Below, one piece after another: positions 1 to 64,000 of a stretch of DNA of 64,000 nt. A program made the position numbers and the translations under genes. Under the pieces are notes generated by a model. That model did no database searches. It saw only the letters and a program-made list of their open reading frames with translations, and had not been told where the DNA came from. This stretch comes from Novosphingobium sp. KA1 (GTDB lineage Bacteria > Pseudomonadota > Alphaproteobacteria > Sphingomonadales > Sphingomonadaceae), in the NCBI RefSeq assembly GCF_017309955.1, contig NZ_CP021247.1, positions 1 through 64,000 of the forward strand, written 5' to 3'. How positions within the stretch are numbered: the stretch's first letter is position 1; every line of letters starts with the position of its first letter.

Positions 1-5
1 GGATT

Positions 6-863
6 GTGAGAAATCAAAGACTTACGGGCGAATTACAAAATGAAAAATCGCCTATTGTCACTCTCAGCGCAGCCCGGTGCGCCACTTGGCGACGCAGCTA
101 CGACGTCGACGATACGCGCGCTCAGGTTTCGACCATCTATTGGGAGCCGACCGCGAACAACGCGAACATGTTCCGGTTCCGCGATGTCTATCGCGACACC
201 GTGCTTGCCTACGCCGATCAGGTGCGCAAGCCGGGCAAGACGCTGCCGATCTCGCTGAACGCCCTTCAGGTTCTCAAGGCCCTCTTCGCCTTCATGGACG
301 GCAAGACCGGCCGCTGCGATCCGAGCCTGGACAGCCTCGCCAAGCGCAGCCGCCTTTCCCGACGTACCGTGGTTCGCCAACTGAAAGTTCTCCGCAAGGA
401 GAACCTGGTCAACTGGGTGCGCCGAACGGTGAAAACCGGCAATGCCGCCGGCGAAGGCCCCAAGCGCCAACAGACCAGCAACGCCTATTTCATCGATCTT
501 GCGAAGCTGCCTGTCGAGATCGGCCGCACGCTGCGCCAGAAGTTGGGCGACAAGCTGCGGGAGACAAGCCGCAAGCTGGTAGGCTCAGGCCCCGTGCCGT
601 CACGCATCGCCGGCAAGACGGCCAAGCTGCTGGCGAACATCACAGGCTCTCTGTCCGCACCTGGAGCGCGTGAGCGCGCCGAACGACGCTCACTCGTTGG
701 CGGCTCGATGGCGGATCGCATGGCGCACATGTACCGCAACGACCCTGCTGCATTGCGGGAGCATGAGGAAATGCTCGGTCTTTCCTTTGGGGTGAGTGCG
801 AGTGCCAACTTGGCATTGTACCCCTCCCCCAGAACAGAAGAGAGAAAGGACAGAAGGCGCTAG
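6..863 (+). CDS. Winged-helix, replication-initiator-like DNA-binding protein
   Basis: Residues about 80-140 form a helix-turn-helix region (SLAKRSRLSRRTVVRQLKVL) typical of the HTH_36-type fold found in small replication or transfer-region proteins of alphaproteobacterial islands. The C-terminal 140 residues are basic and unassigned. The reading frame is open from the window edge. GTG at 6 is the first start, but ATG at 168 (MFRFRDVYRDT) is plausible, and neither has a clear ribosome binding site. It could be the initiator of the prophage or of an adjoining island. Function is inferred from the fold only. Confidence 0.55.
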   Translation: MRNQRLTGELQNEKSPIVTLSAARCATWRRSYDVDDTRAQVSTIYWEPTANNANMFRFRDVYRDTVLAYADQVRKPGKTLPISLNALQVLKALFAFMDGKTGRCDPSLDSLAKRSRLSRRTVVRQLKVLRKENLVNWVRRTVKTGNAAGEGPKRQQTSNAYFIDLAKLPVEIGRTLRQKLGDKLRETSRKLVGSGPVPSRIAGKTAKLLANITGSLSAPGARERAERRSLVGGSMADRMAHMYRNDPAALREHEEMLGLSFGVSASANLALYPSPRTEERKDRRR

Positions 864-1349
864 GGCGCCTTCAGGCGCAGGATTTGTATTGCCCCCATGC
901 CTATCGGGACGTTCCCCGTCTCCTTCGCAGCCCAAGCGGCAGCGGAGTGCGGGGCGGCTTGCGCCGCCCATGGCTATCAGGGGGGCAAGAGCAACGGTCG
1001 TGCCAATCAGCGGCCGTCGCGCGGGCGGAAAACGCCCGCCCGGTCGAGGCTCGAAATCGCACCGCCAGGTGCATCAATCCGCATCAGCGATACTCGGCAG
1101 GTATCGTGAGGCCGGCCTAGGCTCTGGGCCGGTTTGCGGACCTCCCCAAAACGCATCAAAACCGACACGAAAAGTGCGCGGGCGAGGTGGGGGGAAAAGC
1201 CCGCGCCGAGGGTCGGCAACGAAGGCGTTCGAGCGCGTAATATTATTTCACGTCGTCGCAATGCGTGCGATCGGCGAGTTCGACAGGAGTACAGGCCATA
1301 TTGTCACTTAAATGTTGACACTCACTGCGTGTCACATATAAATGACAAT
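864..1349. other. Hairpin-rich non-coding stretch
   Basis: These 486 bases lack a convincing gene; the open frames are overlapping, arginine/proline-rich and without start signals. Several short dyads occur: a 7-bp arm pair at 1021-1027/1033-1039 with loop GAAAA, and CCGGCC 1112-1117 with GGCCGG 1127-1132 followed by TTT. Position directly after an initiator-like gene would suit an origin, a small RNA or a control region, but nothing decides between these. The last 50 bases carry the promoter of the following toxin-antitoxin pair. Confidence 0.4.
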
Positions 1350-1351
1350 AT
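1298..1351 (+). promoter_or_regulatory. Promoter with nested inverted repeats for the toxin-antitoxin pair
   Basis: TTGACA (1315-1320) and TATAAA (1337-1342), 16 bp apart, form a good sigma-70 promoter. Two dyads bracket it: ATATTGTCA (1298-1306) with TGACAATAT (1343-1351), and TGACAC (1316-1321) with GTGTCA (1329-1334). The outer right arm runs into the toxin start codon at 1350, so transcripts have a very short or no leader. The layout suggests autoregulation by the downstream helix-turn-helix antitoxin, as is usual for type II modules. Confidence 0.7.
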
Positions 1352-1640
1352 GGAAACGCAGCAGACTCCGCTCTTCGCGAACTGGTTTAACGGCCTTAGG
1401 GACCGCAAGGCACAGTCGAAGATCGCGGGTCGCATCGCCCGAATTGAACTCGGGCTAATGGGTGATGTGAAGTCGGTTGGTGATGGCGTTTCCGAGGTGC
1501 GTATCGATTTCGGTCCCGGCTACCGCCTCTATTTCACCCGCCGGGGCGAGCAATTGATTATTCTGCTGATGGGTGGCGACAAGTCTAGCCAGCAGCGGGA
1601 TATCGCAAAGGCCAAGGAACTGGCCGCTCAGATACCGTGA
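1350..1640 (+). CDS. HI1419-type (Gp49-like) RelE/ParE-superfamily toxin
   Basis: The 96-residue protein matches the addiction-module killer family (PF05973, HI1419 type): ANWFNGLRDRKAQSKIAGRIARIELG, then EVRIDFGPGYRLYFTRR and a C-terminal ILLMGGDKSSQQRDIAKAKELA. Members of this superfamily are mostly ribosome-dependent mRNA endonucleases. The start at 1350 gives the family's usual length. The antitoxin gene follows 35 bases downstream with its own Shine-Dalgarno, the standard toxin-first order of this subfamily. Confidence 0.85.
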   Translation: METQQTPLFANWFNGLRDRKAQSKIAGRIARIELGLMGDVKSVGDGVSEVRIDFGPGYRLYFTRRGEQLIILLMGGDKSSQQRDIAKAKELAAQIP

Positions 1641-1675
1641 GCGGCCGCAGATGGGACAAGCCAGGAGGCAGTACC

Positions 1676-1963
1676 ATGTCTATTGAACTCACCCGCTTTG
1701 ATGCGGCCGAATATCTTTCTGAGCCCGAAGATCAGGCAGAACTGCTCGCAGATGCGCTCGAAACCGGCGATGCCCACATCGTGGCAAAGGCGATCGGCAT
1801 CGTTGCCCGCGCCCACGGGATGACGGAATTGGCAAAAGAAACCGGCATCAAGCGCCAACAGCTGTACCGGACGCTGGGCCCTGACGGGAACCCGACGCTG
1901 GAAACCATGCTGAAGGTACTGCCGGCGCTTGGCCTGAAGATTCGGTTCGAAGCGGCCGCCTAA
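1676..1963 (+). CDS. HI1420-type helix-turn-helix antitoxin
   Basis: The 95-residue protein is a putative addiction-module antidote (HI1420 type). It has an acidic N-terminus (FDAAEYLSEPEDQAELLADALE) and a C-terminal helix-turn-helix MTELAKETGIKRQQLYRTLG...NPTLETMLKVLPALGLK. It should neutralise the toxin encoded just upstream and repress their shared promoter. A strong AGGAGG at 1663-1668 sits 7 bases before the ATG, supporting the start and higher translation than the toxin. Confidence 0.85.
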   Translation: MSIELTRFDAAEYLSEPEDQAELLADALETGDAHIVAKAIGIVARAHGMTELAKETGIKRQQLYRTLGPDGNPTLETMLKVLPALGLKIRFEAAA

Positions 1964-2079
1964 GCAGGACGCCTCTGCGGCCAAGGCACCAGTCAGATGG
2001 GGTCAGTTTACAAATGGAAATTTGCTTGACAGAATTCTAAATTCGCCCATTGTTGAGCGGCACGTAAAGGGAACAACCG

Positions 2080-2682
2080 ATGCCGAAGCAATTTCCGTGG
2101 GACTACCATCCGGATCTCACCGCTGACCGTCTGACCGAAATTGCTCTGCTCATCCGACAAGGCCGCCATGACGCAGTCGAGAGATTCGACAGTGATATTG
2201 GGGACGATGGATGGACACTCGGCTGCCGAGCATACAAATTCGGACAGTTTCGCATACTTCAGGCTAACGAAGCTGACTCGCACCCTTGGCTGACCATCGT
2301 CGATCCCAGCATGAGGTTTATTTTCGGCATCGGATTGGTCCCGGTAAGATTCTATCGCGGCGATGCAGACGAACCGACCAACAAGACATGCCGCGTTGCC
2401 TTTCCTGAATTGGATCAGTTGGCAATTGCTTTTCCCGAGGAAGAATCGGAACCGCTGATTTATCGATTTGCGGTCGAAACCGATTTTGACGGTTCTGTAC
2501 TTGCTATCAAATTTGTCGGCCTACGACATAAGCAGGCTGTGCTGGTTTGGGAGGTACCGCTGCCGATCGCAACGGTAACCAAGTTCATTCCAATCGCGGT
2601 CGAGGACGAAGGCGTCGAACTCCCCGAACCCAAGGTGGGCTTGTTGGGCGACGACGAAGATACCGCCAAGGATGCCGGCTAG
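2080..2682 (+). CDS. Unknown protein paired with ImmA/IrrE regulator
   Basis: This 200-residue soluble protein has no recognisable domain. It is rich in beta-type segments (WTLGCRAYKFGQFRILQAN, HPWLTIVDPSMRFIFGIGLVPVRFYRG) and ends in an acidic tail (VELPEPKVGLLGDDEDTAKDAG). The next gene, 46 bases downstream, is an XRE-ImmA/IrrE protein. XRE-COG2856 proteins are often antitoxin-like partners of short upstream genes, so this could be the effector of such a pair. That is an inference from neighbourhood alone. Base composition is less GC-rich than the surrounding phage genes. Confidence 0.6.
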   Translation: MPKQFPWDYHPDLTADRLTEIALLIRQGRHDAVERFDSDIGDDGWTLGCRAYKFGQFRILQANEADSHPWLTIVDPSMRFIFGIGLVPVRFYRGDADEPTNKTCRVAFPELDQLAIAFPEEESEPLIYRFAVETDFDGSVLAIKFVGLRHKQAVLVWEVPLPIATVTKFIPIAVEDEGVELPEPKVGLLGDDEDTAKDAG

Positions 2683-2728
2683 ATTCGCTGCCCGAAATTA
2701 GTCGCGATTAAAAAGTACGAGCACTCAT

Positions 2729-3841
2729 ATGAAAACAGGCGATCAATTCGCCGGCGACCAGCTGCGTCTTGCGCGGCTGGCGCACGGATTCACCCTCGAA
2801 GAACTCGGCTTAAAGGTCGGGATGACTCGGCAATACCTTCACCAGCTCGAAACCGGGGTCAAACTAGGCACAAGTGCCAACGTCGAGCTGCTAGCCGACG
2901 TTTTGGGCGTTACGCCATACTTCTTCTTTCAAAGTGCTAAACTGCCTGTGCAACCGGAGCAATGTCATTTCCGCAAACAGGCCACCACGCCCGTATCCAT
3001 TACCAGCCAGGTGCTTGCGCGTGGGACACTGCTGGATCAGTTGGTGGAGCGGCTCGATAGCGCGTTGAAATTACCCCCAGTCAATTTCCCTCAGCATGCA
3101 ATTGAAACTGCCGAAGACATTGAATTTGCCGCAGAAGAGTGCCGGAAACACTGGAATCTTGGTCTCTCAGGTCCGATCACCAACATGATGCGGGTGGTTG
3201 AGAATGCGGGAGCTATCGTTGGTTATTTTGATGGCATCTCTGAGCGCGTCGACGCTTTGTCCATGGACCGGCGGCGCCCACTCATCATTCGAAGCGAGGC
3301 AAAGCCTGCCGCCTGCCGCCTTCGCTTTGATCTAGCGCATGAATGCGGGCATTTAGTCATGCATCGCGGCGTGCATACGGGTTGCCGAGAAACTGAAGGT
3401 CAGGCGCACCGCTTCGCTGGCGCATTTCTGCTTCCGCGCTCTGCTTTCGCACGTGAATTCCCTCGAAGTCGGAACCTAGATTGGTCAGCGATTTTTGCCC
3501 TGAAGGCCCGCTGGAAAGTGTCAGCTAGAGCCATAATTCGTCGTGCTTACGATCTTGGGCTAATAACCGCTGACAAATATCGAACAGGCAATATCCATCT
3601 CAACAAGACGGGACAGAGCAAGGTTGAGGCACTCGACAACGAGATTGTCGCCGAACAACCCGAACTTCTCGACACGATTTTCCGAACGCTTGAGCGCGGA
3701 GGATCGATTGCTCTACGTGAGATCGCAAATGGTGCTGGCATTTCAGACGGAATGTTCGAAGTGCTGGTTGGTCGTCGCCTTCCATTTGCGCAGATCGCAG
3801 ATGCAGGAAATGTCGTGCGCCTATTCAGCGGTATCAGCTAG
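2729..3841 (+). CDS. XRE regulator fused to ImmA/IrrE metallopeptidase
   Basis: 370 residues. The N-terminal helix-turn-helix (about 10-65: LRLARLAHGFTLEELGLKVGMTRQYLHQLE) is followed by an ImmA/IrrE zinc-peptidase domain with the HExxH-type motif HECGH and a downstream EGQAHRFAGAFLLP. ImmA-like enzymes cleave phage or mobile-element repressors. Fusions to XRE domains occur in stress-response and toxin-antitoxin-like loci. A C-terminal extension of about 80 residues is unassigned. The stop overlaps the convergent portal gene by 8 bases, so this cargo is packed tightly against the virion genes. Confidence 0.85.
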   Translation: MKTGDQFAGDQLRLARLAHGFTLEELGLKVGMTRQYLHQLETGVKLGTSANVELLADVLGVTPYFFFQSAKLPVQPEQCHFRKQATTPVSITSQVLARGTLLDQLVERLDSALKLPPVNFPQHAIETAEDIEFAAEECRKHWNLGLSGPITNMMRVVENAGAIVGYFDGISERVDALSMDRRRPLIIRSEAKPAACRLRFDLAHECGHLVMHRGVHTGCRETEGQAHRFAGAFLLPRSAFAREFPRSRNLDWSAIFALKARWKVSARAIIRRAYDLGLITADKYRTGNIHLNKTGQSKVEALDNEIVAEQPELLDTIFRTLERGGSIALREIANGAGISDGMFEVLVGRRLPFAQIADAGNVVRLFSGIS

Positions 3842-4901
3842 GGACTATCTTCACCCGCTCCCTAAACCGCACCGCCTCGACGCCCAGCATATCGTTGAGT
3901 TCGAGGAACACGGATTGCAGCGGCTCGATCTCCAGCTCGAAGAAGGCATCGGTGGCCTTGGTGACGTCGCCAAAGCCGCCGGCGTTGGCCGGCACGATGC
4001 CGAGCAGCTGCGGCGGTACGCGGTGCGCGGCCAGTACGTCGTCGCGCGTCGTGTTCTTGATGCCGAGGAACTCGTCCTTGGCGCCGGCCTCGGCGATCGG
4101 CAGCAGTCGGATCGAGTTTTCCTTGCCGTCCGGGGCGTGGATGAAGAGGTTGCGGAAGTTGCCCGGCCCCTTCGACTTCTTCAGCGCCTGCCGGATCGCC
4201 TCCACGTCACCATCCGCGAACTGCCCGGTCGCATGCAGGATGTACCCCGCGTGGCTCCCGTTCTCGTAATAGCGGCGGCGGAACAGCGTGGCGTTCTCGT
4301 TCAGCAGGGCTGACTGCAACGCGGAGAGGTACTCAGGCAGTCCGTAGATCTCCTGGTTGACGTCGGGCGCCATCAGCTGATGCACGCTGCCCGGCTCGAA
4401 CTCGCTTTCGTTCTGGAAGCCGGGCACCCACCAGAAACGGCCCGGCTCCACGCCGCGTCGCACGTACTTCGCAAGGCAGTGATCGATGCGCAGCACACCG
4501 CCCAGGCGGTTGCGGACCTGCTGGACATAGGCGTTGCCCATCACGAGGTAGTCCTGCACCAGCCCGGCAAAGGCCTTGCGGCTCAGACGCGATGCGGGAT
4601 CGAGGCTGGCCGCCAGCATGTTGCGCTTCAGGATGATCGCGCTCGAATGGTGCGGCGAGGCGCGATAGGCCCGCGCCAGCCCGTCCAGCGGGATCGGCGG
4701 CTCATACCAGCGCGAATTGTGCCAGCATTCGAGCATGTCCAGCATCGTGGCCCGGCTCAGCACCGGTTCGGGATCCCCGAAGGTGAACGCCTCCACCGCG
4801 CCACCGCCCTCTCCCGCCGGCACGATCGCGCCCTTGGAGGCTGCGGCCGATTCCTGACGGCTCATTGCCCGCACATTCTGGCGGCGCGTACGCTTGCTCA
4901 T
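3834..4901 (-). CDS. Q: Phage portal protein (P2 gpQ family)
   Basis: This 355-residue protein is the dodecameric connector through which DNA enters and leaves the capsid. Family signals are YEPPIPLDGLARAYRASPHHSSAIILKRN, LVMGNAYVQ and YGLPEYLSALQSALLNENATLFRRRYYENGSHAGYIL; P2 Q is 344 residues. The start ATG at 4901 overlaps the terminase stop as ATGA, so translation is probably coupled. As in P2, Q and P read leftward, away from the O-N-M-L capsid operon. Confidence 0.95.
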   Translation of the reverse strand: MSKRTRRQNVRAMSRQESAAASKGAIVPAGEGGGAVEAFTFGDPEPVLSRATMLDMLECWHNSRWYEPPIPLDGLARAYRASPHHSSAIILKRNMLAASLDPASRLSRKAFAGLVQDYLVMGNAYVQQVRNRLGGVLRIDHCLAKYVRRGVEPGRFWWVPGFQNESEFEPGSVHQLMAPDVNQEIYGLPEYLSALQSALLNENATLFRRRYYENGSHAGYILHATGQFADGDVEAIRQALKKSKGPGNFRNLFIHAPDGKENSIRLLPIAEAGAKDEFLGIKNTTRDDVLAAHRVPPQLLGIVPANAGGFGDVTKATDAFFELEIEPLQSVFLELNDMLGVEAVRFRERVKIVPS

Positions 4902-6760
4902 TCGATGATCTCCATCGTGCTCCTGGGCTTTTCCTTGCCGTCGAGCGGTTCGTTCATGAGGATGTGCATGGTTGCCCACGCAAGGTCGGCGTGGCCGTCG
5001 TCACCGCCGCGCCCGGCCTTGAAGGTGACGTTGCGGCCGCTGGTGGTCAGCGTCTTCTTGATCGAGACGAAGGCCGAGACGATATCGAGATAGCCGACGT
5101 CGAACAGCAGACGCCCGCGCCGGATCACGTTCTGCGCCTTCATGATCATCTGCGCCTTGAGTTCGAGCGAATACTCGATCTTGGCGACTGCGCAGCCGGG
5201 CATGGCGCCGGGCTTCGCCAGCAACTGGTAAACGCCGGCGCCCACGCCGGTCGCGTCGATGCCCAGATAAGTGCAGTTGTACCGGCTGAGCATCGCCTTG
5301 ATGAATTCGGCCTGCTGCTCGAAGTCGAGACCGCGCAGCGGGTGCCGCTCAAGGATACGGAACTGCCCGCCTTCCATCAGCGGCGGCGCGGCGATGACCA
5401 GCGCGGCATTGTCGCCGTTCTCGCTTTCCTGCGGATCGTAGCCCGCCCAGACCGCGCGATTGCCATAGGGTCGCGCCGCTTCGATGTTGAAGTCGGTCCA
5501 GTCGACAAGGCTGTCGGCACCGCAGGCGATCATATCGTTGAAGCGGAAGGCCGACTGGCTGTCGTCCACGAAGTCGCACATGAACAGGTTCGCGAATTCG
5601 TCGGGCGCGTACTCGTCCCTCAGTTCGTCGATGTCGAACAGGTCGCAGCCGCCGGCCTCGGCGTCGAGGATGTTGACGATGTGCCGCCAGATCCGGTCAG
5701 GGCCGACGCTGCCCGCCGCAAGCGCGGCATGGCTGACGTCGATCGAGACGCGCTCTTCCTTCTTCCGGCGCCGGTTGCGGCGCTCGCCGGTCCAGTAGGG
5801 ATAGGCCGGATGGGCAACGCTCGATGGCGTCGAGAAGTAGGTTTTGCGCCACTTCTTGTGCGTCGCCATGCCCGAGGCGACCTTGTTCAGTTCCTCGAAC
5901 GAATGGACCCAGAAGAATTCGTCGAAATAGAAATTGCCGTGGCGGCCCTGCGCCGTGCGGAAGTTGGTGCCGAGGAAATGGAGTTCGGCCGCCGCCTCTT
6001 CCTCCGGCCGCAAGTCCGAGGTGATCAGCATCGGATCACCGCCCAGCGTCACGCCCACCAGCTTGGCGAAGCTGACGATGTAGCTGCGGAACTGGTGCGC
6101 CTGGGCTTTCGATGCCGACAGGAAGATCTGGTTACGGCCGGTCTCGATCGCGTCGATCAGGGCTTCGAAGGCGAAGTAGTAGGTCGCGCCGATCTGGCGT
6201 GACTTCAGGATCATGCGGGTGCGCTGGCTCAGCGCGTTCCACCAGGTCAGCTGGTAGTCGTAGAGGCCCTCAAGGAAGATGCGCTTGAGTTCGGCCGCCT
6301 GCTCGGCGGTGAAGTGGTTCTTTTTCGGCTTCTTGCGCGCGCCCGCGTTCCGGTTGCCGACCTTCTCGTTAAGGTCACCGCTATGGCCGCCCGGCTGCTC
6401 ATAGCGGCGCACGCGGGCAAGGCTTTCGATCTGGCGCGCCAGCGCGTCCATCTCGACCAGGTCCGCGCTGGTTTTCTTCTCCTTTGCGATCAGGGTCAGC
6501 AGGCGGATTTCCAGCCCGTCCTCGATCTTGCTGATCGAGGGGGCATCGTCCCACCGGTCGCGCTGCTTCCACGATTCAATCGTGGCGCGCGGGAGCGCCT
6601 TGCCATTGTCGCTCGCAACGCCGTGCAGCGCGAATTCCGCCGCGATCTGGCTCACGCCCCACCCGCGCCAGTAGAGGCTGCGCGCATGTCGGCGGGGATC
6701 GAATTTCCACGCTGCGGTCAGGCCGCCGGGTTCAGGTTGGTAGGGCATGGCGGCGACCAT
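4898..6760 (-). CDS. P: Terminase large (ATPase) subunit (P2 gpP family)
   Basis: About 620 residues; the packaging motor and nuclease subunit. A small N-terminal helix-turn-helix (YWRGWGVSQIAAEFAL) is followed by a Walker A-like SRQIGAT at about residue 187 and a Walker B FYFDEFFW at about 278. The C-terminal nuclease half carries WAGYDPQ and YLGIDATGVG acidic positions. ATG at 6760, ATG at 6748 and an upstream TTG at 6769 (behind GGGGGG) are all possible starts. The gene diverges from the capsid operon across a dyad at 6792-6819. Confidence 0.95.
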   Translation of the reverse strand: MVAAMPYQPEPGGLTAAWKFDPRRHARSLYWRGWGVSQIAAEFALHGVASDNGKALPRATIESWKQRDRWDDAPSISKIEDGLEIRLLTLIAKEKKTSADLVEMDALARQIESLARVRRYEQPGGHSGDLNEKVGNRNAGARKKPKKNHFTAEQAAELKRIFLEGLYDYQLTWWNALSQRTRMILKSRQIGATYYFAFEALIDAIETGRNQIFLSASKAQAHQFRSYIVSFAKLVGVTLGGDPMLITSDLRPEEEAAAELHFLGTNFRTAQGRHGNFYFDEFFWVHSFEELNKVASGMATHKKWRKTYFSTPSSVAHPAYPYWTGERRNRRRKKEERVSIDVSHAALAAGSVGPDRIWRHIVNILDAEAGGCDLFDIDELRDEYAPDEFANLFMCDFVDDSQSAFRFNDMIACGADSLVDWTDFNIEAARPYGNRAVWAGYDPQESENGDNAALVIAAPPLMEGGQFRILERHPLRGLDFEQQAEFIKAMLSRYNCTYLGIDATGVGAGVYQLLAKPGAMPGCAVAKIEYSLELKAQMIMKAQNVIRRGRLLFDVGYLDIVSAFVSIKKTLTTSGRNVTFKAGRGGDDGHADLAWATMHILMNEPLDGKEKPRSTMEIIE

Positions 6761-6791
6761 GGCCCGCAATTTGCCCCCCGATCACCGCCAT

Positions 6792-6819
6792 CCATTTGGC
6801 TGGCCGCCCGGCCAAATGC
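6792..6819. promoter_or_regulatory. Late-operon activator dyad, copy 1 (P/O divergent region)
   Basis: The arms CATTTGGC (6793-6800) and GCCAAATG (6811-6818) are perfectly complementary, embedded in a 28-bp element also present at 15056-15083 and 23382-23409. It lies between the leftward terminase and the rightward scaffold gene, so one site could serve both. The inner GG/CC steps are 12 bp apart, the spacing of the TGT-N12-ACA site of P2 Ogr. An Ogr-family gene lies at 34070-34375. Confidence 0.7.
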
Positions 6820-6910
6820 TGCCCCTTGAGACAAGGCGCCAGACCCGCCCTTTTGGTCCCGTCAAAGCCCCCGCCTCGCTGCCGAGCAACTCAGGGAACC
6901 GGAACCGAAC

Positions 6911-7759
6911 ATGGCAAAGAGCAAGTTTTTCCGCGTCTTCGTCGAAGGCTTCACCGCCAGCGATGGCCGCAAGATCGAAGCCGCCTGGATCGACGACATT
7001 GTCGCGACGTTCAGCGCGGCCACTTACACCCCGCGCATCAACTGCGAACACATCAAGGGCTTCAGCCCCGAGCCGCCGTTCAATGCCTATGGCAGCGTCA
7101 GCGCCGTAAAGGCCCAGACCGATGAACTGGTGATCGACGGCGAAACCGTGCGCCGCCGCGCCCTCTACGCCCAGATCGAGCCCAACGAACAGCTGCTCAG
7201 GATCAACAAGCAGGGCCAGAAGATCTTCACCTCGGTCGAGATCTCGCCCGACTTCGGCGGTACCGGCAAAGTCGGCCTGATCGGCCTTGCCGTGACGGAC
7301 AACCCCGCCTCGCTCGGCACCGAAGCGCTGTCGTTCTCCGCGCTCAAGCCGATGTTCGACGCGCGCAAGCAGCACCCCGACAACCTGTTCTCGGCCGCGA
7401 TCGAAGCCGCGATCGTCATGGAGCCTTCCGGCACGGACAGTGCCGGCGTTGCCGATGCGATCCGCTCGGGCTTCGCCAGCCTTGCCACGATGTTCGGCCG
7501 GGGCGACACGGAAAAGCCCAAGGAAGAACCCAAGCCGAAGCCCGCCAATGACAATGGCTTCGACATTGCCGCCTTCAGCACCGCGCTGGGGGAACAGGTC
7601 GCGCTGGCCGTCAAGCCGGCCAACGACGCCATTGCCGCGCTTCAGGCGGATTTCGCCAGCCTCAAGGGCCAGCTGGAAACCACGGAACAGCCGCAGGACT
7701 TCACGCGCGCCCCGGCCACCGGCGGCGGCGGCAATGCCGCGTTCCTGACCGACTGCTGA
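6911..7759 (+). CDS. O: Capsid scaffolding protein / maturation protease (P2 gpO)
   Basis: This 282-residue protein directs capsid assembly and cleaves capsid, scaffold and portal precursors. The putative serine-protease triad Asp18, His47 and Ser108 aligns with Asp19, His48 and Ser107 of P2 O. The C-terminal third is the helical scaffold (FDIAAFSTALGEQVALAVKPANDAIAALQADFASLKGQLE), preceded by a charged linker KPKEEPKPKPAND. It is the first gene of the capsid operon. Confidence 0.93.
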   Translation: MAKSKFFRVFVEGFTASDGRKIEAAWIDDIVATFSAATYTPRINCEHIKGFSPEPPFNAYGSVSAVKAQTDELVIDGETVRRRALYAQIEPNEQLLRINKQGQKIFTSVEISPDFGGTGKVGLIGLAVTDNPASLGTEALSFSALKPMFDARKQHPDNLFSAAIEAAIVMEPSGTDSAGVADAIRSGFASLATMFGRGDTEKPKEEPKPKPANDNGFDIAAFSTALGEQVALAVKPANDAIAALQADFASLKGQLETTEQPQDFTRAPATGGGGNAAFLTDC

Positions 7760-7822
7760 TCGGCCGCCCCCCTCCCCCGCGCCCCCTCCCCGCACGCCCG
7801 CCTTTCACCGGAGTACCTTCGC

Positions 7823-8875
7823 ATGCAGACTTCCACCCGCCTGCTTCTTCACGCCTTCGTCGCGCAGGTCGCGAAGCTGAACGGCCTGCCCGCCGCCTTC
7901 ACGGCGGTGCCGGGCAAGCTCGATGAATTCAACGTCTCGCCCGCCATCGAACAGCGCCTGCAGGCCAAGCTGCGCACGATCAGCGACTTCATGTCGCGCA
8001 TCAACGTCATGCCCGTGGTCAACCAGCAGGGCAGCCGCGTCGGCGTGGGCGTGAACCGCTCGCTGGCAAGCCGCACCAACCGCGCCGCCGGCAACCGCCG
8101 TTCGCCGGGAGACGTCACCGGCTCCGACCAGATCGACCAGTACCTCTGCAAGAAGACCGACTACGACTACGCCTGGTCCTACGAACTGCTCGATGCCTGG
8201 GCGCACATGCCCGAGTTCCAGCAGTTGTGCCGCGACGCGGTGCTGGCGCAGAAGGCCGAGGACATCATGTGCATCGGCTTCAACGGCGTCGACGCTGCCG
8301 TGGAGACCGACCGCGATGCCTTCCCGCTGCTGCAGGACGTCAACTATGGCTGGCTGCATAAGATCCGCACTTATGCCGCAAGCCGCGTCATGGCCCACGG
8401 CACCAAGGACACCGCCAAGATCTACGTGTCGGCAGACGGCACGGCCGACTACGCGAACCTCGACGCGCTGGTGTTTGATGCGATCCAGAACCTGATCCAC
8501 GATCGCTTCCGCACCGCGACGGACCTTGTCGTGATGGTCGGCGGCGATCTCGTCCACGACAAGTACTTCAAGATCATCGAGGAAGCCGGCAACACCGCCA
8601 CCGAACAGGTTGCCCGCGACGTGATCCTGTCGAGCCGCCAGCTGGGCGGCAAGCCCACCGTGCAGGTGCCCTTCTTCCCGGCCGGCTCGATCCTGATCAC
8701 CAGCTTCAAGAACCTGTCCTACTACTGGCAGATCGGCACCGCCCGGCGCGCCATCCTGGACAACCCGTCGCTCGATCAGATCGATAACTTCGAGAGCATC
8801 AACGACGCCTTCATGATCGAGGAATACGGCAAGTGCGCCCTCCTCGAAAACATCCAGCTCGGCCCGAAGGCGTAA
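7823..8875 (+). CDS. N: Major capsid protein (P2 gpN)
   Basis: The 350-residue protein has the P2 capsid family (PF05125) layout and is close to P2 N (357 residues). Family segments include FNVSPAIEQRLQAKLRTISDFMSRINV, DYAWSYELLDAWAHMPEFQ and the C-terminal YWQIGTARRAILDNP...IENFES-like block. The N-terminus is probably removed by the gpO protease at maturation, as in P2. It sits between scaffold and small terminase with about 60 and 40 bases of spacing. Confidence 0.95.
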   Translation: MQTSTRLLLHAFVAQVAKLNGLPAAFTAVPGKLDEFNVSPAIEQRLQAKLRTISDFMSRINVMPVVNQQGSRVGVGVNRSLASRTNRAAGNRRSPGDVTGSDQIDQYLCKKTDYDYAWSYELLDAWAHMPEFQQLCRDAVLAQKAEDIMCIGFNGVDAAVETDRDAFPLLQDVNYGWLHKIRTYAASRVMAHGTKDTAKIYVSADGTADYANLDALVFDAIQNLIHDRFRTATDLVVMVGGDLVHDKYFKIIEEAGNTATEQVARDVILSSRQLGGKPTVQVPFFPAGSILITSFKNLSYYWQIGTARRAILDNPSLDQIDNFESINDAFMIEEYGKCALLENIQLGPKA

Positions 8876-8917
8876 GCCTTCCGCCGCCGCCCGCCCTCAT
8901 CGAGCAGGAACGACATC

Positions 8918-9796
8918 ATGACACCCGCACGTCTCCACCGGGAGCGCATGGCCGCCCTTGCCGCAGCCCAGGCCGCCGACCCGAAGCCGGTCGTCACCTC
9001 CGCTGAGGGCGGGCACCCCATTTCCGCGCCTTCCCATGCCACCAGCGCCGAACGCACGCCTGCGATGATCTATCGCGAGCGTGCGGCGGCCGAAGCCATC
9101 GTCGCCGCGCCGGAGCGGGCCACGTCCGCCGAACAGCGCACCTCCGCCCAGATCGTCCTGCGCTTCACGCATGACCTGCGCCGCCTCAAGGCCATCCGCT
9201 CGGTCGACCGCAAGATCGAGGCGAAGCGCGAAATGCTGCCCGAATACGCAGCCTGGATCGAAGGCGTGCTTACCGCCGACAGCGGCGCCGGCACCGGCGT
9301 TGCCGCCGAAGTCCTGCCGACCTGCATGGTCTGGCTGATCGACATCGGCGAATTCGGCCAGGCGCTCGACCTTGTGCCCTTCCTCTTCCGCCACCAGGTC
9401 GCCATGCCCGCACGCTACAAGCGCGACACGGCGACCATCGTGGTCGAGGAAATCGCCACTGCCGCCGCCAGGGCCCAGAACCTTGGCAACACCTTCCCGC
9501 TCGGCATCCTCGAACGCGTCGATGATCTCACCGCCCACCTCGATCTCCATGACGAGGTCCGCGCCAAGCTGGTGAAGGCGATCGGCATCGAGCAGCTGCG
9601 CGCGGCCGAGGAACTGCCCGCCGAGGACAGCAAGGCCGCGCTGGAAGCCACGATCGCCACGCTGCGCGACGCCCAGCGCCTCAATGACCGCATCGGCGTG
9701 AAGGATCGCATCAAGCGCGCCGACAAGCTGCTGTCCGCCGTGACCGCCGCCGAAACCGCCCAGACCACCGAACCCGGCAGCGATCCCGCTGCCTGA
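8918..9796 (+). CDS. M: Terminase small / endonuclease subunit (P2 gpM)
   Basis: 292 residues; the DNA-recognition partner of the terminase ATPase. The core TCMVWLIDIGEFGQALDLVPF, MPARYKRDTATIVVEEIATAA and LHDEVRAKLVKAIG follows P2 M closely. It is about 45 residues longer than P2 M because the N-terminal motif TPARLHRERMAALAAAQ recurs as TPAMIYRERAAAEAI around residue 48, suggesting a local duplication. The C-terminal helical region matches the end of the family. Confidence 0.92.
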   Translation: MTPARLHRERMAALAAAQAADPKPVVTSAEGGHPISAPSHATSAERTPAMIYRERAAAEAIVAAPERATSAEQRTSAQIVLRFTHDLRRLKAIRSVDRKIEAKREMLPEYAAWIEGVLTADSGAGTGVAAEVLPTCMVWLIDIGEFGQALDLVPFLFRHQVAMPARYKRDTATIVVEEIATAAARAQNLGNTFPLGILERVDDLTAHLDLHDEVRAKLVKAIGIEQLRAAEELPAEDSKAALEATIATLRDAQRLNDRIGVKDRIKRADKLLSAVTAAETAQTTEPGSDPAA

Positions 9797-9914
9797 CAAG
9801 CTCGCCCCCGGCGCTCAGGGGCGGATCGCGCGATGCGGGAGGCCTTCGGGCCGCAGGGCCGCCATCTGCCCCGATCCCCATCCCTGTTAGCCGGCGGGGT
9901 GCGCGGAGACCCTC

Positions 9915-10397
9915 ATGTCTTTCGTATCGCTGCCGCCCTCTCCCGAGATCGAACAGCCGCCGTCGACGGAACAGGCCGTCAGCAACGACGGCTTCTTCCC
10001 CGACGTCGATCCCGCTGCCGTGCGCGAAGAGGCAAGGATCCCGACCAGCATCACGCCGGCGCGGCTGCGCGCGGCGATCCTCGGCGCGATCATGACCGTG
10101 GGCAACGACCTTGCCGCCTATGCCGCCGCCTGCAAGGCAGGCGGCTATGCCACGCTGGCCAGTGTCCCGGCCGAACAGCTGGATGGCCAGAGCGTGCAGC
10201 TGATCCGCTATCAGCGCGCGGTCGCCCTCTATGCCAAGGCCGAACTGGTCGAACGCCACCGCGACTTTGACACGACGGCCGCCGGCAACGCGCAGGGCGA
10301 GGATCTCACCACCTCGATCGGCGATCTGCGCCGCGATGCCATGCATGCCGTGCGCGACATCCTCGGCAAGCCGCGCACCACGGTCGACCTGATCTGA
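9915..10397 (+). CDS. L: Head completion/stabilisation protein (P2 gpL)
   Basis: This 160-residue protein plugs or stabilises filled heads. It carries the family pattern FFPDVDPAAVREEARIP, ITPARLRAAILGAIMTVGNDL and YQRAVALYAKAELVERHRDFDTTAAGN. It is in P2 position, between M and X. Its stop shares one base with the start of X. The preceding 118 bases after M hold no gene. Confidence 0.92.
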   Translation: MSFVSLPPSPEIEQPPSTEQAVSNDGFFPDVDPAAVREEARIPTSITPARLRAAILGAIMTVGNDLAAYAAACKAGGYATLASVPAEQLDGQSVQLIRYQRAVALYAKAELVERHRDFDTTAAGNAQGEDLTTSIGDLRRDAMHAVRDILGKPRTTVDLI

Positions 10398-10624
10398 TGG
10401 CCGCGCAGCAGCGCCTTACCGCCAAGGCCGGCGACAAGCTGGACCTCTTGCTCTGGCGCGATGCCGGGCTTGGCATTGCCGATCTGGCGCGCGTTCTCGA
10501 CGCGAACCCCGGCCTGGCTGATCTCGGCCCCATCCTCCCCCTCGGCACCGTCGTGATCGTCCCGGCCTCGGCCGATGCCGGCACCGCGCAAGTGCTGCCC
10601 CTCGTCCAACTCTGGAGCCTTTGA
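10397..10624 (+). CDS. X: Tail protein X (P2 gpX)
   Basis: The 75-residue LysM-like small tail protein has the family core KAGDKLDLLLWRDAGLG and a C-terminal LPLGTVVIVP block followed by a VLPLVQLW end. In P2 it is required for tail assembly. The start ATG overlaps the L stop (TGATG), indicating coupling; the holin gene begins immediately after its stop. Confidence 0.9.
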   Translation: MAAQQRLTAKAGDKLDLLLWRDAGLGIADLARVLDANPGLADLGPILPLGTVVIVPASADAGTAQVLPLVQLWSL

Positions 10625-10960
10625 ATGTCGGACTTTCGCAGCATCCTTGAAACCACGGCTGAATTCGTCGGCTCGCTCAGCCCCTCGCTGATCGGATCCG
10701 CCGTCGCGCAGGCGTGGAAGCCCGGCCTGCCGTGGCGCCAGCGCTTCCTGCAGTGGGCAGTGGGCTCCACGGTCAGCTATTACGCCACGCTCGCGATCGT
10801 CGCCGTGACGGACTGGAACGGCTTTGTCGCCCAGTCGATCGCTTTTGCCATCGCCCTGCTCGCCTTTGACGCCACCCCGCGCGTCTCCAGGGCGGTGATC
10901 GATGCGCTCACCAGTCTCCCCGGTCGCCTCGCAGACCGCTTCCTCCCGAAAAAGGACTGA
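10625..10960 (+). CDS. Putative holin
   Basis: 111 residues with two hydrophobic segments (about 45-63, WAVGSTVSYYATLAIVAVT, and about 68-84, FVAQSIAFAIALLAF), a polar N-terminus and a basic tail (RLADRFLPKKD). Size, topology and position between tail X and the endolysin fit a holin that times lysis by permeabilising the inner membrane. The protein is not close to P2 Y, so the call rests mainly on context. Confidence 0.7.
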   Translation: MSDFRSILETTAEFVGSLSPSLIGSAVAQAWKPGLPWRQRFLQWAVGSTVSYYATLAIVAVTDWNGFVAQSIAFAIALLAFDATPRVSRAVIDALTSLPGRLADRFLPKKD

Positions 10961-10965
10961 TCGCC

Positions 10966-11565
10966 ATGGCCACCAAAGCCAGCCCCCGGACCGCAAGCGC
11001 GCCGCGCCGCCGCGCGCTTGCCTCGCCCGATGCCTTCTTCGCCGCGCTGCGCAGCGTCACCGGCTCGCTGACGCAGGCCCAGGTCAACATCGTCAACGCC
11101 ATCCTTGTCGCCGGTGCCCTCTGGCCGGCCAGCTGGATGGCCTATGCCCTTGCCACCGCCTGGCACGAAGCCCGCTTCAAGCCGCAGCGCGAATGGGGGC
11201 TCGGCAGGGGCAAACCCTATGCCGTCCCCGGCAAGTACGGCCAGTCGCAGTACGGCCGGGGCCTTGTCCAGCTGACGTGGGATCGCAATTACGAGTGGGC
11301 GGACAAGGCCCTTGGCCTCGGCGGCACCCTGCTGAGGAACTTCGATCGCGCGCTCGAACCGGATATCTCGGTGCGGATCCTGATCATGGGCATGGAGGCC
11401 GGCGCGTTCACCGGACGCAAGCTGGCCGACTACGTCAGCCCCACCGGCACCCATTCCGAATTCATCATGGCCCGCCGCATCATCAACGGCACCGACCGGG
11501 CCGATGATATCGCCACTTATGCCGATCGCATCCAGTCGGCACTGATCAAGGCAGGCTGGGCGTGA
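10966..11565 (+). CDS. GH19-like endolysin
   Basis: 199 residues. The block YGRGLVQLTWDRNYEWADKALGLGG matches the glycoside hydrolase 19 signature (GRGxxQLTxxxNY). TAWHEARF supplies the expected catalytic glutamate upstream. GH19 phage lysins cleave the glycan strands of peptidoglycan. There is no obvious signal peptide, so export should depend on the holin at 10625-10960. The gene overlaps the following i-spanin by 4 bases. Confidence 0.85.
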   Translation: MATKASPRTASAPRRRALASPDAFFAALRSVTGSLTQAQVNIVNAILVAGALWPASWMAYALATAWHEARFKPQREWGLGRGKPYAVPGKYGQSQYGRGLVQLTWDRNYEWADKALGLGGTLLRNFDRALEPDISVRILIMGMEAGAFTGRKLADYVSPTGTHSEFIMARRIINGTDRADDIATYADRIQSALIKAGWA

Positions 11566-11960
11566 CGCTCGGTCTTGGCCACCTCGCTCTTGCCGGCGCG
11601 CTCGCTTCGTGCGCCGCCGGCATCGGCGGTTTCTTCTACGGCACGCACGTCGGCGCCGCACAGGAACAGGCCGCCCGGAAGCGCGCGGACGATGCCGCCG
11701 AAGCGGTGCGCGCCAGACTGCAGGGCCAGATCGACGCCTCCACCGAACGCAGCCAGGCCGCCGAATACACCCGGCAGGCAAGTGTCAGGGAAATCTACCA
11801 TGAAAGCCAGAAGGTCGTTGAACGCCCGGTCTATCGCAATGTCTGCATTGATGCTGATGGCGTCGGCCTGCTCGGCCGCGCAGCCGACGTCGCGAACGGC
11901 ACGGGTGTCGCCAGCGCTGCTGGCGCCCCCGGCGCCGCTGCCCAGGGTGCAGCACAATAG
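11562..11960 (+). CDS. i-spanin (Rz/LysB-like inner-membrane lysis protein)
   Basis: 132 residues: an N-terminal membrane anchor (LGHLALAGALASCAAGIGGFFYG), a long polar helix (AAQEQAARKRADDAAEAVRARLQGQIDAS) and the C-terminal VYRNVCIDADGVGLLGRA pattern of Rz-like proteins. i-spanins bridge to an outer-membrane lipoprotein and fuse the membranes at lysis. The matching o-spanin is encoded in another frame inside this gene from 11800. The alanine/glycine-rich tail coincides with that overlap. Confidence 0.8.
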   Translation: MTLGLGHLALAGALASCAAGIGGFFYGTHVGAAQEQAARKRADDAAEAVRARLQGQIDASTERSQAAEYTRQASVREIYHESQKVVERPVYRNVCIDADGVGLLGRAADVANGTGVASAAGAPGAAAQGAAQ

Positions 11961-12102
11961 CGCCGGAACCATGGACGGCGCCGACGCCCATAATAGCCTG
12001 ACCGCGCTCTATGACGTCGCCGGGCAGATCCGCGCGACGCTGGTCGAACTCCAGGCGCAAGTCCGCACCGCCATGGGAGGCACCGATGCAGAAGGCCGAT
12101 AG
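11800..12102 (+). CDS. o-spanin (Rz1/LysC-like lipoprotein), overlapping frame
   Basis: The 100-residue frame starts inside the i-spanin gene and extends 142 bases past it. MKARRSLNARSIAMSALMLM is a basic-then-hydrophobic lipoprotein signal ending at ASAC (lipobox-like, Ala at -3). A proline-rich stretch (LLAPPAPLPRV) and a C-terminal helix (SLTALYDVAGQIRATLVELQ) follow, as in Rz1/LysC proteins. A later start at 11839 would shorten the signal. The end overlaps gpR by 17 bases. The embedded arrangement is the classic Rz/Rz1 layout. Confidence 0.75.
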   Translation: MKARRSLNARSIAMSALMLMASACSAAQPTSRTARVSPALLAPPAPLPRVQHNSAGTMDGADAHNSLTALYDVAGQIRATLVELQAQVRTAMGGTDAEGR

Positions 12103-12568
12103 GCTGCGCCGCTGGCTCACCGCCTATATCCCCTACCTGAAGGTCCACCCGGACAAGCTGCAGATCTACATCGAGAGCGGCACCGTGAACGCGCGCCGCT
12201 CTGCCACGCTGTCGTTCGCCTATGGCTATACCGTGAAGGCCCTCTTCATGGACTACGCGGGCGATGCCAACGACATCATCGTGCCCCTGCTAGCGTGGAT
12301 CCAGCGCGAACAGCCTGCCCTGCTGCGCAAGCCGGACAGCCAGCCTTTCGGGTTCGAAGCCCAGCTGCTCGATGCGGACACGGCCGACGTGGAATTCTCG
12401 ATCGACCTCACCGAAAGCGTGCTGGTGAACCTGCGCGCGGACGGCAGCGGCTACGATATCACCACGCTGCCCGAACCCGATTTTACCGATGCCTTTGCCG
12501 GCGTCACCGCGACCTTCAGCGATGCATTTGCCGGCGATGAACCCCTGATGCTGGGCGGCGCCGACTGA
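12086..12568 (+). CDS. R: Tail completion protein R (P2 gpR)
   Basis: 160 residues. The N-terminus MQKADRLRRWLTAYIPYLKVHPDKLQIYIESG is the P2 R family signature (P2 R is 155 residues). R and S terminate and stabilise the tail for joining to the head. The start at 12086 is chosen by GGGAGG at 12075-12080 and overlaps the o-spanin frame. The stop shares a base with the S start. Confidence 0.92.
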   Translation: MQKADRLRRWLTAYIPYLKVHPDKLQIYIESGTVNARRSATLSFAYGYTVKALFMDYAGDANDIIVPLLAWIQREQPALLRKPDSQPFGFEAQLLDADTADVEFSIDLTESVLVNLRADGSGYDITTLPEPDFTDAFAGVTATFSDAFAGDEPLMLGGAD

Positions 12569-13236
12569 TGGACGATCTGGGCGAACTGGAGCGCATCGCC
12601 GGTGCCATCCTGCGCAGCCTTGAACCCGGCCCGCGCCGCGCGCTGATGCACCGCATGGCGCGCGACCTTGCCGCCAGTCAGCGTAAGCGCATTGCCGCCC
12701 AGCGCGATCCCGGCGGCGCCCCGTTCGAAGCGCGCAAGCAGAAGGCACCGCCGGTCTCAAGCCGGGGCGCCGCGTGCTTCCTCTATCCCGCCCACGGCAG
12801 CGGCGAACCGCGCCGGGTGATCATGAAAAGCTTCACATGGGGCACCGGCCGCATGCTCACCGGCTTCGATATCGAGGCCGGCGATATCCGTACGTTCGAG
12901 TTCGACAAGATCGTGAAGTGGCTCCCGGTCCCCGAGGAACACCGCAACACCGCCGGCAGCAGCCTGCGCCGGCAGGGAAGCCTTCGCCGCAAGGCCATGT
13001 TCCGCCGCCTCGCCAGCGCGCGATTCCTGCGCTCTGGCGTGGACGATCAGGGCATCTGGGTTGGCTTCACCGGCAAAGTCTCGCAGATCGCGGAGGTTCA
13101 CCAGTTCGGCTTGCGGGACAAGCCATCGCTGCGCGCAAAGGCAGTTGCTTATCCGCAGCGCCAATTGCTTGGGGCGACGGCCGCAGATCGTGAGCGACTG
13201 CTAGACACCCTCCTCGCTCAGATTTCTCTGGTCTGA
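12568..13236 (+). CDS. S: Tail completion protein S (P2 gpS) with internal insertion
   Basis: 222 residues, about 70 more than P2 S. Residues 1-58 (LERIAGAILRSLEPGPRRALMHRMARDLAASQRKRIAAQRDPGG) and 138-222 (RRKAMFRRLASARFL, VGFTGKVSQIAEVHQFGLRDKPSLRAKAVAYPQRQLLG) match the virion morphogenesis family PF05069. Residues about 60-133 are an insertion containing RMLTGFDIEAGDIRTFEFDKI, which resembles a small WYL-like beta domain. It closes the head-tail-lysis operon. Confidence 0.88.
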   Translation: MDDLGELERIAGAILRSLEPGPRRALMHRMARDLAASQRKRIAAQRDPGGAPFEARKQKAPPVSSRGAACFLYPAHGSGEPRRVIMKSFTWGTGRMLTGFDIEAGDIRTFEFDKIVKWLPVPEEHRNTAGSSLRRQGSLRRKAMFRRLASARFLRSGVDDQGIWVGFTGKVSQIAEVHQFGLRDKPSLRAKAVAYPQRQLLGATAADRERLLDTLLAQISLV

Positions 13237-13351
13237 GGGTAGGCTCGTACGGCCACTTAGCGCCCTGAGTTGGTCGCCCGAAGGCCGATTTGACGCTCCA
13301 GGAACCAGCCCATCGGCTATCTCTTGCCGGTAGGGCCGATTAGGGTTTTGC

Positions 13352-13404
13352 CGTGTCAAGCGACGGTTGACGAACCGGCGCCATGTCGTGTATAGCTTGA
13401 CACG
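13352..13404 (+). promoter_or_regulatory. higBA promoter bracketed by a 10-bp dyad
   Basis: CGTGTCAAGC (13352-13361) and GCTTGACACG (13395-13404) are perfectly complementary and flank TTGACG (13367-13372) and TATAGC (13391-13396). The right arm ends at the first base of the GTG start of higB, so the mRNA leader is minimal. The arrangement predicts repression by the HigA antitoxin and parallels the promoter at 1298-1351. Confidence 0.65.
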
Positions 13405-13685
13405 TGGAAATCGAAAGCATCACTCACAAAGCGCTTTGCAAAATGTTCACCACTGGGATGACCAAGGGCGTTATAGAGCATCGCCGTGTGATCAACATGC
13501 TGCAATACATCGTGGATGCGGGTTCGTTTGATGAACTCGCGATTCCCCCGAATTTCGGCTTCCACCCGCTTACCGGGGAGCGGGCAGGTACATTCGCCAT
13601 GACCGTCACCAAGAACTGGCGACTGACGTTCACTAAGGTTGACGAAACAACCATCGCCGACCTCAATTTGGAGGATTATCACTGA
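13404..13685 (+). CDS. higB: HigB-family mRNA interferase toxin
   Basis: 93 residues of the HigB family (PF05015). The C-terminus GERAGTFAMTVTKNWRLTFTKVDETTIADLNLEDYH corresponds to the family pattern (xWRLxFxx...DxxxxDYH). HigB toxins are RelE-fold endonucleases that cut mRNA on the ribosome. The GTG start sits at the edge of the operator dyad. The stop overlaps the antitoxin start by one base. The pair lies between the S gene and the next late operon, so it is cargo. Confidence 0.87.
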   Translation: MEIESITHKALCKMFTTGMTKGVIEHRRVINMLQYIVDAGSFDELAIPPNFGFHPLTGERAGTFAMTVTKNWRLTFTKVDETTIADLNLEDYH

Positions 13686-13987
13686 TGGCTCTGCAGATGC
13701 ATCCTTCGCTCCGTGTCCATGCGGGGGTCTGGCTCAAGGAAGAGATCGTGGATCCGTCCGGCTACACGACCAAGGACTTGGCAAAGCACTTCGGCGTTTC
13801 GCGCCAAGCCCTCAGCACCCTGCTGAACGGGCATTCGTCGATTTCGGCCGACATGGCGATCCGCTTCGAAAAGGCATTCGGGGTCAAGGCCGACACGCTG
13901 CTTCGCATGCAGTCGGCCTATGACCTCGCTGGCGCACGCGCGCATGAAGATGAGATCAAGGTAGAACGGATTGCACTAGCAGCGTAG
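13685..13987 (+). CDS. higA: HigA-family antitoxin
   Basis: 100 residues. The helix-turn-helix TKDLAKHFGVSRQALSTLLNGHSSISADMAIRFEKAFG with LLRMQSAYDLA following is the standard HigA (VapI-like XRE) pattern. It should bind HigB and repress the promoter at 13352-13404. Translation is coupled to the toxin through a one-base TGATG overlap. The 116 bases after it contain no gene. Confidence 0.87.
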   Translation: MALQMHPSLRVHAGVWLKEEIVDPSGYTTKDLAKHFGVSRQALSTLLNGHSSISADMAIRFEKAFGVKADTLLRMQSAYDLAGARAHEDEIKVERIALAA

Positions 13988-14103
13988 CGCCCCTTATTGC
14001 CGCTCGAAGGCGGAATTGAGTTTCCCGAAAGCAGCCGCCCCTTCAGTGCCCCATGGAAAATGAGGCTACAGCCTGACCTTTCGAAGCCGTATGCGGACGC
14101 CCT

Positions 14104-14895
14104 TTATGGTGCGAGCCAATCCCTATCAGGGCGAGCAAGTTGCCGTGCGTTATTATATGCCATATCCAATGTAAGGCAGGTCGCAGCGCGATAAAAATCG
14201 GAATATCGTTCCACCACTAACGCGAGGTCTGCACGCGCGGGATCCGTCAGAGCGAGTGGAACAAGAAGCTGTACTTGGCCTTGGTAGTACTGGGGAATGG
14301 CTGTCTTATAGTTCCTTCGGGCTCTTTGCCATGCAGAATCTTTCGCGCCGCTCACTAGATTTTGCAATCCGAATGGTGGCATTGATTTGAGAGCATCAGG
14401 AAAGCGATCCACGTTGTCGGCTACTACATGCTCAACATTCATTCTGAGTTCTTTTCGGGTATCTAATACCAGAACTGAAGGATCGTCAAAATAATGAGCC
14501 ATATCCGGCAGAGAAGGAAATTTATTGAGATCCCATTCTCCGCGCCGTGCCCACTTTGAGAAATGCCAATAAGAGTCGATTTCAGGTATCTTATTGCGAA
14601 CAAGTAACATGTAAATCGGTTCTTGCGTGGGGGTTATGAGGCCTGTGTTCCAGCAGCAGAAATTTTCGTCTGCACTGACAGAAACTTTTTTCTCTTCTGC
14701 AATTCGTTGGTAGGTGTGGAGTACGTAGTTTTTGAGAATAGGCTTTGCTTGAGTGGAAGCAGTGTGCCGATACTCCCAATCTTCATTTTCAGCAAGATTT
14801 GCTAATGCCTCAATGTGTTCATTGAGTTTTGGCATCATAGCAAAATCCGAAAATTTTTCGGGCAGATCATATGGCTGGTACTTGGCCAACTTCAC
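14104..14895 (-). CDS. DUF3825-domain protein, prophage cargo
   Basis: 263 residues, opposite in direction to the late genes and clearly poorer in GC. The C-terminal two thirds match DUF3825: CWNTGLITPTQEPIYMLL, LPDMAHYFDDPSVLVLDT, VEHVVADNVDRFPDAL and RRNYKTAIPQYYQGQVQLLVPLAL. The biochemical function is not established. Its place between two late operons is where P2-like phages carry lysogenic-conversion and anti-phage genes, so a defence role is plausible but inferred. Confidence 0.75.
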   Translation of the reverse strand: MKLAKYQPYDLPEKFSDFAMMPKLNEHIEALANLAENEDWEYRHTASTQAKPILKNYVLHTYQRIAEEKKVSVSADENFCCWNTGLITPTQEPIYMLLVRNKIPEIDSYWHFSKWARRGEWDLNKFPSLPDMAHYFDDPSVLVLDTRKELRMNVEHVVADNVDRFPDALKSMPPFGLQNLVSGAKDSAWQRARRNYKTAIPQYYQGQVQLLVPLALTDPARADLALVVERYSDFYRAATCLTLDMAYNNARQLARPDRDWLAP

Positions 14896-15055
14896 CTCCT
14901 GTGTTTGTGCGCTTCAACCACACAAAAGGCATTTGGGAAAAGGGTTTTAATTTCTGGGGTGTCGGCAAAGCCACGTCGGCATGTCCGCTTTTCCAATAGG
15001 ACTGCTCGGTATCAGACATTCCACAATCGGCCCCTTGAAGCCACTGCATATCGAA

Positions 15056-15083
15056 GCATTTGGCCTGCCGCCCATCCCAATGC
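15056..15083 (+). promoter_or_regulatory. Late-operon activator dyad, copy 2 (before J)
   Basis: GCATTTGG (15056-15063), a 12-bp spacer and CCCAATGC (15076-15083) form the second copy of the 28-bp element; the spacer is identical to that of copy 3 and similar to that of copy 1. Its centre lies about 57 bases upstream of the J ATG at 15127, a distance suited to an activator bound near -55. Confidence 0.7.
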
Positions 15084-15117
15084 CGGGGGATAGCGCAAGC
15101 CCCTAGCCTGCCGCGAC

Positions 15118-16032
15118 ATGCGCGACATGGCCGATACTTCCTTCACCGCTGTCGATCTCTCGCGCATGTCCGTGCCGGATATCGTCGAGGATCTCGATTT
15201 CGCGACGATCCTTGCTGACTGCATCGCGCAGATGAAGGTCTACATGGCTGAAAGCGGCCTGACCTTCACGGGCCGCAATAGCGATCCGGCCACCAAGCTA
15301 CTCCAAGTCTTCACCTATTTTGCCCAGCTGCTGCGCCAGCGGATCAACGATGCCGTGCGCGCGGTCATGCCCGCCTATGCCGTGGGCGCGGATCTGGACA
15401 ACATCGCGGCCCTGTTCGGCATCGCCCGCCTGACAATCACGCCCGCCGATACGGACACCGGCACCGCAGCGGTCATGGAAAGCGATACGGAGTTTCGACG
15501 CCGCATGGTGCTGGCACCCGAGGGCTACTCCGTTGCCGGTCCCGAAGGCGCTTACGTGTTTCACGCGCTTTCGGCCGATTCCAACGTGCTCGATGCCACG
15601 GCGATTAGCTTCGATCCCGGCCATGTCATCGTCACGATCATGTCTCGCGCAGATGATGGTGCAGCTTCGCAGGCCCTCGTTGACGCTGTCTTCGCCTATG
15701 TCTCGGCGGATACCCGGCGGCCCTTGACCGACCTCGTTACTGTCCAGTCTGCCGATATCGTTCGCTATGGCGTGGATTACGATCTCGCCACCTACAGCGG
15801 CCCGGATGCCGCCGTAGTCCTTGCTGCCTCGCTTGCCTCGGTCGAAGCCTACGTCGCAGAAAGCCATCGCCTTGGCCGCGACGTTACCCGATCGGCCCTG
15901 TTCCGCGCCGCGCATGTCGAAGGCGTGCAGAATGTCGTCCTGCGCACGCCCGCCGCCGATATTCCGATTACGCGCCTGCAGGCGCCCTACTGCACCGGCA
16001 TCAGCGCCCAGCTGGCGGGCACGGGCGAATGA
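15118..16032 (+). CDS. J: Baseplate assembly protein J
   Basis: About 304 residues (P2 J is 302), of the baseplate wedge family PF04865. Signals include FTGRNSDPATKLLQVFTYFAQLLRQRINDAVRAVMPAYAVGADLDNIAALFG near the N-terminus and DTEFRRRMVLAPEGYSVAGPEGAYVFHAL in the middle. The start may be ATG 15118 or ATG 15127; neither has a strong ribosome binding site. It is the first gene of the J-I-H operon and overlaps I by 4 bases. Confidence 0.93.
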   Translation: MRDMADTSFTAVDLSRMSVPDIVEDLDFATILADCIAQMKVYMAESGLTFTGRNSDPATKLLQVFTYFAQLLRQRINDAVRAVMPAYAVGADLDNIAALFGIARLTITPADTDTGTAAVMESDTEFRRRMVLAPEGYSVAGPEGAYVFHALSADSNVLDATAISFDPGHVIVTIMSRADDGAASQALVDAVFAYVSADTRRPLTDLVTVQSADIVRYGVDYDLATYSGPDAAVVLAASLASVEAYVAESHRLGRDVTRSALFRAAHVEGVQNVVLRTPAADIPITRLQAPYCTGISAQLAGTGE

Positions 16033-16667
16033 CTTACGCCTCCGTCCTCCCGCCTGCGTCCACTCCGCTGGAGAAAGGGCTTGAACAAGTCGCCGCACGC
16101 CTGACCGACCTTCCCACGCCCATCCGCTCGGTCTGGTCTGCCGCCGATTGCCCCACCACGCATCTGCCATGGCTCGCATGGGCGCTGGCGATCAGCCACT
16201 GGAAAACGGAATGGACGATCGCGCAAAAGCGTGCCGAAATTGCCGATGCAATCCCCTACCATCGCCGCAAGGGCAGCCGCCGCGCGGTGGAAGAGGTGCT
16301 TGCGCGCTATCACGCATCGCTTCGTATCGTTGAATGGCATGAGGCGAGCCCGCGCCAAGCACCTTACACCTTCGAGGTGCGCGCACCTGCGGCCGAGATC
16401 CCGGCCAGCTTCCTGACCGCCGACACGGCCAACGCGATCATACGCGATGTCGCAGTGGCCAAGCCGGCCCGTGCCCACTTCAATTTTGTGCAGACGCTGG
16501 AATCGCAGGCGACCCTTTTCATGGCCGCCGGCGGAATGATCGGAGCCATGCACCGGGCCGATTACGCTGCCGTGCACGACACTAGCCGGGACTGGTCGAT
16601 GGTCCTGCAGACCGATGATGGCGAGCCGATCCGCGATGAAGACGGCAACTTTCTGGAGGACGAGTAA
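16029..16667 (+). CDS. I: Phage tail protein I
   Basis: 212 residues (P2 I is 176). The family pattern of PF09684 is visible: LPPASTPLEKGLEQVAARLTDLPTPIRSVWSAADCPTTHLPWLAWALAISHW and YHRRKGSRRAVEEVLARY. In P2 it joins the baseplate and is needed for fibre attachment. The ATG overlaps the J stop by 4 bases; the stop shares a base with the fibre start. Confidence 0.92.
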   Translation: MTYASVLPPASTPLEKGLEQVAARLTDLPTPIRSVWSAADCPTTHLPWLAWALAISHWKTEWTIAQKRAEIADAIPYHRRKGSRRAVEEVLARYHASLRIVEWHEASPRQAPYTFEVRAPAAEIPASFLTADTANAIIRDVAVAKPARAHFNFVQTLESQATLFMAAGGMIGAMHRADYAAVHDTSRDWSMVLQTDDGEPIRDEDGNFLEDE

Positions 16668-17743
16668 TGGCCGCGCTTTCCCTCAAGCTGACGGACGCGG
16701 GGCTTGCTGCCGTGCAAGGTGCATCGGGTTCTGACCCGGTCTCCATCACGCACCTCGGGCTGACCGCGACCGCGTTCGACTACGCGCCCACGCTCGTGGC
16801 CCTGCCCGGTGAATTCAAGCGCCTGGAGGTGGCATCGGGCACGGCATCCGCCCCCAACATCACCCACCTGACCGCCTACGACACGTCTGGCGACAACTGG
16901 TCCATCACCGGGTTCGGCCTGTTCATGGGCGACGGTCAGCTGTTTGCGGTGCACACCAGCGCCGCTGTCATCATGACCAAGGCCGAACTGGCATTCGGCC
17001 TCATGGCTTTCGACATTGCCTTCGATTCCGATCTCGCTGCCAACATCGATTACGGGAATGCCGTCTTCGCATACCCGCCTGCCACACAGCAGGCCCGGGG
17101 CGTTGCCCGTCTTGCAACGCAGGAACGCGTCGACGCGGAGGAAGATGGCGAGGACGACGCAGAAACGATCGTCACGCCCAAAACCCTACGTCAGCGCCTG
17201 CAGGCGCTCAGCACGGCGGTGAGCGCAAGTATCGATGCGCTCAACACTGCTTTGAACAATGGGCTCAACAGCCTCAGCACGGCACTTGATGCCGGACTGG
17301 AAACGCTAAGGCAGCGCCGCATCGTTGGAGGTGGCCTCGTTACGGGCGGCGGCGATCTCTACGCGGATCGCACGCTGACTGTCACGGAGGCCGACGCCGA
17401 GGACATAACGGCGGGCACTTCTGGCACCAAGGTTGTAACCCCGCGCCGCCTCGGCCCGATCTCGATGTCACTGGCCCAGAACGGTTTCATCCGGTTCTTC
17501 GGTTTCCAGATCGTCTGGGGCCGCTTCACCGCCGCAGCCAACGGCACCACCCCAGTCTGGTTCATCGAGCCGTTCCCGTCCGCTTGCTTTGCCGCCGTTG
17601 TCAGCGGCGTGACCAATCTCGGCGCGGATTCGAAGGACAATACTCCGGCCGTCATTGCCTCTTCCATCACCAAGGATGGCTTCAACGTTTTCAGCGCTGA
17701 TGACGAAGGCGATGTCACCTGTTTCATCGCAGTAGGATTTTAA
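16667..17743 (+). CDS. H: Tail fibre protein (P2 gpH-like)
   Basis: 358 residues. The N-terminal 150 residues (LTDAGLAAVQGASGSDPVSITHLGLT) are the P2-type fibre attachment domain. Residues about 175-225 form a coiled coil (LRQRLQALSTAVSASIDALNTALNNGLNSLSTAL). A GLVTGGGDLYADRTLTV segment follows. The C-terminus with FFGFQIVWGRF resembles the gp53-type receptor-binding sandwich. It is shorter than P2 H (669 residues). There is no clear gpG chaperone gene downstream. Confidence 0.88.
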   Translation: MAALSLKLTDAGLAAVQGASGSDPVSITHLGLTATAFDYAPTLVALPGEFKRLEVASGTASAPNITHLTAYDTSGDNWSITGFGLFMGDGQLFAVHTSAAVIMTKAELAFGLMAFDIAFDSDLAANIDYGNAVFAYPPATQQARGVARLATQERVDAEEDGEDDAETIVTPKTLRQRLQALSTAVSASIDALNTALNNGLNSLSTALDAGLETLRQRRIVGGGLVTGGGDLYADRTLTVTEADAEDITAGTSGTKVVTPRRLGPISMSLAQNGFIRFFGFQIVWGRFTAAANGTTPVWFIEPFPSACFAAVVSGVTNLGADSKDNTPAVIASSITKDGFNVFSADDEGDVTCFIAVGF

Positions 17744-17746
17744 CAC

Positions 17747-19786
17747 GTGGCGAAACTCAGCTCCATTTTGCGCGCGGCGCGGCTGATCGACTACGACGGC
17801 CGGACGGTATCGGCGATGCTCGACCTCCTGAAGTTCCGTCCGAACCTTTTGGGCAAACAGTCGCTGAACACGCTCGATGACGTCAGGTCGGGCATCGACA
17901 TCGGCAACACCCTGCCGGACGGTTCCCGCATCAAGTTCTCGTTCAGCGGGTCCACCAATCGCCTTACGGCGGGCCTTGACGATGCCCTGCGCTGGTTTGC
18001 GGCCAAGGGCTTCTATGCGCCCAAGGGCAGCAAGCTGACGCTCGGCTCCACCAATCTGCACAACCGCGAAACAACCTATGCATGGGGTGTCGCGGGCGGT
18101 CAGGGAAAACCCGTGATCGCGCTGGATTATGCCGGCAAGTTCATCACGCATAAGGTGCAGGTGCGCGGCACCGGCGAATTCCTGTCCAGCGTTACGGTGG
18201 CGGGCGATTTCAGCGTTGCCGGCAGCTTCAACATCGGCAGCATCAGCCCAACTCTCCGCGGCTTCGCGGGCGGGGGCATTGAACGCAGCGTGGAAGCCGA
18301 CTGGGCGTGGGCAATCCATGGCGCCACCAAGCGCCCCGTGATCGGCGTGCGCGATGGCGACGTGCACCTTTCCCGCGCAGGCAGTTCTGCCAAGATTTCG
18401 ATGCTCTATGCCGATGCCGCCAACATGGCGCGCGGCCGCTCGGTCACCGGCACCCCGCACAACATCCAGATCCTGCGGCTGAGCACCGCGCTTTACAATC
18501 TGATCATCGGCTACGGTCAGTCGCTTATGTCGGCGCAGGAAGGCTGGCCGGCGCTTCCCCGCACGGCAGAGCCCAATACCTTCATGATGGGGCAATCGAT
18601 CCGACCAGCGACAGCCACGGCCGCAGGATACGATACGCAGGGAACCGCAGCGTTCAACCCGCTCATTTCGACGGTGGAGGCGCAGGTCAACTCGGGTCGC
18701 GCGCCTCTGGATGATGCCACCGTCGCGGCACTTCCGGCCGGAAGCAGCGCCGAGGGTGAGGCTATCATCACCGGCGCCGTCCGGCACCTTGCCCGCGCCT
18801 GGAGCGATCAGGCAGGCGCGCCGACGCGGAATTTCGTGGCGGTCAACACCGCTGTGAACGGCCGGACGATCGAGGCGCTGAGCAAGGGCGCTTCGCCCGA
18901 TCTCTATTCGCGCAGCACGGGCGCGGTAACGAAGTTCAAGGCGCTGGCCGATCCGCTTGGCAGCAGTGCCGTTGCTGCCGTGCTTTGGGCCCAGGGCGAG
19001 TGGAACTACGTCACCACCTATGGCGGCACCACGGACGGTCCTGGCTATCTCGCGCTACTCAACCAATTGCGCGCTGACCTCAACGCCGACATTGCCGCCA
19101 TAACCGGCCAGACCAAGCCGCCCGCGTGGCTCACTTACATTACGTCGGGTTCCTACGTGCGCGACAACGTCGATCTCTCGATCAGCAACGCGCAGGTTGA
19201 CTGGGCACTGTCCACGCCGGGCGTGTGGTGCTTCGGCCCCGCCTACCCCGTCACGGACAAGGGCGGACACCTGAACCCCAACGGCTATCGCTGGATGGCC
19301 GCGCAGGCAGGCAAGGTGCTGCGCAAGGTCATGGTCGAACGGACCGGCTTCGAACCGCTGGCTCCCATCAAGATCGAGGCTATCGGCAAGACGATCTACG
19401 TCCACTTCGCGCCGTCATCCCCGCTCCAGTTCCGATCTGCCTACGTCCAGAACGTGGCCACGGACTATGCCGCCAAGGGCTTCCGGGTTTCGGACGATGC
19501 AGGCACGCCCAATGTGGCCTCGGTCGAGATCATCGGCGGCAGCATCGTGGCAATCACGCTGGACCGGAAGCCCGGCGCCAACGCGTTCATCTGGTACGCA
19601 AGCCAAGCGACCGCCGGCAGCGGCAACCTGTGTGACAGCGATCCCACGCGTTCCGACGATGTGTTCGAATACCTCGCCGGAACCGGGATGTACGCGGCCG
19701 AGAACATCGCTGCGCTGGTCGGCAAACCCTACCCCCTCTGGAACTGGTGCGTGCCCTTCAAGCGCGCCGTTGGTTACTCTCGCTAG
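17747..19786 (+). CDS. Tail-spike-like SGNH (sialate O-acetylesterase type) hydrolase
   Basis: 679 residues. The N-terminal 230 residues look like a structural tail segment. The esterase domain starts near 250 with the block I motif GQS (257-259, Ser259 the expected nucleophile), then WAQGEW (414-419) and DKGGHLN (504-510) supplying Asp504 and His508. This is the SASA/CE6 pattern. A C-terminal beta region follows. It probably deacetylates O-acetylated surface polysaccharide during adsorption. It starts with GTG 3 bases after the fibre stop, so it is co-expressed. Confidence 0.85.
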   Translation: MAKLSSILRAARLIDYDGRTVSAMLDLLKFRPNLLGKQSLNTLDDVRSGIDIGNTLPDGSRIKFSFSGSTNRLTAGLDDALRWFAAKGFYAPKGSKLTLGSTNLHNRETTYAWGVAGGQGKPVIALDYAGKFITHKVQVRGTGEFLSSVTVAGDFSVAGSFNIGSISPTLRGFAGGGIERSVEADWAWAIHGATKRPVIGVRDGDVHLSRAGSSAKISMLYADAANMARGRSVTGTPHNIQILRLSTALYNLIIGYGQSLMSAQEGWPALPRTAEPNTFMMGQSIRPATATAAGYDTQGTAAFNPLISTVEAQVNSGRAPLDDATVAALPAGSSAEGEAIITGAVRHLARAWSDQAGAPTRNFVAVNTAVNGRTIEALSKGASPDLYSRSTGAVTKFKALADPLGSSAVAAVLWAQGEWNYVTTYGGTTDGPGYLALLNQLRADLNADIAAITGQTKPPAWLTYITSGSYVRDNVDLSISNAQVDWALSTPGVWCFGPAYPVTDKGGHLNPNGYRWMAAQAGKVLRKVMVERTGFEPLAPIKIEAIGKTIYVHFAPSSPLQFRSAYVQNVATDYAAKGFRVSDDAGTPNVASVEIIGGSIVAITLDRKPGANAFIWYASQATAGSGNLCDSDPTRSDDVFEYLAGTGMYAAENIAALVGKPYPLWNWCVPFKRAVGYSR

Positions 19787-19798
19787 GAGCAAGGACGC

Positions 19799-20839
19799 AT
19801 GTCCCTCATCATCAATATCCCTGACCTTGACGACAGCGCGAGCCAGCTGGGCGTTCTTATCGAAACCGTGGCGGGCTTCCCTTCCGATGGCCTGCAGGGC
19901 CTGTACCTGTTCGAGGACGGCGCCGTGGTCACGGGTTCGATCACGGGCAACACGCTGACGGTCACCGCTGTCGCCGCCGGCAAGCTGGCTGTCGGCCAAG
20001 TGATCACCGGCACCGGCATTACCGCAGGCACCACGATCACGGCGCTGGGCACCGGCACCGGCGGCACTGGTTCCTATCAGGTCAGCGCGGCGCAGACTGT
20101 TGCTGCAACCACGATCAACACGGCGCCCACGCAGGCCATCGACAGTTCGGGCAACGGACGCACCGCATCGCTTGTCACCGGCTCCACCGTCACGCGCATT
20201 GCAGAGGGCGTGAAGACCGGGGACGCGCTGGGCAACGGCTTCTTCTTCGACGCGCCGATTGATTACACGGGTAGCTGCTCGGTCGTCGGCGTCATCCGCA
20301 ACCGCGTACCGCTGTCCACCGCTTCGTCGTACCCGGTGATCCATTCAAAGACCAATTACTATGGGTCTGCCGGTGTGGGCGCTGGTTTCGTGCAGGCCGT
20401 CGTCACGGCGAACGGCGCGCTCTTCGTGAACAACGATTCGACCGGCGCCACTGACCTTTCCAACATCTCGCTGCTGAACACCAAGGCCGCAGGCGGCGCG
20501 TGGACTGGCGCCGGGTCGGGTCGACCCGGCGGCTCTAACGTGGCGCCGCGTGCAACGTGGGAAGCGTTCGCGCTTTCGGTGAACGCCGATACGGGCGAGC
20601 TGATCCTGCGGGCCAATGGCGCGACCATGACGTTCACCTCGCCCGCCGATCTTACTGCCTTCCTCGGCCCGGCGGGTCATCATCTCTTCGGGTACGGACG
20701 CTATTCCGTGCCCAACACCACGCTCGGCGATATGGGGCTCTTCGGAATCTACGCCGGCGCGAAGGACGTGGCAGGCCTCGATACCCTGATCGCCTCTGCA
20801 AAGGCGCGGATGGCGCTGCGCGGTGTGGTGGCAGCGTAA
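19799..20839 (+). CDS. Accessory tail protein with hairpin repeat and LamG-like domain
   Basis: 346 residues. Residues about 40-105 carry the phage beta-hairpin repeat ([20 protein letters not shown], then [20 protein letters not shown]) seen in many virion proteins. The remainder ([16 protein letters not shown]...[21 protein letters not shown]) resembles a concanavalin/LamG-type beta sandwich. It is probably a surface-decoration or adhesion component of the tail tip. It lies 12 bases behind the esterase gene. Confidence 0.72.
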
Positions 20840-20965
20840 CCGCGCCGAGGCACTTCACGGCGCTCAATTTGCCCTCTACGGAAGGGGGCTTCGGATGTTC
20901 CCGCATCTCGAAACCAGCGAGCCTGCACTCGCACTCTCAGGGCAGCACGCCTGTCCCTTCGAATA

Positions 20966-20992
20966 CCCTTCCGCGTCTCAGGCGCGGAAGGG
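20966..20992. repeat. Perfect 10-bp hairpin before the methylase gene
   Basis: CCCTTCCGCG (20966-20975) and CGCGGAAGGG (20983-20992) are perfectly complementary with a 7-base loop. No T-run follows, so it is not a typical terminator. The hairpin ends 21 bases before the methylase ATG and could affect its translation or act as an attenuator or protein site. Confidence 0.5.
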
Positions 20993-21013
20993 ACATCGTG
21001 CAGGAAAACCATC

Positions 21014-21832
21014 ATGTCTACCCCTTTTGTTCTCACTCGCCCCGTTTCTCCCCCGGCCGGTTACATCGGCGGAAAACGCAACCTTTCCAAGCGCATCTGC
21101 GCCATCATCGATCGCACGCCGCACAGCAGCTATGCCGAGCCTTTCGTGGGCATGGGCGGCATCTTCCTGCGCCGCACGCGGCGGCCCAAGGCAGAGGCGA
21201 TCAACGATATCTCGGGCGACGTGGTGGGCCTGTTCCGCTGCCTTGCCGAACACTACCCCTACCTTGTCGACATGCTCCGCTTCCGCGTTTCAAGCCGGGC
21301 CGAGTTCGAGCGGCTGCTGGGGCAGGATCCCGATCGCCTGACCGACCTGCAACGTGCCGTGCGCTTCCTCTACGTCCAGCGCCTGGCATTCGGCGGCAAG
21401 GTTTCCGGCCGTGCATTCGGCGTGGACGCATCGAACCCTGCCCGCTTCGATGTCAGCAAGATCGAACCCATGCTGGCCGATATCCATGACCGCCTGCAGT
21501 CGGTCACGATCGAGCGCCTGCCCTATGGCGATTTCATCCGCCGCTATGACCGCGAGGGCGCGCTGTTCTACCTCGATCCGCCCTATTGGGCCTGCGAAAA
21601 GGACTACGGCCCCGACGTCTTCACCCGCGCCGACTTCGCCGCGCTGGCCGACCAGCTGGCCGGCATCAAGGGCAAGTTCCTCATGTCGCTCAACGACAAT
21701 GAAGGCGTGCGCGAGACGTTTGGCCGATTCATGATCATGCCGATCGATACGACCTACTCGGTGGGGGCGAAGTCCCGCCCGGCGCGGGAGGTACTGATCA
21801 GCAACTTCCCGCTGGCTGACAATGACGACTAG
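21014..21832 (+). CDS. DNA adenine methylase (D12/Dam family)
   Basis: 272 residues with the N6-adenine methyltransferase motifs in alpha order: YIGGKRNL at the N-terminus, AdoMet-binding FVGMGG (about residue 44) and catalytic DPPYW (about 194). No restriction enzyme gene is adjacent, so it is an orphan methylase. It probably protects phage DNA from host restriction or modifies regulatory sites. The target sequence cannot be told from the protein. It closes the fibre operon and is followed by a strong terminator. Confidence 0.9.
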   Translation: MSTPFVLTRPVSPPAGYIGGKRNLSKRICAIIDRTPHSSYAEPFVGMGGIFLRRTRRPKAEAINDISGDVVGLFRCLAEHYPYLVDMLRFRVSSRAEFERLLGQDPDRLTDLQRAVRFLYVQRLAFGGKVSGRAFGVDASNPARFDVSKIEPMLADIHDRLQSVTIERLPYGDFIRRYDREGALFYLDPPYWACEKDYGPDVFTRADFAALADQLAGIKGKFLMSLNDNEGVRETFGRFMIMPIDTTYSVGAKSRPAREVLISNFPLADNDD

Positions 21833-21842
21833 ACGATAAAAA

Positions 21843-21872
21843 AATCCGCGCCTCACATATGGGGCGCGGATT
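21843..21872. terminator. Bidirectional terminator between methylase and TAC cassette
   Basis: AATCCGCGCC (21843-21852) and GGCGCGGATT (21863-21872) form a perfect 10-bp stem with a 10-base loop. An A-run lies on the left and a T-rich stretch on the right, so it can end the rightward methylase operon and the leftward cassette at 21907-23251. Confidence 0.8.
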
Positions 21873-21906
21873 ATTCTTTAGCGATATTTGCTAGGTATAA
21901 TTTGCG

Positions 21907-22407
21907 TCAATTCACCTTAGCGGGCGCATTCTTCTGAATGTGCGCCGTCGAAGCAATCGCCGGCAGCGGAGGGACGCGCAATCCCGCTTCAGCAAAAACA
22001 TGAGCCGCGAGCCCTCTGAAATAAGGATATGCAGCGAACTTTCCGACGTTCCTGCAAAAACCAAGCGCTGCGGCCTCCGTCGCGTCGTTGGGAACGGTAT
22101 AAGAAACACCATATTCCGCAACGAGACTAAAGGCCTTCTTACGAGCGCGCTTGCCATCTACATGGTATTGAAAAATTGCGACAACCGCAGAATCTTCGCG
22201 CATATATTGGCAAGCAACGATCTTACGGCTGTAATTCAACTTCAACTTATCGTTGCCATTGCCCGCATCCGGCTCAGCAATAAATTTGCTAGACAAGAGC
22301 CTGATTGTTTCGAGCTCAGAATTTTTTGCAACGTGATTATATTCATCCCCGGAGAAGCCCTCCTTAGGAATTTCCTTTGCAACTTCGTTAGTGATATCGC
22401 TCATCAC
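21907..22407 (-). CDS. SecB-like chaperone of a toxin-antitoxin-chaperone module
   Basis: 166 residues. The second half, FSLVAEYGVSYTVPNDAT...FCRNVGKFAAYPYFRGLAAHVFAEAGLRVPPLPAI, matches the SecB fold pattern (strand-rich core, PY-R helix, then a Pro/Leu tail). Such SecB-like proteins protect antitoxins in TAC systems such as mycobacterial HigBA-SecB. It is last in a three-gene leftward operon, overlapping the antitoxin gene by 4 bases. The similarity is moderate and recognised by pattern only. Confidence 0.65.
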   Translation of the reverse strand: MMSDITNEVAKEIPKEGFSGDEYNHVAKNSELETIRLLSSKFIAEPDAGNGNDKLKLNYSRKIVACQYMREDSAVVAIFQYHVDGKRARKKAFSLVAEYGVSYTVPNDATEAAALGFCRNVGKFAAYPYFRGLAAHVFAEAGLRVPPLPAIASTAHIQKNAPAKVN

Positions 22408-22820
22408 GCAGCCTTTCGCCGCAGTCCAGCCAACCGCTGGTCACTGGAATTCACACACTCAGCCTCGCTATCGTCGCCAGCCTCCTGCCAGATCGGGAAG
22501 ACGTTCGGCGCTGCTTCGATCAAGTTCGCCATCTCATCTACCTGATCTTGCTCACACTTCCGAGCAAAGTGCTGACAATTCAACGTGGGAGTTTCCCCCA
22601 ACGCATGAACCGCCCGAGCAAACAGGCGCAACGTGAAATTCTTGCATTCATCGCTGAAAACTTGGGAAATGCGCGCACGCGAGACACCCATCGCGTTGGC
22701 CAAGTCAGCGCGCGTAAAACCCTTCTCCTCCATCAGGGAGTGAAGGAAGAGCTGTGCATCAACAACGAACGCTTCTTCAGCGAAAATCGCGTTCCGTTCC
22801 CGATCATTGGTGCTGCTCAT
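22404..22820 (-). CDS. XRE-family antitoxin with C-terminal extension (TAC module)
   Basis: 138 residues. The helix-turn-helix at about 28-62 reads LMEEKGFTRADLANAMGVSRARISQVF. A C-terminal tail of about 60 residues (VDEMANLIEAAPNVFPIWQEAGDDSEAECVNSS) follows. In TAC systems an extension of this kind makes the antitoxin depend on its chaperone. Both neighbours overlap it by 4 bases (ATGA), so the three proteins are translationally coupled. Confidence 0.75.
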   Translation of the reverse strand: MSSTNDRERNAIFAEEAFVVDAQLFLHSLMEEKGFTRADLANAMGVSRARISQVFSDECKNFTLRLFARAVHALGETPTLNCQHFARKCEQDQVDEMANLIEAAPNVFPIWQEAGDDSEAECVNSSDQRLAGLRRKAA

Positions 22821-23251
22821 TGTCCTTTTCCTTTCGCGTTGGCGTTCAAATTGGATTGCAATTCGTCTGCAATCTCCAACGCCCGGCCGAGCACGATGGG
22901 ATCGGCCTTGTCTTGTTTCTTGTCTAAGTCTGCTTTTACAACCACGAAGGTCCGGATACCGTCCACTTCGGTGGGGAATCCGTAAAACCTGTGCTTAAAG
23001 CCCTTAAACGCCTGCAGCATAACATTGTTAATTTTCGACCTGCCCTCATTGTAATTAAACATTTTAGGCATCAACTTCCTGCCCGCACACCATCCCTTCA
23101 TAATACCTACGAAGCGACCCTGTTCCTTGACCTGAAGCGATTCAAAATCTTTGAGCGGGGACTTAATCGCGACAACACGCGATCCTCCTTCTTCGGCCAA
23201 CAGGCTACATCCGAGTTTAGTAAACTGCTCTTCGCCGTTGCCGTCCGTCAT
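22817..23251 (-). CDS. Putative RelE/HigB-like toxin of the TAC module
   Basis: About 144 residues. The C-terminal half (GRKLMPKMFNYNEGRSKI, HRFYGFPTEVDGIRTFVVVK, LDKKQDKADPIVLGRALEIA) follows the RelE/HigB layout: a YRI-like strand, a hydrophobic strand, then a KK motif and a closing helix. The N-terminal 55 residues are extra and unassigned. ATG 23251 is preferred over an upstream in-frame GTG at 23281. First position in the operon agrees with toxin-antitoxin-chaperone order. The toxin assignment is the least certain of the three. Confidence 0.55.
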   Translation of the reverse strand: MTDGNGEEQFTKLGCSLLAEEGGSRVVAIKSPLKDFESLQVKEQGRFVGIMKGWCAGRKLMPKMFNYNEGRSKINNVMLQAFKGFKHRFYGFPTEVDGIRTFVVVKADLDKKQDKADPIVLGRALEIADELQSNLNANAKGKGQ

Positions 23252-23381
23252 ACTTGGTTGAGTTAAGGTTTCTCTTAACACCGCGCAAGAGGGATTCCGA
23301 TATATGGTTGCCTATCGCAGCTGGGATGGAAAAATCTCCAGCGCTTTCCATGATTGCGCACAAATCAGCCTTCGAGTGGCA

Positions 23382-23409
23382 TCATTTGGCCTGCCGCCCA
23401 TACAAATGC
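23382..23409 (+). promoter_or_regulatory. Late-operon activator dyad, copy 3 (before V)
   Basis: Third copy of the 28-bp element: TCATTTGG (23382-23389), the same 12-bp spacer as copy 2, and ACAAATGC (23402-23409). The centre is about 55 bases before the V start codon at 23451, similar to its distance before J. It drives the V-to-D operon and lies in the divergent region facing the TAC cassette. Confidence 0.7.
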
Positions 23410-23450
23410 AGCCCCGCGAAACCCGCTGAACCTCTTGCCATGGTCGCACC

Positions 23451-24008
23451 ATGGCGAATTCCGCAGACCTTGAACGCCGATCGGGCGAACTCCTTCAGGA
23501 CGGTGTCGTGGCCTCCGTGGACTACGCGGCCGCGACCTGCACCGTGGAACTGGGCGACCTTGTCACCGGCGACCTGCCGTGGTTCGCCCCGCGCGCCGGC
23601 GGCGTCACCGTCTGGTCGCCGCCTGTGCCCGGCGAGCAATGCACGGTCCTGTGCCCCGAAGGCGATATCGACAATGGCCGCGTGCTGCTCGGCCTCTGGT
23701 CCGATGCGAACCCGCCGCCCTCCACCGATCCTGACCTTGTCCTGATCGCGTTCCCCGATGGGGCCAGCGTGGGCTACCACCACGGCACCCATGCGCTTGC
23801 CGCCAGCCTGCCCGCCGGCGGCTCGGCCACCGTGGACGCACCGGCCGGGCTCACCATCAACGCCGATGTCACGATCAACGGCAACGTCTCGATCGCGGGC
23901 AAGGCCGAAGCATCTGACGACGTGGTCAGCGGCGGCATCAGCCTCAAGAGGCACAAGCATTCGGCCGTTGCCGCCGGCACCGCGCAGAGCGGAGCGCCCG
24001 TGCCATGA
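23451..24008 (+). CDS. V: Baseplate spike protein V (P2 gpV)
   Basis: 185 residues; the membrane-piercing central spike. An N-terminal OB-like domain (VASVDYAAATCTVELGDLVTGDLPWFAPRAGG) is followed by beta-helix-like repeats (LTINADVTINGNVSI). The tip RHKHSAVAAG preserves the HxH motif that binds iron in P2 V. It is the first gene of the second tail operon; the ATG lies about 42 bases after the copy 3 dyad. Confidence 0.93.
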   Translation: MANSADLERRSGELLQDGVVASVDYAAATCTVELGDLVTGDLPWFAPRAGGVTVWSPPVPGEQCTVLCPEGDIDNGRVLLGLWSDANPPPSTDPDLVLIAFPDGASVGYHHGTHALAASLPAGGSATVDAPAGLTINADVTINGNVSIAGKAEASDDVVSGGISLKRHKHSAVAAGTAQSGAPVP

Positions 24009-24343
24009 CCGGCATGTCCCGCACCAGTGGCGAAGCGCTGGACGATGACCTGCCGCAGTCGGTTGGCGACATTCTCGGCACGCCGATCGGCTCCCGCGTG
24101 GGTCTGCGCGACTATGGCTCGCTGCTCCCCGATCTCATCGACCTGCCCATGACGCGGTCCAACATCCTGCGGATCTACGCGGCCTCGGCCGTTGCCCTGT
24201 CCCGCTGGGAAGATCGCCTGCAGCTGCGGAAGGTCAGCCTTGCCGCCGGTGCCGAGGCCGGTTCGGCCACCCTGACGCTCGACGGCGTGCGTACCGACAC
24301 CGGCGCCGCCAACTCCCGCACCCGCCTCGTCCTGCCCCTCTAG
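24005..24343 (+). CDS. W: Baseplate wedge protein W (gp25-like)
   Basis: 112 residues of the GPW/gp25 family. The pattern SVGDILGTPIGSRVGLRDYGSLLPDLIDLP is the conserved gp25 core including the RxxxxYGs segment. It joins baseplate wedges to the tail tube and sheath. The start overlaps the V stop by 4 bases. Confidence 0.92.
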   Translation: MTGMSRTSGEALDDDLPQSVGDILGTPIGSRVGLRDYGSLLPDLIDLPMTRSNILRIYAASAVALSRWEDRLQLRKVSLAAGAEAGSATLTLDGVRTDTGAANSRTRLVLPL

Positions 24344-24366
24344 CCTCAACCTCTCAGGAGCCCGCA

Positions 24367-25539
24367 ATGGCCTTCAAGCACGGCATCACCATTACCGAGA
24401 TCAGCGACGGCGCCCGCACGCTGACCGCCGTTTCCACCTCCATCATCGGCCTTGTCGCCACCGCAGAGGATGCGGACGCGGCCACCTTCCCGCTCGATCG
24501 CCCGGCGCTGATCACCGATATCGAAACCGCGATCGGCAAGGCCGGCACGGACGGCACGCTGGCCAGGGCCCTGCGCGCCATTGCCGACCAGACCCGGCCG
24601 GTGCTGGTCGTTGTCCGCGTGGCCGAGGGTGACGACGCGGCAGAGACCGCCAGCAACGTGATCGGCACCACCACCGCCGATGGCCAGAAGACCGGCATGC
24701 AGGCCCTGCTGGCCGCGCAGGCGCAGCTGGGTGTGAAGCCGAAGATCCTCGGCACCCCCGGCCTTGAGACGCAGGCCGTCACCACCGCGCTTGCCGTCGT
24801 GGCAAAGAAGCTGCGCGGCTTCGCCTATGCCCGCGCGCTGGGCGAAACCGTGGTGGCGGCCACCGCCTACCGCGCCAACTTCAGCGCCCGCGAACTCATG
24901 CTGCTGATGCCGGACTTCCTCGCCTGGGACACGGACACCAGCGCCAATGTCACCAGCTACGCCGCCGCCCGCGCCATGGGCCTGCGCGCCCTGATCGACA
25001 CCCAGACCGGCCCGCACAAGACGCTGTCGAACGTCGCCGTCGAAGGCGTGGTCGGGCTCACCAAGGACATCCACTGGGATATCGAAGACCAGTCGAGCGA
25101 GGCGGGCGTGCTGAACGCCTCGCAAGTCACCGCCCTGATCCGTACCGACAGCGGCTATCGCTTCTGGGGCAACCGCACCGCCGCCGAGGCGGAAAGCCAG
25201 TTCGTCTTCGAAAGCACCACGCGCGTGGCGCAGCTGATCGCCGAAACCATCGTCGCCGGCATGCTCTGGGCCATCGACAAGCCGCTGACGCCGGCGCTGG
25301 CCAAGGACATCATCGAGACGGTGAACGGCTTCGGCCGCCAGCTGAAAACGCAGGGCATCCTGCTGGGCTTCAACGCCTGGTACGACGAGGCGAACAACAG
25401 CACCGACAGCCTCAAGGCCGGAAAGCTGCGGATCGACTACGATTACACCGTGCCGCCGCCGCTCGAAGACCTCGGCTTCAACCAGCGCATCACGGACAGC
25501 TACTTCGCCGATTTCTCGGCCCAGCTGACCGAGGCCTGA
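24367..25539 (+). CDS. FI: Tail sheath protein (P2 gpFI)
   Basis: 390 residues (P2 FI is 396). It forms the contractile sheath. Family blocks are HGITITEISDGARTL at the N-terminus, ILGTPGLETQAVTTALAVVAKKLRGFAYA in the middle, and GYRFWGNRTA with LGFNAWYDEANNS near the C-terminus. AGGAGC precedes the ATG. The gene follows W by 23 bases. Confidence 0.95.
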   Translation: MAFKHGITITEISDGARTLTAVSTSIIGLVATAEDADAATFPLDRPALITDIETAIGKAGTDGTLARALRAIADQTRPVLVVVRVAEGDDAAETASNVIGTTTADGQKTGMQALLAAQAQLGVKPKILGTPGLETQAVTTALAVVAKKLRGFAYARALGETVVAATAYRANFSARELMLLMPDFLAWDTDTSANVTSYAAARAMGLRALIDTQTGPHKTLSNVAVEGVVGLTKDIHWDIEDQSSEAGVLNASQVTALIRTDSGYRFWGNRTAAEAESQFVFESTTRVAQLIAETIVAGMLWAIDKPLTPALAKDIIETVNGFGRQLKTQGILLGFNAWYDEANNSTDSLKAGKLRIDYDYTVPPPLEDLGFNQRITDSYFADFSAQLTEA

Positions 25540-25588
25540 TCCCCGGCCGCCACCACCCTTCCCCGCCTCTCGATCACAGGAGCCCGCC

Positions 25589-26095
25589 ATGGGTATGCCC
25601 CGCGTCCTCAAGGACAAGATGCTGTTTAACGAAGGCCTCGCCTACCTTGGCGAGTGCAAGTCGCTCACCCTGCCCGTTCTCGCCCGCAAGATGGAGGACT
25701 GGAAAGTCGGCGGCGGCACGCTGAAAATGGACATGGGTCAGGAAGCCATGTCGATGACCCACACCTATGGCGGCCCGATGCGCGATATCCTGCGCCAGTA
25801 CGGCGTCACCACGGTGGACGGCACCTATCTGCGCTTCGCCGGCAACTACCAGCAGGAAGACACCGCCAGCCTGGACACGATCGAGGTGATCGTGCGCGGG
25901 CGCCATTCGGAAATCGACATGGGCGATGCCGAGGATGGCGAAGCGGGCGAATTCAAGGTCGTGACCGAGGTCGCTTACTACAAGCTGATCTGGAACGGCC
26001 GGACCGAAATCGAGATCGACCCGCTCAACATGATCTTCGTCGTCGACGGCGTGGACCTCATGGCCGCGCGCCGCGCCGCCATCGGCCTGTTCTGA
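25589..26095 (+). CDS. FII: Tail tube protein (P2 gpFII)
   Basis: 168 residues (P2 FII is 172), forming the rigid inner tube. The N-terminus MPRVLKDKMLFNEGLAYLGE and the C-terminal VAYYKLIWNGRTEIEIDPLNMIFVVDGVDL are characteristic. It lies 49 bases downstream of the sheath gene with AGGAG before the start. Confidence 0.95.
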   Translation: MGMPRVLKDKMLFNEGLAYLGECKSLTLPVLARKMEDWKVGGGTLKMDMGQEAMSMTHTYGGPMRDILRQYGVTTVDGTYLRFAGNYQQEDTASLDTIEVIVRGRHSEIDMGDAEDGEAGEFKVVTEVAYYKLIWNGRTEIEIDPLNMIFVVDGVDLMAARRAAIGLF

Positions 26096-26157
26096 TCCCT
26101 CAGGCCCGGCCATGCGCCGGGCCGCCCTTTCCCTTCCCTTGACCACCGGAGATTCCA

Positions 26158-26484
26158 ATGACCAAGACCAACCCCGCTCCCGCGCCGGCCGCGCCCGTGT
26201 TCCGCACCGTCACCCTCGACACGCCGATCGTGCGCCCCACGGGTGACGTTGCCACCATCCAGCTGCGCAAGCCCCGCTCGGGCGAACTGCGCAGCCTCTC
26301 GCTGGTCGATCTCGGGCAGTTGAAGGTGGACGCCCTTATCAAGCTGATCCCGCGCATTTCCGTGCCCACCCTTTCCGAGCCCGAAGTGGCAAACATGGAA
26401 ACGGCGGACCTGCTCGCCTGCGGCGCGGAGATCGGCGGTTTTTTGCTGCAGAAGTCGCAGCGCACGGATGTCCTCGATCGGTAG
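26158..26484 (+). CDS. E: Tail assembly chaperone E (upstream frame of E+E')
   Basis: 108 residues matching the P2 E-type tail assembly family: TVTLDTPIVRPTGDVATIQLRKPRSGELRSLSLVDLGQLKVDALIKLIPRIS. It acts as a chaperone for tape-measure loading. A heptamer TTTTTTG at 26439-26445 near its end lets part of the ribosomes shift -1 into the E' frame to make a product of about 155 residues. Confidence 0.9.
   Translation: MTKTNPAPAPAAPVFRTVTLDTPIVRPTGDVATIQLRKPRSGELRSLSLVDLGQLKVDALIKLIPRISVPTLSEPEVANMETADLLACGAEIGGFLLQKSQRTDVLDR
26439..26445 (+). promoter_or_regulatory. Programmed -1 frameshift slippery site in E
   Basis: T TTT TTG is in the exact phase for tandem -1 slippage: zero-frame codons are TTT and TTG at 26440-26445. 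The -1 frame then stays open through the E' start at 26493 to the stop at 26622-26624. The predicted E+E' product is 96 plus 59 residues. P2 uses a T-run slippery sequence at the same gene junction. Confidence 0.85.
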
Positions 26485-26492
26485 ACGACGCG

Positions 26493-26624
26493 ATGGCGGA
26501 CATCGCGGTCATCTTCCACTGGCCGCCCGCCTCCATGGACGAAATGGACCTGTCCGAACTCATGGGCTGGCGCGCCAGGGCCGCCCGCCGATCCCAACCT
26601 GCTGAGACACCCGGAAAGCGATAA
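26493..26624 (+). CDS. Tail assembly protein E' (GpE family)
   Basis: A 43-codon frame encoding the GpE domain: MADIAVIFHWPPASMDEMDLSELMGWRARA. In P2 the equivalent segment is made as the C-terminal extension of E by -1 frameshifting; free translation from ATG 26493 is also possible. It overlaps the tape-measure start (TAATG). The frame is in the -1 phase of E, as needed. Confidence 0.88.
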   Translation: MADIAVIFHWPPASMDEMDLSELMGWRARAARRSQPAETPGKR

Positions 26625-29074
26625 TGGCGGACAAGAACCTTCGACTGCAGGTCATCCTTGAGGGGCTGGACCGTATCACCACGCCCCTCAAGTCCATCAC
26701 CGGCGCGTCGTCCGCCGCGCGCCGGGATCTTGCCAGGACGGGCGAGGAACTGCAGCGGCTCGATGCCCTGCAAAAGCAGGTCGGCAGCTACAAGGCCAAG
26801 GAATCGCGCTTCGGCGACGATACCCGCGCCTATCAGCAGGCAACCCAGCGCATGGCCGAACTGCGCACCCAGCTGCAGGCGACCGAAAACCCGACGAAGA
26901 AGCTGAGCAAGGAATTTGCGCAGGCCGAACGGCAGGCCGCAGCGCTGGCCGCCAAGCTGGATGCCGGCGGCGCCGAACTGCAGCAGCTGGCCTCGAAACT
27001 CTCGGCCGCCGGCATCGACGTCGCCCAGCTGGCCAGCCATGAAAACCGCCTTGCCGACAACACGGCCGAGGCGAACCGCGCACTGCGCCAGCAGACCGCG
27101 CAGCTGGACAAGGTCAATCAGGCCAAGCGCAATTCGGACAAGCTGAACGAGGTCAGTTCGAAGGCCTCGGGCGCGGGCCTCGGCATGGTCGCCGCCGGCG
27201 CCGCGATGGGCGCGCCCGTGGTCAACGCCGCCAAGCAGGCCATGAACCTCGAAAGCGCCATGGCGGACGTCTCCAAGGTCACCAACATGACCGGGCCGCA
27301 GATTGCCCAGATGTCTGACGACTTCCTCGACATGAGCGAGAAGATCCCGATGGCGGCCAGCGAACTGGCTACCATTGCCGCTGCCGCCGGCGCTGCCGGT
27401 GTTGGCATGGACAAGTTCGGCAACGCCCTGCCAGACCAGCGCAAGCAGCTGGAAGAGTTCACCAACGACGCGGCCGAAATGGGCGTGGCCTTCGACATGA
27501 CGGCCGACGTCGCCGGCGAGACAATGGCGAAGTGGCGCACCGCCTTCGAACTGCCGCAGGAAGGCGTCCGCTCGCTGGGCGACAAGGTCAACGCGCTCAC
27601 CAACACCTTTGGCGGCAAGGCGGCCAACGTCACCGATATCATCACCCGCATCGGCCCGCTGGGCAAAGTGGCCGGCCTTGCCGCGCCGCAGATCGCCGCG
27701 CTGGGCTCGACGCTCGATTCCATCGGCGTGCCCAGCGAGGTTGCCGCCACCGGCATCAAGAACACGATGCTGGCGCTGACCAAGGGCGAAGCCGCGACCA
27801 AGAGCCAGCAGAAGGCCTTCCAGACGCTGGGCCTTGAGGCGACCGACGTCGGCAAGCGCATGCAGAAGGATGCCGCCGGCGCGATTGTCGATGTGATGGA
27901 ACGGATCGGCAAGCTGAACCCCGATCAGCAGTCCGGGATCCTCACCCAGCTATTCGGCTCGGAAAGCGTTGCGGCCATCGCCCCGATGCTCACCAACCTT
28001 GATGGCCTGCGCCAGCGTCTCGCGCTGGTCGGCGATGCCGACAAGACCGCCGGCTCCATGCATGGCGAGTTCCTCAACCGTATCGCCACCACCGAGGGCG
28101 CGACCGGGCTGGCCATGAACGCCGTCAATGGACTGAACATCAAGCTGGGGCAGGCCCTGCTGCCGACCGTGAAGGTCGTTGCCGAGAAGGTGGGCGCAGT
28201 CGCGAAAGCGGTACGTGGCTGGGCGCAGACGCACCCCGCCCTGGCCAAGGGCATCATGATGTTTCTCGGCGTCGGTTCAGCGCTGCTGATCCTGCTCGGC
28301 GGTATCGCCCTGGCTTTTGCCGCGCTGACCGCTGCCGCTGCCCCGCTTGGCATTGCGCTCACCCCGCTGCTGCTGATCGTCGCGGCCATCGCGGCAGTCG
28401 CCGCTGCCGCGTATCTGATTTACGATAATTGGGGGACGATCAGCGCATGGTTCGGCGGCCTGTGGGAAAGCATCAAGGCCATGGTCAGCGGAGCCTTTTC
28501 CTTCCTGGTGCAGGCCTTCCTCAACTTCACCCCGCTCGGCTTGCTCATGCAGGCCTTTGCCCCGGCCCTCGGCTACCTGCGCTCGCTCAATTTCACCGAG
28601 ATCGGCCGCAACCTGATCCAGGGCCTGATCAACGGCGTCACCGGCATGCTGGGGGCGCTCAAGAACACGATCATCAGCACGGCAAGCGCGGTGTCGGACT
28701 GGTTCAAATCGAAGCTGGGCATTCACTCACCCTCCCGCGTGTTCGCGGATCTGGGCGGCTTTGTCATGGCCGGGCTCGATCAGGGCCTTGCCAACAACAC
28801 CGGCGGGCCGCTGCGGCGCATCTCCGACCTGTCGGGCCAGATGACGCAGGCCCTTGCCGTCGGCGCCGGCGGCGTTGCCCTCGCAGCGGCCAGCCCCGCC
28901 GCCGCTCAAGGCGCTGGGTCCGGCGGCGCCATGCCCGCGCAGGTCAACCACTACACCATCAAGATCGAAGTCACCGGCGGCACGCCTGCGCAGGATATTA
29001 CCGATCAAATCCGCAGGGTGATCGAGGATATCGAGCGCGAGAACCGCGGGCGCAGCCTCGGCGACGACGAATAA
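26624..29074 (+). CDS. T: Tape-measure protein (P2 gpT)
   Basis: 816 residues, setting tail length. The order is N-terminal coiled coils (about 20-180), a TP901-type core (MNLESAMADVSKVTNMTGPQ, IPMAASELATIAAAAGAAGV), and a long hydrophobic stretch around 545-600 (MFLGVGSALLILLGGIALAF and on). A C-terminal IHSPSRVFADLGGFVMAGLDQGL block follows, typical of P2-like tape measures. Confidence 0.95.
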   Translation: MADKNLRLQVILEGLDRITTPLKSITGASSAARRDLARTGEELQRLDALQKQVGSYKAKESRFGDDTRAYQQATQRMAELRTQLQATENPTKKLSKEFAQAERQAAALAAKLDAGGAELQQLASKLSAAGIDVAQLASHENRLADNTAEANRALRQQTAQLDKVNQAKRNSDKLNEVSSKASGAGLGMVAAGAAMGAPVVNAAKQAMNLESAMADVSKVTNMTGPQIAQMSDDFLDMSEKIPMAASELATIAAAAGAAGVGMDKFGNALPDQRKQLEEFTNDAAEMGVAFDMTADVAGETMAKWRTAFELPQEGVRSLGDKVNALTNTFGGKAANVTDIITRIGPLGKVAGLAAPQIAALGSTLDSIGVPSEVAATGIKNTMLALTKGEAATKSQQKAFQTLGLEATDVGKRMQKDAAGAIVDVMERIGKLNPDQQSGILTQLFGSESVAAIAPMLTNLDGLRQRLALVGDADKTAGSMHGEFLNRIATTEGATGLAMNAVNGLNIKLGQALLPTVKVVAEKVGAVAKAVRGWAQTHPALAKGIMMFLGVGSALLILLGGIALAFAALTAAAAPLGIALTPLLLIVAAIAAVAAAAYLIYDNWGTISAWFGGLWESIKAMVSGAFSFLVQAFLNFTPLGLLMQAFAPALGYLRSLNFTEIGRNLIQGLINGVTGMLGALKNTIISTASAVSDWFKSKLGIHSPSRVFADLGGFVMAGLDQGLANNTGGPLRRISDLSGQMTQALAVGAGGVALAAASPAAAQGAGSGGAMPAQVNHYTIKIEVTGGTPAQDITDQIRRVIEDIERENRGRSLGDDE

Positions 29075-29085
29075 GGATCCCAGCC

Positions 29086-29499
29086 ATGCACCTGATCGCT
29101 CTCGGCATGTTCCTGTTCGAAATCGGCACGCTCGCCCACGACGAACTCCAGCGCAAGACGGACTGGCGCCACGCCCGCGCCGGCCGCATCGGTGCGCGCG
29201 ATGCCACGCAGTTCATCGGCCCCGGAGACGAAACCGTCAGCATGTCCGGATCGGTCTATGCGGAGATCGCGGACGGCCGGGTTTCTCTCGATGACCTGCG
29301 CACCATGGGCAACGCCGGCGACGCGCTGCCACTGGTCAGCGGCAACGGCACCGTCTTCGGCAACTACGTCATCACCGCGCTGGACGAGCGCCACGCCGCC
29401 TTCCTGCCCGATGGCACGCCGCTGCGCATCGACTTCGCGATCGACCTCCTGCGCGTGGACGATCCGGCCGATGCCAGGGACACGGATGCCCCGGCATGA
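29086..29499 (+). CDS. U: Tail protein U (P2 gpU)
   Basis: 137 residues of the P2 U family (PF06995): MHLIALGMFLFEIGTLAHDEL, DWRHARAGRIGARDATQFIGPGDETVSMSGSVYAEI. In P2 it is needed at the tail end/baseplate region. ATG 29086 is selected by the family N-terminus. The gene starts 11 bases after T and overlaps D by 4. Confidence 0.92.
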   Translation: MHLIALGMFLFEIGTLAHDELQRKTDWRHARAGRIGARDATQFIGPGDETVSMSGSVYAEIADGRVSLDDLRTMGNAGDALPLVSGNGTVFGNYVITALDERHAAFLPDGTPLRIDFAIDLLRVDDPADARDTDAPA

Positions 29500-30506
29500 G
29501 CGCGGCGGCCAACAACATCGCCGACTGGCGCGTGACGCTGGACGGCGTGGACCTGTCCGACCGGATGCGCCCGCGCCTTGTCTCGCTCTCCCTCTCCGAA
29601 AAGCGCGGGGACGAGGCCGACCAGCTGGACATCGTGCTGACCGACACGGACGGCCTGCTGGCCATCCCGCCCGAGGGCGCCGTGCTGAAACTCCAGCTGG
29701 GCTGGAAACAGGGCAAGGACGTCACCGTGGGCCTGATCGACAAGGGCAGCTTCAAGGTGGACGATGTCGGCCACAGCGGCCCGCCGGACCAGATCACGAT
29801 CAAGGCCCGCGCGGCCGACTTCACCAGCGAGATCCGCAACCGCCGCGCGCATAGCTGGAAGGATACCACGCTGGGCGCCGTGCTGCGGGATGTAGCAGGG
29901 CGCAACGGCCTCACCGCGCGGATTGCGCCGGCGCTCGCCGCGATCGCGCTGCCCTCGATCAGCCAGAGCCGGGAAAGCGACGTCGCCTTCCTGCGCCGCC
30001 TCGGCCGTGAGAATGACGCGGTAGCCACGATCAAGGACAAGCACCTGATCTTCGCCCCTAAGGGCGCCGGCCAGACCAGCGGCGGGCAGGCCCTGCCCAC
30101 GCTCACCATCACCCGCCGCAGCGGCGACGGCCACCGTTGGCAGCGCCAGAAGCGAGACGGTCAGCAGGGCGTCACCGCGCAGTGGCACGATCGCAAGGGG
30201 GCGAAGCGCAAGACGGTCACCGCCGGCACCGCAGACGGCGCGAAGAAGCTGCGCAAGGTCTACCCCGACGAAGCATCAGCCCGCCGCGCCGCGACGGCCG
30301 AGAACGCCCGCCTGAAACGTGCCCCGGCCACCTTCGACATCCGCCTGGCGCTCGGCCGCCCCGAAGCCTCCCCCGAAGCCCGCGTCACCGTCACCGGATA
30401 CAAGCGGGAGATCGACGGGACGACCTGGCTGATTTCTGAGGTGACGCACCGGATGGATACATCCGGCGGCTTCACCACGGATTTGCGGATGGAGATGGCG
30501 CCCTAA
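29496..30506 (+). CDS. D: Late control / baseplate hub protein D (P2 gpD)
   Basis: 336 residues; the baseplate hub related to gp27/VgrG. Signals include WRVTLDGVDLSDRMRPRLVSLSLSEKRGDEADQLDIVLTDTDGLL and SRESDVAFLRRLGRENDAVATIKDKHLIFAPKG. It is the last gene of the late V-to-D run; the next 125 bases have no gene before the convergent cargo cluster. Confidence 0.94.
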   Translation: MSAAANNIADWRVTLDGVDLSDRMRPRLVSLSLSEKRGDEADQLDIVLTDTDGLLAIPPEGAVLKLQLGWKQGKDVTVGLIDKGSFKVDDVGHSGPPDQITIKARAADFTSEIRNRRAHSWKDTTLGAVLRDVAGRNGLTARIAPALAAIALPSISQSRESDVAFLRRLGRENDAVATIKDKHLIFAPKGAGQTSGGQALPTLTITRRSGDGHRWQRQKRDGQQGVTAQWHDRKGAKRKTVTAGTADGAKKLRKVYPDEASARRAATAENARLKRAPATFDIRLALGRPEASPEARVTVTGYKREIDGTTWLISEVTHRMDTSGGFTTDLRMEMAP

Positions 30507-30631
30507 GCATTCATTCCTGAGATTTGGTCAGAGATGCAAATGATGATGGGAGTCGATTTTGACACCGAGCTTATCGAGCAACGTGTGGCCCGAAGCCGTC
30601 ATATTTTTTGTGGGTCGACTATCCGCCAAGT

Positions 30632-31159
30632 CTAAGCGAGCGTACGACCAAGTCCCCGCATTAGCTCGGAGTTCTTGCGGGAGGCCTCGGCAACACGTTG
30701 GCTGTGTTCGTCTGCCTTGGTGTAAGGCTTATCTCCGTCATACCTTAAAAAGGCAGTAACCGGACTGAAGGAACTTTCGCACACAGGGCATTGACCCACA
30801 TAGTGATGAATTTTTTGCTTCAGCTGAACAATGCGGCCACTCGTTGGCTGGCATTTAGGGCAGATAGGATAACCTATTGGTCGACCTTCGTCATCAGTCT
30901 TGTAGTCGTAGTCTCCAGGCCCTTTCGCCAGCTTGCCATTGTCTTCAAATGCGATCTTCAGCCGCGAAATTTCTCTGTCTTTCCCGGCCATCACTTCTTT
31001 GGCCTCTGCCAGTGCGAGCTTCGCATCGGTCAGTGCTTCGATTACTTCCGCGACCTTCGCCCTGTAGGTCGCTTCGTCGTAAGATTTTTCAATTCCGCGA
31101 AGGGCTTTGGCAATGCCCAATCCTTGGGTGACAGCGGCAATGCCAGATGCAATGTCCAT
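30632..31159 (-). CDS. Unknown coiled-coil protein with zinc ribbon
   Basis: 175 residues. A helical coiled-coil N-terminus (YRAKVAEVIEALTDAKLALAEAKEVMAGKDREI) leads to a four-cysteine ribbon (CPKC ... CPVC, about residues 99-128) and a basic tail. Similar coiled-coil plus ribbon proteins are common in phages and islands without known function. It is last of a leftward group of closely spaced genes from 31869. Lower GC than the late genes suggests acquired cargo. Confidence 0.7.
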   Translation of the reverse strand: MDIASGIAAVTQGLGIAKALRGIEKSYDEATYRAKVAEVIEALTDAKLALAEAKEVMAGKDREISRLKIAFEDNGKLAKGPGDYDYKTDDEGRPIGYPICPKCQPTSGRIVQLKQKIHHYVGQCPVCESSFSPVTAFLRYDGDKPYTKADEHSQRVAEASRKNSELMRGLGRTLA

Positions 31160-31174
31160 TTGAGCGCCCTCTAT

Positions 31175-31531
31175 TTAGGCCAAAAACTTCACGATCAAGG
31201 CAGTGAGGGCGCCGCATGCTGCGAGCAAACTCGCACTCGTCGTGAAGATGAAGCCCTTAGTCGGCATCTGCTTCGACCGCTCATCGAAGCGTCCAAATTC
31301 GACTTTGAGATCGCTAAGCGTAGTCCGAACAGCCTTAACGTCCGTCGATATCTCCGACACGGACTTTTTGACATGCTCCATGTCGCTTTCTAGGCGTGCA
31401 ACGCGTGCTTCCATACCACCTGATGTGCCACCGCCTCCACCAGAGTTCAATGGGTCTTCCTTGCCAAGCGCCCTATTCAGCGCTTGAGCAACGACAGAAT
31501 TCAGCAGACTGAGGTCTGGCTCAGCCATCAT
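31175..31531 (-). CDS. Unknown XhlA-like tail-anchored coiled-coil protein
   Basis: 118 residues: an N-terminal soluble part, a glycine-rich linker (SGGGGGTSGG), a coiled coil (MEARVARLESDMEHVKKSVSEISTDVKAVRTTLSDLK) and one C-terminal membrane helix (GFIFTTSASLLAACGALTALIVKFL). The pattern resembles XhlA/hemolysin-XhlA-like proteins. It overlaps the upstream gene by 4 bases and is followed after 15 bases by the zinc-ribbon gene. Confidence 0.68.
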   Translation of the reverse strand: MMAEPDLSLLNSVVAQALNRALGKEDPLNSGGGGGTSGGMEARVARLESDMEHVKKSVSEISTDVKAVRTTLSDLKVEFGRFDERSKQMPTKGFIFTTSASLLAACGALTALIVKFLA

Positions 31532-31869
31532 TGACCTCCCTCGGGCGTTACAGGAGCGACCCGATCAGCCAATCCAGCAAGTCCAGTGGATTTGGCCGCA
31601 GCCCTTGCGACTTCAGCCATCAATTTTCGTGCATTGATGAGATTCGCATTCACGGATGGATTAGCTTTGGCAAGCTCTTCCAAAGTATCAATGATAAACG
31701 ATTGCGCGGCTAACGACGCCATCATGTAACGAAGCAAATCCAAACGGCGAACCGGCGCAAGTAATAACTGAGCATCCGGACCTTCTTCATACCCCGTAAA
31801 GGAATCCATGACCCTTAATAAATCAAGAACTTCATTGACGTCCAATTCTTGGCGCACTTCACTTGACAT
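31528..31869 (-). CDS. Unknown helical protein
   Basis: 113 residues, acidic and mostly helical (VNEVLDLLRVMDSFTGYEEGPDAQLLLAPVRRLDLLRYMMASLAAQSFIIDTLEELAKANPS). No family recognised. Translational coupling (ATGA) to the tail-anchored gene downstream suggests that the two act together. Confidence 0.62.
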   Translation of the reverse strand: MSSEVRQELDVNEVLDLLRVMDSFTGYEEGPDAQLLLAPVRRLDLLRYMMASLAAQSFIIDTLEELAKANPSVNANLINARKLMAEVARAAAKSTGLAGLADRVAPVTPEGGQ

Positions 31870-31917
31870 ATTTTACCACCCATCATTGATGCCAACAGTG
31901 CCCTCGTCTCGAACCGC

Positions 31918-32460
31918 TTAAGCTCCGACATCATGCGGAGGTTCAACAATTGGCGCTTCAATATCAACAAGTTCCCAGCCCAACCCATCGCGCTTAAACA
32001 CCAGCGACGGAGCCTTTTCTCCATCAGCAACCTTCGGTTTTGCAATGAACCGATCCAGCCCTCGCCGCTCGATCGCCCACTCGGTTTCCCCGCCCTTTGT
32101 CTGATCGGCTACCGGCTTATCCGGATCCTTCATCTTCCCGCTTTGAACCATGACCTTGATGCCGTCCGGTGACACGACACCATCAATCATGGGGTCGATG
32201 ATGGCGCCTGCGAAGGCCATGCCCATCGCAGCAAAGGGGGTGTCTTTCTCCTTCGCCATTTCAGCGACCATCACCGCGCGCATCTGGCTCTTCAAGGACT
32301 CACGAACGGCCGGGAAATCAACACGCTCGCGCAGTTCATCCTTGTCGCCCGCCAGCGCCGCGTCACGCAGGCCTTTCATGGCCATCCCGGGCGACAGCCA
32401 GTACCAACCACCGGCCGCGATTGCGATCGCGGCAACGCCCGCGAGGATGACCTTCTTCAT
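31918..32460 (-). CDS. DUF2939-domain membrane-anchored protein
   Basis: 180 residues. An N-terminal signal anchor (KKVILAGVAAIAIAAGGWYWLSP) is followed by the DUF2939 pattern (MKGLRDAALAGDKDELRERVDFPAVRESLKSQM). The rest is predicted periplasmic, ending in a hydrophilic tail. DUF2939 proteins occur widely in alpha- and gammaproteobacteria and their function is unknown. It lies 48 bases upstream of the leftward cluster and may share its promoter. Confidence 0.75.
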   Translation of the reverse strand: MKKVILAGVAAIAIAAGGWYWLSPGMAMKGLRDAALAGDKDELRERVDFPAVRESLKSQMRAVMVAEMAKEKDTPFAAMGMAFAGAIIDPMIDGVVSPDGIKVMVQSGKMKDPDKPVADQTKGGETEWAIERRGLDRFIAKPKVADGEKAPSLVFKRDGLGWELVDIEAPIVEPPHDVGA

Positions 32461-32668
32461 CTGAGCCCCCGTTCAGAAATTCGAGACACGGGTAAGACCG
32501 CCGCTATGCCGCTGTCCACACGAAACTTTTTTCCAGCAGCGATTGTCACTTTCCTACAAACCTGCGAACGCCCAAATAGAACGTAACAGGAACAAAGGAG
32601 TGTCAGGTTGAGTGCGCGTGCCATCCGGGCGACCCCAGGTTGCGAGTTTGATTGTCTGAATTGCTCCG

Positions 32669-33214
32669 TCAGGTGCGCGACGATGGTCCAGATTCGCGAT
32701 GATCTGTGGCAGCAGCTGGAGGGGGAGTATCGCCTGCAGGCGACGCACCCGCGCCCGGATCGGGCAGATAGGGTCCGATACCTGCAAAGCCAGATGGAAG
32801 CCATCGAGCTAGAATTTCAGCGGTCTCGTCCTTGGTCGACCCATCTGGAACAAGAACCAAGAGACTGCGGAACATATCGCGCAGCGCAGCTTCACTAGGG
32901 AGCGCCACTTGAAGCGGCACGTATTGAATTGCTGGGCGCGCAGCTTCGATCGCTCGCGCTTCGGGTTGGCTTTCCGCGTCAGTCAGACCGGCAAGCTTCA
33001 TCACGTCCGCTGGATCCACGCTATGTTCTGCGAGCACCGCCGCAATTCGACGCGCGAGATCAATTGGGAGGTACGGCTTTTTGTAGACGTTGGCATTCTC
33101 GTAAACAGCATACGACGAATGCCCCATTCCCAGCTTGTCCGCGAGTTTGCGGATGGACAGGGTCGGGACTGCTGTTTGGCGGAGTTGCTTTAAGAGAGGT
33201 GCTACAGACGACAT
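32669..33214 (-). CDS. Prophage immunity repressor-like XRE protein
   Basis: 181 residues. The N-terminal helix-turn-helix (LLKQLRQTAVPTLSIRKLADKLGMGHSSYAVYENANVYKKPYLPIDLARRIAAVLAEHSVDPADVMKLAG) is XRE-like. The C-terminal half lacks the Ser-Lys protease pattern of LexA/CI repressors and has no other domain. It diverges from a Cro-like gene across an operator-rich gap, the expected place for the lysogeny repressor. ATG 33214 is chosen; an in-frame ATG at 33244 would lie inside the operator region. Confidence 0.8.
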   Translation of the reverse strand: MSSVAPLLKQLRQTAVPTLSIRKLADKLGMGHSSYAVYENANVYKKPYLPIDLARRIAAVLAEHSVDPADVMKLAGLTDAESQPEARAIEAARPAIQYVPLQVALPSEAALRDMFRSLLVLVPDGSTKDETAEILARWLPSGFAGIGPYLPDPGAGASPAGDTPPPAAATDHRESGPSSRT

Positions 33215-33247
33215 CTCTCTTGCGTATAAATTTTTTGGACACATTGT

Positions 33248-33289
33248 GTGTGTAATCTACATTGACAGTCGTGTGTAAATCTTACACAC
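33248..33289. promoter_or_regulatory. Immunity operator region between repressor and Cro-like gene
   Basis: GTGTGTAA (33271-33278) and TTACACAC (33282-33289) form a perfect 8-bp dyad with a 3-base centre. GTGTGTAATCTAC at 33248-33260 repeats the left part, giving at least two related sites. A TTGACA at 33262-33267 between them is a candidate rightward -35, though no convincing -10 is seen. Binding by the repressor or the Cro-like protein is inferred. Confidence 0.65.
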
Positions 33290-33297
33290 CATCGTCC

Positions 33298-33582
33298 ATG
33301 AAACGGCTCACCTCAATCTTCGACCTGTTTGGCGGCATCCGTCCAATGGCGCGCGCGCTTGATGAAAGCCCCAGCAAGGTCATGGGCTGGAAGCGCGCCG
33401 GCCATATTCCTGCGCAAAAGCAAGCATCGGTCCTCGCAAAAGGCGCGGCGCTAGGTTTCCCCGTAACCGCCGAGCATGTCGTGTTCCCGCTTGGCCATCC
33501 TGCATCCGATGTAGCCGGTTCCGAGGCTTCCGTCGTTTGCGATGAGAATCCGAAAGCGCAACGAAAGGGTCGCCCGCAGTGA
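33298..33582 (+). CDS. Cro-like helix-turn-helix protein
   Basis: 94 residues. IFDLFGGIRPMARALDESPSKVMGWKRAGHIPAQKQASVLAKGAALGFPVTAEHVVFPL is a YdaS/Cro-type (carph-isopro-like) DNA-binding domain; the tail is disordered and basic. It is the first gene of the rightward early operon opposite the repressor, the position of Cro or Cox. ATG 33298 lies 9 bases after the operator dyad. It overlaps the next gene by 4 bases. Confidence 0.78.
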   Translation: MKRLTSIFDLFGGIRPMARALDESPSKVMGWKRAGHIPAQKQASVLAKGAALGFPVTAEHVVFPLGHPASDVAGSEASVVCDENPKAQRKGRPQ

Positions 33583-34070
33583 CCAAGGTTCGCGCGCCCC
33601 TCACCTTCTCCCTCGCTGTCACCACGGTCGTCGGCCGCATCGGCTGGAAAGCCGCGGGCTCGATCACGCGCCGTGCGGTCCGCACTGTCCGGCACTGGAG
33701 CGAAAGCGACAAGCACGGCTCCCCCACGCTCGATCAGGCCATCGCGCTCGATCGCGCGTTTATCCTTGCCGGCGGCGGCTATGCCCCCATCCTTGAAAGC
33801 TACGCGCGCCAGTTGGACGTTGCCATGGTCGATGCCTCCGGGTGCCGTGAAGCTCTGGCCGATGATGTCGCGCTGATCTCGCGCGAAACCGGCGATGCCA
33901 TCGGCCATTGCATCCAGGCGTTGCAGCCGGGCGCCACGCCCGCGCAGATCTACCGCGCCATTGCCGAAACCGAGGAAGCCGACGCGATTTTCCCGCGCCT
34001 GATCGGTCGCTTGAAAGCCCTTCTGCCCGGCAATGGCGCCGGCCGCGAAGCCACGGGGGTAAATCACTGA
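33579..34070 (+). CDS. CII-like phage regulatory protein (putative)
   Basis: 163 residues starting at GTG. The N-terminal FSLAVTTVVGRIGWKAAGSITRRAVRTVRHWSESDKHGSPTLDQAIALDRAFILAGGGYAPILESYA is laid out like phage regulatory CII proteins (helix-turn-helix then TLDxAxxL). The rest is helical. It is second in the early operon, overlapping the genes on both sides. The assignment is tentative. Confidence 0.6.
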   Translation: MTKVRAPLTFSLAVTTVVGRIGWKAAGSITRRAVRTVRHWSESDKHGSPTLDQAIALDRAFILAGGGYAPILESYARQLDVAMVDASGCREALADDVALISRETGDAIGHCIQALQPGATPAQIYRAIAETEEADAIFPRLIGRLKALLPGNGAGREATGVNH

Positions 34071-34375
34071 TGTCGGGTCGTCCTGCCCAACTGCCGCATG
34101 TCACCTGCCCGGCCTGCGGAGGCCGCGCCTTCGCACGGACTTCCGGCAAGACCAGCGCGCTTTATCGCGAGGTCTATTACCACTGCCGCAACCCGGATGC
34201 GTGCGGGCACACCTTCGTGGTCGCGCTCGAACCGATCCGCACGATCAAGCCCAGCCGCTACCCTCAGCCGCTGCATCAGTTGCCGCTCAGCCAGTGGCGC
34301 GATGCCGCCAATGACCGGGCGGACAACGACAACAGCCTGCCGCCCGAACCGGGGAACGCTTCCCCCGGCGACTGA
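34070..34375 (+). CDS. ogr: Ogr/Delta-family zinc-binding late transcription activator
   Basis: 101 residues. The N-terminal 50 residues match Ogr/Delta (PF04606): Cys13-x2-Cys16, RTSGKTSALYREVYYHC and Cys39-x5-Cys45, then GHTF. In P2 and P4 this finger activates late promoters through a dyad near -55. The C-terminal Cys pair is one residue wider than in P2 Ogr (C-x4-C). It probably recognises the three 28-bp dyads at 6792, 15056 and 23382. It lies in the early operon, not next to D as in P2. Confidence 0.88.
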   Translation: MSGRPAQLPHVTCPACGGRAFARTSGKTSALYREVYYHCRNPDACGHTFVVALEPIRTIKPSRYPQPLHQLPLSQWRDAANDRADNDNSLPPEPGNASPGD

Positions 34376-34474
34376 CCTCAGGGCCGCCCCGGCCTGATCT
34401 GCCCCTAAGCGCACTCCCCTGCCCGGCTCGCTTCCGGGAACGCCCCTGCTTTGCCAAAATTCGGAGCCCGCCCC

Positions 34475-34672
34475 ATGCCATCCACTCACAAGGCCGCGCC
34501 AACGCTTCCGCTGCTGCGGGCCTTCTCCGCCATCTGCAGCTGCTGCGAAGCAACCGGAAACACCCTCACGCCTCACCTTCCGGCAGGCTGGGCAACGGAA
34601 ACGGTCAACGGCACAACATCGGCCTATTGCCCTGATTGCGCCATCGACCTGCCGAAGGATCGCCGCCAGTGA
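34475..34672 (+). CDS. Small four-cysteine protein
   Basis: 65 residues with two CxxC-type pairs (ICSCCEATG and YCPDCAIDL), a likely zinc-bound mini-ribbon. GGAG 9 bases before ATG 34475 supports the start. The stop overlaps the next gene's GTG. Function unknown; it belongs to the early operon. Confidence 0.65.
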   Translation: MPSTHKAAPTLPLLRAFSAICSCCEATGNTLTPHLPAGWATETVNGTTSAYCPDCAIDLPKDRRQ

Positions 34673-34869
34673 GCGCGCCCCTCGATCACCGCGAAATCCG
34701 CGCCATCGTCGTGGAACTCAGCCCGGTCTGCACAGAAACGCAGCGCCTTACGGCCTTCGCCCGGCAGGCAGAGAAAGTCGCGATGCGCTGCCTGATCACC
34801 GCGATCACCGTCCTTGGCTCGGCCTGCGTCGTCGCGCAGATCGCCATGCGCCTCGGCGCTGCGGGCTGA
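34669..34869 (+). CDS. Small membrane protein
   Basis: 66 residues from GTG 34669: a polar helix (LDHREIRAIVVELSPVCTETQRLTAFARQAEKVA) then one membrane segment (CLITAITVLGSACVVAQIAM). No family recognised. The start overlaps the previous stop, so coupled translation is likely. Confidence 0.6.
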   Translation: MSAPLDHREIRAIVVELSPVCTETQRLTAFARQAEKVAMRCLITAITVLGSACVVAQIAMRLGAAG

Positions 34870-34874
34870 CGGTC

Positions 34875-35096
34875 ATGGCGGAATTTCGCTTCAACGACCT
34901 GTTCGCCGGCACGCCGGATCTTCGCAAGATCGAGGAACTGGTGCGCTGCTGCGAGCGCCGCAAGGCCCGCGCGACTGAGAAACTCACCGCCGCCGAAGCG
35001 GAAACCGCCGCCGCGCAGGCCGCCTATGAACGGGCCGTTGCCGCCCGCGCCGACTGGATTGCGGCCAGCCCCGATCCACAACTCCTCATGCTGTAA
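34875..35096 (+). CDS. Small coiled-coil protein
   Basis: 73 residues dominated by a charged helix (LRKIEELVRCCERRKARATEKLTAAEAETAAAQAAYERAVAAR). It probably oligomerises; function unknown. It sits 5 bases after the membrane-protein gene and 11 before gapR in the early operon. Confidence 0.6.
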   Translation: MAEFRFNDLFAGTPDLRKIEELVRCCERRKARATEKLTAAEAETAAAQAAYERAVAARADWIAASPDPQLLML

Positions 35097-35107
35097 AGGG
35101 ACCGAAA

Positions 35108-35344
35108 ATGGCCGAAACCACTGACGACCGCCTGCGCCTGCTGATCGAGCGCGTCGAGCGCATGGAAGAAGAAAAGAAGGGCATCGGCGACGATATCCGG
35201 GACATCTACAACGAGGCGAAGGCCGTCGGGTACGATGTGAAGATCATGCGCCAGATCGTGCGCATCCGGAAAATGAAGCCGGATGATCGCCGCGAAATGG
35301 ACCTGCTGCTGGATACCTACAAGACCGCGCTGGGGATCGACTGA
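35108..35344 (+). CDS. gapR: GapR-family (DUF2312) nucleoid-associated protein
   Basis: 78 residues. LRLLIERVERMEEEKKGIGDDIRDIYNEAKAVGYDVKIMRQIVRIRKMKPDDRREMDLLLDTYKTALG is the full DUF2312/GapR domain. GapR of Caulobacter binds overtwisted AT-rich DNA as a tetramer and supports replication. A prophage copy could influence phage replication or host nucleoid state. It overlaps the next gene by one base. Confidence 0.88.
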   Translation: MAETTDDRLRLLIERVERMEEEKKGIGDDIRDIYNEAKAVGYDVKIMRQIVRIRKMKPDDRREMDLLLDTYKTALGID

Positions 35345-35538
35345 TGGCCCGCCGCCCGGCTTCCGCCCTCCACCCCATCGGCTGCGCCTGCAAGGCCTGC
35401 CAGCCGACCGCAGTACCTCGGCGCCGCGCCGATCTCGCCCGCACGGCCACGCGCGTGCTGGTCATCGTCGCGGTCGTGCTGACCATCCCCTTCATCGTCG
35501 CCAGCGCGCTTTCGGGCAGCAAAGGCGACCCGCGCTGA
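35344..35538 (+). CDS. Small Cys-motif membrane protein
   Basis: 64 residues: an N-terminal CACKAC motif followed by a single membrane helix (VLVIVAVVLTIPFIVASAL). No family recognised. ATG overlaps the gapR stop (TGATG), so it is part of the same transcript. Confidence 0.58.
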   Translation: MARRPASALHPIGCACKACQPTAVPRRRADLARTATRVLVIVAVVLTIPFIVASALSGSKGDPR

Positions 35539-35634
35539 CCGGGCTTCATCCGGTCAGCCTCCCATCCCAATGCACGGCAGTGACGCGGGCGCCCTTTGCG
35601 GGCCACCTGCCGGCGAAACGACAAAGGAACTCCA

Positions 35635-35832
35635 GTGGGCAGAGCCCCCTCAGCCTTCCGTCAAACCGACGTGGTGCGTGCCGTGAAGGCCGCTCGCTCA
35701 GCGGATATGACCGTCTCAGGCGTGGAGATCGCGCCCGATGGAACCATCCGCATCCTCACTACAGCGCTTCCCGAAGCCCCCGCATCACCCTTCGATAAAT
35801 GGAGAAGCAAGCGCGATGCGCGTGCGAATTAA
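35635..35832 (+). CDS. Small protein preceding the integrase
   Basis: 65 residues from GTG 35635, with AAAGGA at 35622-35627. The sequence RAPSAFRQTDVVRAVKAARSADMTVSGVEIAPDGTIRI is of a type found just upstream of many alphaproteobacterial integrases. Possibly an excisionase-like or DNA-binding helper, but no clear helix-turn-helix is seen. It overlaps the integrase gene by 17 bases. Confidence 0.6.
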   Translation: MGRAPSAFRQTDVVRAVKAARSADMTVSGVEIAPDGTIRILTTALPEAPASPFDKWRSKRDARAN

Positions 35833-36868
35833 GGGCCTGCACAAGGTCAACGCCAAGCTCGCCTCAGGCAAGCGCGTCACCTACTATTACGCTTGGCGTG
35901 GTGGCCCACGCCTTGAGGGCGAGCCCGGATCGCCGGAATTCATGAGCAATTACAACGCTGCCATTGCCCGTCAGCGCAATCGCAACGAAGATTTGCTTAT
36001 CTCCGTGCTGGACCGCTTCGAGGAATCGAGCGAGTTCGCAGCCCTCGCGGAGCGCACCCGCAAGGACTATCGCCGGCAACTGATCGTGATCGAGCGCGAA
36101 TTCGCCGACTTCCCGATCGCAGCGCTCGAAGACCGCCGCACGCGCGGGGAATTCCTGGCTTGGCGTGAACGACTGGCGGTGAAGTCGCGCCGGCAGGCCG
36201 ACTATGCCTTTGCCGTCCTCGCCCGCACAATGTCGTGGGCGTACAATCGCGGCATCGTGCCCTTGAACCCGTGCGAACGACCGGGACGACTTTATAAGGC
36301 CTCGCGCTCTGAAAACGTGTGGTCCGATGCAGACGAACAGGCTTTCTATGCAGCTGCCCCACAGCACTTGCATCTGGCGCTGACGCTGGCCCTCTGGACC
36401 GGCCAGCGACAGGGTGACCTCCTGCATCTCAAATGGGCAGCATTCGACGGCAAGACGATCCGCCTACGCCAGCGCAAGACCAAGGTGTCAATCGCCGTGC
36501 CGACAGGCGCGCCGCTCAGACAAGCCCTTGAGCGCACACGGGCTCGCTATGCCGCCGAGGGCAAGTCGCTGCCCGACACCATCCTCGCCACCGAACGGGG
36601 AACGCAATGGACCGAATCGGGCTTCCGCGCCTCGTGGCGCAAGGCCTGCATCAAGGCCGGAATCTCCGGGCTGACCTTCCACGATTTGCGCGGCACCGCC
36701 GTCACGCGTCTCGCCATCGCAGGCGCAACCGTTCCTGAAATCGCGGCGATCACCGGACACAGCCTGAAGGAGGTCGGGACTATCCTCGACACCCACTACA
36801 TGCACCGCGACCCCGCGCTGAGCGAAGCCGCCATCCGCAAGCTTGAGGACCACCGCTCTGTAAAATGA
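35816..36868 (+). CDS. int: Tyrosine-family site-specific integrase
   Basis: 350 residues. An N-terminal arm/core-binding part (residues 1-170) precedes the catalytic domain. Catalytic residues are visible: Arg in TGQRQGDLLHL, Lys in RQRKTKVS, His-x-x-Arg in FHDLRGTA, His in ITGHS and the nucleophile Tyr in THYMH. It ends 80 bases from the 3' end of a tRNA-Met gene, the likely integration target. It reads with the early operon. Confidence 0.93.
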   Translation: MRVRIKGLHKVNAKLASGKRVTYYYAWRGGPRLEGEPGSPEFMSNYNAAIARQRNRNEDLLISVLDRFEESSEFAALAERTRKDYRRQLIVIEREFADFPIAALEDRRTRGEFLAWRERLAVKSRRQADYAFAVLARTMSWAYNRGIVPLNPCERPGRLYKASRSENVWSDADEQAFYAAAPQHLHLALTLALWTGQRQGDLLHLKWAAFDGKTIRLRQRKTKVSIAVPTGAPLRQALERTRARYAAEGKSLPDTILATERGTQWTESGFRASWRKACIKAGISGLTFHDLRGTAVTRLAIAGATVPEIAAITGHSLKEVGTILDTHYMHRDPALSEAAIRKLEDHRSVK

Positions 36869-36920
36869 GCTGTAAAATGCCCTTCAAGCGTCCCAACAAT
36901 GACGAGAAAATGGCAATAAA

Positions 36921-36943
36921 AAAGCCCGGAAAATCCGGGCTTT
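36921..36943. terminator. Terminator between integrase and tRNA-Met
   Basis: AAAGCCCGGA (36921-36930) and TCCGGGCTTT (36934-36943) are perfectly complementary around AAA. On the minus strand the stem is followed by TTTTTTATT, so it ends the tRNA transcript; it can also stop rightward early transcription. Confidence 0.82.
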
Positions 36944-36948
36944 ATGGA

Positions 36949-36992
36949 TGGTAGCGGAGGAGGGACTCGAACCCCCGACACGCGGATTATGA
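36949..36992. other. Likely prophage attachment site (attR) in tRNA 3' half
   Basis: The tyrosine integrase ends just beside the 3' end of this tRNA, and phages of this class recombine within tRNA 3' ends. The exact core is unknown because the matching copy (attL) was not seen in positions 1-3834 and presumably lies beyond the left edge. Confidence 0.45.
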
Positions 36993-37025
36993 TTCCGCTG
37001 CTCTAACCAGCTGAGCTACTCCGCC
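36949..37025 (-). tRNA. tRNA-Met (CAT), elongator type
   Basis: A complete 77-base cloverleaf with encoded CCA: acceptor GGCGGAG pairing with CTCCGCT-type end, D-arm GCTCAGCTGGTTAGAGC, anticodon stem GCGGA/TCCGC with loop ATCATAA (anticodon CAT), and a T-arm containing GGTTCGAGTCC. GC at the acceptor start and no initiator-specific features favour elongator Met; a lysidine-modified Ile-2 tRNA cannot be excluded. It remains intact after prophage insertion. Confidence 0.93.
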
Positions 37026-37134
37026 ATACCAATACCACCGCATAGGTGGCTCTGCATGGTGCCGCGGGGAGCGCCCCGGGCAGGTGCGTGCCTCTAAGGG
37101 GAAGGTTGCCCGCGGTCAACACCCAAAAAGCACT

Positions 37135-37677
37135 TTAGCCGCGAAATTTTACGATGCGAATTTCCCGCCAGAGCCCCTCCTCCCACGCGTAGAGCCCGAA
37201 GCCCCGGAACCGAAACGAAACGGGCGCCAGTTCCGCCTGCAATCGGGCCTGCAAGGCCTGCGCCTGCGCCGAGGAGACCTTGTTCTGCACCGTCACATGC
37301 AATCGCAGCGGACGGCTGTCCTGAACCGTGAGCAGGCCGTGCATGCGATCGGCGATCCGCGCATGCAGGTCTTCCATCGCCGGGCTGTGAACCGCCAGCG
37401 CCGTGCCGCGCTCCAGCTTCATCAGCCCTGAAATCCGTGCAGGCGGCGGTGCCGAGCGCGCTAGCTCGCCGAGAATCGCCATGAGTTCGGCCTCCACGGA
37501 CGGCGGCAAGGCGTGAAACAGCGTGACGTGCGCCCGCAGGCGGTTGCGCTCCGGAGGATAATGTGCCCGGCGCAGGCCATCGGCCCAGCCCAGCACGTCG
37601 GCGGGCAGTTCCGCCGTAACCAGCAACGGCGCACCGGGGCGGCGCTCGCTTGCCAGGATCTCACCCGCTCTTTTCAT
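37135..37677 (-). CDS. 2'-5' RNA ligase / LigT-like phosphoesterase
   Basis: 180 residues of the 2H phosphoesterase superfamily. Two HxT motifs are present in the expected halves, RAHVTLF (about residue 49) and RLHVTVQ (about 125). These enzymes hydrolyse or form 2'-5' or cyclic phosphodiester bonds in RNA; the physiological substrate is unclear. The first chromosomal gene to the right of the tRNA. Confidence 0.85.
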   Translation of the reverse strand: MKRAGEILASERRPGAPLLVTAELPADVLGWADGLRRAHYPPERNRLRAHVTLFHALPPSVEAELMAILGELARSAPPPARISGLMKLERGTALAVHSPAMEDLHARIADRMHGLLTVQDSRPLRLHVTVQNKVSSAQAQALQARLQAELAPVSFRFRGFGLYAWEEGLWREIRIVKFRG

Positions 37678-37803
37678 GCCTGCTCCCGTCTCACCCCGCC
37701 TCGATAGCGGACGATTCCCACTCCCACCACGAGCGGATTGTCAGCGGGCAGCCCATGCGGCAGGATCGCCCTATCCTATGGTGGTGCACCTGGGGAGAGC
37801 AAC

Positions 37804-38214
37804 ATGCGCAGGTTCTGGATCATCGCCTCCGGCATCCTGGTGTGGAACCTGCTGGGCGACGCCGCCTATTTCATGCAGGCCAGCACCGATCTCGACGAAC
37901 TGGCCCGAACCGATCCGGTCGCCGCCCAGGCCTTGATGCAGATGCCCGCCTGGGCCTGGGGCGCCTATGCGATCGCGGTATGGAGCGGAACCCTGGGCGC
38001 GCTCCTGCTGCTGATGCGACGCGGAAGCGCCTGGGCCTTCTTTGCGCTGTCGCTGGCGGGCGTGATCGTGCAGTTCGGCTGGAGCTTCCTCGATTTCGGG
38101 ATGCTGGGCGCCAAGGGACCGGCTTCGGTGATCTTTCCGCTGATGATCCTGGCGATCGCGATCGCATCGGTCACGTATGCACGCCGCAAGCGGGCCGACG
38201 GCACGTTGCATTGA
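37804..38214 (+). CDS. Four-helix integral membrane protein
   Basis: 136 residues with four hydrophobic segments (WIIASGILVWNLLGDAAYFM, WGAYAIAVWSGTLGALLLLM, WAFFALSLAGVIVQFGWSFL, VIFPLMILAIAIASVTYA). No specific family is assigned; similar small proteins are often annotated as sugar-transporter-like. A GGGAGAG motif upstream supports ATG 37804. Confidence 0.75.
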   Translation: MRRFWIIASGILVWNLLGDAAYFMQASTDLDELARTDPVAAQALMQMPAWAWGAYAIAVWSGTLGALLLLMRRGSAWAFFALSLAGVIVQFGWSFLDFGMLGAKGPASVIFPLMILAIAIASVTYARRKRADGTLH

Positions 38215-38335
38215 CGCAGGCCCAGGGCATTGGCGCGGGCCCTTGGCAAACGGCCCGGGGCGGGCAGCGGGCGCCACGCCCCCCCCTTGTCCGCGCCCGT
38301 CCGCGCCTGACCGCCCCTGCCCGTTTATCGCGACC

Positions 38336-39310
38336 TCAGATCTCGCCGCGCGCGCGGCGGATCGCGAACCACTTCTTCACGTTCTCGTTGTGCTCGGCCA
38401 GCGTCGAGGCAAAAGCGTGGCCACCGGTCCCGTCGGCAACCATGTAGAGCGCGCCGGTCTTGGCCGGGTGCAGCACCGCCTCGATAGAGGCCTTGCCCGG
38501 GTTGGTGATCGGGTACTTGGGCAGGCCGGGCATCGAGTAGGTATTGTAGTCGTTGACGGCGCGGATCTCCGACTGGAGGATCCGGCGGCCGAGCGGCTTG
38601 CCCCGGGTGATCGGGTAGATGATCGTAGGATCGGCCTGCAGCGGCATGCCGATGCGCAGGCGGTTGGAATAGAGCCCGGCCACCATCGTCCGCTCGGAGG
38701 GCTTGCCGGTTTCCTTCTCGACGATCGAGGCAAGAATGACGGCCTGCCCGGGCGTCTTCACCACCAGACCCTGGTCGCGCTTGTCCCAAAGTTCGGCCAG
38801 CGTCCGCCGCATGGCCGCCTGCATGCGGCGCAGCACGTCCTCACGGCTTTCACCCTTGCCGAAGGCGTAGCTGTCCGGGAGGATCGAGCCTTCGTCCGGC
38901 ACGGCGACGTCGCCGGTCAGACCACTCTGCGCCATCAAGCGTTCCTGCACCATGATCGAGGGCATGCCCTCCGGCACGGTGACGAAGCGGCGGATCACAT
39001 CGTCGCTGGAGATGATCGCCAGGATGCGCGAGGAACTGGCGTGGGCGGGAATGGCGAACTCGCCCGCCTTGATCGCGCCGCCGCCGCCGAACACGCGGGC
39101 GCGCAGCGCAAAGCCGCTGGCAGAGCGGATCGCGCCCTGTTTTTCCAGCCGCTCCGCCACCGAGGCGAGGCTCGCCCCGTTGGGAACAATGAAATGGGTG
39201 TCCTTCGCGAGCGGGCCGGAACCGTACCAGCCGCCCACGAAGGACCAGAGGGCGATCACCGCCGACAGGCCGATGGCCGCGACGATAAACCAGTTGCGCC
39301 GCGACATCAT
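38336..39310 (-). CDS. mltG: Endolytic murein transglycosylase MltG
   Basis: 324 residues of the YceG family: one N-terminal membrane anchor (WFIVAAIGLSAVIALWSFVGG), a LysM-like region and a catalytic domain with EKETGKPSERTMVAGLYSNRL containing the family glutamate. It cuts nascent glycan strands and limits their length. It follows fabF by 21 bases in the common acpP-fabF-mltG operon. Confidence 0.93.
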   Translation of the reverse strand: MMSRRNWFIVAAIGLSAVIALWSFVGGWYGSGPLAKDTHFIVPNGASLASVAERLEKQGAIRSASGFALRARVFGGGGAIKAGEFAIPAHASSSRILAIISSDDVIRRFVTVPEGMPSIMVQERLMAQSGLTGDVAVPDEGSILPDSYAFGKGESREDVLRRMQAAMRRTLAELWDKRDQGLVVKTPGQAVILASIVEKETGKPSERTMVAGLYSNRLRIGMPLQADPTIIYPITRGKPLGRRILQSEIRAVNDYNTYSMPGLPKYPITNPGKASIEAVLHPAKTGALYMVADGTGGHAFASTLAEHNENVKKWFAIRRARGEI

Positions 39311-39331
39311 CGCCTCTTCAGCCTTTCGCGA

Positions 39332-40591
39332 TCAGTCGATCTTGCGCATCACCAGGCTGGCGTTGGTGCCGCCGAAGCCGAACGAGTTGTTCAGCACCGC
39401 GCGCACCTCACGCTTGCGCGCGACGTGGGGAACCAGGTCAACGCCCTCGCAGCCCTCGTCCGGGGTGTCGAGATTGAGCGTGGGCGGCACAATCTGGTCA
39501 CGCATCGCCAGGATGCAGAAGATCGATTCGACCGCGCCGGCACCGCCGAGCAGGTGGCCGATGGCCGACTTGGTCGAGCTCATCGACACCGAGCCGATGG
39601 CATCGCCGAACAGGCGGCGCACGGCGCCCAGTTCGATGGTGTCGGCCATGGTCGAAGTGCCGTGGGCGTTGATGTAGTCGATGTCGGCCGGGGTCATGCC
39701 CGCCTTCTTCAGCGCCATCTGCATCGAGCGGTAGGCACCGTCGCCGTCGGGATGCGGAGCGGTGACGTGGAAGGCATCGCCCGAAAGGCCGTAGCCGATC
39801 ACTTCGCAGTAGATCTTCGCGCCGCGGGCCTTGGCGTGCTCGTATTCCTCGAGGACAAGAACGCCGGCGCCCTCGCCCATGACGAAGCCGTCACGATCCT
39901 TGTCGTAAGGGCGGCTCGCCTGTTCGGGGCGGTCGTTGTAGCTGCAGTTGAGCGCGCGGGCCTGCGCGAAACCGGCAATGCCGATCGGGCAGACAGTCGA
40001 TTCGGCGCCGCCCGCCAGCATGATGTCGGCATCGCCGTCCTTGATCATGCGTGCGGCATCGCCGATTGAGTGGGCGCCGGTCGAGCAGGCGGTGACGACC
40101 GCGTGGTTCGGACCCTTGAGGCCGTACTTGATCGAGACCTGACCCGAGATCAGGTTGATCAGGCGGCCGTGGACGAAGTGCGGCGAGACGCGGCCGGGGC
40201 CCTTTTCGGCCAGAACCAGCGATTCGCTTTCGATGCCCGGCAGACCGCCGATGCCCGAACCGATCGAGCAGCCCGCCATGAGCTTGTCTTCCTCGCTCAT
40301 GTCGGTGAGACCGGCGTCCTCGAGCGCCTGGCCTGCGGCATCGATGCCGAAGACGATGAAGGGATCGACCTGGCGCTGGATCTTGTGATCAACGCGCTTG
40401 CCGGCATCGAACCCGTACTCATGATCGGCCGGCTTCACTTCGCAGGCGATCTGGCACTTCTGGTCCGAAGCATCGAACTTGGTGATCGGACCCGCACCGC
40501 TCTTGCTAGCAAGGATGTTGGCCCAGGTGGTCTCGACATCAGCCCCGAGCGGGGTGACCAGACCAAGACCGGTTACGACGACGCGACGCAT
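39332..40591 (-). CDS. fabF: 3-oxoacyl-ACP synthase II (KAS II)
   Basis: 419 residues, full family length. The condensing triad is visible: Cys in VTACSTGAHSIGDAARMI, His in NAHGTST and His in IGHLLGGAGAVE. The enzyme elongates acyl-ACP with malonyl-ACP in fatty acid synthesis. It lies between acpP (169 bases upstream) and mltG. Confidence 0.97.
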   Translation of the reverse strand: MRRVVVTGLGLVTPLGADVETTWANILASKSGAGPITKFDASDQKCQIACEVKPADHEYGFDAGKRVDHKIQRQVDPFIVFGIDAAGQALEDAGLTDMSEEDKLMAGCSIGSGIGGLPGIESESLVLAEKGPGRVSPHFVHGRLINLISGQVSIKYGLKGPNHAVVTACSTGAHSIGDAARMIKDGDADIMLAGGAESTVCPIGIAGFAQARALNCSYNDRPEQASRPYDKDRDGFVMGEGAGVLVLEEYEHAKARGAKIYCEVIGYGLSGDAFHVTAPHPDGDGAYRSMQMALKKAGMTPADIDYINAHGTSTMADTIELGAVRRLFGDAIGSVSMSSTKSAIGHLLGGAGAVESIFCILAMRDQIVPPTLNLDTPDEGCEGVDLVPHVARKREVRAVLNNSFGFGGTNASLVMRKID

Positions 40592-40760
40592 TCACGCTCT
40601 CCAAAACTCAAATAGGCCGTGGTTGCACCGCTGGAAACTCCACCGGCAGAAACGGCAACAGGCCCGCCCCCTTAGAGGTCGAGCCTGTCGATTTCAATCC
40701 GTGAGTGGACACAAGGCGCCCCGGCCGAGACCGGAAACGCCATTGTGACCGAAGGCCGGA

Positions 40761-40997
40761 TCAGCCCTTGTTCTCTTCGATGTACTTGATCGCATCGGAG
40801 ACGGTGCTGATCTTTTCAGCCGCATCGTCCGGGATCTCGACGCCGAATTCTTCTTCGAACGCCATGACCAGCTCGACGATGTCGAGCGAGTCAGCGCCCA
40901 GATCGTCGATGAAGCTTGCTTCTTCGGTGACCTTGTCGGCTTCCACGCCGAGGTGCTCGACGACGATCTTCTTAACCCGATCGGCGGTATCGCTCAT
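40761..40997 (-). CDS. acpP: Acyl carrier protein
   Basis: 78 acidic residues: [63 protein letters not shown]. The serine of GADSLD carries 4'-phosphopantetheine. GAAGGGG precedes ATG 40997. It supplies FabF and the rest of fatty acid synthesis. Confidence 0.98.
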
Positions 40998-41182
40998 GTG
41001 AATAGACCCCTTCAAAAATCGGTCAGTATTGTATCTCGCCAGCCGCCCTAATGATTGGGCGGGGCGCTGGCAAGCCTCGCGCGCAAGTTGGTGCCGTCGC
41101 GCGAGGCATCGCAGGCGTCCTTATCGACCTGCGCCGGGCTTTTCCAGCCCATATCGCCCATTCTTCAGCCGCCTCGGCGAAA

Positions 41183-41206
41183 AAGACCCCGGAAAACCGG
41201 GGTCTT
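41183..41206 (-). terminator. Intrinsic terminator of aspS
   Basis: AAGACCCCGG (41183-41192) and CCGGGGTCTT (41197-41206) form a perfect 10-bp stem with AAAA loop, with A/T runs on both sides. It lies 25 bases past the aspS stop on the minus strand. Confidence 0.88.
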
Positions 41207-41230
41207 CTTTTAGAGGCAAACAGCCTGCTG

Positions 41231-43021
41231 TCAGGCCGCCGGCTTCTGCGGCTCCACCACACGCATGTGCAGTTCGCGCAGCTGCTTGGGCTCGGCCGGG
41301 GTCGGCGCGCCCATCAGCAGGTCTTCGGCGCGCTGGTTCATCGGGAACAGCGCCACTTCACGCAGGTTCTGCGCGCCGCAAAGCAGCATCACGATGCGAT
41401 CGACACCCGCCGCCATGCCGCCGTGCGGCGGGGCGCCGTACTGGAAGGCGCGGTAGAGACCGCCGAAGCGCTCCTCGACGTCAGCCTTGGTCAGGCCGAC
41501 CATCTCGAAGGCCTTGACCATCAGTTCCGGCGACTGGTTACGGATCGAGCCCGAGGCGATTTCGAAACCGTTGCAGACGAGGTCGTACTGGTACGCCTTG
41601 ATCGTCAGCGGGTCCTGGCCTTCCAGCGCTTCCATGCCGCCCTGCGGCATCGAGAACGGGTTGTGCGCGAAGTCGACCTTCTTGTTGTCCTCGTCCCATT
41701 CGTAGAACGGGAAGTCGACGATCCAGCACAGCTCGAAGCGGTCCTTGTCGATCAGGTCGAGCTGCTCGCCGGTGCGGATACGGGCGAGCCCTGCCAGCTT
41801 GGCGGCCTGCTCTTCCTTGCCGGCGGCGAAGAACACGCCGTCGTTCGGGCCAAGGCCCAGCGCCTCGATCAGCGTGGCGGTCTTTTCCTCGCCGTGGTTC
41901 TTGGCGATCGGGCCGCCGGGGACGCCGTCCTTGATGTTGATATAACCAAGGCCCGAATAGCCTTCACCGCGCGCCCAGACGTTCATGTCGTCGAAGAACT
42001 TGCGGCTGCCCGCGCCCGCACCCGGAGCCGGGATCGCGCGGATCACGCCGCCGTTCGCGACAATGCCCGCAAAGATGCCAAAGCCCGATTCGACAAAGTG
42101 CTCGGTCACGTCCTTGATGATCAGCGGGTTGCGCAGATCGGGCTTGTCCGAACCGTAATCCAGCATCGACTGGGCGTGCGGAATGCGGCGGAAGCTGCCT
42201 GCCGGGGTGACCGGCTTGCCTTCGGCGAAATCGGCGAACACGCTCTGGAGCACCGGCTCCATGGTTTCCCAGATCTCTTCCTGGGTCACGAAGCTCATTT
42301 CGAGGTCGAGCTGGTAGAACTCGCCCGGCAGACGGTCGGCGCGCGGGTCCTCGTCGCGGAAGCAGGGGGCGATCTGGAAGTAGCGGTCGAAACCGGCGAC
42401 CATCAGCAGCTGCTTGTACTGCTGCGGCGCCTGCGGCAGCGCGTAGAACTTGCCGGCGTGGATGCGGCTGGGCACCAGGAAGTCGCGCGCGCCTTCGGGC
42501 GACGAGGCGGTCAGGATCGGCGTCGCGTATTCGGTGAAGCCGATGCCTTCCATCTTGCGGCGCATGTCCGAGATGATCTTGGTGCGCTTGACGATGTTGG
42601 CGTGCAGCGTCTCGCGGCGCAGGTCGAGGAAACGATAGCGCAGGCGGATATCCTCGGGATATTCCTGCTCGCCGGCGACCGGCATCGGCAGTTCCTCGGC
42701 CTTCGCCTGGACGGTCACGGCGCGGGCGTAGACCTCGATCTCGCCGGTCGGCAGGTTCGGGTTCACGGTGGAGGCGCTGCGGGCCTTCACTTCGCCCTCG
42801 ATGGTGACCACCGATTCGACACGCAGCGAATCAAGCACCGCCAGCGCCGGGCTGTCGCTGTCGGTGACGATCTGGGTGATGCCGTAGTGATCGCGCAGAT
42901 CGACGAAGAGCACGCCGCCGTGATCGCGCTTGCGATGCACCCAGCCCGAGAGGCGGACGGCCTGGCCGACCTCGGCAGCGGTCAGGGCGCCGCAGGTGTG
43001 GGAGCGATAGGGATGAGTCAT
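41231..43021 (-). CDS. aspS: Aspartyl-tRNA synthetase
   Basis: 596 residues. An N-terminal OB-fold anticodon domain ([40 protein letters not shown]) is followed by the class II catalytic core (motif 2 [10 protein letters not shown], motif 3 [13 protein letters not shown]) and a bacterial GAD insertion. ATG 43021 gives the family N-terminus. In organisms with GatCAB it may also charge tRNA-Asn. Transcribed alone and divergent from the next gene. Confidence 0.97.
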
Positions 43022-43279
43022 GGCGGGCTCGCGCTTCTCTTGATCTGAAACAGGTTGCAAGCCGTGCCCCCTAGTCGAGTGGCCGGATTATTTCCAGATG
43101 GGGATTTGCATTCGCGCGCCCCGCCCGGCCCTGGACACGCTCCACTCCGCCTTTGACGCACTTTTGCCCCGCATGCGCAGCCGCTGCCGCAAGCGCGCGC
43201 CAGACATAGCGGCCGCGGTAACCCGGTATCAACCATTGCGGAGCTATCCCCGCATCAAAGGGTCTCATGGAGAATGACA

Positions 43280-44692
43280 ATGCTTGCGGACGTCACGGTC
43301 GACGGCAGGCCGGAAAGCCAATTCCGCCTCGCGATCGAGTCCATGCTGCGCGCCGGCGACGCCGATCAGGCCGCCCGCGCGCTCAAGGCCGAACTTGGCT
43401 ACTTGTGCGGTGAGGGCCAGCCCCTGCCCGCGCGCTTCCGGTTCATTGCCGCGTCGGAACTCGAAGTCACCGGCTGGGACCGCCTGATCGAACGGATCGG
43501 CGAACTCGACAGTCCCGGCGATCCGATCACCGCGATCGGCATCGATGTCTGCGGAATGCAGGCGGGTTTCGGCGGCGCGCCCACTCTCGCATTCGAGACC
43601 ACATATTATACCGACCAGGCCTGGGGCTTCTCCCACGCCGATCGCGACGGGCTCTGCGCCGGCTATACCGGCACTACCAATGCCTGGCAGGGGGCTTTCG
43701 AGGACCTCGACGACACCTTGCGGGTAGCCGGGCTCGACGATCTCAACGCGGTGATCGCCGCGCTTGAGAACCATTGCCGCAGCGGCAGCGCAACACCCGA
43801 GGAACAGCGCGGCTTCGTGGTCGGCGCCTGCTATCTCGCCGTGCTGGTCCACCAGGCCGTGCGCGACAAGGTTACCGCCGAGGGACTTCCCCGCGCCATG
43901 GCGGTGCTGGTGGGCAGCAACGAGGCCTACCCCTGGTTCGAGGCCCCGGCCGCGAGTGCGCGCGATGGCTTTGTATCGGCCGAACCGGCGCCCGCCGCCC
44001 GCGGTATCGGCGCCGTGCTGGAGCGCCGCCCGCTGGACCTCGGCGCGCATCTTGCCGCGATGCCCGCGCCGCCCTCACACCTGCCCTCTTTGGACCTGCC
44101 CTCATCGGACCTGACGCCGTCCGATCTGCAGCCCACCGAACTCCCGGCGCCGATCTTCGATACCGGCCGCGCGCCTTTTGCACCGCCGCTGGCGCAAGAT
44201 GAGGCATCGACCGAGACCGCGCCGCCCCTGTTCGACGCCCCCGGGCAGCCCTCTTCCGCCGATGAACTGCCCGGCAGCGTGTTCCGCCAGTTCCCGCAGG
44301 CACAGGAACGGATCGACTTTGGCGCGGCCGATTTCGAGGCTGCCGGCTTCGACGACTGGCCCGCCGAAACACAGCACCATGACCTCGAAAGCGAGGAAAC
44401 GGCGGAGCTGGCCGCGACCGACGCCGCAACCGACTATGCCGCGCTCGACGGCCTGCGCATGGCGGCGACCGCCACGCCTGCGACCGCGCCCCTTCCGGTT
44501 CTCGAACCCGCACGCGAAGCGATGCCGGTTCAGGAGGACGAGGAAGCGCTGCACCTGCCGCCGCCAGGCATCCACGTCACCGGCACCCAGCTGCGCCGCC
44601 GCTTCGTCGACCGCGAGACCATCGCCATCGAGGAAGAGCGCCCGGCCAGCCTGGTCAGCAGCCTGCTCGAACGCCTGTTCGGCAAAAAATAG
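43280..44692 (+). CDS. Uncharacterised acidic protein with low-complexity C-terminus
   Basis: About 470 residues. Residues 1-230 are a folded-looking part (FRLAIESMLRAGDADQAARALKAELGYLCGEGQPLPARFRF, FETTYYTDQAWGFSHADRDGL). The rest is proline/acidic low-complexity sequence with PSLDLPSSDLTPSDLQPTEL-type repeats. It ends in a basic helix (SLVSSLLERLFGKK). No family recognised. ATG 43280 (or 43274) follows GGAG. The rnd gene lies 91 bases downstream. Confidence 0.75.
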   Translation: MLADVTVDGRPESQFRLAIESMLRAGDADQAARALKAELGYLCGEGQPLPARFRFIAASELEVTGWDRLIERIGELDSPGDPITAIGIDVCGMQAGFGGAPTLAFETTYYTDQAWGFSHADRDGLCAGYTGTTNAWQGAFEDLDDTLRVAGLDDLNAVIAALENHCRSGSATPEEQRGFVVGACYLAVLVHQAVRDKVTAEGLPRAMAVLVGSNEAYPWFEAPAASARDGFVSAEPAPAARGIGAVLERRPLDLGAHLAAMPAPPSHLPSLDLPSSDLTPSDLQPTELPAPIFDTGRAPFAPPLAQDEASTETAPPLFDAPGQPSSADELPGSVFRQFPQAQERIDFGAADFEAAGFDDWPAETQHHDLESEETAELAATDAATDYAALDGLRMAATATPATAPLPVLEPAREAMPVQEDEEALHLPPPGIHVTGTQLRRRFVDRETIAIEEERPASLVSSLLERLFGKK

Positions 44693-44783
44693 CATCGTCG
44701 CCGGATTTCTCCGACAAAACTGGAAGTCGGACCGGTCGGGGAGATTGATCCCCCGCCCGGTTCGGCGTAACGCCGCAGTCGCA

Positions 44784-45977
44784 ATGATCATTCACCCGCT
44801 TATTACAAAGACGGAAGAGCTCGCCGCTCTGTGCGAACGCCTCGCGAAATCGGATTTCGTGACGGTGGATACCGAGTTCATGCGCGAGAACACCTATTGG
44901 CCCGAACTCTGCCTCGTGCAGATCGCCAATACCGAGGAAGCCGCCGCCGTCGATCCGAAGGCGGACGGGCTCGACCTGTCTCCGCTGCTCGACCTGCTGA
45001 CCGACAACGAGGACGTGCTCAAGGTCTTCCACGCCGGCGGCCAGGACGTCGAGATCATCTACAACTTCACCGGCCGCACCCCCCACCCGATCTTCGACAC
45101 GCAGATCGCGATGATGGCGATCAGCCAGTCGGAGCAGATCGGCTATTCGAACCTGGTCGAATCGTGGCAGGGCCTGACCATCGACAAGGGCGCCCGCTTC
45201 ACCGACTGGTCGCGCCGCCCGCTGACCGAACGCCAGATCGAATACGCCATCGGCGACGTCACCCATCTGGCCAAGATCTTCCCCAAGATCCTCAAGCGCC
45301 TGATGAAGACCGGACGCGGCCAGTGGCTTGACCAGGAAATGGAGAAGCTGGCCGATCCGGCCAACTACCGCAACGACCCCACCGAGGCGTGGAAGCGCAT
45401 CAAGGCCGCCGGCCGCAACGCCGCCATGCTCGGCCGCCTCAAGGCCATCGCCGAATGGCGCGAGATCGAGGCGCAGGGCAAGAACATCCCGCGCGGCCGC
45501 ATCGCCCGCGACGAGACACTGGCCGACCTCGCCAGCCACCCGCCCAAGCAGCAGTCGGACCTTGCCAAGGTGCGCGGCCTCTCGCAGGGCTGGAAGGACA
45601 ACGACATCGGCAAGCGCCTGATGAACACCATCGCCAAGTCGCAGCCGCTGACCGATGACGAGATGCCGCCGCGCGCCCCGCGCGGTGCGCCGCTCGGCAA
45701 GGAAGGCTCGCTGGTGGCGGACCTGCTCAAGCTGCTGCTCAAGATCCGCGCGCGCGAGATCGACGTGGCCGCCCGCCTGCTGGCGCGCAGCGAGGACCTC
45801 GAACTGCTGGCCGCCGGCGTGCGCAAGAACCTGCCGATCCTGGAAGGCTGGCGCTACGAAGTCTTCGGCCATGATGCCCTCGACCTCGTGGAGGGCAAGC
45901 TCGCCTTCGCGGTCGTCGACGGCAAGCTGAAGATGACTCGTGTCGAGGATGCGGAAGAGGTGCCGGTCACCGAGTGA
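44784..45977 (+). CDS. rnd: Ribonuclease D
   Basis: 397 residues: a DEDD exonuclease domain (VTVDTEFMRENTYWPELCLVQ, VFHAGGQDVEII, YAIGDVTHL) followed by two HRDC-type helical domains (LKAIAEWREIEAQGKNIPRGRI and later). It trims the 3' ends of tRNA and other stable RNAs. Full family length; start fixed by MIIHPLITKTEEL. Confidence 0.95.
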   Translation: MIIHPLITKTEELAALCERLAKSDFVTVDTEFMRENTYWPELCLVQIANTEEAAAVDPKADGLDLSPLLDLLTDNEDVLKVFHAGGQDVEIIYNFTGRTPHPIFDTQIAMMAISQSEQIGYSNLVESWQGLTIDKGARFTDWSRRPLTERQIEYAIGDVTHLAKIFPKILKRLMKTGRGQWLDQEMEKLADPANYRNDPTEAWKRIKAAGRNAAMLGRLKAIAEWREIEAQGKNIPRGRIARDETLADLASHPPKQQSDLAKVRGLSQGWKDNDIGKRLMNTIAKSQPLTDDEMPPRAPRGAPLGKEGSLVADLLKLLLKIRAREIDVAARLLARSEDLELLAAGVRKNLPILEGWRYEVFGHDALDLVEGKLAFAVVDGKLKMTRVEDAEEVPVTE

Positions 45978-46050
45978 CCGGCCTGCCCTCAATTCACGGA
46001 TCGCGCGCAAATGGTTGGCGAAGCGCCCCTCTTCGTGCGATAGCCCGCGC

Positions 46051-46947
46051 GTGACCGTCTATCAGCCCACGCTCAAGCAGCTTCAGTACCTTGTCTCGCT
46101 TCATGAGCATGGCCATTTCGGCCGTGCCGCGGATGCCTGCTTCGTCTCGCAGTCCACGCTTTCGGCGGGCCTGCGCGATCTGGAGGCCCTGCTCGGCGTC
46201 ACGCTGGTCGAACGTACCAAGCGCGCGGTGCGCTTCACTCCGCTGGGCAATGCCGTAGTCGAAAAAGCCCACCGCATCCTGCGCGAGACCGAGGAACTGT
46301 CCGATCTCGTGCAGTCGAGCGGAAAGCCGCTCTCGGGCGAAGTGCGCATGAGCGTGATCCCGACGATCGCGCCGTTCCTGCTCCCCCGCATGCTGCCGCG
46401 CCTGCGCCGTGAGCGCCCGAACCTCAAGCTGTTCCTGCGCGAGGAACCCAGCCAGGCCGCCATCGAATCGCTCCACCACGGCCGCGCCGACTGCGTGCTG
46501 CTCGCCCTGCCCTACGCCACCGGCGAAGTGGAGAAGGAAACCATCGAGCTCGACGCCTTCTACGTCGCTTTTCCCAATGACGATCCGCGCAACCCGCCCG
46601 AGGAAGTCGGCCCCGACATCATCGACGAGCATCGCCTGCTGCTGCTGGAAGACGGGCACTGCCTGAAAGACCACGCGCTGGCGGCCTGCAACCGCCCGGA
46701 ACTGCGCGCTTCGGCGACGATGATCGGCACCAGCCTGCACACCCTGGTGCAAATGGTCGACAACGGGCTCGGCCTGACGATGCTGCCGGAAATGGCCATC
46801 GATGCCGGTATCCTGAACGGCACCAATGTGGTCGCCCGCCCGCTCAATTCCCCCCACGCCAACCGCGAGATCGCGCTGGTCTGGCGCCGGAATTCGCCGC
46901 GCGCGGAAGAATTCCGGCTGCTCGCGGACGAACTGCGCGCCGGTTAG
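46051..46947 (+). CDS. oxyR: Hydrogen peroxide-sensing LysR regulator OxyR
   Basis: 298 residues. A LysR helix-turn-helix (LKQLQYLVSLHEHGHFGRAADACFVSQSTLSAGLRDLE) precedes a periplasmic-binding-like sensor. The sensor holds the redox pair in GHCLKDHALAAC, two cysteines separated by eight residues as in OxyR Cys199/Cys208. It should induce peroxide defence genes. GTG 46051 start; the stop overlaps the convergent MFS gene by a few bases. Confidence 0.92.
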   Translation: MTVYQPTLKQLQYLVSLHEHGHFGRAADACFVSQSTLSAGLRDLEALLGVTLVERTKRAVRFTPLGNAVVEKAHRILRETEELSDLVQSSGKPLSGEVRMSVIPTIAPFLLPRMLPRLRRERPNLKLFLREEPSQAAIESLHHGRADCVLLALPYATGEVEKETIELDAFYVAFPNDDPRNPPEEVGPDIIDEHRLLLLEDGHCLKDHALAACNRPELRASATMIGTSLHTLVQMVDNGLGLTMLPEMAIDAGILNGTNVVARPLNSPHANREIALVWRRNSPRAEEFRLLADELRAG

Positions 46948-48158
46948 CCCCGGCGGCGCAGCCCCTGCAGCGCCATGCCGACCGAAGCGATGGCGATGCC
47001 CAGCATCGTCACCCCGTTCCAGCCCCAGTGGTGCCAGACCACCGTCGCCGCCCCCGAACTCACCGCACCGGCCAGGAACATCGTGCCCATGTAGACGGTG
47101 TTGATGCGCGAACGCGCTTCAGGACGCAGGGCATAGATGATGCTCTGGTTGGAAATCTGGCTGGCCTGGATCGCGAAGTCGAGCACCAGGACACCGATCA
47201 CCAGCCCGGCGATCGAAGTCCAGAATGCAAAGATCAGCCAGGAAGCCAGCGTGAACGCGCTTGCCGCCACGATCACCATGTGCGGCCCGCGGCGGTCGGC
47301 GATCCGGCCGGCGATCGGCGCGGCCAGCACCCCGGCAGCGCCGAGGATGCCGAACAGCCCGGCCACTTCCGACCCGAGCCCGAAGCGCGGCTCCTGCAAA
47401 TGCAGTGCCAGGATCGTCCAGAACACGCTGAACACGCCGAACTGTGTGCACTGGGTGAAGGTGGCGAGGCGCAGCGCGGGAAATTCGCGCCACAGCCCCC
47501 AGAGCGAGACCAGCAGCCCGCCATAGCCCATGCCCGCAGGCCTGGGCTGACTGCGCGGCAATTGCCAGGCCAGCAGTCCGGCAGTTCCCAGCGCCAGCGG
47601 CACCGCCAGTGCGAACATCGCCCGCCAGCCGAACTCGGCGCCCACGAACCCGGCCAGGGTGCGGCTCAGGAGGATGCCGCAGAGCAGCCCGGCCATGACC
47701 GTTCCGACCACCGAGCCGCGCTTGTCCTCCGGCGCGAGATTGGCCGCAAGCGGCACGATCTGCTGCGCCACCGAGGCCAGCAGGCCGACCACCAGCGATG
47801 CCGCCAGCACCATCGCCCCGCTCGGCGCAATCGCGACCAGCGCCAGCCCGATCGCCAGGGCAATGCACTGGAGGACGATCAGCCGCTTGCGCTCGACCAG
47901 ATCGCCGAGGGGAACCAGCAGCATGAGGCCCGCCGCGTAGCCAAGCTGCGTGGCGGTCGGCACGTAGGTGATCGCGGCGCCGGGAACGTCACGCTCCATC
48001 AGGCCGAGCATGGGCTGGCCGTAATAGATGTTGGCGACCGTCAGCCCCGCCGAGGCCGCCAGCGCGAACACCAGCGCGCGCCCGAATTTCCGAGGCTTCG
48101 GATTGGGATTGCGGAACTGGGCGGCAAGCAGGCGACGAGAGGCGGTGATGGGATTCAT
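46944..48158 (-). CDS. MFS transporter
   Basis: 404 residues with about 12 membrane helices. Loop 2-3 has the MFS motif GDLVERKRLIVLQ, and a second similar GRIADRRGPHMVI motif lies in the other half. It resembles YgaY/YbjJ-type drug or metabolite exporters; the substrate cannot be told. Position convergent with oxyR gives no clear functional link. Confidence 0.88.
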   Translation of the reverse strand: MNPITASRRLLAAQFRNPNPKPRKFGRALVFALAASAGLTVANIYYGQPMLGLMERDVPGAAITYVPTATQLGYAAGLMLLVPLGDLVERKRLIVLQCIALAIGLALVAIAPSGAMVLAASLVVGLLASVAQQIVPLAANLAPEDKRGSVVGTVMAGLLCGILLSRTLAGFVGAEFGWRAMFALAVPLALGTAGLLAWQLPRSQPRPAGMGYGGLLVSLWGLWREFPALRLATFTQCTQFGVFSVFWTILALHLQEPRFGLGSEVAGLFGILGAAGVLAAPIAGRIADRRGPHMVIVAASAFTLASWLIFAFWTSIAGLVIGVLVLDFAIQASQISNQSIIYALRPEARSRINTVYMGTMFLAGAVSSGAATVVWHHWGWNGVTMLGIAIASVGMALQGLRRRG

Positions 48159-48338
48159 CCTTGCGATAGCGATGTCCCCCGACTGCGCAGGCACCTGACG
48201 CAGGCGAACGCTTGAGCCAAACGCAACAAGCGCACTCGGGTTAGCGTTTTTTGCAACCAGGCGCGGGCCATCGCGCCTGCCTCGAGGACTCCGCCGCCCT
48301 TGGTCGCCGGGCTCGATCGCCGCGCTCAATCGCCGCGC

Positions 48339-48932
48339 TCAATCCATGTGCTTGAGGCCGACCCGCAAGTAATCCCAGCCGGTGATCAGCGTCAGCACGG
48401 CCGCGCCCCACAAGGTGGTCAGCCCCACCGTGTGCGGCACGTTGATCACCAGCGCGCCGAGATCGAGGTTCCACCAGGGCATCGCGGCGCCGAGAATCAG
48501 CGCGCCGAGCGAGATCATCTGGAACGTGGTCTTCCACTTGGCGAGCCTGCTGACCGGCACCGAGACCTGCAATCCGCCGAGGAATTCCCGCAGCCCCGAG
48601 ACCGCGATCTCGCGCACGAGAATGATCAGCCCGGCGATGACATGCATGTCGCCCACGTAAGGGCCGGTCAGGACACCCTGCGCGGTCAGCACGAGGATCA
48701 CCGCCGCGACCATGATCTTGTCGGCGATCGGATCGAGGAACACGCCGAGCTTGGACACCGCCCCGCTCGACCGGGCGAGATAGCCGTCGAAATAGTCGGT
48801 AATGCCCATCAGGCAGTAGAGCGCGAAGGCAAGGCCATAGCCAAATTCCCATTTCGGCCACCACAGCAGGAAGGCCAGAAGCGGCATCGCGACAATGCGG
48901 GAGAGCGTGAGGATATTCGGCAAGGTAAGCAT
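48339..48932 (-). CDS. pgsA: CDP-diacylglycerol-glycerol-3-phosphate 3-phosphatidyltransferase
   Basis: 197 residues. The CDP-alcohol phosphotransferase motif is complete: DYFDGYLARSSGAVSKLGVF then LDPIADKIM (D-x2-DG-x2-AR-x8-G-x3-D-x3-D). N-terminus MLTLPNILTLSRIVAMPLLAF is the PgsA pattern. It makes phosphatidylglycerol phosphate at the inner membrane. Confidence 0.94.
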   Translation of the reverse strand: MLTLPNILTLSRIVAMPLLAFLLWWPKWEFGYGLAFALYCLMGITDYFDGYLARSSGAVSKLGVFLDPIADKIMVAAVILVLTAQGVLTGPYVGDMHVIAGLIILVREIAVSGLREFLGGLQVSVPVSRLAKWKTTFQMISLGALILGAAMPWWNLDLGALVINVPHTVGLTTLWGAAVLTLITGWDYLRVGLKHMD

Positions 48933-49170
48933 CGCCGCACAGCCATAGCGGCGATGTGCGCGTTTGAGAATGGAAGAGTGACTCAAGAGTCTTCGGTTTT
49001 TCGGACAAAATCGCGGGAACGCGAATTGTCGCGGAGAGGGCTTCCTCCCCTGCGTCACCGCCGCCATGCACCCGCCGCACCCAAGAAAATGCCGATCAGG
49101 GCTTGTGCGCTCGCCCTGTGGCATTAAGTGTCCCGGCACGAAGAGTGAGGCCGCCGATTTTTCCAACGAC

Positions 49171-50484
49171 ATGACCACGACGACCAAACTCATCCGCGCG
49201 AGGCGTTTCCTGCCTCTGTTCGTCACCCAGTTGCTCGGGGCGTTCAACGACAACCTGTTCAAGAACGCCATGGTACTTTTCGTGGTCTATGGGGTCTACA
49301 ACTCCGAGGCCGCCGAAGCCCGTTTCAGCGCACTGGCCTCGGGCATTTTCGTGATCCCGTTCTTCCTGCTCTCCGCGCTCGCCGGCCAACTCGCCGACAT
49401 GCGAGACAAGGCGAAGATCATCCGCGTCATCAAGGCCTGCGAAATCGCGATCATGGTCGTGGGCGGCACCGGTCTTGCGCTGGCCTGGCAACATATCGCG
49501 CTCGACGCGCTGGCGATTCCGCTGATGCTGCTCGCGCTCTTCGCGATGGGCGTGCACTCCACCTTCTTCGGACCGATCAAGTACGCGATCCTGCCCCAGC
49601 ACCTGCGTGAAGGCGAAGTGCTTTCGGGCACGGGCCTTGTCGAGGCGGGAACCTACATCGCGGTGCTGGCGGGCACCATCGTCGCCGGCTGGATCAGCGT
49701 TGATCACGCTGCGATCATGGTCGTGATCGTCGCCATCCTCGGCTATGTCGCCGGCCGCAAGGTGCCTTCCGCCCCGCCGATGTGCACGCCCGAACCACTC
49801 GACTTCCATGTCCTGCGCGCCTCGATCCGGCTCGTCAGCACCACGCTCAGCGACCGACGCGTGTTCCTCGCGGTCTGCTCGATCAGCTTCTTCTGGGCGA
49901 TCGGCACCGTGCTCTTCATCCAGTTCCCGCCGCTGACCAAGAACATCCTCAATGCCAGCAAGGAAGTGGCCAGCCTGTTCCTGGTGATCTTCTCGGTGGG
50001 CGTGGCGATCGGCTCAATGGCGATCAATGCCCTGCTCAAGGGCACCGTTTCGGCGCGCTGGTCGCCGATCTCGGTGATCGGCATGGGTGCCTTCCTGATC
50101 GCGTTCCAGGAAGTCTGCGCGATCTGGCCGGGCCATCTGGCCACGGACCCGCTGATGAACGTCAGCACATTCCTGGTCCAGCCGCTGGCTCTCGCCCTGC
50201 TCGGCACGCTGCTGGGCATCGCGATCTGCGGCGGCATGTTTGTCGTGCCGCTCTATGCCTTCCTGACGACCTTCGTCGACAAGTCGCTGACGGCGCGGAC
50301 GATTGCCGCGAACAATATCGTCAATTCCGGCGCGATGGTGGTCGGCGCATTGGTGACCGGCGCGATGACCTGGCTGGGACTGCCGGTGGTGCAGCAGATG
50401 ATGGTCGTGGCGGTTGCCTGCGGCGCCTCGGCCTGGCTCGGTTACCTGTTGTTCCGCGCCGAGAAGTCGGCGCACACGGCCTGA
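49171..50484 (+). CDS. MFS transporter, LplT (lysophospholipid)-like
   Basis: 437 residues, about 12 membrane helices. FVTQLLGAFNDNLFKNAMVLFVVYGV and FGPIKYAILPQHLREGEVLSGTGLVEAGTYIAVLAGTI are the diagnostic LplT/Aas-associated segments. LplT flips lysophospholipids inward for re-acylation. No acyltransferase domain is fused, unlike some relatives. It is divergent from pgsA. Confidence 0.88.
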   Translation: MTTTTKLIRARRFLPLFVTQLLGAFNDNLFKNAMVLFVVYGVYNSEAAEARFSALASGIFVIPFFLLSALAGQLADMRDKAKIIRVIKACEIAIMVVGGTGLALAWQHIALDALAIPLMLLALFAMGVHSTFFGPIKYAILPQHLREGEVLSGTGLVEAGTYIAVLAGTIVAGWISVDHAAIMVVIVAILGYVAGRKVPSAPPMCTPEPLDFHVLRASIRLVSTTLSDRRVFLAVCSISFFWAIGTVLFIQFPPLTKNILNASKEVASLFLVIFSVGVAIGSMAINALLKGTVSARWSPISVIGMGAFLIAFQEVCAIWPGHLATDPLMNVSTFLVQPLALALLGTLLGIAICGGMFVVPLYAFLTTFVDKSLTARTIAANNIVNSGAMVVGALVTGAMTWLGLPVVQQMMVVAVACGASAWLGYLLFRAEKSAHTA

Positions 50485-50524
50485 CCGCGCGGCACGCCCC
50501 CTTCGCCAGCAGTCAGCCCTGCAC

Positions 50525-50752
50525 TCAGGCGATGAAGACCACGATCGCGACCAGCGAAGCGCAATAGGCGGAAAGGAAGCCGCGCCAATCAGCGCCGCTG
50601 AGGCGCCAGGCACGGCGCGCCTGCTCGTTTTCAGCCGCCTCGACATCGGCTGGGAGCGCGGCCACGAAGACGCGGGGAGAAAGCGTGCGCCGGAACGGAT
50701 GCCGGGCGGACTCGCTGGTGAGCACAAGCGTGCGGCGTTGCAATCGTCTCAT
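50525..50752 (-). CDS. Small tail-anchored protein
   Basis: 75 residues: basic N-terminus (MRRLQRRTLVLTSESARHPFRR), polar middle and one C-terminal hydrophobic segment (GFLSAYCASLVAIVVFIA). No family recognised. The coding call rests on composition and isolated position between two clear genes. Confidence 0.5.
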   Translation of the reverse strand: MRRLQRRTLVLTSESARHPFRRTLSPRVFVAALPADVEAAENEQARRAWRLSGADWRGFLSAYCASLVAIVVFIA

Positions 50753-50875
50753 GGCGGCAAGATTAAGACTTTGTTTACCGTCTTGCCAGACGCCCGAAAC
50801 GGGACATCCCAAATCGGGACGAATGCGCCGCAAATCGCGCTTTCAAACCTTTAACATTCAAGCACTTCTCAAAAA

Positions 50876-50903
50876 GAAAGGGCCACCTTTCGGCAGCCCT
50901 TTC
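50876..50903 (-). terminator. Intrinsic terminator of csbD
   Basis: GAAAGGGC (50876-50883) and GCCCTTTC (50896-50903) pair around a 12-base loop. On the minus strand they are followed by TTTTT, 25 bases past the csbD stop. Confidence 0.8.
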
Positions 50904-50927
50904 GAACGTCGATGAAGGGTCGACCGG

Positions 50928-51110
50928 TCAGACACGGTCGCCAAGCGCGCCCTTGACCTTGCCGAGGCCCTGCTGAAGCTCGCCCTTCTTTTCCTGGACC
51001 TTGCCCTCGGCCTTCTGCGCCGGGTCATTGCGGACATCGCCCGCGACCTGCTTGGCGTTACCGGCGATCTCGTTGCCGAGGCCCTTGATGGTGTCCTTGA
51101 GCTGTCCCAT
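50928..51110 (-). CDS. CsbD-family stress protein
   Basis: 60 residues, almost wholly the CsbD domain: MGQLKDTIKGLGNEIAGNAKQVAGDVRNDPAQKAEGKVQEKKGELQQGLGKVKGAL. These small hydrophilic proteins are induced by general stress in many bacteria; molecular role unknown. GGAGAA precedes the start. Confidence 0.92.
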   Translation of the reverse strand: MGQLKDTIKGLGNEIAGNAKQVAGDVRNDPAQKAEGKVQEKKGELQQGLGKVKGALGDRV

Positions 51111-51221
51111 GGCTGTTCTCCTTGGTCTGGCGCGGCGGACTATCGCCGCGTTCACGAAGGGAAAAGCGCATGGCCCGCGGCACGGTTGCCGCCGCTGCGC
51201 CGAACCGTGCCCCTGCCGCGT

Positions 51222-51635
51222 TCAGCGTTCGGAGAGCGCCAGGATATAGTCCCATTCCTCAGCCGTCACTTCCGCCACCGACAGGCGCGAGAGCCGGATC
51301 ATCTCCATTTCGGCAAGCCGGGGATCGGCCTTGATCTGCGCCAGCGTGACCGGACGGCGCAGCTTGCGCACCGGCTTGACCTTGACCGCCGCCCACTTGC
51401 CCTCCGCATCGCTGGGATCGGTTAGCCCCGACACGCTGATGACGGCGATGCCGACGATCTCCTTGCCGATGTTGGAATGGTAGAAGAACGCCTCGTCGCC
51501 CACTTCCATGGCGCGCAGGTTGTTGGCCGCACGGTGGTTGCGCACACCATCCCAGGTGCCCTCGCCTTCCTTGACGAGGTCGGCCCAGCCGTAGGCATCG
51601 GGTTCGGACTTCATCAGCCAGTAGCGCTTCGCCAT
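51222..51635 (-). CDS. EVE-domain protein
   Basis: 137 residues: YWLMKSEPDAYGWADLVKEGEGTWDGVRNHRAANNLRAMEVGDEAFFYHSNIGKEIVGIAVI is the EVE (PUA-like) fold of the human THYN1 family. EVE domains bind modified bases in DNA or RNA. Start MAKRYWLMKSEPD at 51635 is the family N-terminus. Confidence 0.93.
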   Translation of the reverse strand: MAKRYWLMKSEPDAYGWADLVKEGEGTWDGVRNHRAANNLRAMEVGDEAFFYHSNIGKEIVGIAVISVSGLTDPSDAEGKWAAVKVKPVRKLRRPVTLAQIKADPRLAEMEMIRLSRLSVAEVTAEEWDYILALSER

Positions 51636-51777
51636 CGCGAGCCTTTCGAATTTTGATTTGGGACAGAAACTTTTATGGGGCGGCATAGCAATAGCAGCCG
51701 CGAAGACAACACCAGTGATTCGGCCCGTGCCAGTCGTTGATCTTCAAGCACTTCGACCGAATCCTGTTTGGAAGACC

Positions 51778-52716
51778 ATGATGAACCTTGCCCAGATTCC
51801 CGTCCTCAGCCTCGAATCCGACCGCGCCGAATTTGCCGCGCGCATCGGCGAGAGCTTCCGCACCTTCGGTTTTGCCATGGTCCGCGACCACGGCATCGAC
51901 CAGGCGCTGATCGACCGCGCCTGGGACCTGACCGCCCGCTTCTTCGCGCTGCCCGACGAGGCGAAGCGCCAGTACTTCATCGCAGGCCAGGGCGGCGCGC
52001 GTGGCTACACCCCGTTCCGCACCGAAGTCGCCAAGGGCGCGACCGAAAAGGACCTCAAGGAATTCTGGCACGTCGGCCGCGACCTGCCCGCAGGCTCGCC
52101 GCTGGCCGCCTCGATGCCGCCGAACATCTGGCCCAGCGAGATCGAAGGCTTCCAGGAAACCTTCACCGAACTCTATGCCCAGTTCGACAAGGCCGGTGCC
52201 GAAATTCTCTCCGCCATCGCGGTCGACCTCGGCCTCGACGCACGCTGGTTCGATCCGGCCATCGACGACGGCAACTCGGTCATGCGCCTGCTGCACTACC
52301 CGCCGGTGGGCGAAGGCGCGGGCGGCGCCATCCGTGCCGGCGCGCATGAGGACATCAACCTCATCACCCTGCTGCTCGGTGCCCAGGAAGCCGGGCTCGA
52401 ACTGCTCGGCAAGAACGGCGAGTGGCTGTCGGTTGCCCCGCCCGAAGGCGCCGTGGTCATCAACATCGGCGACATGCTCCAGCGCCTGACCAACCACGTG
52501 CTGCCCTCGACCACGCACCGCGTACGCAATCCCGAAGGCGCGCGCGCCGCGCACAGCCGTTACTCGATGCCCTTCTTCCTGCACTTGCGCAGCGACTTCC
52601 CGTTCAAGACGCTGGAACAGTGCATCACCCCGGAAAACCCCGACCGCTACCCGGTGAGCATCACCGCCGACGACTATCTGCAGGAACGCCTGCGCGAGAT
52701 CGGCCTCAAGGCCTGA
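51778..52716 (+). CDS. 2-oxoglutarate/Fe(II) oxygenase, isopenicillin N synthase-like
   Basis: 312 residues. An N-terminal DIOX_N domain (FAARIGESFRTFGFAMVRDHGID) precedes the catalytic 2OG-FeII domain with iron ligands His and Asp in AHEDINLITLL and His in STTHRVRNP, followed by RYSMPFFLH. Substrate unknown; this bacterial group is often annotated flavanone/IPNS-like. ATG 51778 and 51781 are equally possible. Confidence 0.9.
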   Translation: MMNLAQIPVLSLESDRAEFAARIGESFRTFGFAMVRDHGIDQALIDRAWDLTARFFALPDEAKRQYFIAGQGGARGYTPFRTEVAKGATEKDLKEFWHVGRDLPAGSPLAASMPPNIWPSEIEGFQETFTELYAQFDKAGAEILSAIAVDLGLDARWFDPAIDDGNSVMRLLHYPPVGEGAGGAIRAGAHEDINLITLLLGAQEAGLELLGKNGEWLSVAPPEGAVVINIGDMLQRLTNHVLPSTTHRVRNPEGARAAHSRYSMPFFLHLRSDFPFKTLEQCITPENPDRYPVSITADDYLQERLREIGLKA

Positions 52717-52895
52717 AACCGGTGCCCCGGGGGAACGTCGCCAAGGCGTCTCCCCGGGGCACTCAGGCCCTGGGTCACGCAAAACGGACGTGACCGGGAA
52801 CTTTCAGCCAGACATCGCCGTTTTACGACTTTTGTCTGATCGTCCGGGTTGAAAAATTTAACCAAAACTTCAACCCCACCGGATATCCCCCGGCC

Positions 52896-54593
52896 ATGGG
52901 TAGCCGTTCTGGGGGGACACATCCCGTGAAGATTGCATTGGTCGCACAGCCGGATAACGCCGGCGACGATTTCGATGGCGACCGCCAGATCGACATCATC
53001 GCGCTCGGCATCGTCACGGCCGCGATCCTTCTCTTCATCGCCACCGGCAGTGAAGTCGGCCCCGACGTCGTCAAGTCACTGCTCGGCCACGGCCCCGGCC
53101 CCGACAATTTCATCCTCAACGCCTTCCTGCTCAACGTGGCGATCATCATCTTCGGGTGGAGCCGCTATCGCCAACTCTGCGAAGAGATCCAGCTGCGCAA
53201 GAAAGCCGAGCGCCAGGCCCGGCGCCTGGCCGAAACCGATCCGCTGACCGGCTTCCTCAACCGCCGCAGCTTCAACGACGCAGTCGACACGATGGTCCGC
53301 CAGGCCGCGCTCACCGGCGACCGCGCGGTGACGCTGATCATGATCGACCTCGACAACTTCAAGCAGGTCAACGACTTCAACGGTCACAATACCGGCGACC
53401 GGCTGCTGCAGGAATGCGCCAAGCGCATCACCGGCTGTCTGCCGTCGAAGGCGCTGGTCAGTCGCATCGGCGGCGACGAGTTCGCCGTTGCCGTGGAGTT
53501 CGACCGCAATCGGCCCGACCGCATCGACGGCATTGCCGCCTCGCTGGTCGAAGCCATCGCCCAGAGCGCAACGATCAACGCCATCAGCATCGAGGTCACC
53601 GCCTCGATCGGCCTCGCCCGCAGCGACAGCCACGCGCGCGGAGGCACCCTGCCCGATGCCCGCACCCTGCTCGAAATGGCGGACATCGCCATGTACCACT
53701 CCAAACGCCAGGGCCGGAACAGCTACTTCTGGTTCGAAGCGCCGATGGCCGACGAGATGCGTTTCCGCAACGAACTCGAATACGGCATCCGCAAGGGCGT
53801 GGCGCGCGGCGAATTCGTGCCGTTCTACGAGCAGCAGATCGACCTGCAGACCGGCGAACTGACCGGCTTCGAAATGCTCGCGCGCTGGGATTCTCCCCAG
53901 TTCGGCATCGTCTCGCCCGACATCTTCATCCCCATCGCCGAGGAAATCGGCGTGATCGCCGAGCTTTCCGAAAGCGTGATCGCCCAGGCCCTGGAAGACG
54001 CCAAGGCATGGGACCAGAAACTGACGCTGGCGGTCAACATCTCGCCGATCCAGCTGCGCGATCCCTGGTTTGCGCAGAAGCTGCTCAAGATCCTGCTGGA
54101 AGCCAATTTCCCGCCACACCGGCTGGAGATCGAGATCACCGAATCGTGCCTGCACCAGAACCTGGCGCAAGTCCGCTCGCTGATCACCAGCCTCAAGAAC
54201 CAGGGCATCACGATCAGCCTCGACGATTTCGGCACCGGCTACAGCTCGCTGGCGCAGCTGCGCAGCCTGCCGTTCGACCGCATCAAGATCGACCGCTCGT
54301 TCGTGTCCAGCATTGCCGAGAACAAGGACAGCGCCGCCATCGTCCATGCCATCGCCATGCTCGGCAAGGGCATGGACCTGCCGATCACCGCCGAGGGCAT
54401 CGAGACCGGCGACGTGCTCGAACATTTGCTGAAGTACGACAAGATCAAGGGCCAGGGCTATCTTTACGGGCGCCCTCGCCCTGCCGCGGAGCTGGCCGAA
54501 TGGCTGGGCACGATCGGCATCGTTGCCAACGGCGACGTGGCGCAGGAAGTGTTCTCGATCGCCCAGCAGGTGCCCAAGGCCAGCGTCGGATAG
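52896..54593 (+). CDS. Membrane GGDEF-EAL protein (c-di-GMP metabolism)
   Basis: 565 residues. Two membrane helices (about 34-50 and 73-91) lead through a coiled linker (LCEEIQLRKKAERQARRLAETD) to a GGDEF domain with intact GGDEF and an EAL domain. In the EAL domain the signature is EML (FEMLARW) but NISP, EITES, DDFGTG and EGIE are kept. It may be bifunctional or a phosphodiesterase; the EML change leaves the metal-ligating Glu. GTG 52926 is an alternative start. Confidence 0.92.
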   Translation: MGSRSGGTHPVKIALVAQPDNAGDDFDGDRQIDIIALGIVTAAILLFIATGSEVGPDVVKSLLGHGPGPDNFILNAFLLNVAIIIFGWSRYRQLCEEIQLRKKAERQARRLAETDPLTGFLNRRSFNDAVDTMVRQAALTGDRAVTLIMIDLDNFKQVNDFNGHNTGDRLLQECAKRITGCLPSKALVSRIGGDEFAVAVEFDRNRPDRIDGIAASLVEAIAQSATINAISIEVTASIGLARSDSHARGGTLPDARTLLEMADIAMYHSKRQGRNSYFWFEAPMADEMRFRNELEYGIRKGVARGEFVPFYEQQIDLQTGELTGFEMLARWDSPQFGIVSPDIFIPIAEEIGVIAELSESVIAQALEDAKAWDQKLTLAVNISPIQLRDPWFAQKLLKILLEANFPPHRLEIEITESCLHQNLAQVRSLITSLKNQGITISLDDFGTGYSSLAQLRSLPFDRIKIDRSFVSSIAENKDSAAIVHAIAMLGKGMDLPITAEGIETGDVLEHLLKYDKIKGQGYLYGRPRPAAELAEWLGTIGIVANGDVAQEVFSIAQQVPKASVG

Positions 54594-54640
54594 CGCCCTC
54601 AAGACTGGACCTGAGGGCGCCGAACGCATACATCGCGCCC

Positions 54641-55471
54641 ATGCGGATCGACTTCACCAAGATGCATGGGCTCGGCAACGACTTTGTCGTGCTCGATGGA
54701 CGCACCGGCGCACTGCCGCCGATCGACGCGGCCTTTGCCGCGGCGCTGGCGGACCGCCACACCGGCATCGGCTGCGACCAGCTGATCGTGCTGGCCCCGT
54801 CCGACCTCGGCGACTTCCAGATGCTGATCTTCAATGCCGACGGCAGCCAGGTGGAAGCCTGCGGCAATGCCACGCGTGCGGTCGGCCTGCTCCATGGTCG
54901 CCCCGCCACGATCGAGACACTCGGCGGCATCGTCTCGACCACGCCCACCGACACCGGCATTTCCGTCGAGATGGGCAAGCCACGCTTCGGCTGGCAGGAC
55001 ATCCCGCTCGGCTATGCGATGGACACCCACGCCATGCCGGTCGCCTGGGAAGAGCTGGTCAATCCCATCGCCGTCAATGTCGGCAATCCGCATGCGATCT
55101 TCTTCGTCGAGGATCCGTACCGCATCGACATGGCCCGCCTCGGCCCGCTGGTCGAGAACGACCCGATCTTCCCCGAGCGGGTGAACGTCAACGTCGCTGC
55201 CGTGACCGCGCGCGATGCCATCACCTTGCGCGTATGGGAACGCGGCGCCGGACTTACCCGCGCCTGCGGCACCGGTGCCTGCGCAACCGCCATCGGCGCG
55301 ATGAAGCGCGGCCTGGTCGACCGCAAGGTCACCGTCACCCTGCCCGGCGGCCCGCTGGCCATCGAATGGCGTGCGGACGACGTAATCGTGATGACCGGCC
55401 CGGCCACCGAATCGTTCCGCGGTTCGTTCGAAACCGCCGACTACGGAATTCGAGACAAGGTCCCCGCTTGA
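54641..55471 (+). CDS. dapF: Diaminopimelate epimerase
   Basis: 276 residues. Both catalytic cysteines are in context: EACGNATR and RACGTGACAT. N-terminus MRIDFTKMHGLGNDFVVLDG. It converts LL- to meso-diaminopimelate for lysine and peptidoglycan. The stop overlaps the mtaB start by 4 bases, beginning a tight dapF-mtaB-ftsY operon. Confidence 0.96.
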   Translation: MRIDFTKMHGLGNDFVVLDGRTGALPPIDAAFAAALADRHTGIGCDQLIVLAPSDLGDFQMLIFNADGSQVEACGNATRAVGLLHGRPATIETLGGIVSTTPTDTGISVEMGKPRFGWQDIPLGYAMDTHAMPVAWEELVNPIAVNVGNPHAIFFVEDPYRIDMARLGPLVENDPIFPERVNVNVAAVTARDAITLRVWERGAGLTRACGTGACATAIGAMKRGLVDRKVTVTLPGGPLAIEWRADDVIVMTGPATESFRGSFETADYGIRDKVPA

Positions 55472-56646
55472 CCGTCGAAGTCCACTCGCTCGGCTGCCGC
55501 CTCAATATCTCCGAAAGCGAAACCCTGCGCGGCCTGCTTGGCGGCGCAGAAGACCTCGTTGTCGTCAATTCCTGCGCGGTCACGGCAGAAGCGGTGCGCC
55601 AGACCCGGCAGGCGATCCGCCGTGCGCGCAAGGAACGGCCGGACGCGCGCCTCATCGTCACCGGCTGCGCGGCGGAAGTGGAGCGCGAGATGCTCTGTGC
55701 GATGCCGGAAGTGGACGGCATCGTCGCCAATACCGCCAAGCTGGACCCGCGCGCCTGGAACGTGCCTGCCGCGCCGCCCGTGCGCCAGCACCGCGCCTAT
55801 ACGCGCGGCTTCGTGCAAGTGCAGAACGGCTGCGACCATGCCTGCACCTTCTGCGTGATCCCGCAAGGGCGCGGCCCCAGCCGCTCCTGCTCGGTGGACG
55901 AAGTGCTGGCCGACATCGCCGTCCATGCCGACAAGGGCGTGCAGGAAGTCGTGCTCACCGGCGTCGACCTCACCTCGTGGGGCGGCGATCTCGACGGCTC
56001 GCCGCGCCTCGGCGCGCTCTGCGAGGCGATCCTCGCCCGCTTCCCTGCCCTGCCCCGCCTGCGCCTTTCCTCGATCGACGGCGCGGAAGTGGACGACAGG
56101 CTGTTCGGCTTGCTTGCCGATGAAGCGCGGCTGATGCCGCATGTCCACCTCTCGCTCCAGCACGGCGACGACCTGATCCTCAAGCGCATGAAGCGACGCC
56201 ACAGCCGCGCCGATGCCGTGACGCTGGTCAGCGACCTCAAGGCCCGCCGCCCGGACATCGCGATCGGCGCCGACCTCATCGCCGGCTTCCCGACCGAGAG
56301 CGAGGAGGCCCACGCCGCCAACCTGTCCATCGTGCGCGAACTCGATGTGGTGCATGGCCACGTCTTCCCCTATTCGCCGCGCCCCGGCACCCCCGCCGCA
56401 CGCATGCCCGCGGTGGACGGCGCCACCATCCGCCGCCGCGCCGCCGAACTGCGCGAGGCGATTGCCGAAACCCGCGCGCGCTGGCTTGCCGGTCTTGTCG
56501 GCCAGCCGCTATCGGTGCTTGCCGAAAGAGGCGGCACCGGCCATGCGCAGAACTACGCGAAGGTCCGCGTGCCCGAGTCCGTTCCGGCCGGCACGCTGGT
56601 CCGCGTCACGCCCGCAAGGGTAGTCGAAGGAATACTGGAAGCATGA
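55468..56646 (+). CDS. mtaB: tRNA t6A37 methylthiotransferase MtaB
   Basis: 392 residues. An N-terminal UPF0004 domain (VHSLGCRLNISESE, NSCAVTAEAVRQTRQAIRRA) binds one cluster; the radical-SAM core has CDHACTFCVIPQGRG (Cx3Cx2C); a TRAM-like tail (LPEKAAPAH-type region replaced by LSVLAERGGTGHAQNYAKVRV) ends it. It makes ms2t6A in tRNA. The start is TTG at 55468, overlapping dapF (TTGA), so low or coupled translation is likely. Confidence 0.92.
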   Translation: MTVEVHSLGCRLNISESETLRGLLGGAEDLVVVNSCAVTAEAVRQTRQAIRRARKERPDARLIVTGCAAEVEREMLCAMPEVDGIVANTAKLDPRAWNVPAAPPVRQHRAYTRGFVQVQNGCDHACTFCVIPQGRGPSRSCSVDEVLADIAVHADKGVQEVVLTGVDLTSWGGDLDGSPRLGALCEAILARFPALPRLRLSSIDGAEVDDRLFGLLADEARLMPHVHLSLQHGDDLILKRMKRRHSRADAVTLVSDLKARRPDIAIGADLIAGFPTESEEAHAANLSIVRELDVVHGHVFPYSPRPGTPAARMPAVDGATIRRRAAELREAIAETRARWLAGLVGQPLSVLAERGGTGHAQNYAKVRVPESVPAGTLVRVTPARVVEGILEA

Positions 56647-57599
56647 ATACCGACGGCCAGAACCCTGAAACACTGGGGGCTGAACGCGACTGGTCCGACC
56701 GCCTGTTCGGCGGTTTTCGCAAGACCACCGAACGCCTGAGCGAGAACCTGTCCGGCATCGTCGGCAAGACCACGCTCGACGAAGCGCAGCTCGACGATAT
56801 CGAGGATGCGCTGATCATGTCGGATCTCGGTCCCCGCGCCGCCGCCCGCATCCGCGCGCGTCTTGCCGCCGAACGCTTCGAGAGGGATGCCGACGAACGC
56901 GCGATCATGGAAGTGGTCGCCCGCGAGATCGCCGAGATCCTGCGTCCGGTGGCCAAGCCGCTCGACGTCGTCGCCTTCCCGCGCCCGCAGGTGATCCTGG
57001 TCATCGGCGTCAACGGATCGGGCAAGACCACCACGATCGCCAAGCTCGCGCACTTGTTCCAGGAGCAGGACTATTCGGTCATGCTCGCCGCCGGTGACAC
57101 CTTCCGCGCAGCCGCCATCGGCCAGCTCGGCGTCTGGGCGGACCGCCTGGGCATTCCGCTGGTCAAGGGTCCCGAGGGCGGCGACCCGGCCTCGATCGTG
57201 TTCGACGCGGTCAAGGCCGCGACAGAACAGGGCATCGACGCGCTGATCGTCGACACCGCCGGGCGCCTGCAGAACAAGCGCGAACTGATGGACGAGCTGT
57301 CCAAGATCCGCCGCGTGCTCGGCCGCCTCAATCCCGAGGCGCCGCACGACGTGGTACTGGTGCTCGACGCCACCAACGGCCAGAACGCGCTCTCGCAGAT
57401 CGAGATCTTCAAGGAAGTGGCGGGCGTTTCCGGCCTGATCATGACCAAGCTGGACGGCACCGCGCGCGGCGGCGTCCTCGTCGCGGCGGCCGAGCAGTAT
57501 GGCCTGCCGATCCACGCCATTGGCGTCGGCGAGAAGATCGACGACCTGCGCCCCTTCAACCCGGACCTGCTGGCCCGCGTGATTGCCGGGATCGCCTGA
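56643..57599 (+). CDS. ftsY: Signal recognition particle receptor FtsY
   Basis: 318 residues: a short N domain (RLFGGFRKTTERLSENLSGI) and the SRP GTPase G domain (GVNGSGKTTTIAKLA, DTFRAAAIGQL, VDTAGRLQNKRELMDEL, TKLDGTARGG). It targets SRP-ribosome complexes to the membrane. The long acidic A domain of enterobacteria is absent, as usual in alphaproteobacteria. Overlaps mtaB by 4 bases and the next gene by 1. Confidence 0.96.
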   Translation: MNTDGQNPETLGAERDWSDRLFGGFRKTTERLSENLSGIVGKTTLDEAQLDDIEDALIMSDLGPRAAARIRARLAAERFERDADERAIMEVVAREIAEILRPVAKPLDVVAFPRPQVILVIGVNGSGKTTTIAKLAHLFQEQDYSVMLAAGDTFRAAAIGQLGVWADRLGIPLVKGPEGGDPASIVFDAVKAATEQGIDALIVDTAGRLQNKRELMDELSKIRRVLGRLNPEAPHDVVLVLDATNGQNALSQIEIFKEVAGVSGLIMTKLDGTARGGVLVAAAEQYGLPIHAIGVGEKIDDLRPFNPDLLARVIAGIA

Positions 57600-58252
57600 T
57601 GACCACCGAATCCGCCGCTCCCCGGAAGCCGAAGTCGAGCTGGGTGAACCTCGTCGTCGATTTTGGCCCGCTGCTGGTCTTTTTCCTCGCCTACAAGCAT
57701 TTCTCGCCGCCGGGAGATGCCAATCCGGTGGCGACCGTCACCGCCGTCATCAAGGGCACGATGGCCTTCATGGTGGCGACCGTGATCGCGCTGGGCCTGT
57801 CGAAATGGCGGCTTGGCCATATCTCGCCGATGCTCTGGCTGACGACGGTGCTGATCGTCGGCTTCGGCGCCCTCACCGTGGTGTTCCACGATGCCTTCTG
57901 GATCCAGATCAAGCCCACCGCCGTCTACCTGATGTTCGCGGGCGTGCTGTTCTTCGGCCTCATGCGCGGCAAGCCGATGCTGAAAGTCCTGCTCCAGTCC
58001 GCCTTCGAGGGTCTCAGCGACGAAGGCTGGCTCAAGCTTTCGCGCAACTGGGCGTGGTTCTTCCTGTTCCTGGCGGTGCTCAACACCGCACTGGTCTTCA
58101 CCGTCAGTTTCGAGGCCTGGCTTCAGGCCAAGCTCTGGGGCTTCACCGTGCTGTCCTTCGTCTTCACCTTCTCGCAGCTGCCGATGGTTCTGAAGCACGG
58201 CATGGGCGAGGCGGCAAAGGAAGAAGTGATCGAGAACCCGCCGCACGACTGA
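57599..58252 (+). CDS. Septation protein A / YciB family
   Basis: 217 residues with about five membrane helices: LVVDFGPLLVFFLAYKHFSP at the N-terminus, FGALTVVFHDAFWIQIKPTAVY, and ALVFTVSFEAWLQAKLWGF. This is the inner-membrane YciB/IspZ family involved in cell envelope and septum formation. Placement after ftsY is common in sphingomonads. ATG shares a base with the ftsY stop. Confidence 0.92.
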   Translation: MTTESAAPRKPKSSWVNLVVDFGPLLVFFLAYKHFSPPGDANPVATVTAVIKGTMAFMVATVIALGLSKWRLGHISPMLWLTTVLIVGFGALTVVFHDAFWIQIKPTAVYLMFAGVLFFGLMRGKPMLKVLLQSAFEGLSDEGWLKLSRNWAWFFLFLAVLNTALVFTVSFEAWLQAKLWGFTVLSFVFTFSQLPMVLKHGMGEAAKEEVIENPPHD

Positions 58253-58366
58253 CGTGCAAGGCAGATGCCCATGCCAGCGGCCCTGAGGCGGCGAGCATAA
58301 TGCCGCCGCCGTTCCATCGGGCCGTCCATGCACGGCCCGGGAGCCGCAGGGCACCAGCGGGACCTC

Positions 58367-59083
58367 ATGCAGACCATCAATACCATCGTCATCGTCGGCC
58401 GCACCAACAAGGCACGGGAATCCGACGCGATCCGAAGCATGGTCAACTGCCTCCATAGCGAAGGCTATGCGCTGCATTGGTTCGAATCGAACTACCGCAC
58501 CTCCTACGACCGCATGACCGCATGGATCGATCGCCGCTGCCCGGCCGTCAGCACATCGAATGGCGGTAAATTTCAGCGTCTACGCCGCGCCGCGCGCTTG
58601 GCCTTGCGACTGGCGCTGATCGCCTGTGACCGTCATCGCCTGGATCACGGCTACGCCATCCGGCACGGCATTATCGCCAATGAGGCGCGTGAACTCGGCT
58701 TGCTGCTGGACAGGATGGCCAGAGGCTCGATCGCACTGATCACCCACTCCGCGGGCGGCATAGCGGCCACACGCATCGCCGAGCATCCTGCGATCGGCGC
58801 GATTGCCTGCTTCGGCTATCCATTCAAACACCCCGACAATCCGCCCGAAGCGTACCGCACACAGCATCTGCCCGGCGTGAGCAAACCCATGCTGCTGCTG
58901 CAGGGCGACCGGGATCCCTACGGCAATGACCCCATAGCGCTGAAGGACAGGCTGCCCAGCCACGCCCGGATCACGATGCTTGCCTGCGATCACGATTGCG
59001 ACCGGCTGGAAAACAGCGAATTCGAACGCGCCTTGAGTACATTGCGAGCGCTCCTCGATGGAACTGCCGCCCGCACGGCCTGA
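58367..59083 (+). CDS. Alpha/beta hydrolase, KANL3/Tex30-like
   Basis: 238 residues. The nucleophile elbow is THSAGG (about residue 128), followed by LLQGDRDPYG with the acid and a terminal CDHDCDR with the His. The rest follows the dienelactone/Tex30 style of small hydrolases. A basic helical insert lies at about 60-90. Substrate unknown. Confidence 0.8.
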   Translation: MQTINTIVIVGRTNKARESDAIRSMVNCLHSEGYALHWFESNYRTSYDRMTAWIDRRCPAVSTSNGGKFQRLRRAARLALRLALIACDRHRLDHGYAIRHGIIANEARELGLLLDRMARGSIALITHSAGGIAATRIAEHPAIGAIACFGYPFKHPDNPPEAYRTQHLPGVSKPMLLLQGDRDPYGNDPIALKDRLPSHARITMLACDHDCDRLENSEFERALSTLRALLDGTAARTA

Positions 59084-59139
59084 CGCGTTTCCCGGCCACA
59101 TTTCGCGATATGCCGACATAAGCGATGCGAATGGCGACG

Positions 59140-59203
59140 GGGCATGAGGCATGGGGCATGGGGCATGGGGCATGGTCCATGCGACGTGCACGGACCATAC
59201 CCC
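59140..59203. repeat. Heptamer tandem repeat and hairpin between hydrolase gene and kup
   Basis: Five units of GGGCATG (the second is AGGCATG) occupy 59140-59174. The last overlaps a near-perfect 12-bp dyad, GGGGCATGGTCC (59167-59178) and GGACCATACCCC (59192-59203), with a 13-base spacer. No T-run follows; it lies between convergent genes. Confidence 0.6.
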
Positions 59204-59218
59204 AGCATAGCCGGTTGG

Positions 59219-61174
59219 TCAGATCTCCAGCTGGCTGCCCAGTTCCACCACGCGGTTGGTCGGCAGGCGGAAGAACTCCATGGCGCTCGCTGCATTGCGC
59301 ATCATCCACGCGAAGAGCTTTTCGCGCCAGATCGCCATGCCGGGCTTGGAGGAAGGCACCAGGGTCTGACGCGAGAGGAAGAAGCTGGTCTTCATCATCT
59401 CGAACGGCCCGCCGCAGATCTCGTTATGGGCGAGCGCGGCCGGCACGTCGGTCTCCTCCATGAAGCCGTAGCGCAGCGTCATGCGGTAGAAACCCTGGCC
59501 CAGCTCGGTCATCGAATAACGCTCCGAGGGCTCGACATAGGGCACGTCCTGCACCTCTACCGTCAGCACCACCACACGCTCATGCAGCACTTTGTTGTGC
59601 TTGATGTTGTGCAGCAGCGCCGAAGGCACCCCGGCGTTGGTCGAGGCCATGAAGATCGCCGTGCCCGGCACGCGTGCGGCCGAGCCATGCGCGCTCTTGG
59701 CAAAGACGTTGAGCGGCAGCGCCGCCTCGGTCATGCGCTCGCGCATCAGGCGGCGGCCCTTGTTCCACGTCGTCAGCAAGGTGAAGGCGATGCCGCCGAT
59801 CATCAGCGGGAACCAGCCGCCATCCTTGATCTTGGTCGCGTTGGCCGCGAAGTAGGCGCCGTCGACCACAAAGAAGGTGACGATCACCGGGATCGCCTGC
59901 CACAGCTTCCAGCGCCACAGCACGATCAGGAGCACGCTCATCAGGCAGGTGTCGATCAGCATCGCCCCGGTCACCGCGATGCCGTAGGCCGAGGCGAGGT
60001 TCGACGAGTTCTGGAACACCAGGACCAGCACGATCACGCCGGTCATCAGCGCCCAGTTGACGAAGGGAATGTAGATCTGGCCGACTTCGTGTTCGCTGGT
60101 GTGGCGGGTCGAAAGGCGGGGAATGAAGCCCAGCTGCATGGCCTGGTGGGTGATCGAGAACGCGCCCGAGATCACCGCCTGGCTGGCGATGAAGGTGGCG
60201 CAGGTCGCCAGGATCACCAGTGGCAGGCGCAGGCTTTCAGGGGCGAGGTGGAAGAACGGGTTCTCCATCGCCTCGGCCGCCGACGCATCGTCGAGACCCA
60301 GGATCATCGCCGCCTGGCCGAAATAGTTGATCAGCAGGCACGGCATCACGAAGCCGAACCACGAGAGACGCAGCGGACCGCGGCCGAAGTGACCCATGTC
60401 CGAATAGAGCGCCTCCGCACCGGTCACCGCCAGCACCACCGAACCCAGTGCGAGGAAACCCAGCACCTTGTCGGTCATGAAGAACTGGATCGCGTACCAC
60501 GGGTTCAGCGCCACCAGCACATGGGGCAGCTGCACCAGATGGTAGATGCCCAGCACCGCCAGCACCGTGAAATAGACCACCATGACCGGCGCGAACAGCG
60601 CGCCGACTTTGGCCGTCCCGCTCTTCTGGATGACAAACAGCGCCACCAGCAGCACCAGCGCGATCGGCAGCACGAAAGGCGCAAGGTCGCTCTGCACGAC
60701 GGTCAGGCCCTCGACCGCGGAGAGCACCGAGACGGCAGGGGTGATCATCGAATCGCCGTAGAACAGCGAGGTCGCAAAGACACCCAGCAGCACCACCAGC
60801 GGGCCCCAGCGCGACTTGCGGATCACGCCCGAGATCAGCGCGACGAGCGCAAGGCTGCCGCCCTGCCCCTTGTTGTCCGCCCGCATCAGGATACCGACGT
60901 ACTGGACCGACACGACCAGCGTCATCGACCAGAAAATCAGGCTGACGACGCCGAGGATGTGCAATTCGTCAATCGCCAGAGGATGCGGGCCGACGAAGGT
61001 TTCGCGAAACGCGTAAAGCGGGCTCGTGCCGATATCGCCGAAGACGACCCCGACGGCGCCGAGCGCCAGCTTGGTGATATTTCCGGAGCCATGCCCCCCG
61101 GCAGGCGTTTTCCGGCCTGTAGCCGGATCGATCACTGTCGGGACCTCAGCGGTATCCGAACTTGCAACACTCAT
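59219..61174 (-). CDS. kup: Low-affinity potassium uptake protein Kup
   Basis: 651 residues: twelve membrane helices then a cytoplasmic C-terminal domain. The N-terminal signature [25 protein letters not shown] and the [14 protein letters not shown] loop identify Kup/KUP-type K+ transporters. ATG 61174 is chosen, as the sequence before it has no conserved features. Confidence 0.95.
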
Positions 61175-61291
61175 TCCAGCGCCCCGTAATGGCCTTGTCG
61201 GGTAATGACACCGGATAACGATGTCATGCCGCGACAAGCGCCCGCCGTTAGCAGCATGCCAAGGAGCAGGCAACGATACTTAGTAGGTCGT

Positions 61292-62041
61292 TCACCGTGA
61301 CGTGACGGGAGTGGCGGAATTCGGCGATTCGGAACGGGGCTGTCCTGCCCCGCCGCCGCCACCGCCACCGCCACCGCCGCCCTGCGCGGCGATGAAAGCG
61401 TCCAGTCGGGCCAGTTGCTGGGCGAGAATCGGGCGCCATTTCACATCCTTGGGCGCGCGGGCCAGCAAATCCGCCCAGAGCGCGCGGCCTTCGGCGAGCT
61501 TGCCGCTCTGCGCCAGCGCCAGGCCCAGGAAGAACGGCGGACCGGCCGCCTCGGGATCGGACCTGGCGGCCCGGCGATAGGCATAGGCCGCCGCCGGGGT
61601 CAGCTGGCCTTCGGCATGGGCCACCAGCGCGTTGCCCAGCGAAAGCCAGGCATCCGAACGATAGGCGCGGACATCGGGATCCCGGGCAGGCTCGGCCGGT
61701 TCGTTCTCGACGGTGCCGCGCAGCACTTCGGCGGCATCGGCATATTCACCATGCCGGGCCAGCCCGTCGGCGATCACCACCCAGCGGTCGCTCGGCGGCA
61801 GCACGCTCGAACTGAAAGTGGCGCGCGCCTGCGCGAAGAATTCGCCAAGTTCGCCCGAGCGCCCTTCCTCGGCATCCTTGGGCGCACCGGGCTGCGCGGG
61901 CGTGCCCTGCGCGGCATAACCCGCGATACCCAGCGCCAGCGCGGCGGCCACCGCCTCGCGCCCGCCCTTGGGAACCTTGAAGACAAAGACGGCCAGCGCG
62001 AAAACGGCCAGTGCCAGCACGGCCACAAGAACCCAGGTCAT
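61292..62041 (-). CDS. ccmI: Cytochrome c biogenesis TPR protein CcmI (CycH C-terminal type)
   Basis: 249 residues: an N-terminal membrane helix (VLVAVLALAVFALAVFVFKV), then TPR helices (YADAAEVLRGTVENEP, AYAYRRAARSDPEAAGPPFFLGLALAQSGKLAEGR). It ends in a run of about ten glycines (61350-61384) and a short tail. CcmI presents apocytochrome c to the heme-lyase complex. It overlaps ccmH by 4 bases. Confidence 0.85.
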   Translation of the reverse strand: MTWVLVAVLALAVFALAVFVFKVPKGGREAVAAALALGIAGYAAQGTPAQPGAPKDAEEGRSGELGEFFAQARATFSSSVLPPSDRWVVIADGLARHGEYADAAEVLRGTVENEPAEPARDPDVRAYRSDAWLSLGNALVAHAEGQLTPAAAYAYRRAARSDPEAAGPPFFLGLALAQSGKLAEGRALWADLLARAPKDVKWRPILAQQLARLDAFIAAQGGGGGGGGGGGAGQPRSESPNSATPVTSR

Positions 62042-62460
62042 GCCTGACCTCCCTTGCGGAACCGGCCGCGCAGCAGCAGCCCCGCCAGCGCCAGCAGCGC
62101 GAGCGGCACCGCGAACAGCGGCCAGGTCAGCGTGGTCACGCGCGGAGCGTAGCTCACGTAATCACCGTAACGCTCGACCAGCCAGGCGCGAATCGCCTCG
62201 GGATCCTCCCCTGCGGCGATGCGTTCACGCACGAGACTGCGCATCGATCCGGCGATCGGCGCATCCGAATCGGCGATCGACTGGCTCTGGCACTGCAGGC
62301 AGCGCAGCGAAACCATCAGCGCCTGTGCTTCCTGCTCCTTGGCCGGATCGTCCAGCTGGCGATAGGCATAGGGCGCGGTGGACTGCTCCTCCTGCGCCAT
62401 GACCGGCGGGGCCGCGCAGAGCGCGAACGCCGTCAGCAGAATGGCAAGCAGGCGCCTCAC
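62038..62460 (-). CDS. ccmH: Cytochrome c maturation protein CcmH
   Basis: 140 residues: a cleavable signal peptide (LLAILLTAFALCAAPPVMA), the redox motif LRCLQCQSQSI, then a C-terminal membrane helix. CcmH reduces apocytochrome c cysteines before heme attachment. It overlaps ccmG and ccmI by 4 bases each. Confidence 0.94.
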   Translation of the reverse strand: MRRLLAILLTAFALCAAPPVMAQEEQSTAPYAYRQLDDPAKEQEAQALMVSLRCLQCQSQSIADSDAPIAGSMRSLVRERIAAGEDPEAIRAWLVERYGDYVSYAPRVTTLTWPLFAVPLALLALAGLLLRGRFRKGGQA

Positions 62461-63023
62461 CGTGCGGCCTCCGTCAGCTTTTCGAGGATCATCGGCACCT
62501 GATCGGCGCGGATCTCGCCGATGTGCTGGTAGCGGATCACGCCCCTGCCATCGATCACGTAAGTCTCCGGCACGCCCGAGGAACCGAGCGCAAGCTGGAC
62601 CTTGCCGTCATCGTCGGCGCCGATGCGGCGATAGGGATCGCCGTTAAGCTTCAGGAAAGCCTGGAGGTCCTCGGTGCGGTCGCGCACGGAAATACCCTCG
62701 ATCGGCACGCCCGCCTTGGCCAGCGCGGCCAGTTGCGGCGCCTCGACCCCGCAGGGGATGCACCAGGACGCGAAGATGTTGACGAGGTGCGGCTTGCCGT
62801 CCGCAAATGCCTTGCTGTCCAGCCCGGGGCGCCCCGGCAAGGCGGGCGGCAGGCTGAACGCGGGCATCGGCTTGCCGATCAGCGTGCTGGCGACATTGGT
62901 ATCCGCCGGATTGCGCAATTGCACCGAGACGAGCACGACAAAGCCTGCAAACAGCGCCAGCGGCAGCCAGATCGCCCAGCGCGGCGCGCGGGGTTTGCCC
63001 CCGGGAGAGGTTTGGCTGCTCAT
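62457..63023 (-). CDS. ccmG: Periplasmic thioredoxin CcmG/DsbE
   Basis: 188 residues: a membrane anchor (WAIWLPLALFAGFVVLVSVQL) then a thioredoxin fold with FASWCIPCGVEAPQLAAL (WCxxC) and VPETYVIDGRG carrying the cis-Pro region. It reduces CcmH or apocytochrome in cytochrome c maturation. ATGA overlap with ccmF. Confidence 0.94.
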   Translation of the reverse strand: MSSQTSPGGKPRAPRWAIWLPLALFAGFVVLVSVQLRNPADTNVASTLIGKPMPAFSLPPALPGRPGLDSKAFADGKPHLVNIFASWCIPCGVEAPQLAALAKAGVPIEGISVRDRTEDLQAFLKLNGDPYRRIGADDDGKVQLALGSSGVPETYVIDGRGVIRYQHIGEIRADQVPMILEKLTEAAR

Positions 63024-64000
63024 GAGTACCTTCCTGCGCGGCCCTGACGTTCGCGCCGATATTCGATCTTGTCGCGGGCGACGATGCGCCGGATGTCGGC
63101 GGCGACACGCCCGATCAAGGCCAGCAAGCCGCCCAGGGCGATCATCAGGCCCCCCAGCCAGATCAGCGTGACGAACGGCTTCCACCACAGGCGCAGTTGC
63201 CAGCGCCCCCGGTCCGCCTCGCCGCCCAGCACGGTATAGAGCTGCCCGTTCCAGCGCGTCAGCAGCGCCGATTCGCTGGTCTGCTGGGGTGGTGCCCAGA
63301 AACTGCGCGCCTGCGGCGTGAGCGCGAGGACGCGGCCCTTGTCGCCGTAGCGCACCAGCAGACGCGCCTCGAGCGCGGTCCAGTTCGGGCCCGCCACCGG
63401 CTCGATCGCATCGAGCTTGACTTGCCAGGGGCCGACCTCGGTCGCCTCTCCGGTTCGGATGGCCACCAGCTTCTCGATAGAGAACGCGCTCTCGCAGCTC
63501 ATCCCCAGCAGCGAGACGGCAATGCCGAGATGCGCCGTGACCATGCCCCAGATCGGCAGCGGCGTGCGCCGCAGGTTACGCCCCCTGAGCGGCAGCACGC
63601 TGGCCCAGGCCAGCCCCAGCGCCAACGCGAAGCCCAATGTCGCCAGCAGCGAGACGCCGCCCACCAGCACCATCGCCAGCACGGCTGCGATCACCAGCAT
63701 GGCCGGGATCACCATTTCCTTGCCGATCCGCCGGAAACTGTCCCGCCGCCAGCGCAGCAAGGGCCCGATCGCCAGCACCACCAGCATCGGCACCGCAAAG
63801 AGTGCGCCCATCGGATTGAAATAGGGCGGCCCGACCGAGACCTTGGCGCCCATCGCCTCGGCCAGCAGCGGATAGAGCGTGCCAAACAGGACGATGCCCA
63901 GGATCGCGGAGAGCATGACATTGTTGAACACCAGCGCGCCTTCGCGGCTGGTCAGGGCAAAGCGCTCGCCTTCGGTAACGGAGGAGGCACGCAGGCCGAA
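63020..64000 (-). CDS. ccmF: Cytochrome c heme lyase subunit CcmF (partial)
   Basis: The reading frame is open to the right edge, giving at least 326 C-terminal residues: FALTSREGALVFNNVMLSAI, VGPPYFNPMGALFAVPMLVVLAIGPLL, HLGIAVSLLGMSCESAFSIEKL. These are CcmF transmembrane and periplasmic segments; the tryptophan-rich heme-handling WWD motif lies in the missing half. The gene starts beyond the window. Confidence 0.93.
   Translation of the reverse strand, partial: FGLRASSVTEGERFALTSREGALVFNNVMLSAILGIVLFGTLYPLLAEAMGAKVSVGPPYFNPMGALFAVPMLVVLAIGPLLRWRRDSFRRIGKEMVIPAMLVIAAVLAMVLVGGVSLLATLGFALALGLAWASVLPLRGRNLRRTPLPIWGMVTAHLGIAVSLLGMSCESAFSIEKLVAIRTGEATEVGPWQVKLDAIEPVAGPNWTALEARLLVRYGDKGRVLALTPQARSFWAPPQQTSESALLTRWNGQLYTVLGGEADRGRWQLRLWWKPFVTLIWLGGLMIALGGLLALIGRVAADIRRIVARDKIEYRRERQGRAGRYS

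Follow-up and report, generated by a model that had tools for sequence, protein, structure and literature searches.

What are three leftward genes doing between a methyltransferase gene and a baseplate gene of a P2-like prophage, and do they work together? In the window (the whole stretch of DNA that was analysed, 64,000 nucleotides) this prophage also encodes scaffold, major head, tape-measure and further tail genes, an integrase and a portal. The features around the three genes are as follows.

21014..21832, (+): Dam-like DNA methyltransferase, left border (phrog_56, 1.2e-72), following the tail-fibre genes
21833..23382, no strand: exchangeable cargo interval of ~1.55 kb, from alignment to L091 and to empty-site phages
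21838..21872, no strand: bidirectional intrinsic terminator, lying between the genes of the Dam-like methylase and the chaperone
21907..22407, (-): SecB-like TAC chaperone candidate, 165-166 aa, motifs AYPYFR and PPLPAI
22404..22820, (-): XRE antitoxin, 138 aa, helix-turn-helix plus C-terminal extension
22407..22508, (-): putative chaperone-addiction (ChAD) tail, antitoxin residues ~105-138, around NVFPIW and DQRLAGL
22817..23251, (-): toxin candidate, 144 aa from an ATG start, predicted RelE/HigB1 fold
23261..23289, (-): promoter-like pair CTTGCG - 17 bp - TTAACT, ahead of the operon
23262..23279, no strand: operator-like palindrome GTTAAG-AGAAAC-CTTAAC, inside the promoter-like pair
23451..24008, (+): baseplate spike/assembly gpV-like gene, right border (phrog_9992, 1.6e-29)

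The three leftward frames in the window's ORF list follow one another in the order toxin, antitoxin, chaperone with successive 4-base overlaps (22817-23251, 22404-22820, 21907-22407), just as the original prediction had described them. The toxin could alternatively start from a GTG at 23281, giving 154 aa, and the chaperone either from a GTG at 22407 (166 aa) or from an ATG at 22404 (165 aa). G+C is 0.49-0.55 across the three genes and 0.64 in the whole window. Relatives at E<=1e-3, the window's own protein included in each case, number 10 for the toxin, 112 for the antitoxin and 118 for the chaperone, and all three genes stand in toxin-antitoxin-chaperone (TAC) order in 21 of the 24 loci where a chaperone relative was found (a number that counts the window and leaves out L006 as a duplicate of L021). 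Because relatives of all three exist and this order is kept, the frames are not chance; moreover, the context loci can be regarded as separate, since their chaperones are at most 81% identical in pairwise comparison. Toxin, antitoxin and SecB-like chaperone genes are thus found in one operon, and this, together with the predicted folds of toxin and chaperone, supports the TAC identity proposed originally, of which we have hardly any doubt. The three exceptions are a divergent ORF at the toxin position (L022), a fragment (L008) and a pseudogene (L024). The latter two, as well as L003, whose toxin frame departs near its C-terminus, are broken relatives, and it could be imagined that the window holds a decayed or silent TAC remnant, too. 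However, none of its three frames is truncated, the toxin has kept the invariant residues, and both palindrome and terminator are intact, so that a remnant seems very improbable.

The toxin had no match in the Pfam, PADLOC, NCBIfam or PHROGs profile libraries. Against Pfam PF05973 (Gp49, HigB-like) it remained below the family cut-off, with one of 10 alignment members reaching E 0.11. A phmmer search of the PDB with the single sequence gave chance matches only, Foldseek alone gave none below E 1e-3 (best 0.04), and hhalign against 15 Gp49/HigB relatives (3 of 18 loci left out, as no ORF was picked) gave E 0.033 over 33 columns, a likeness too weak for mapping catalytic residues. A match of the toxin profile to a herpesvirus glycoprotein (E 0.074) was taken as chance. 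The predicted structure, however, shows two N-terminal helices, a four-stranded antiparallel sheet and a C-terminal helix, and the RelE/HigB-like assignment therefore held for the fold, though not for the PF05973 profile. In the structural alignment the toxin is 13% identical to HigB1. As HigB1 matches begin at residue 20-21, the toxin has ~20 extra N-terminal residues rather than the ~55 claimed at first, and the idea of a 55-residue new domain was dropped. Residues K83, R88, Y90, G91, K111 and K112 are invariant in the alignment of toxin relatives; counted over 27 aligned rows (3 of 30 being dropped as duplicate, fragment or frame-departed), K83, R88, K111 and K112 occur in all 27 and K115 occurs in 21. 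That they correspond to the catalytic basic residues of HigB1 (R68, R77, K95, K99) is a tentative assignment, made from the spacing and the order of the strands rather than from superposed structures.

The chaperone, likewise, had no match in Pfam, PADLOC or NCBIfam, and in PHROGs only unknown-function families appeared, at E 0.093 or worse. Pfam PF02556 (SecB) remained below its cut-off for the window's protein, while 8 of 36 members of the chaperone alignment matched it at E<=1 (best 0.0018); phmmer with the single sequence against the PDB reached Rv1957 at E 0.48. A chaperone-profile match to a spike protein (E 0.016) was taken as chance. In the SecB comparison set, 3 of 30 loci were left out, no ORF having been picked. 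The predicted structure has a SecB fold, its best structural match is a TAC chaperone, and it is 18% identical to Rv1957 in the structural alignment. Thus, the proposed SecB-like chaperone was confirmed by predicted structure but, as concerns the window's own protein, not by the PF02556 profile. That the third gene might be the housekeeping SecB was ruled out by a separate canonical copy in the same genome, which was all that a PF02556 search of that genome found.

The antitoxin was recognized by profile, with HTH_31 (2.5e-6) and HTH_3 (2e-5) above the Pfam cut-off, and the long C-terminal tail predicted for this XRE protein is indeed present. Over 112 aligned relatives the tail follows a pattern N-V-x-P-h-W ... 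D-x-R, with W111 conserved in 94%, D127 in 87%, N106 in 70%, V107 in 64% and R129 in 62%. In HigA1 the ChAD core is EVPTWHRLSSYRG, with contacts at W108, R110 and Y114 (PMC6377645; this and the other papers are cited from those parts of their text that were available). Compared as sequences, the two tails may be read as sharing a kind of signal, not as proven homologs, and the window's tail is otherwise different from that of HigA1. Residue D27 of Rv1957, which binds ChAD W108, is not conserved: the aligned column holds mostly G, A, E or K, and the window's chaperone has T33 there. The equivalent of R29 is R in 16 of 116 chaperones (2 of the 118, shorter than 140 aa, were dropped from the alignment). 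Hence, either the chaperone binds this tail in another way or the parallel between the tryptophans is a loose one.

The palindrome lies 28 bases ahead of the toxin start and is the single such site in 64 kb. Upstream regions were compared for 19 of the 21 complete loci, leaving out L010 and L014, where the toxin ORF begins at the locus end. Of these regions, 15 have GTTAAG-N6-CTTAAC before the toxin, matching at 10 or more of the 12 positions (a level attained by ~0.6% of mononucleotide shuffles), and in the other 4 the palindrome is poor or missing. The promoter-like pair CTTGNN-N17-TTAAY surrounds it in 10 of the 19 (0.13% in shuffles) and is poor or missing in 9. These figures overstate independence, since the shuffled sequences preserve nothing but base composition and the loci are relatives of one another. 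A generic sigma-70 scan of the window did not list the promoter-like pair. The simplest reading of a palindrome within such a pair is autorepression by the antitoxin at this putative site. It should be mentioned that the palindrome adjoins the toxin here, while in Mycobacterium tuberculosis HigA does not regulate the promoter next to higB, and repression acts on a promoter further upstream (PMC3912914). At the other end, the cassette had been said to have its own terminator, and the sequence agrees: read leftward, 21830-21880 has a folding energy of -20.7 kcal/mol, whereas shuffled versions average -8.9 (z -5.0), and a T-run closes it. The hairpin was also picked up on the + strand by a generic scan. 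Opposite strand, promoter-like pair and terminator together ruled out that the module is part of a late operon. The cassette is therefore reversed, as was said, but its description as lying between two late tail operons was loose, the left gene being a methylase that comes after tail-fibre genes.

One might still suppose that an ordinary two-gene HigBA pair merely stands beside an unrelated SecB-fold gene serving phage morphogenesis or protein export. The chaperone is in fact located among phage late genes, and its sequence matches to known families are weak. Nevertheless, the three genes occur together in 21 of 24 loci of varied settings, the module runs opposite to the late genes and has a promoter-like pair and a terminator for itself, W111 is conserved in the antitoxin tail, and the chaperone's closest structural relative belongs to a TAC. 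Taken together, these points leave such a chance pairing barely credible.

How does this TAC operon compare with those already described? At the identities given above, both toxin and chaperone differ from the HigB1-HigA1-Rv1957 system of M. tuberculosis, which, unlike the window's TAC, is not on a prophage. The HigBA TAC of Geobacter lovleyi, likened here by its description, is also HigB-type, and its chaperone dependence was shown (PMC5105189). CmdTAC (PD-T4-9) and MqsRAC of E. coli resemble the window in TAC layout with a SecB-like chaperone, and defence was shown for them; judging from their descriptions, neither toxin is HigB-type, the former being an mRNA ADP-ribosyltransferase and the latter MqsR. 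When a capsid protein captures the CmdTAC chaperone, the antitoxin is degraded (PMC11618068). The window's TAC is a sequence-divergent addition to a known class, and the described TACs thereby gain a HigB-type TAC whose toxin and chaperone have no match in Pfam, NCBIfam or PADLOC. In the open-licence papers searched, we found no TAC in sphingomonads.

The chaperone was found in 9 of 396 genomes of the order and the toxin in 6, all within those 9, and at the level of the class 3 of 385 genomes have the chaperone (own genome counted each time), which indicates that the TAC is rare and scattered. In tblastn searches both toxin and chaperone were absent from 50,697 phage records, and distant chaperones (29-34% identity) were found on 3 Sphingobium plasmids. 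Relatives have as neighbours integrases (L010, L011, L012), a terminase upstream (L013), a tail fibre (L014), a tail protein and endolysin (L015) or housekeeping genes (L033, L035). As the window's phage proteins were matched in only 3 of the 24 context loci (L009, L014, L015) and some neighbours are housekeeping genes, the TAC is not tied to phages.

The position of the operon in this prophage is nonetheless informative. The related phage L091 has flanks 93% and 96% identical to those of the window at the DNA level and a sheath protein 98% identical, and has other DNA at the site; its flank alignment gives the cargo bounds of ~21833-23382. We scanned viral contigs with the tail sheath and took the best 80 of 100 loci, 74 of which contain gpV. 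A full methylase precedes gpV in 32. In 8 of these the site is all but empty, with 86-131 bp between the two genes, and the other 24 have inserts, the interval being 477-1924 bp; the remaining 42 of the 74 have either no methylase match upstream (39, contig end or absent) or a fragment (3). These counts refer to contigs, not to independent phages. Among the best 80 of 100 loci the TAC itself was found once, in L106 (same contig as L009), where gpV lies to its right and the orientation is as in the window, but the methylase is missing at the left. On that side come the last part of another ORF and, after it, a stretch which in other phages directly precedes the methylase (99% identity over 122 bases in L107). 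The TAC of L106 thus stands where methylase and cargo stand elsewhere. In L106 1-723 the pre-methylase spacer leads directly to the TAC, and from this sequence the variable stretch may include the methylase itself. The empty sites (L094, L107, L125, L128, L143) have, in the interval from methylase to gpV, an inverted repeat resembling a hairpin around CTGCATTT...AAATGCAG, and a decayed copy of it is present right of the cargo in the window (~23383-23420).

The inserts contain 43 ORFs of 60 aa or more. Ten of the encoded proteins, picked by eye, were scanned, and 6 of the 10 had a PADLOC match at E<1e-8 (RmrA, retron RT VI, PD-T7-4, AbiTii, PDC-S59, a TIR model), a share that the choice by eye biases upwards. 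The other four gave a HEPN domain, a MauJ-like match, a weak Csx1-like match and no match, respectively. Several inserts (e.g. L091, L113, L119) have short ORFs only, which are possibly not genes. In L130 1374-2610 an XRE gene accompanies a type-VI-like retron reverse transcriptase at this site. A common cargo protein of ~430 residues occurs in opposite orientations in L129 (5714-7015) and L150 (5656-6945); the L129 copy, when scanned, had no Pfam or PADLOC match, and the protein is a defence candidate. Since only 10 of the 43 ORFs were scanned, the interval amounts to a list of further defence candidates.

In P2, fun is located between G and FI. Two defence sites, replicase-portal and fun, occur in P2-like prophages of E. 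coli (PMC9519451), and Rousset et al. described two further ones in other prophages (PMC9122126). The two P2 sites resemble the present site in carrying variable defence cargo in P2-like prophages, but ours, likened by position, runs from the Dam-like methylase (after tail fibre) to gpV in a different phage group. No site between methylase and gpV is described in the available parts of these two papers, and we found no such hotspot in the open-licence literature searched.

The TAC thus occupies a site at which relatives of this phage have other, recognised anti-virus genes, and for this reason the operon probably serves as a defence against rival viruses. Toxin-antitoxin modules on mobile elements are classically addictive, and the window has a second, two-gene HigB-like one near its left end (1350-1963), so that the operon, though a genuine TAC, might mainly serve addiction, stabilising the prophage by killing cells that lose it, with no anti-phage role. 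However, an integrated prophage would need little stabilisation, other recognised defence genes use the same site in related phages, and the TAC is rare there. We consider addiction as the main role unlikely, and an anti-phage main role fairly likely.

Both the CmdTAC analogy (PMC11618068) and the general ChAD model (PMC6377645, PMC5105189) lead one to expect a chaperone-gated block of translation. In this scenario, the toxin would act as a HigB1/RelE-fold mRNA endonuclease, cutting mRNA on the ribosome; the XRE antitoxin would bind it and, at the palindrome, repress the operon. The antitoxin tail would be a chaperone-addiction region bound by the SecB-like chaperone, presumably a tetramer. 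When abundant unfolded late proteins of another phage occupy the chaperone, or the chaperone is scarce, the antitoxin would be degraded, as in CmdTAC and other TACs, and the freed toxin would stop translation and abort the infection, the prophage's benefit being a host protected from rivals. Altogether, a type II TAC operon carried as P2-like prophage cargo for chaperone-gated abortive infection is a probable reading. More tentatively, we suggest a sequence-divergent HigB-type TAC family that is exchangeable anti-phage cargo at a Dam-gpV hotspot of P2-like phages of sphingomonad-type hosts. Its chaperone would sense unfolded late proteins of incoming phages but be blind to those of its own prophage, the late genes of which lie on either side of it. 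With the TAC at a site of defence genes, what trips a HigB-type TAC becomes directly testable, using close prophages that differ at the site (L091).

Several other features of the window deserve mention. The two-gene module at 1350-1963 (+) consists of a Gp49/HigB-like toxin (PF05973 at 27.8 bits, over the cut-off, match at 1401-1619) and then a small HTH antitoxin-like ORF (1637-1963). PDB searches with the reverse ORFs 4898-6769 and 6782-7795 found nothing, and the tRNA-Met (36949-37025) has no repeat of at least 18 bases elsewhere in the window and so did not mark the ends of the prophage. A reversed ORF of the unknown phage family phrog_11623 (14104-14895, -) lies between rightward genes and is a possible second cargo site. 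At 2729-3841 (+), an XRE plus metallopeptidase-like (ImmA/IrrE-type) protein shares 32% identity across 298 residues with the RmrA-like cargo of L121, while their partner ORFs do not match each other; its gene adjoins the portal gene (PF04860 match 3915-4577, -), like cargo of E. coli P2 hotspot 1. A second portal gene with the same score as the window's, 49.8 bits, is found elsewhere in the genome (G000:C1:2060758-2061444) and possibly marks another P2-like prophage.
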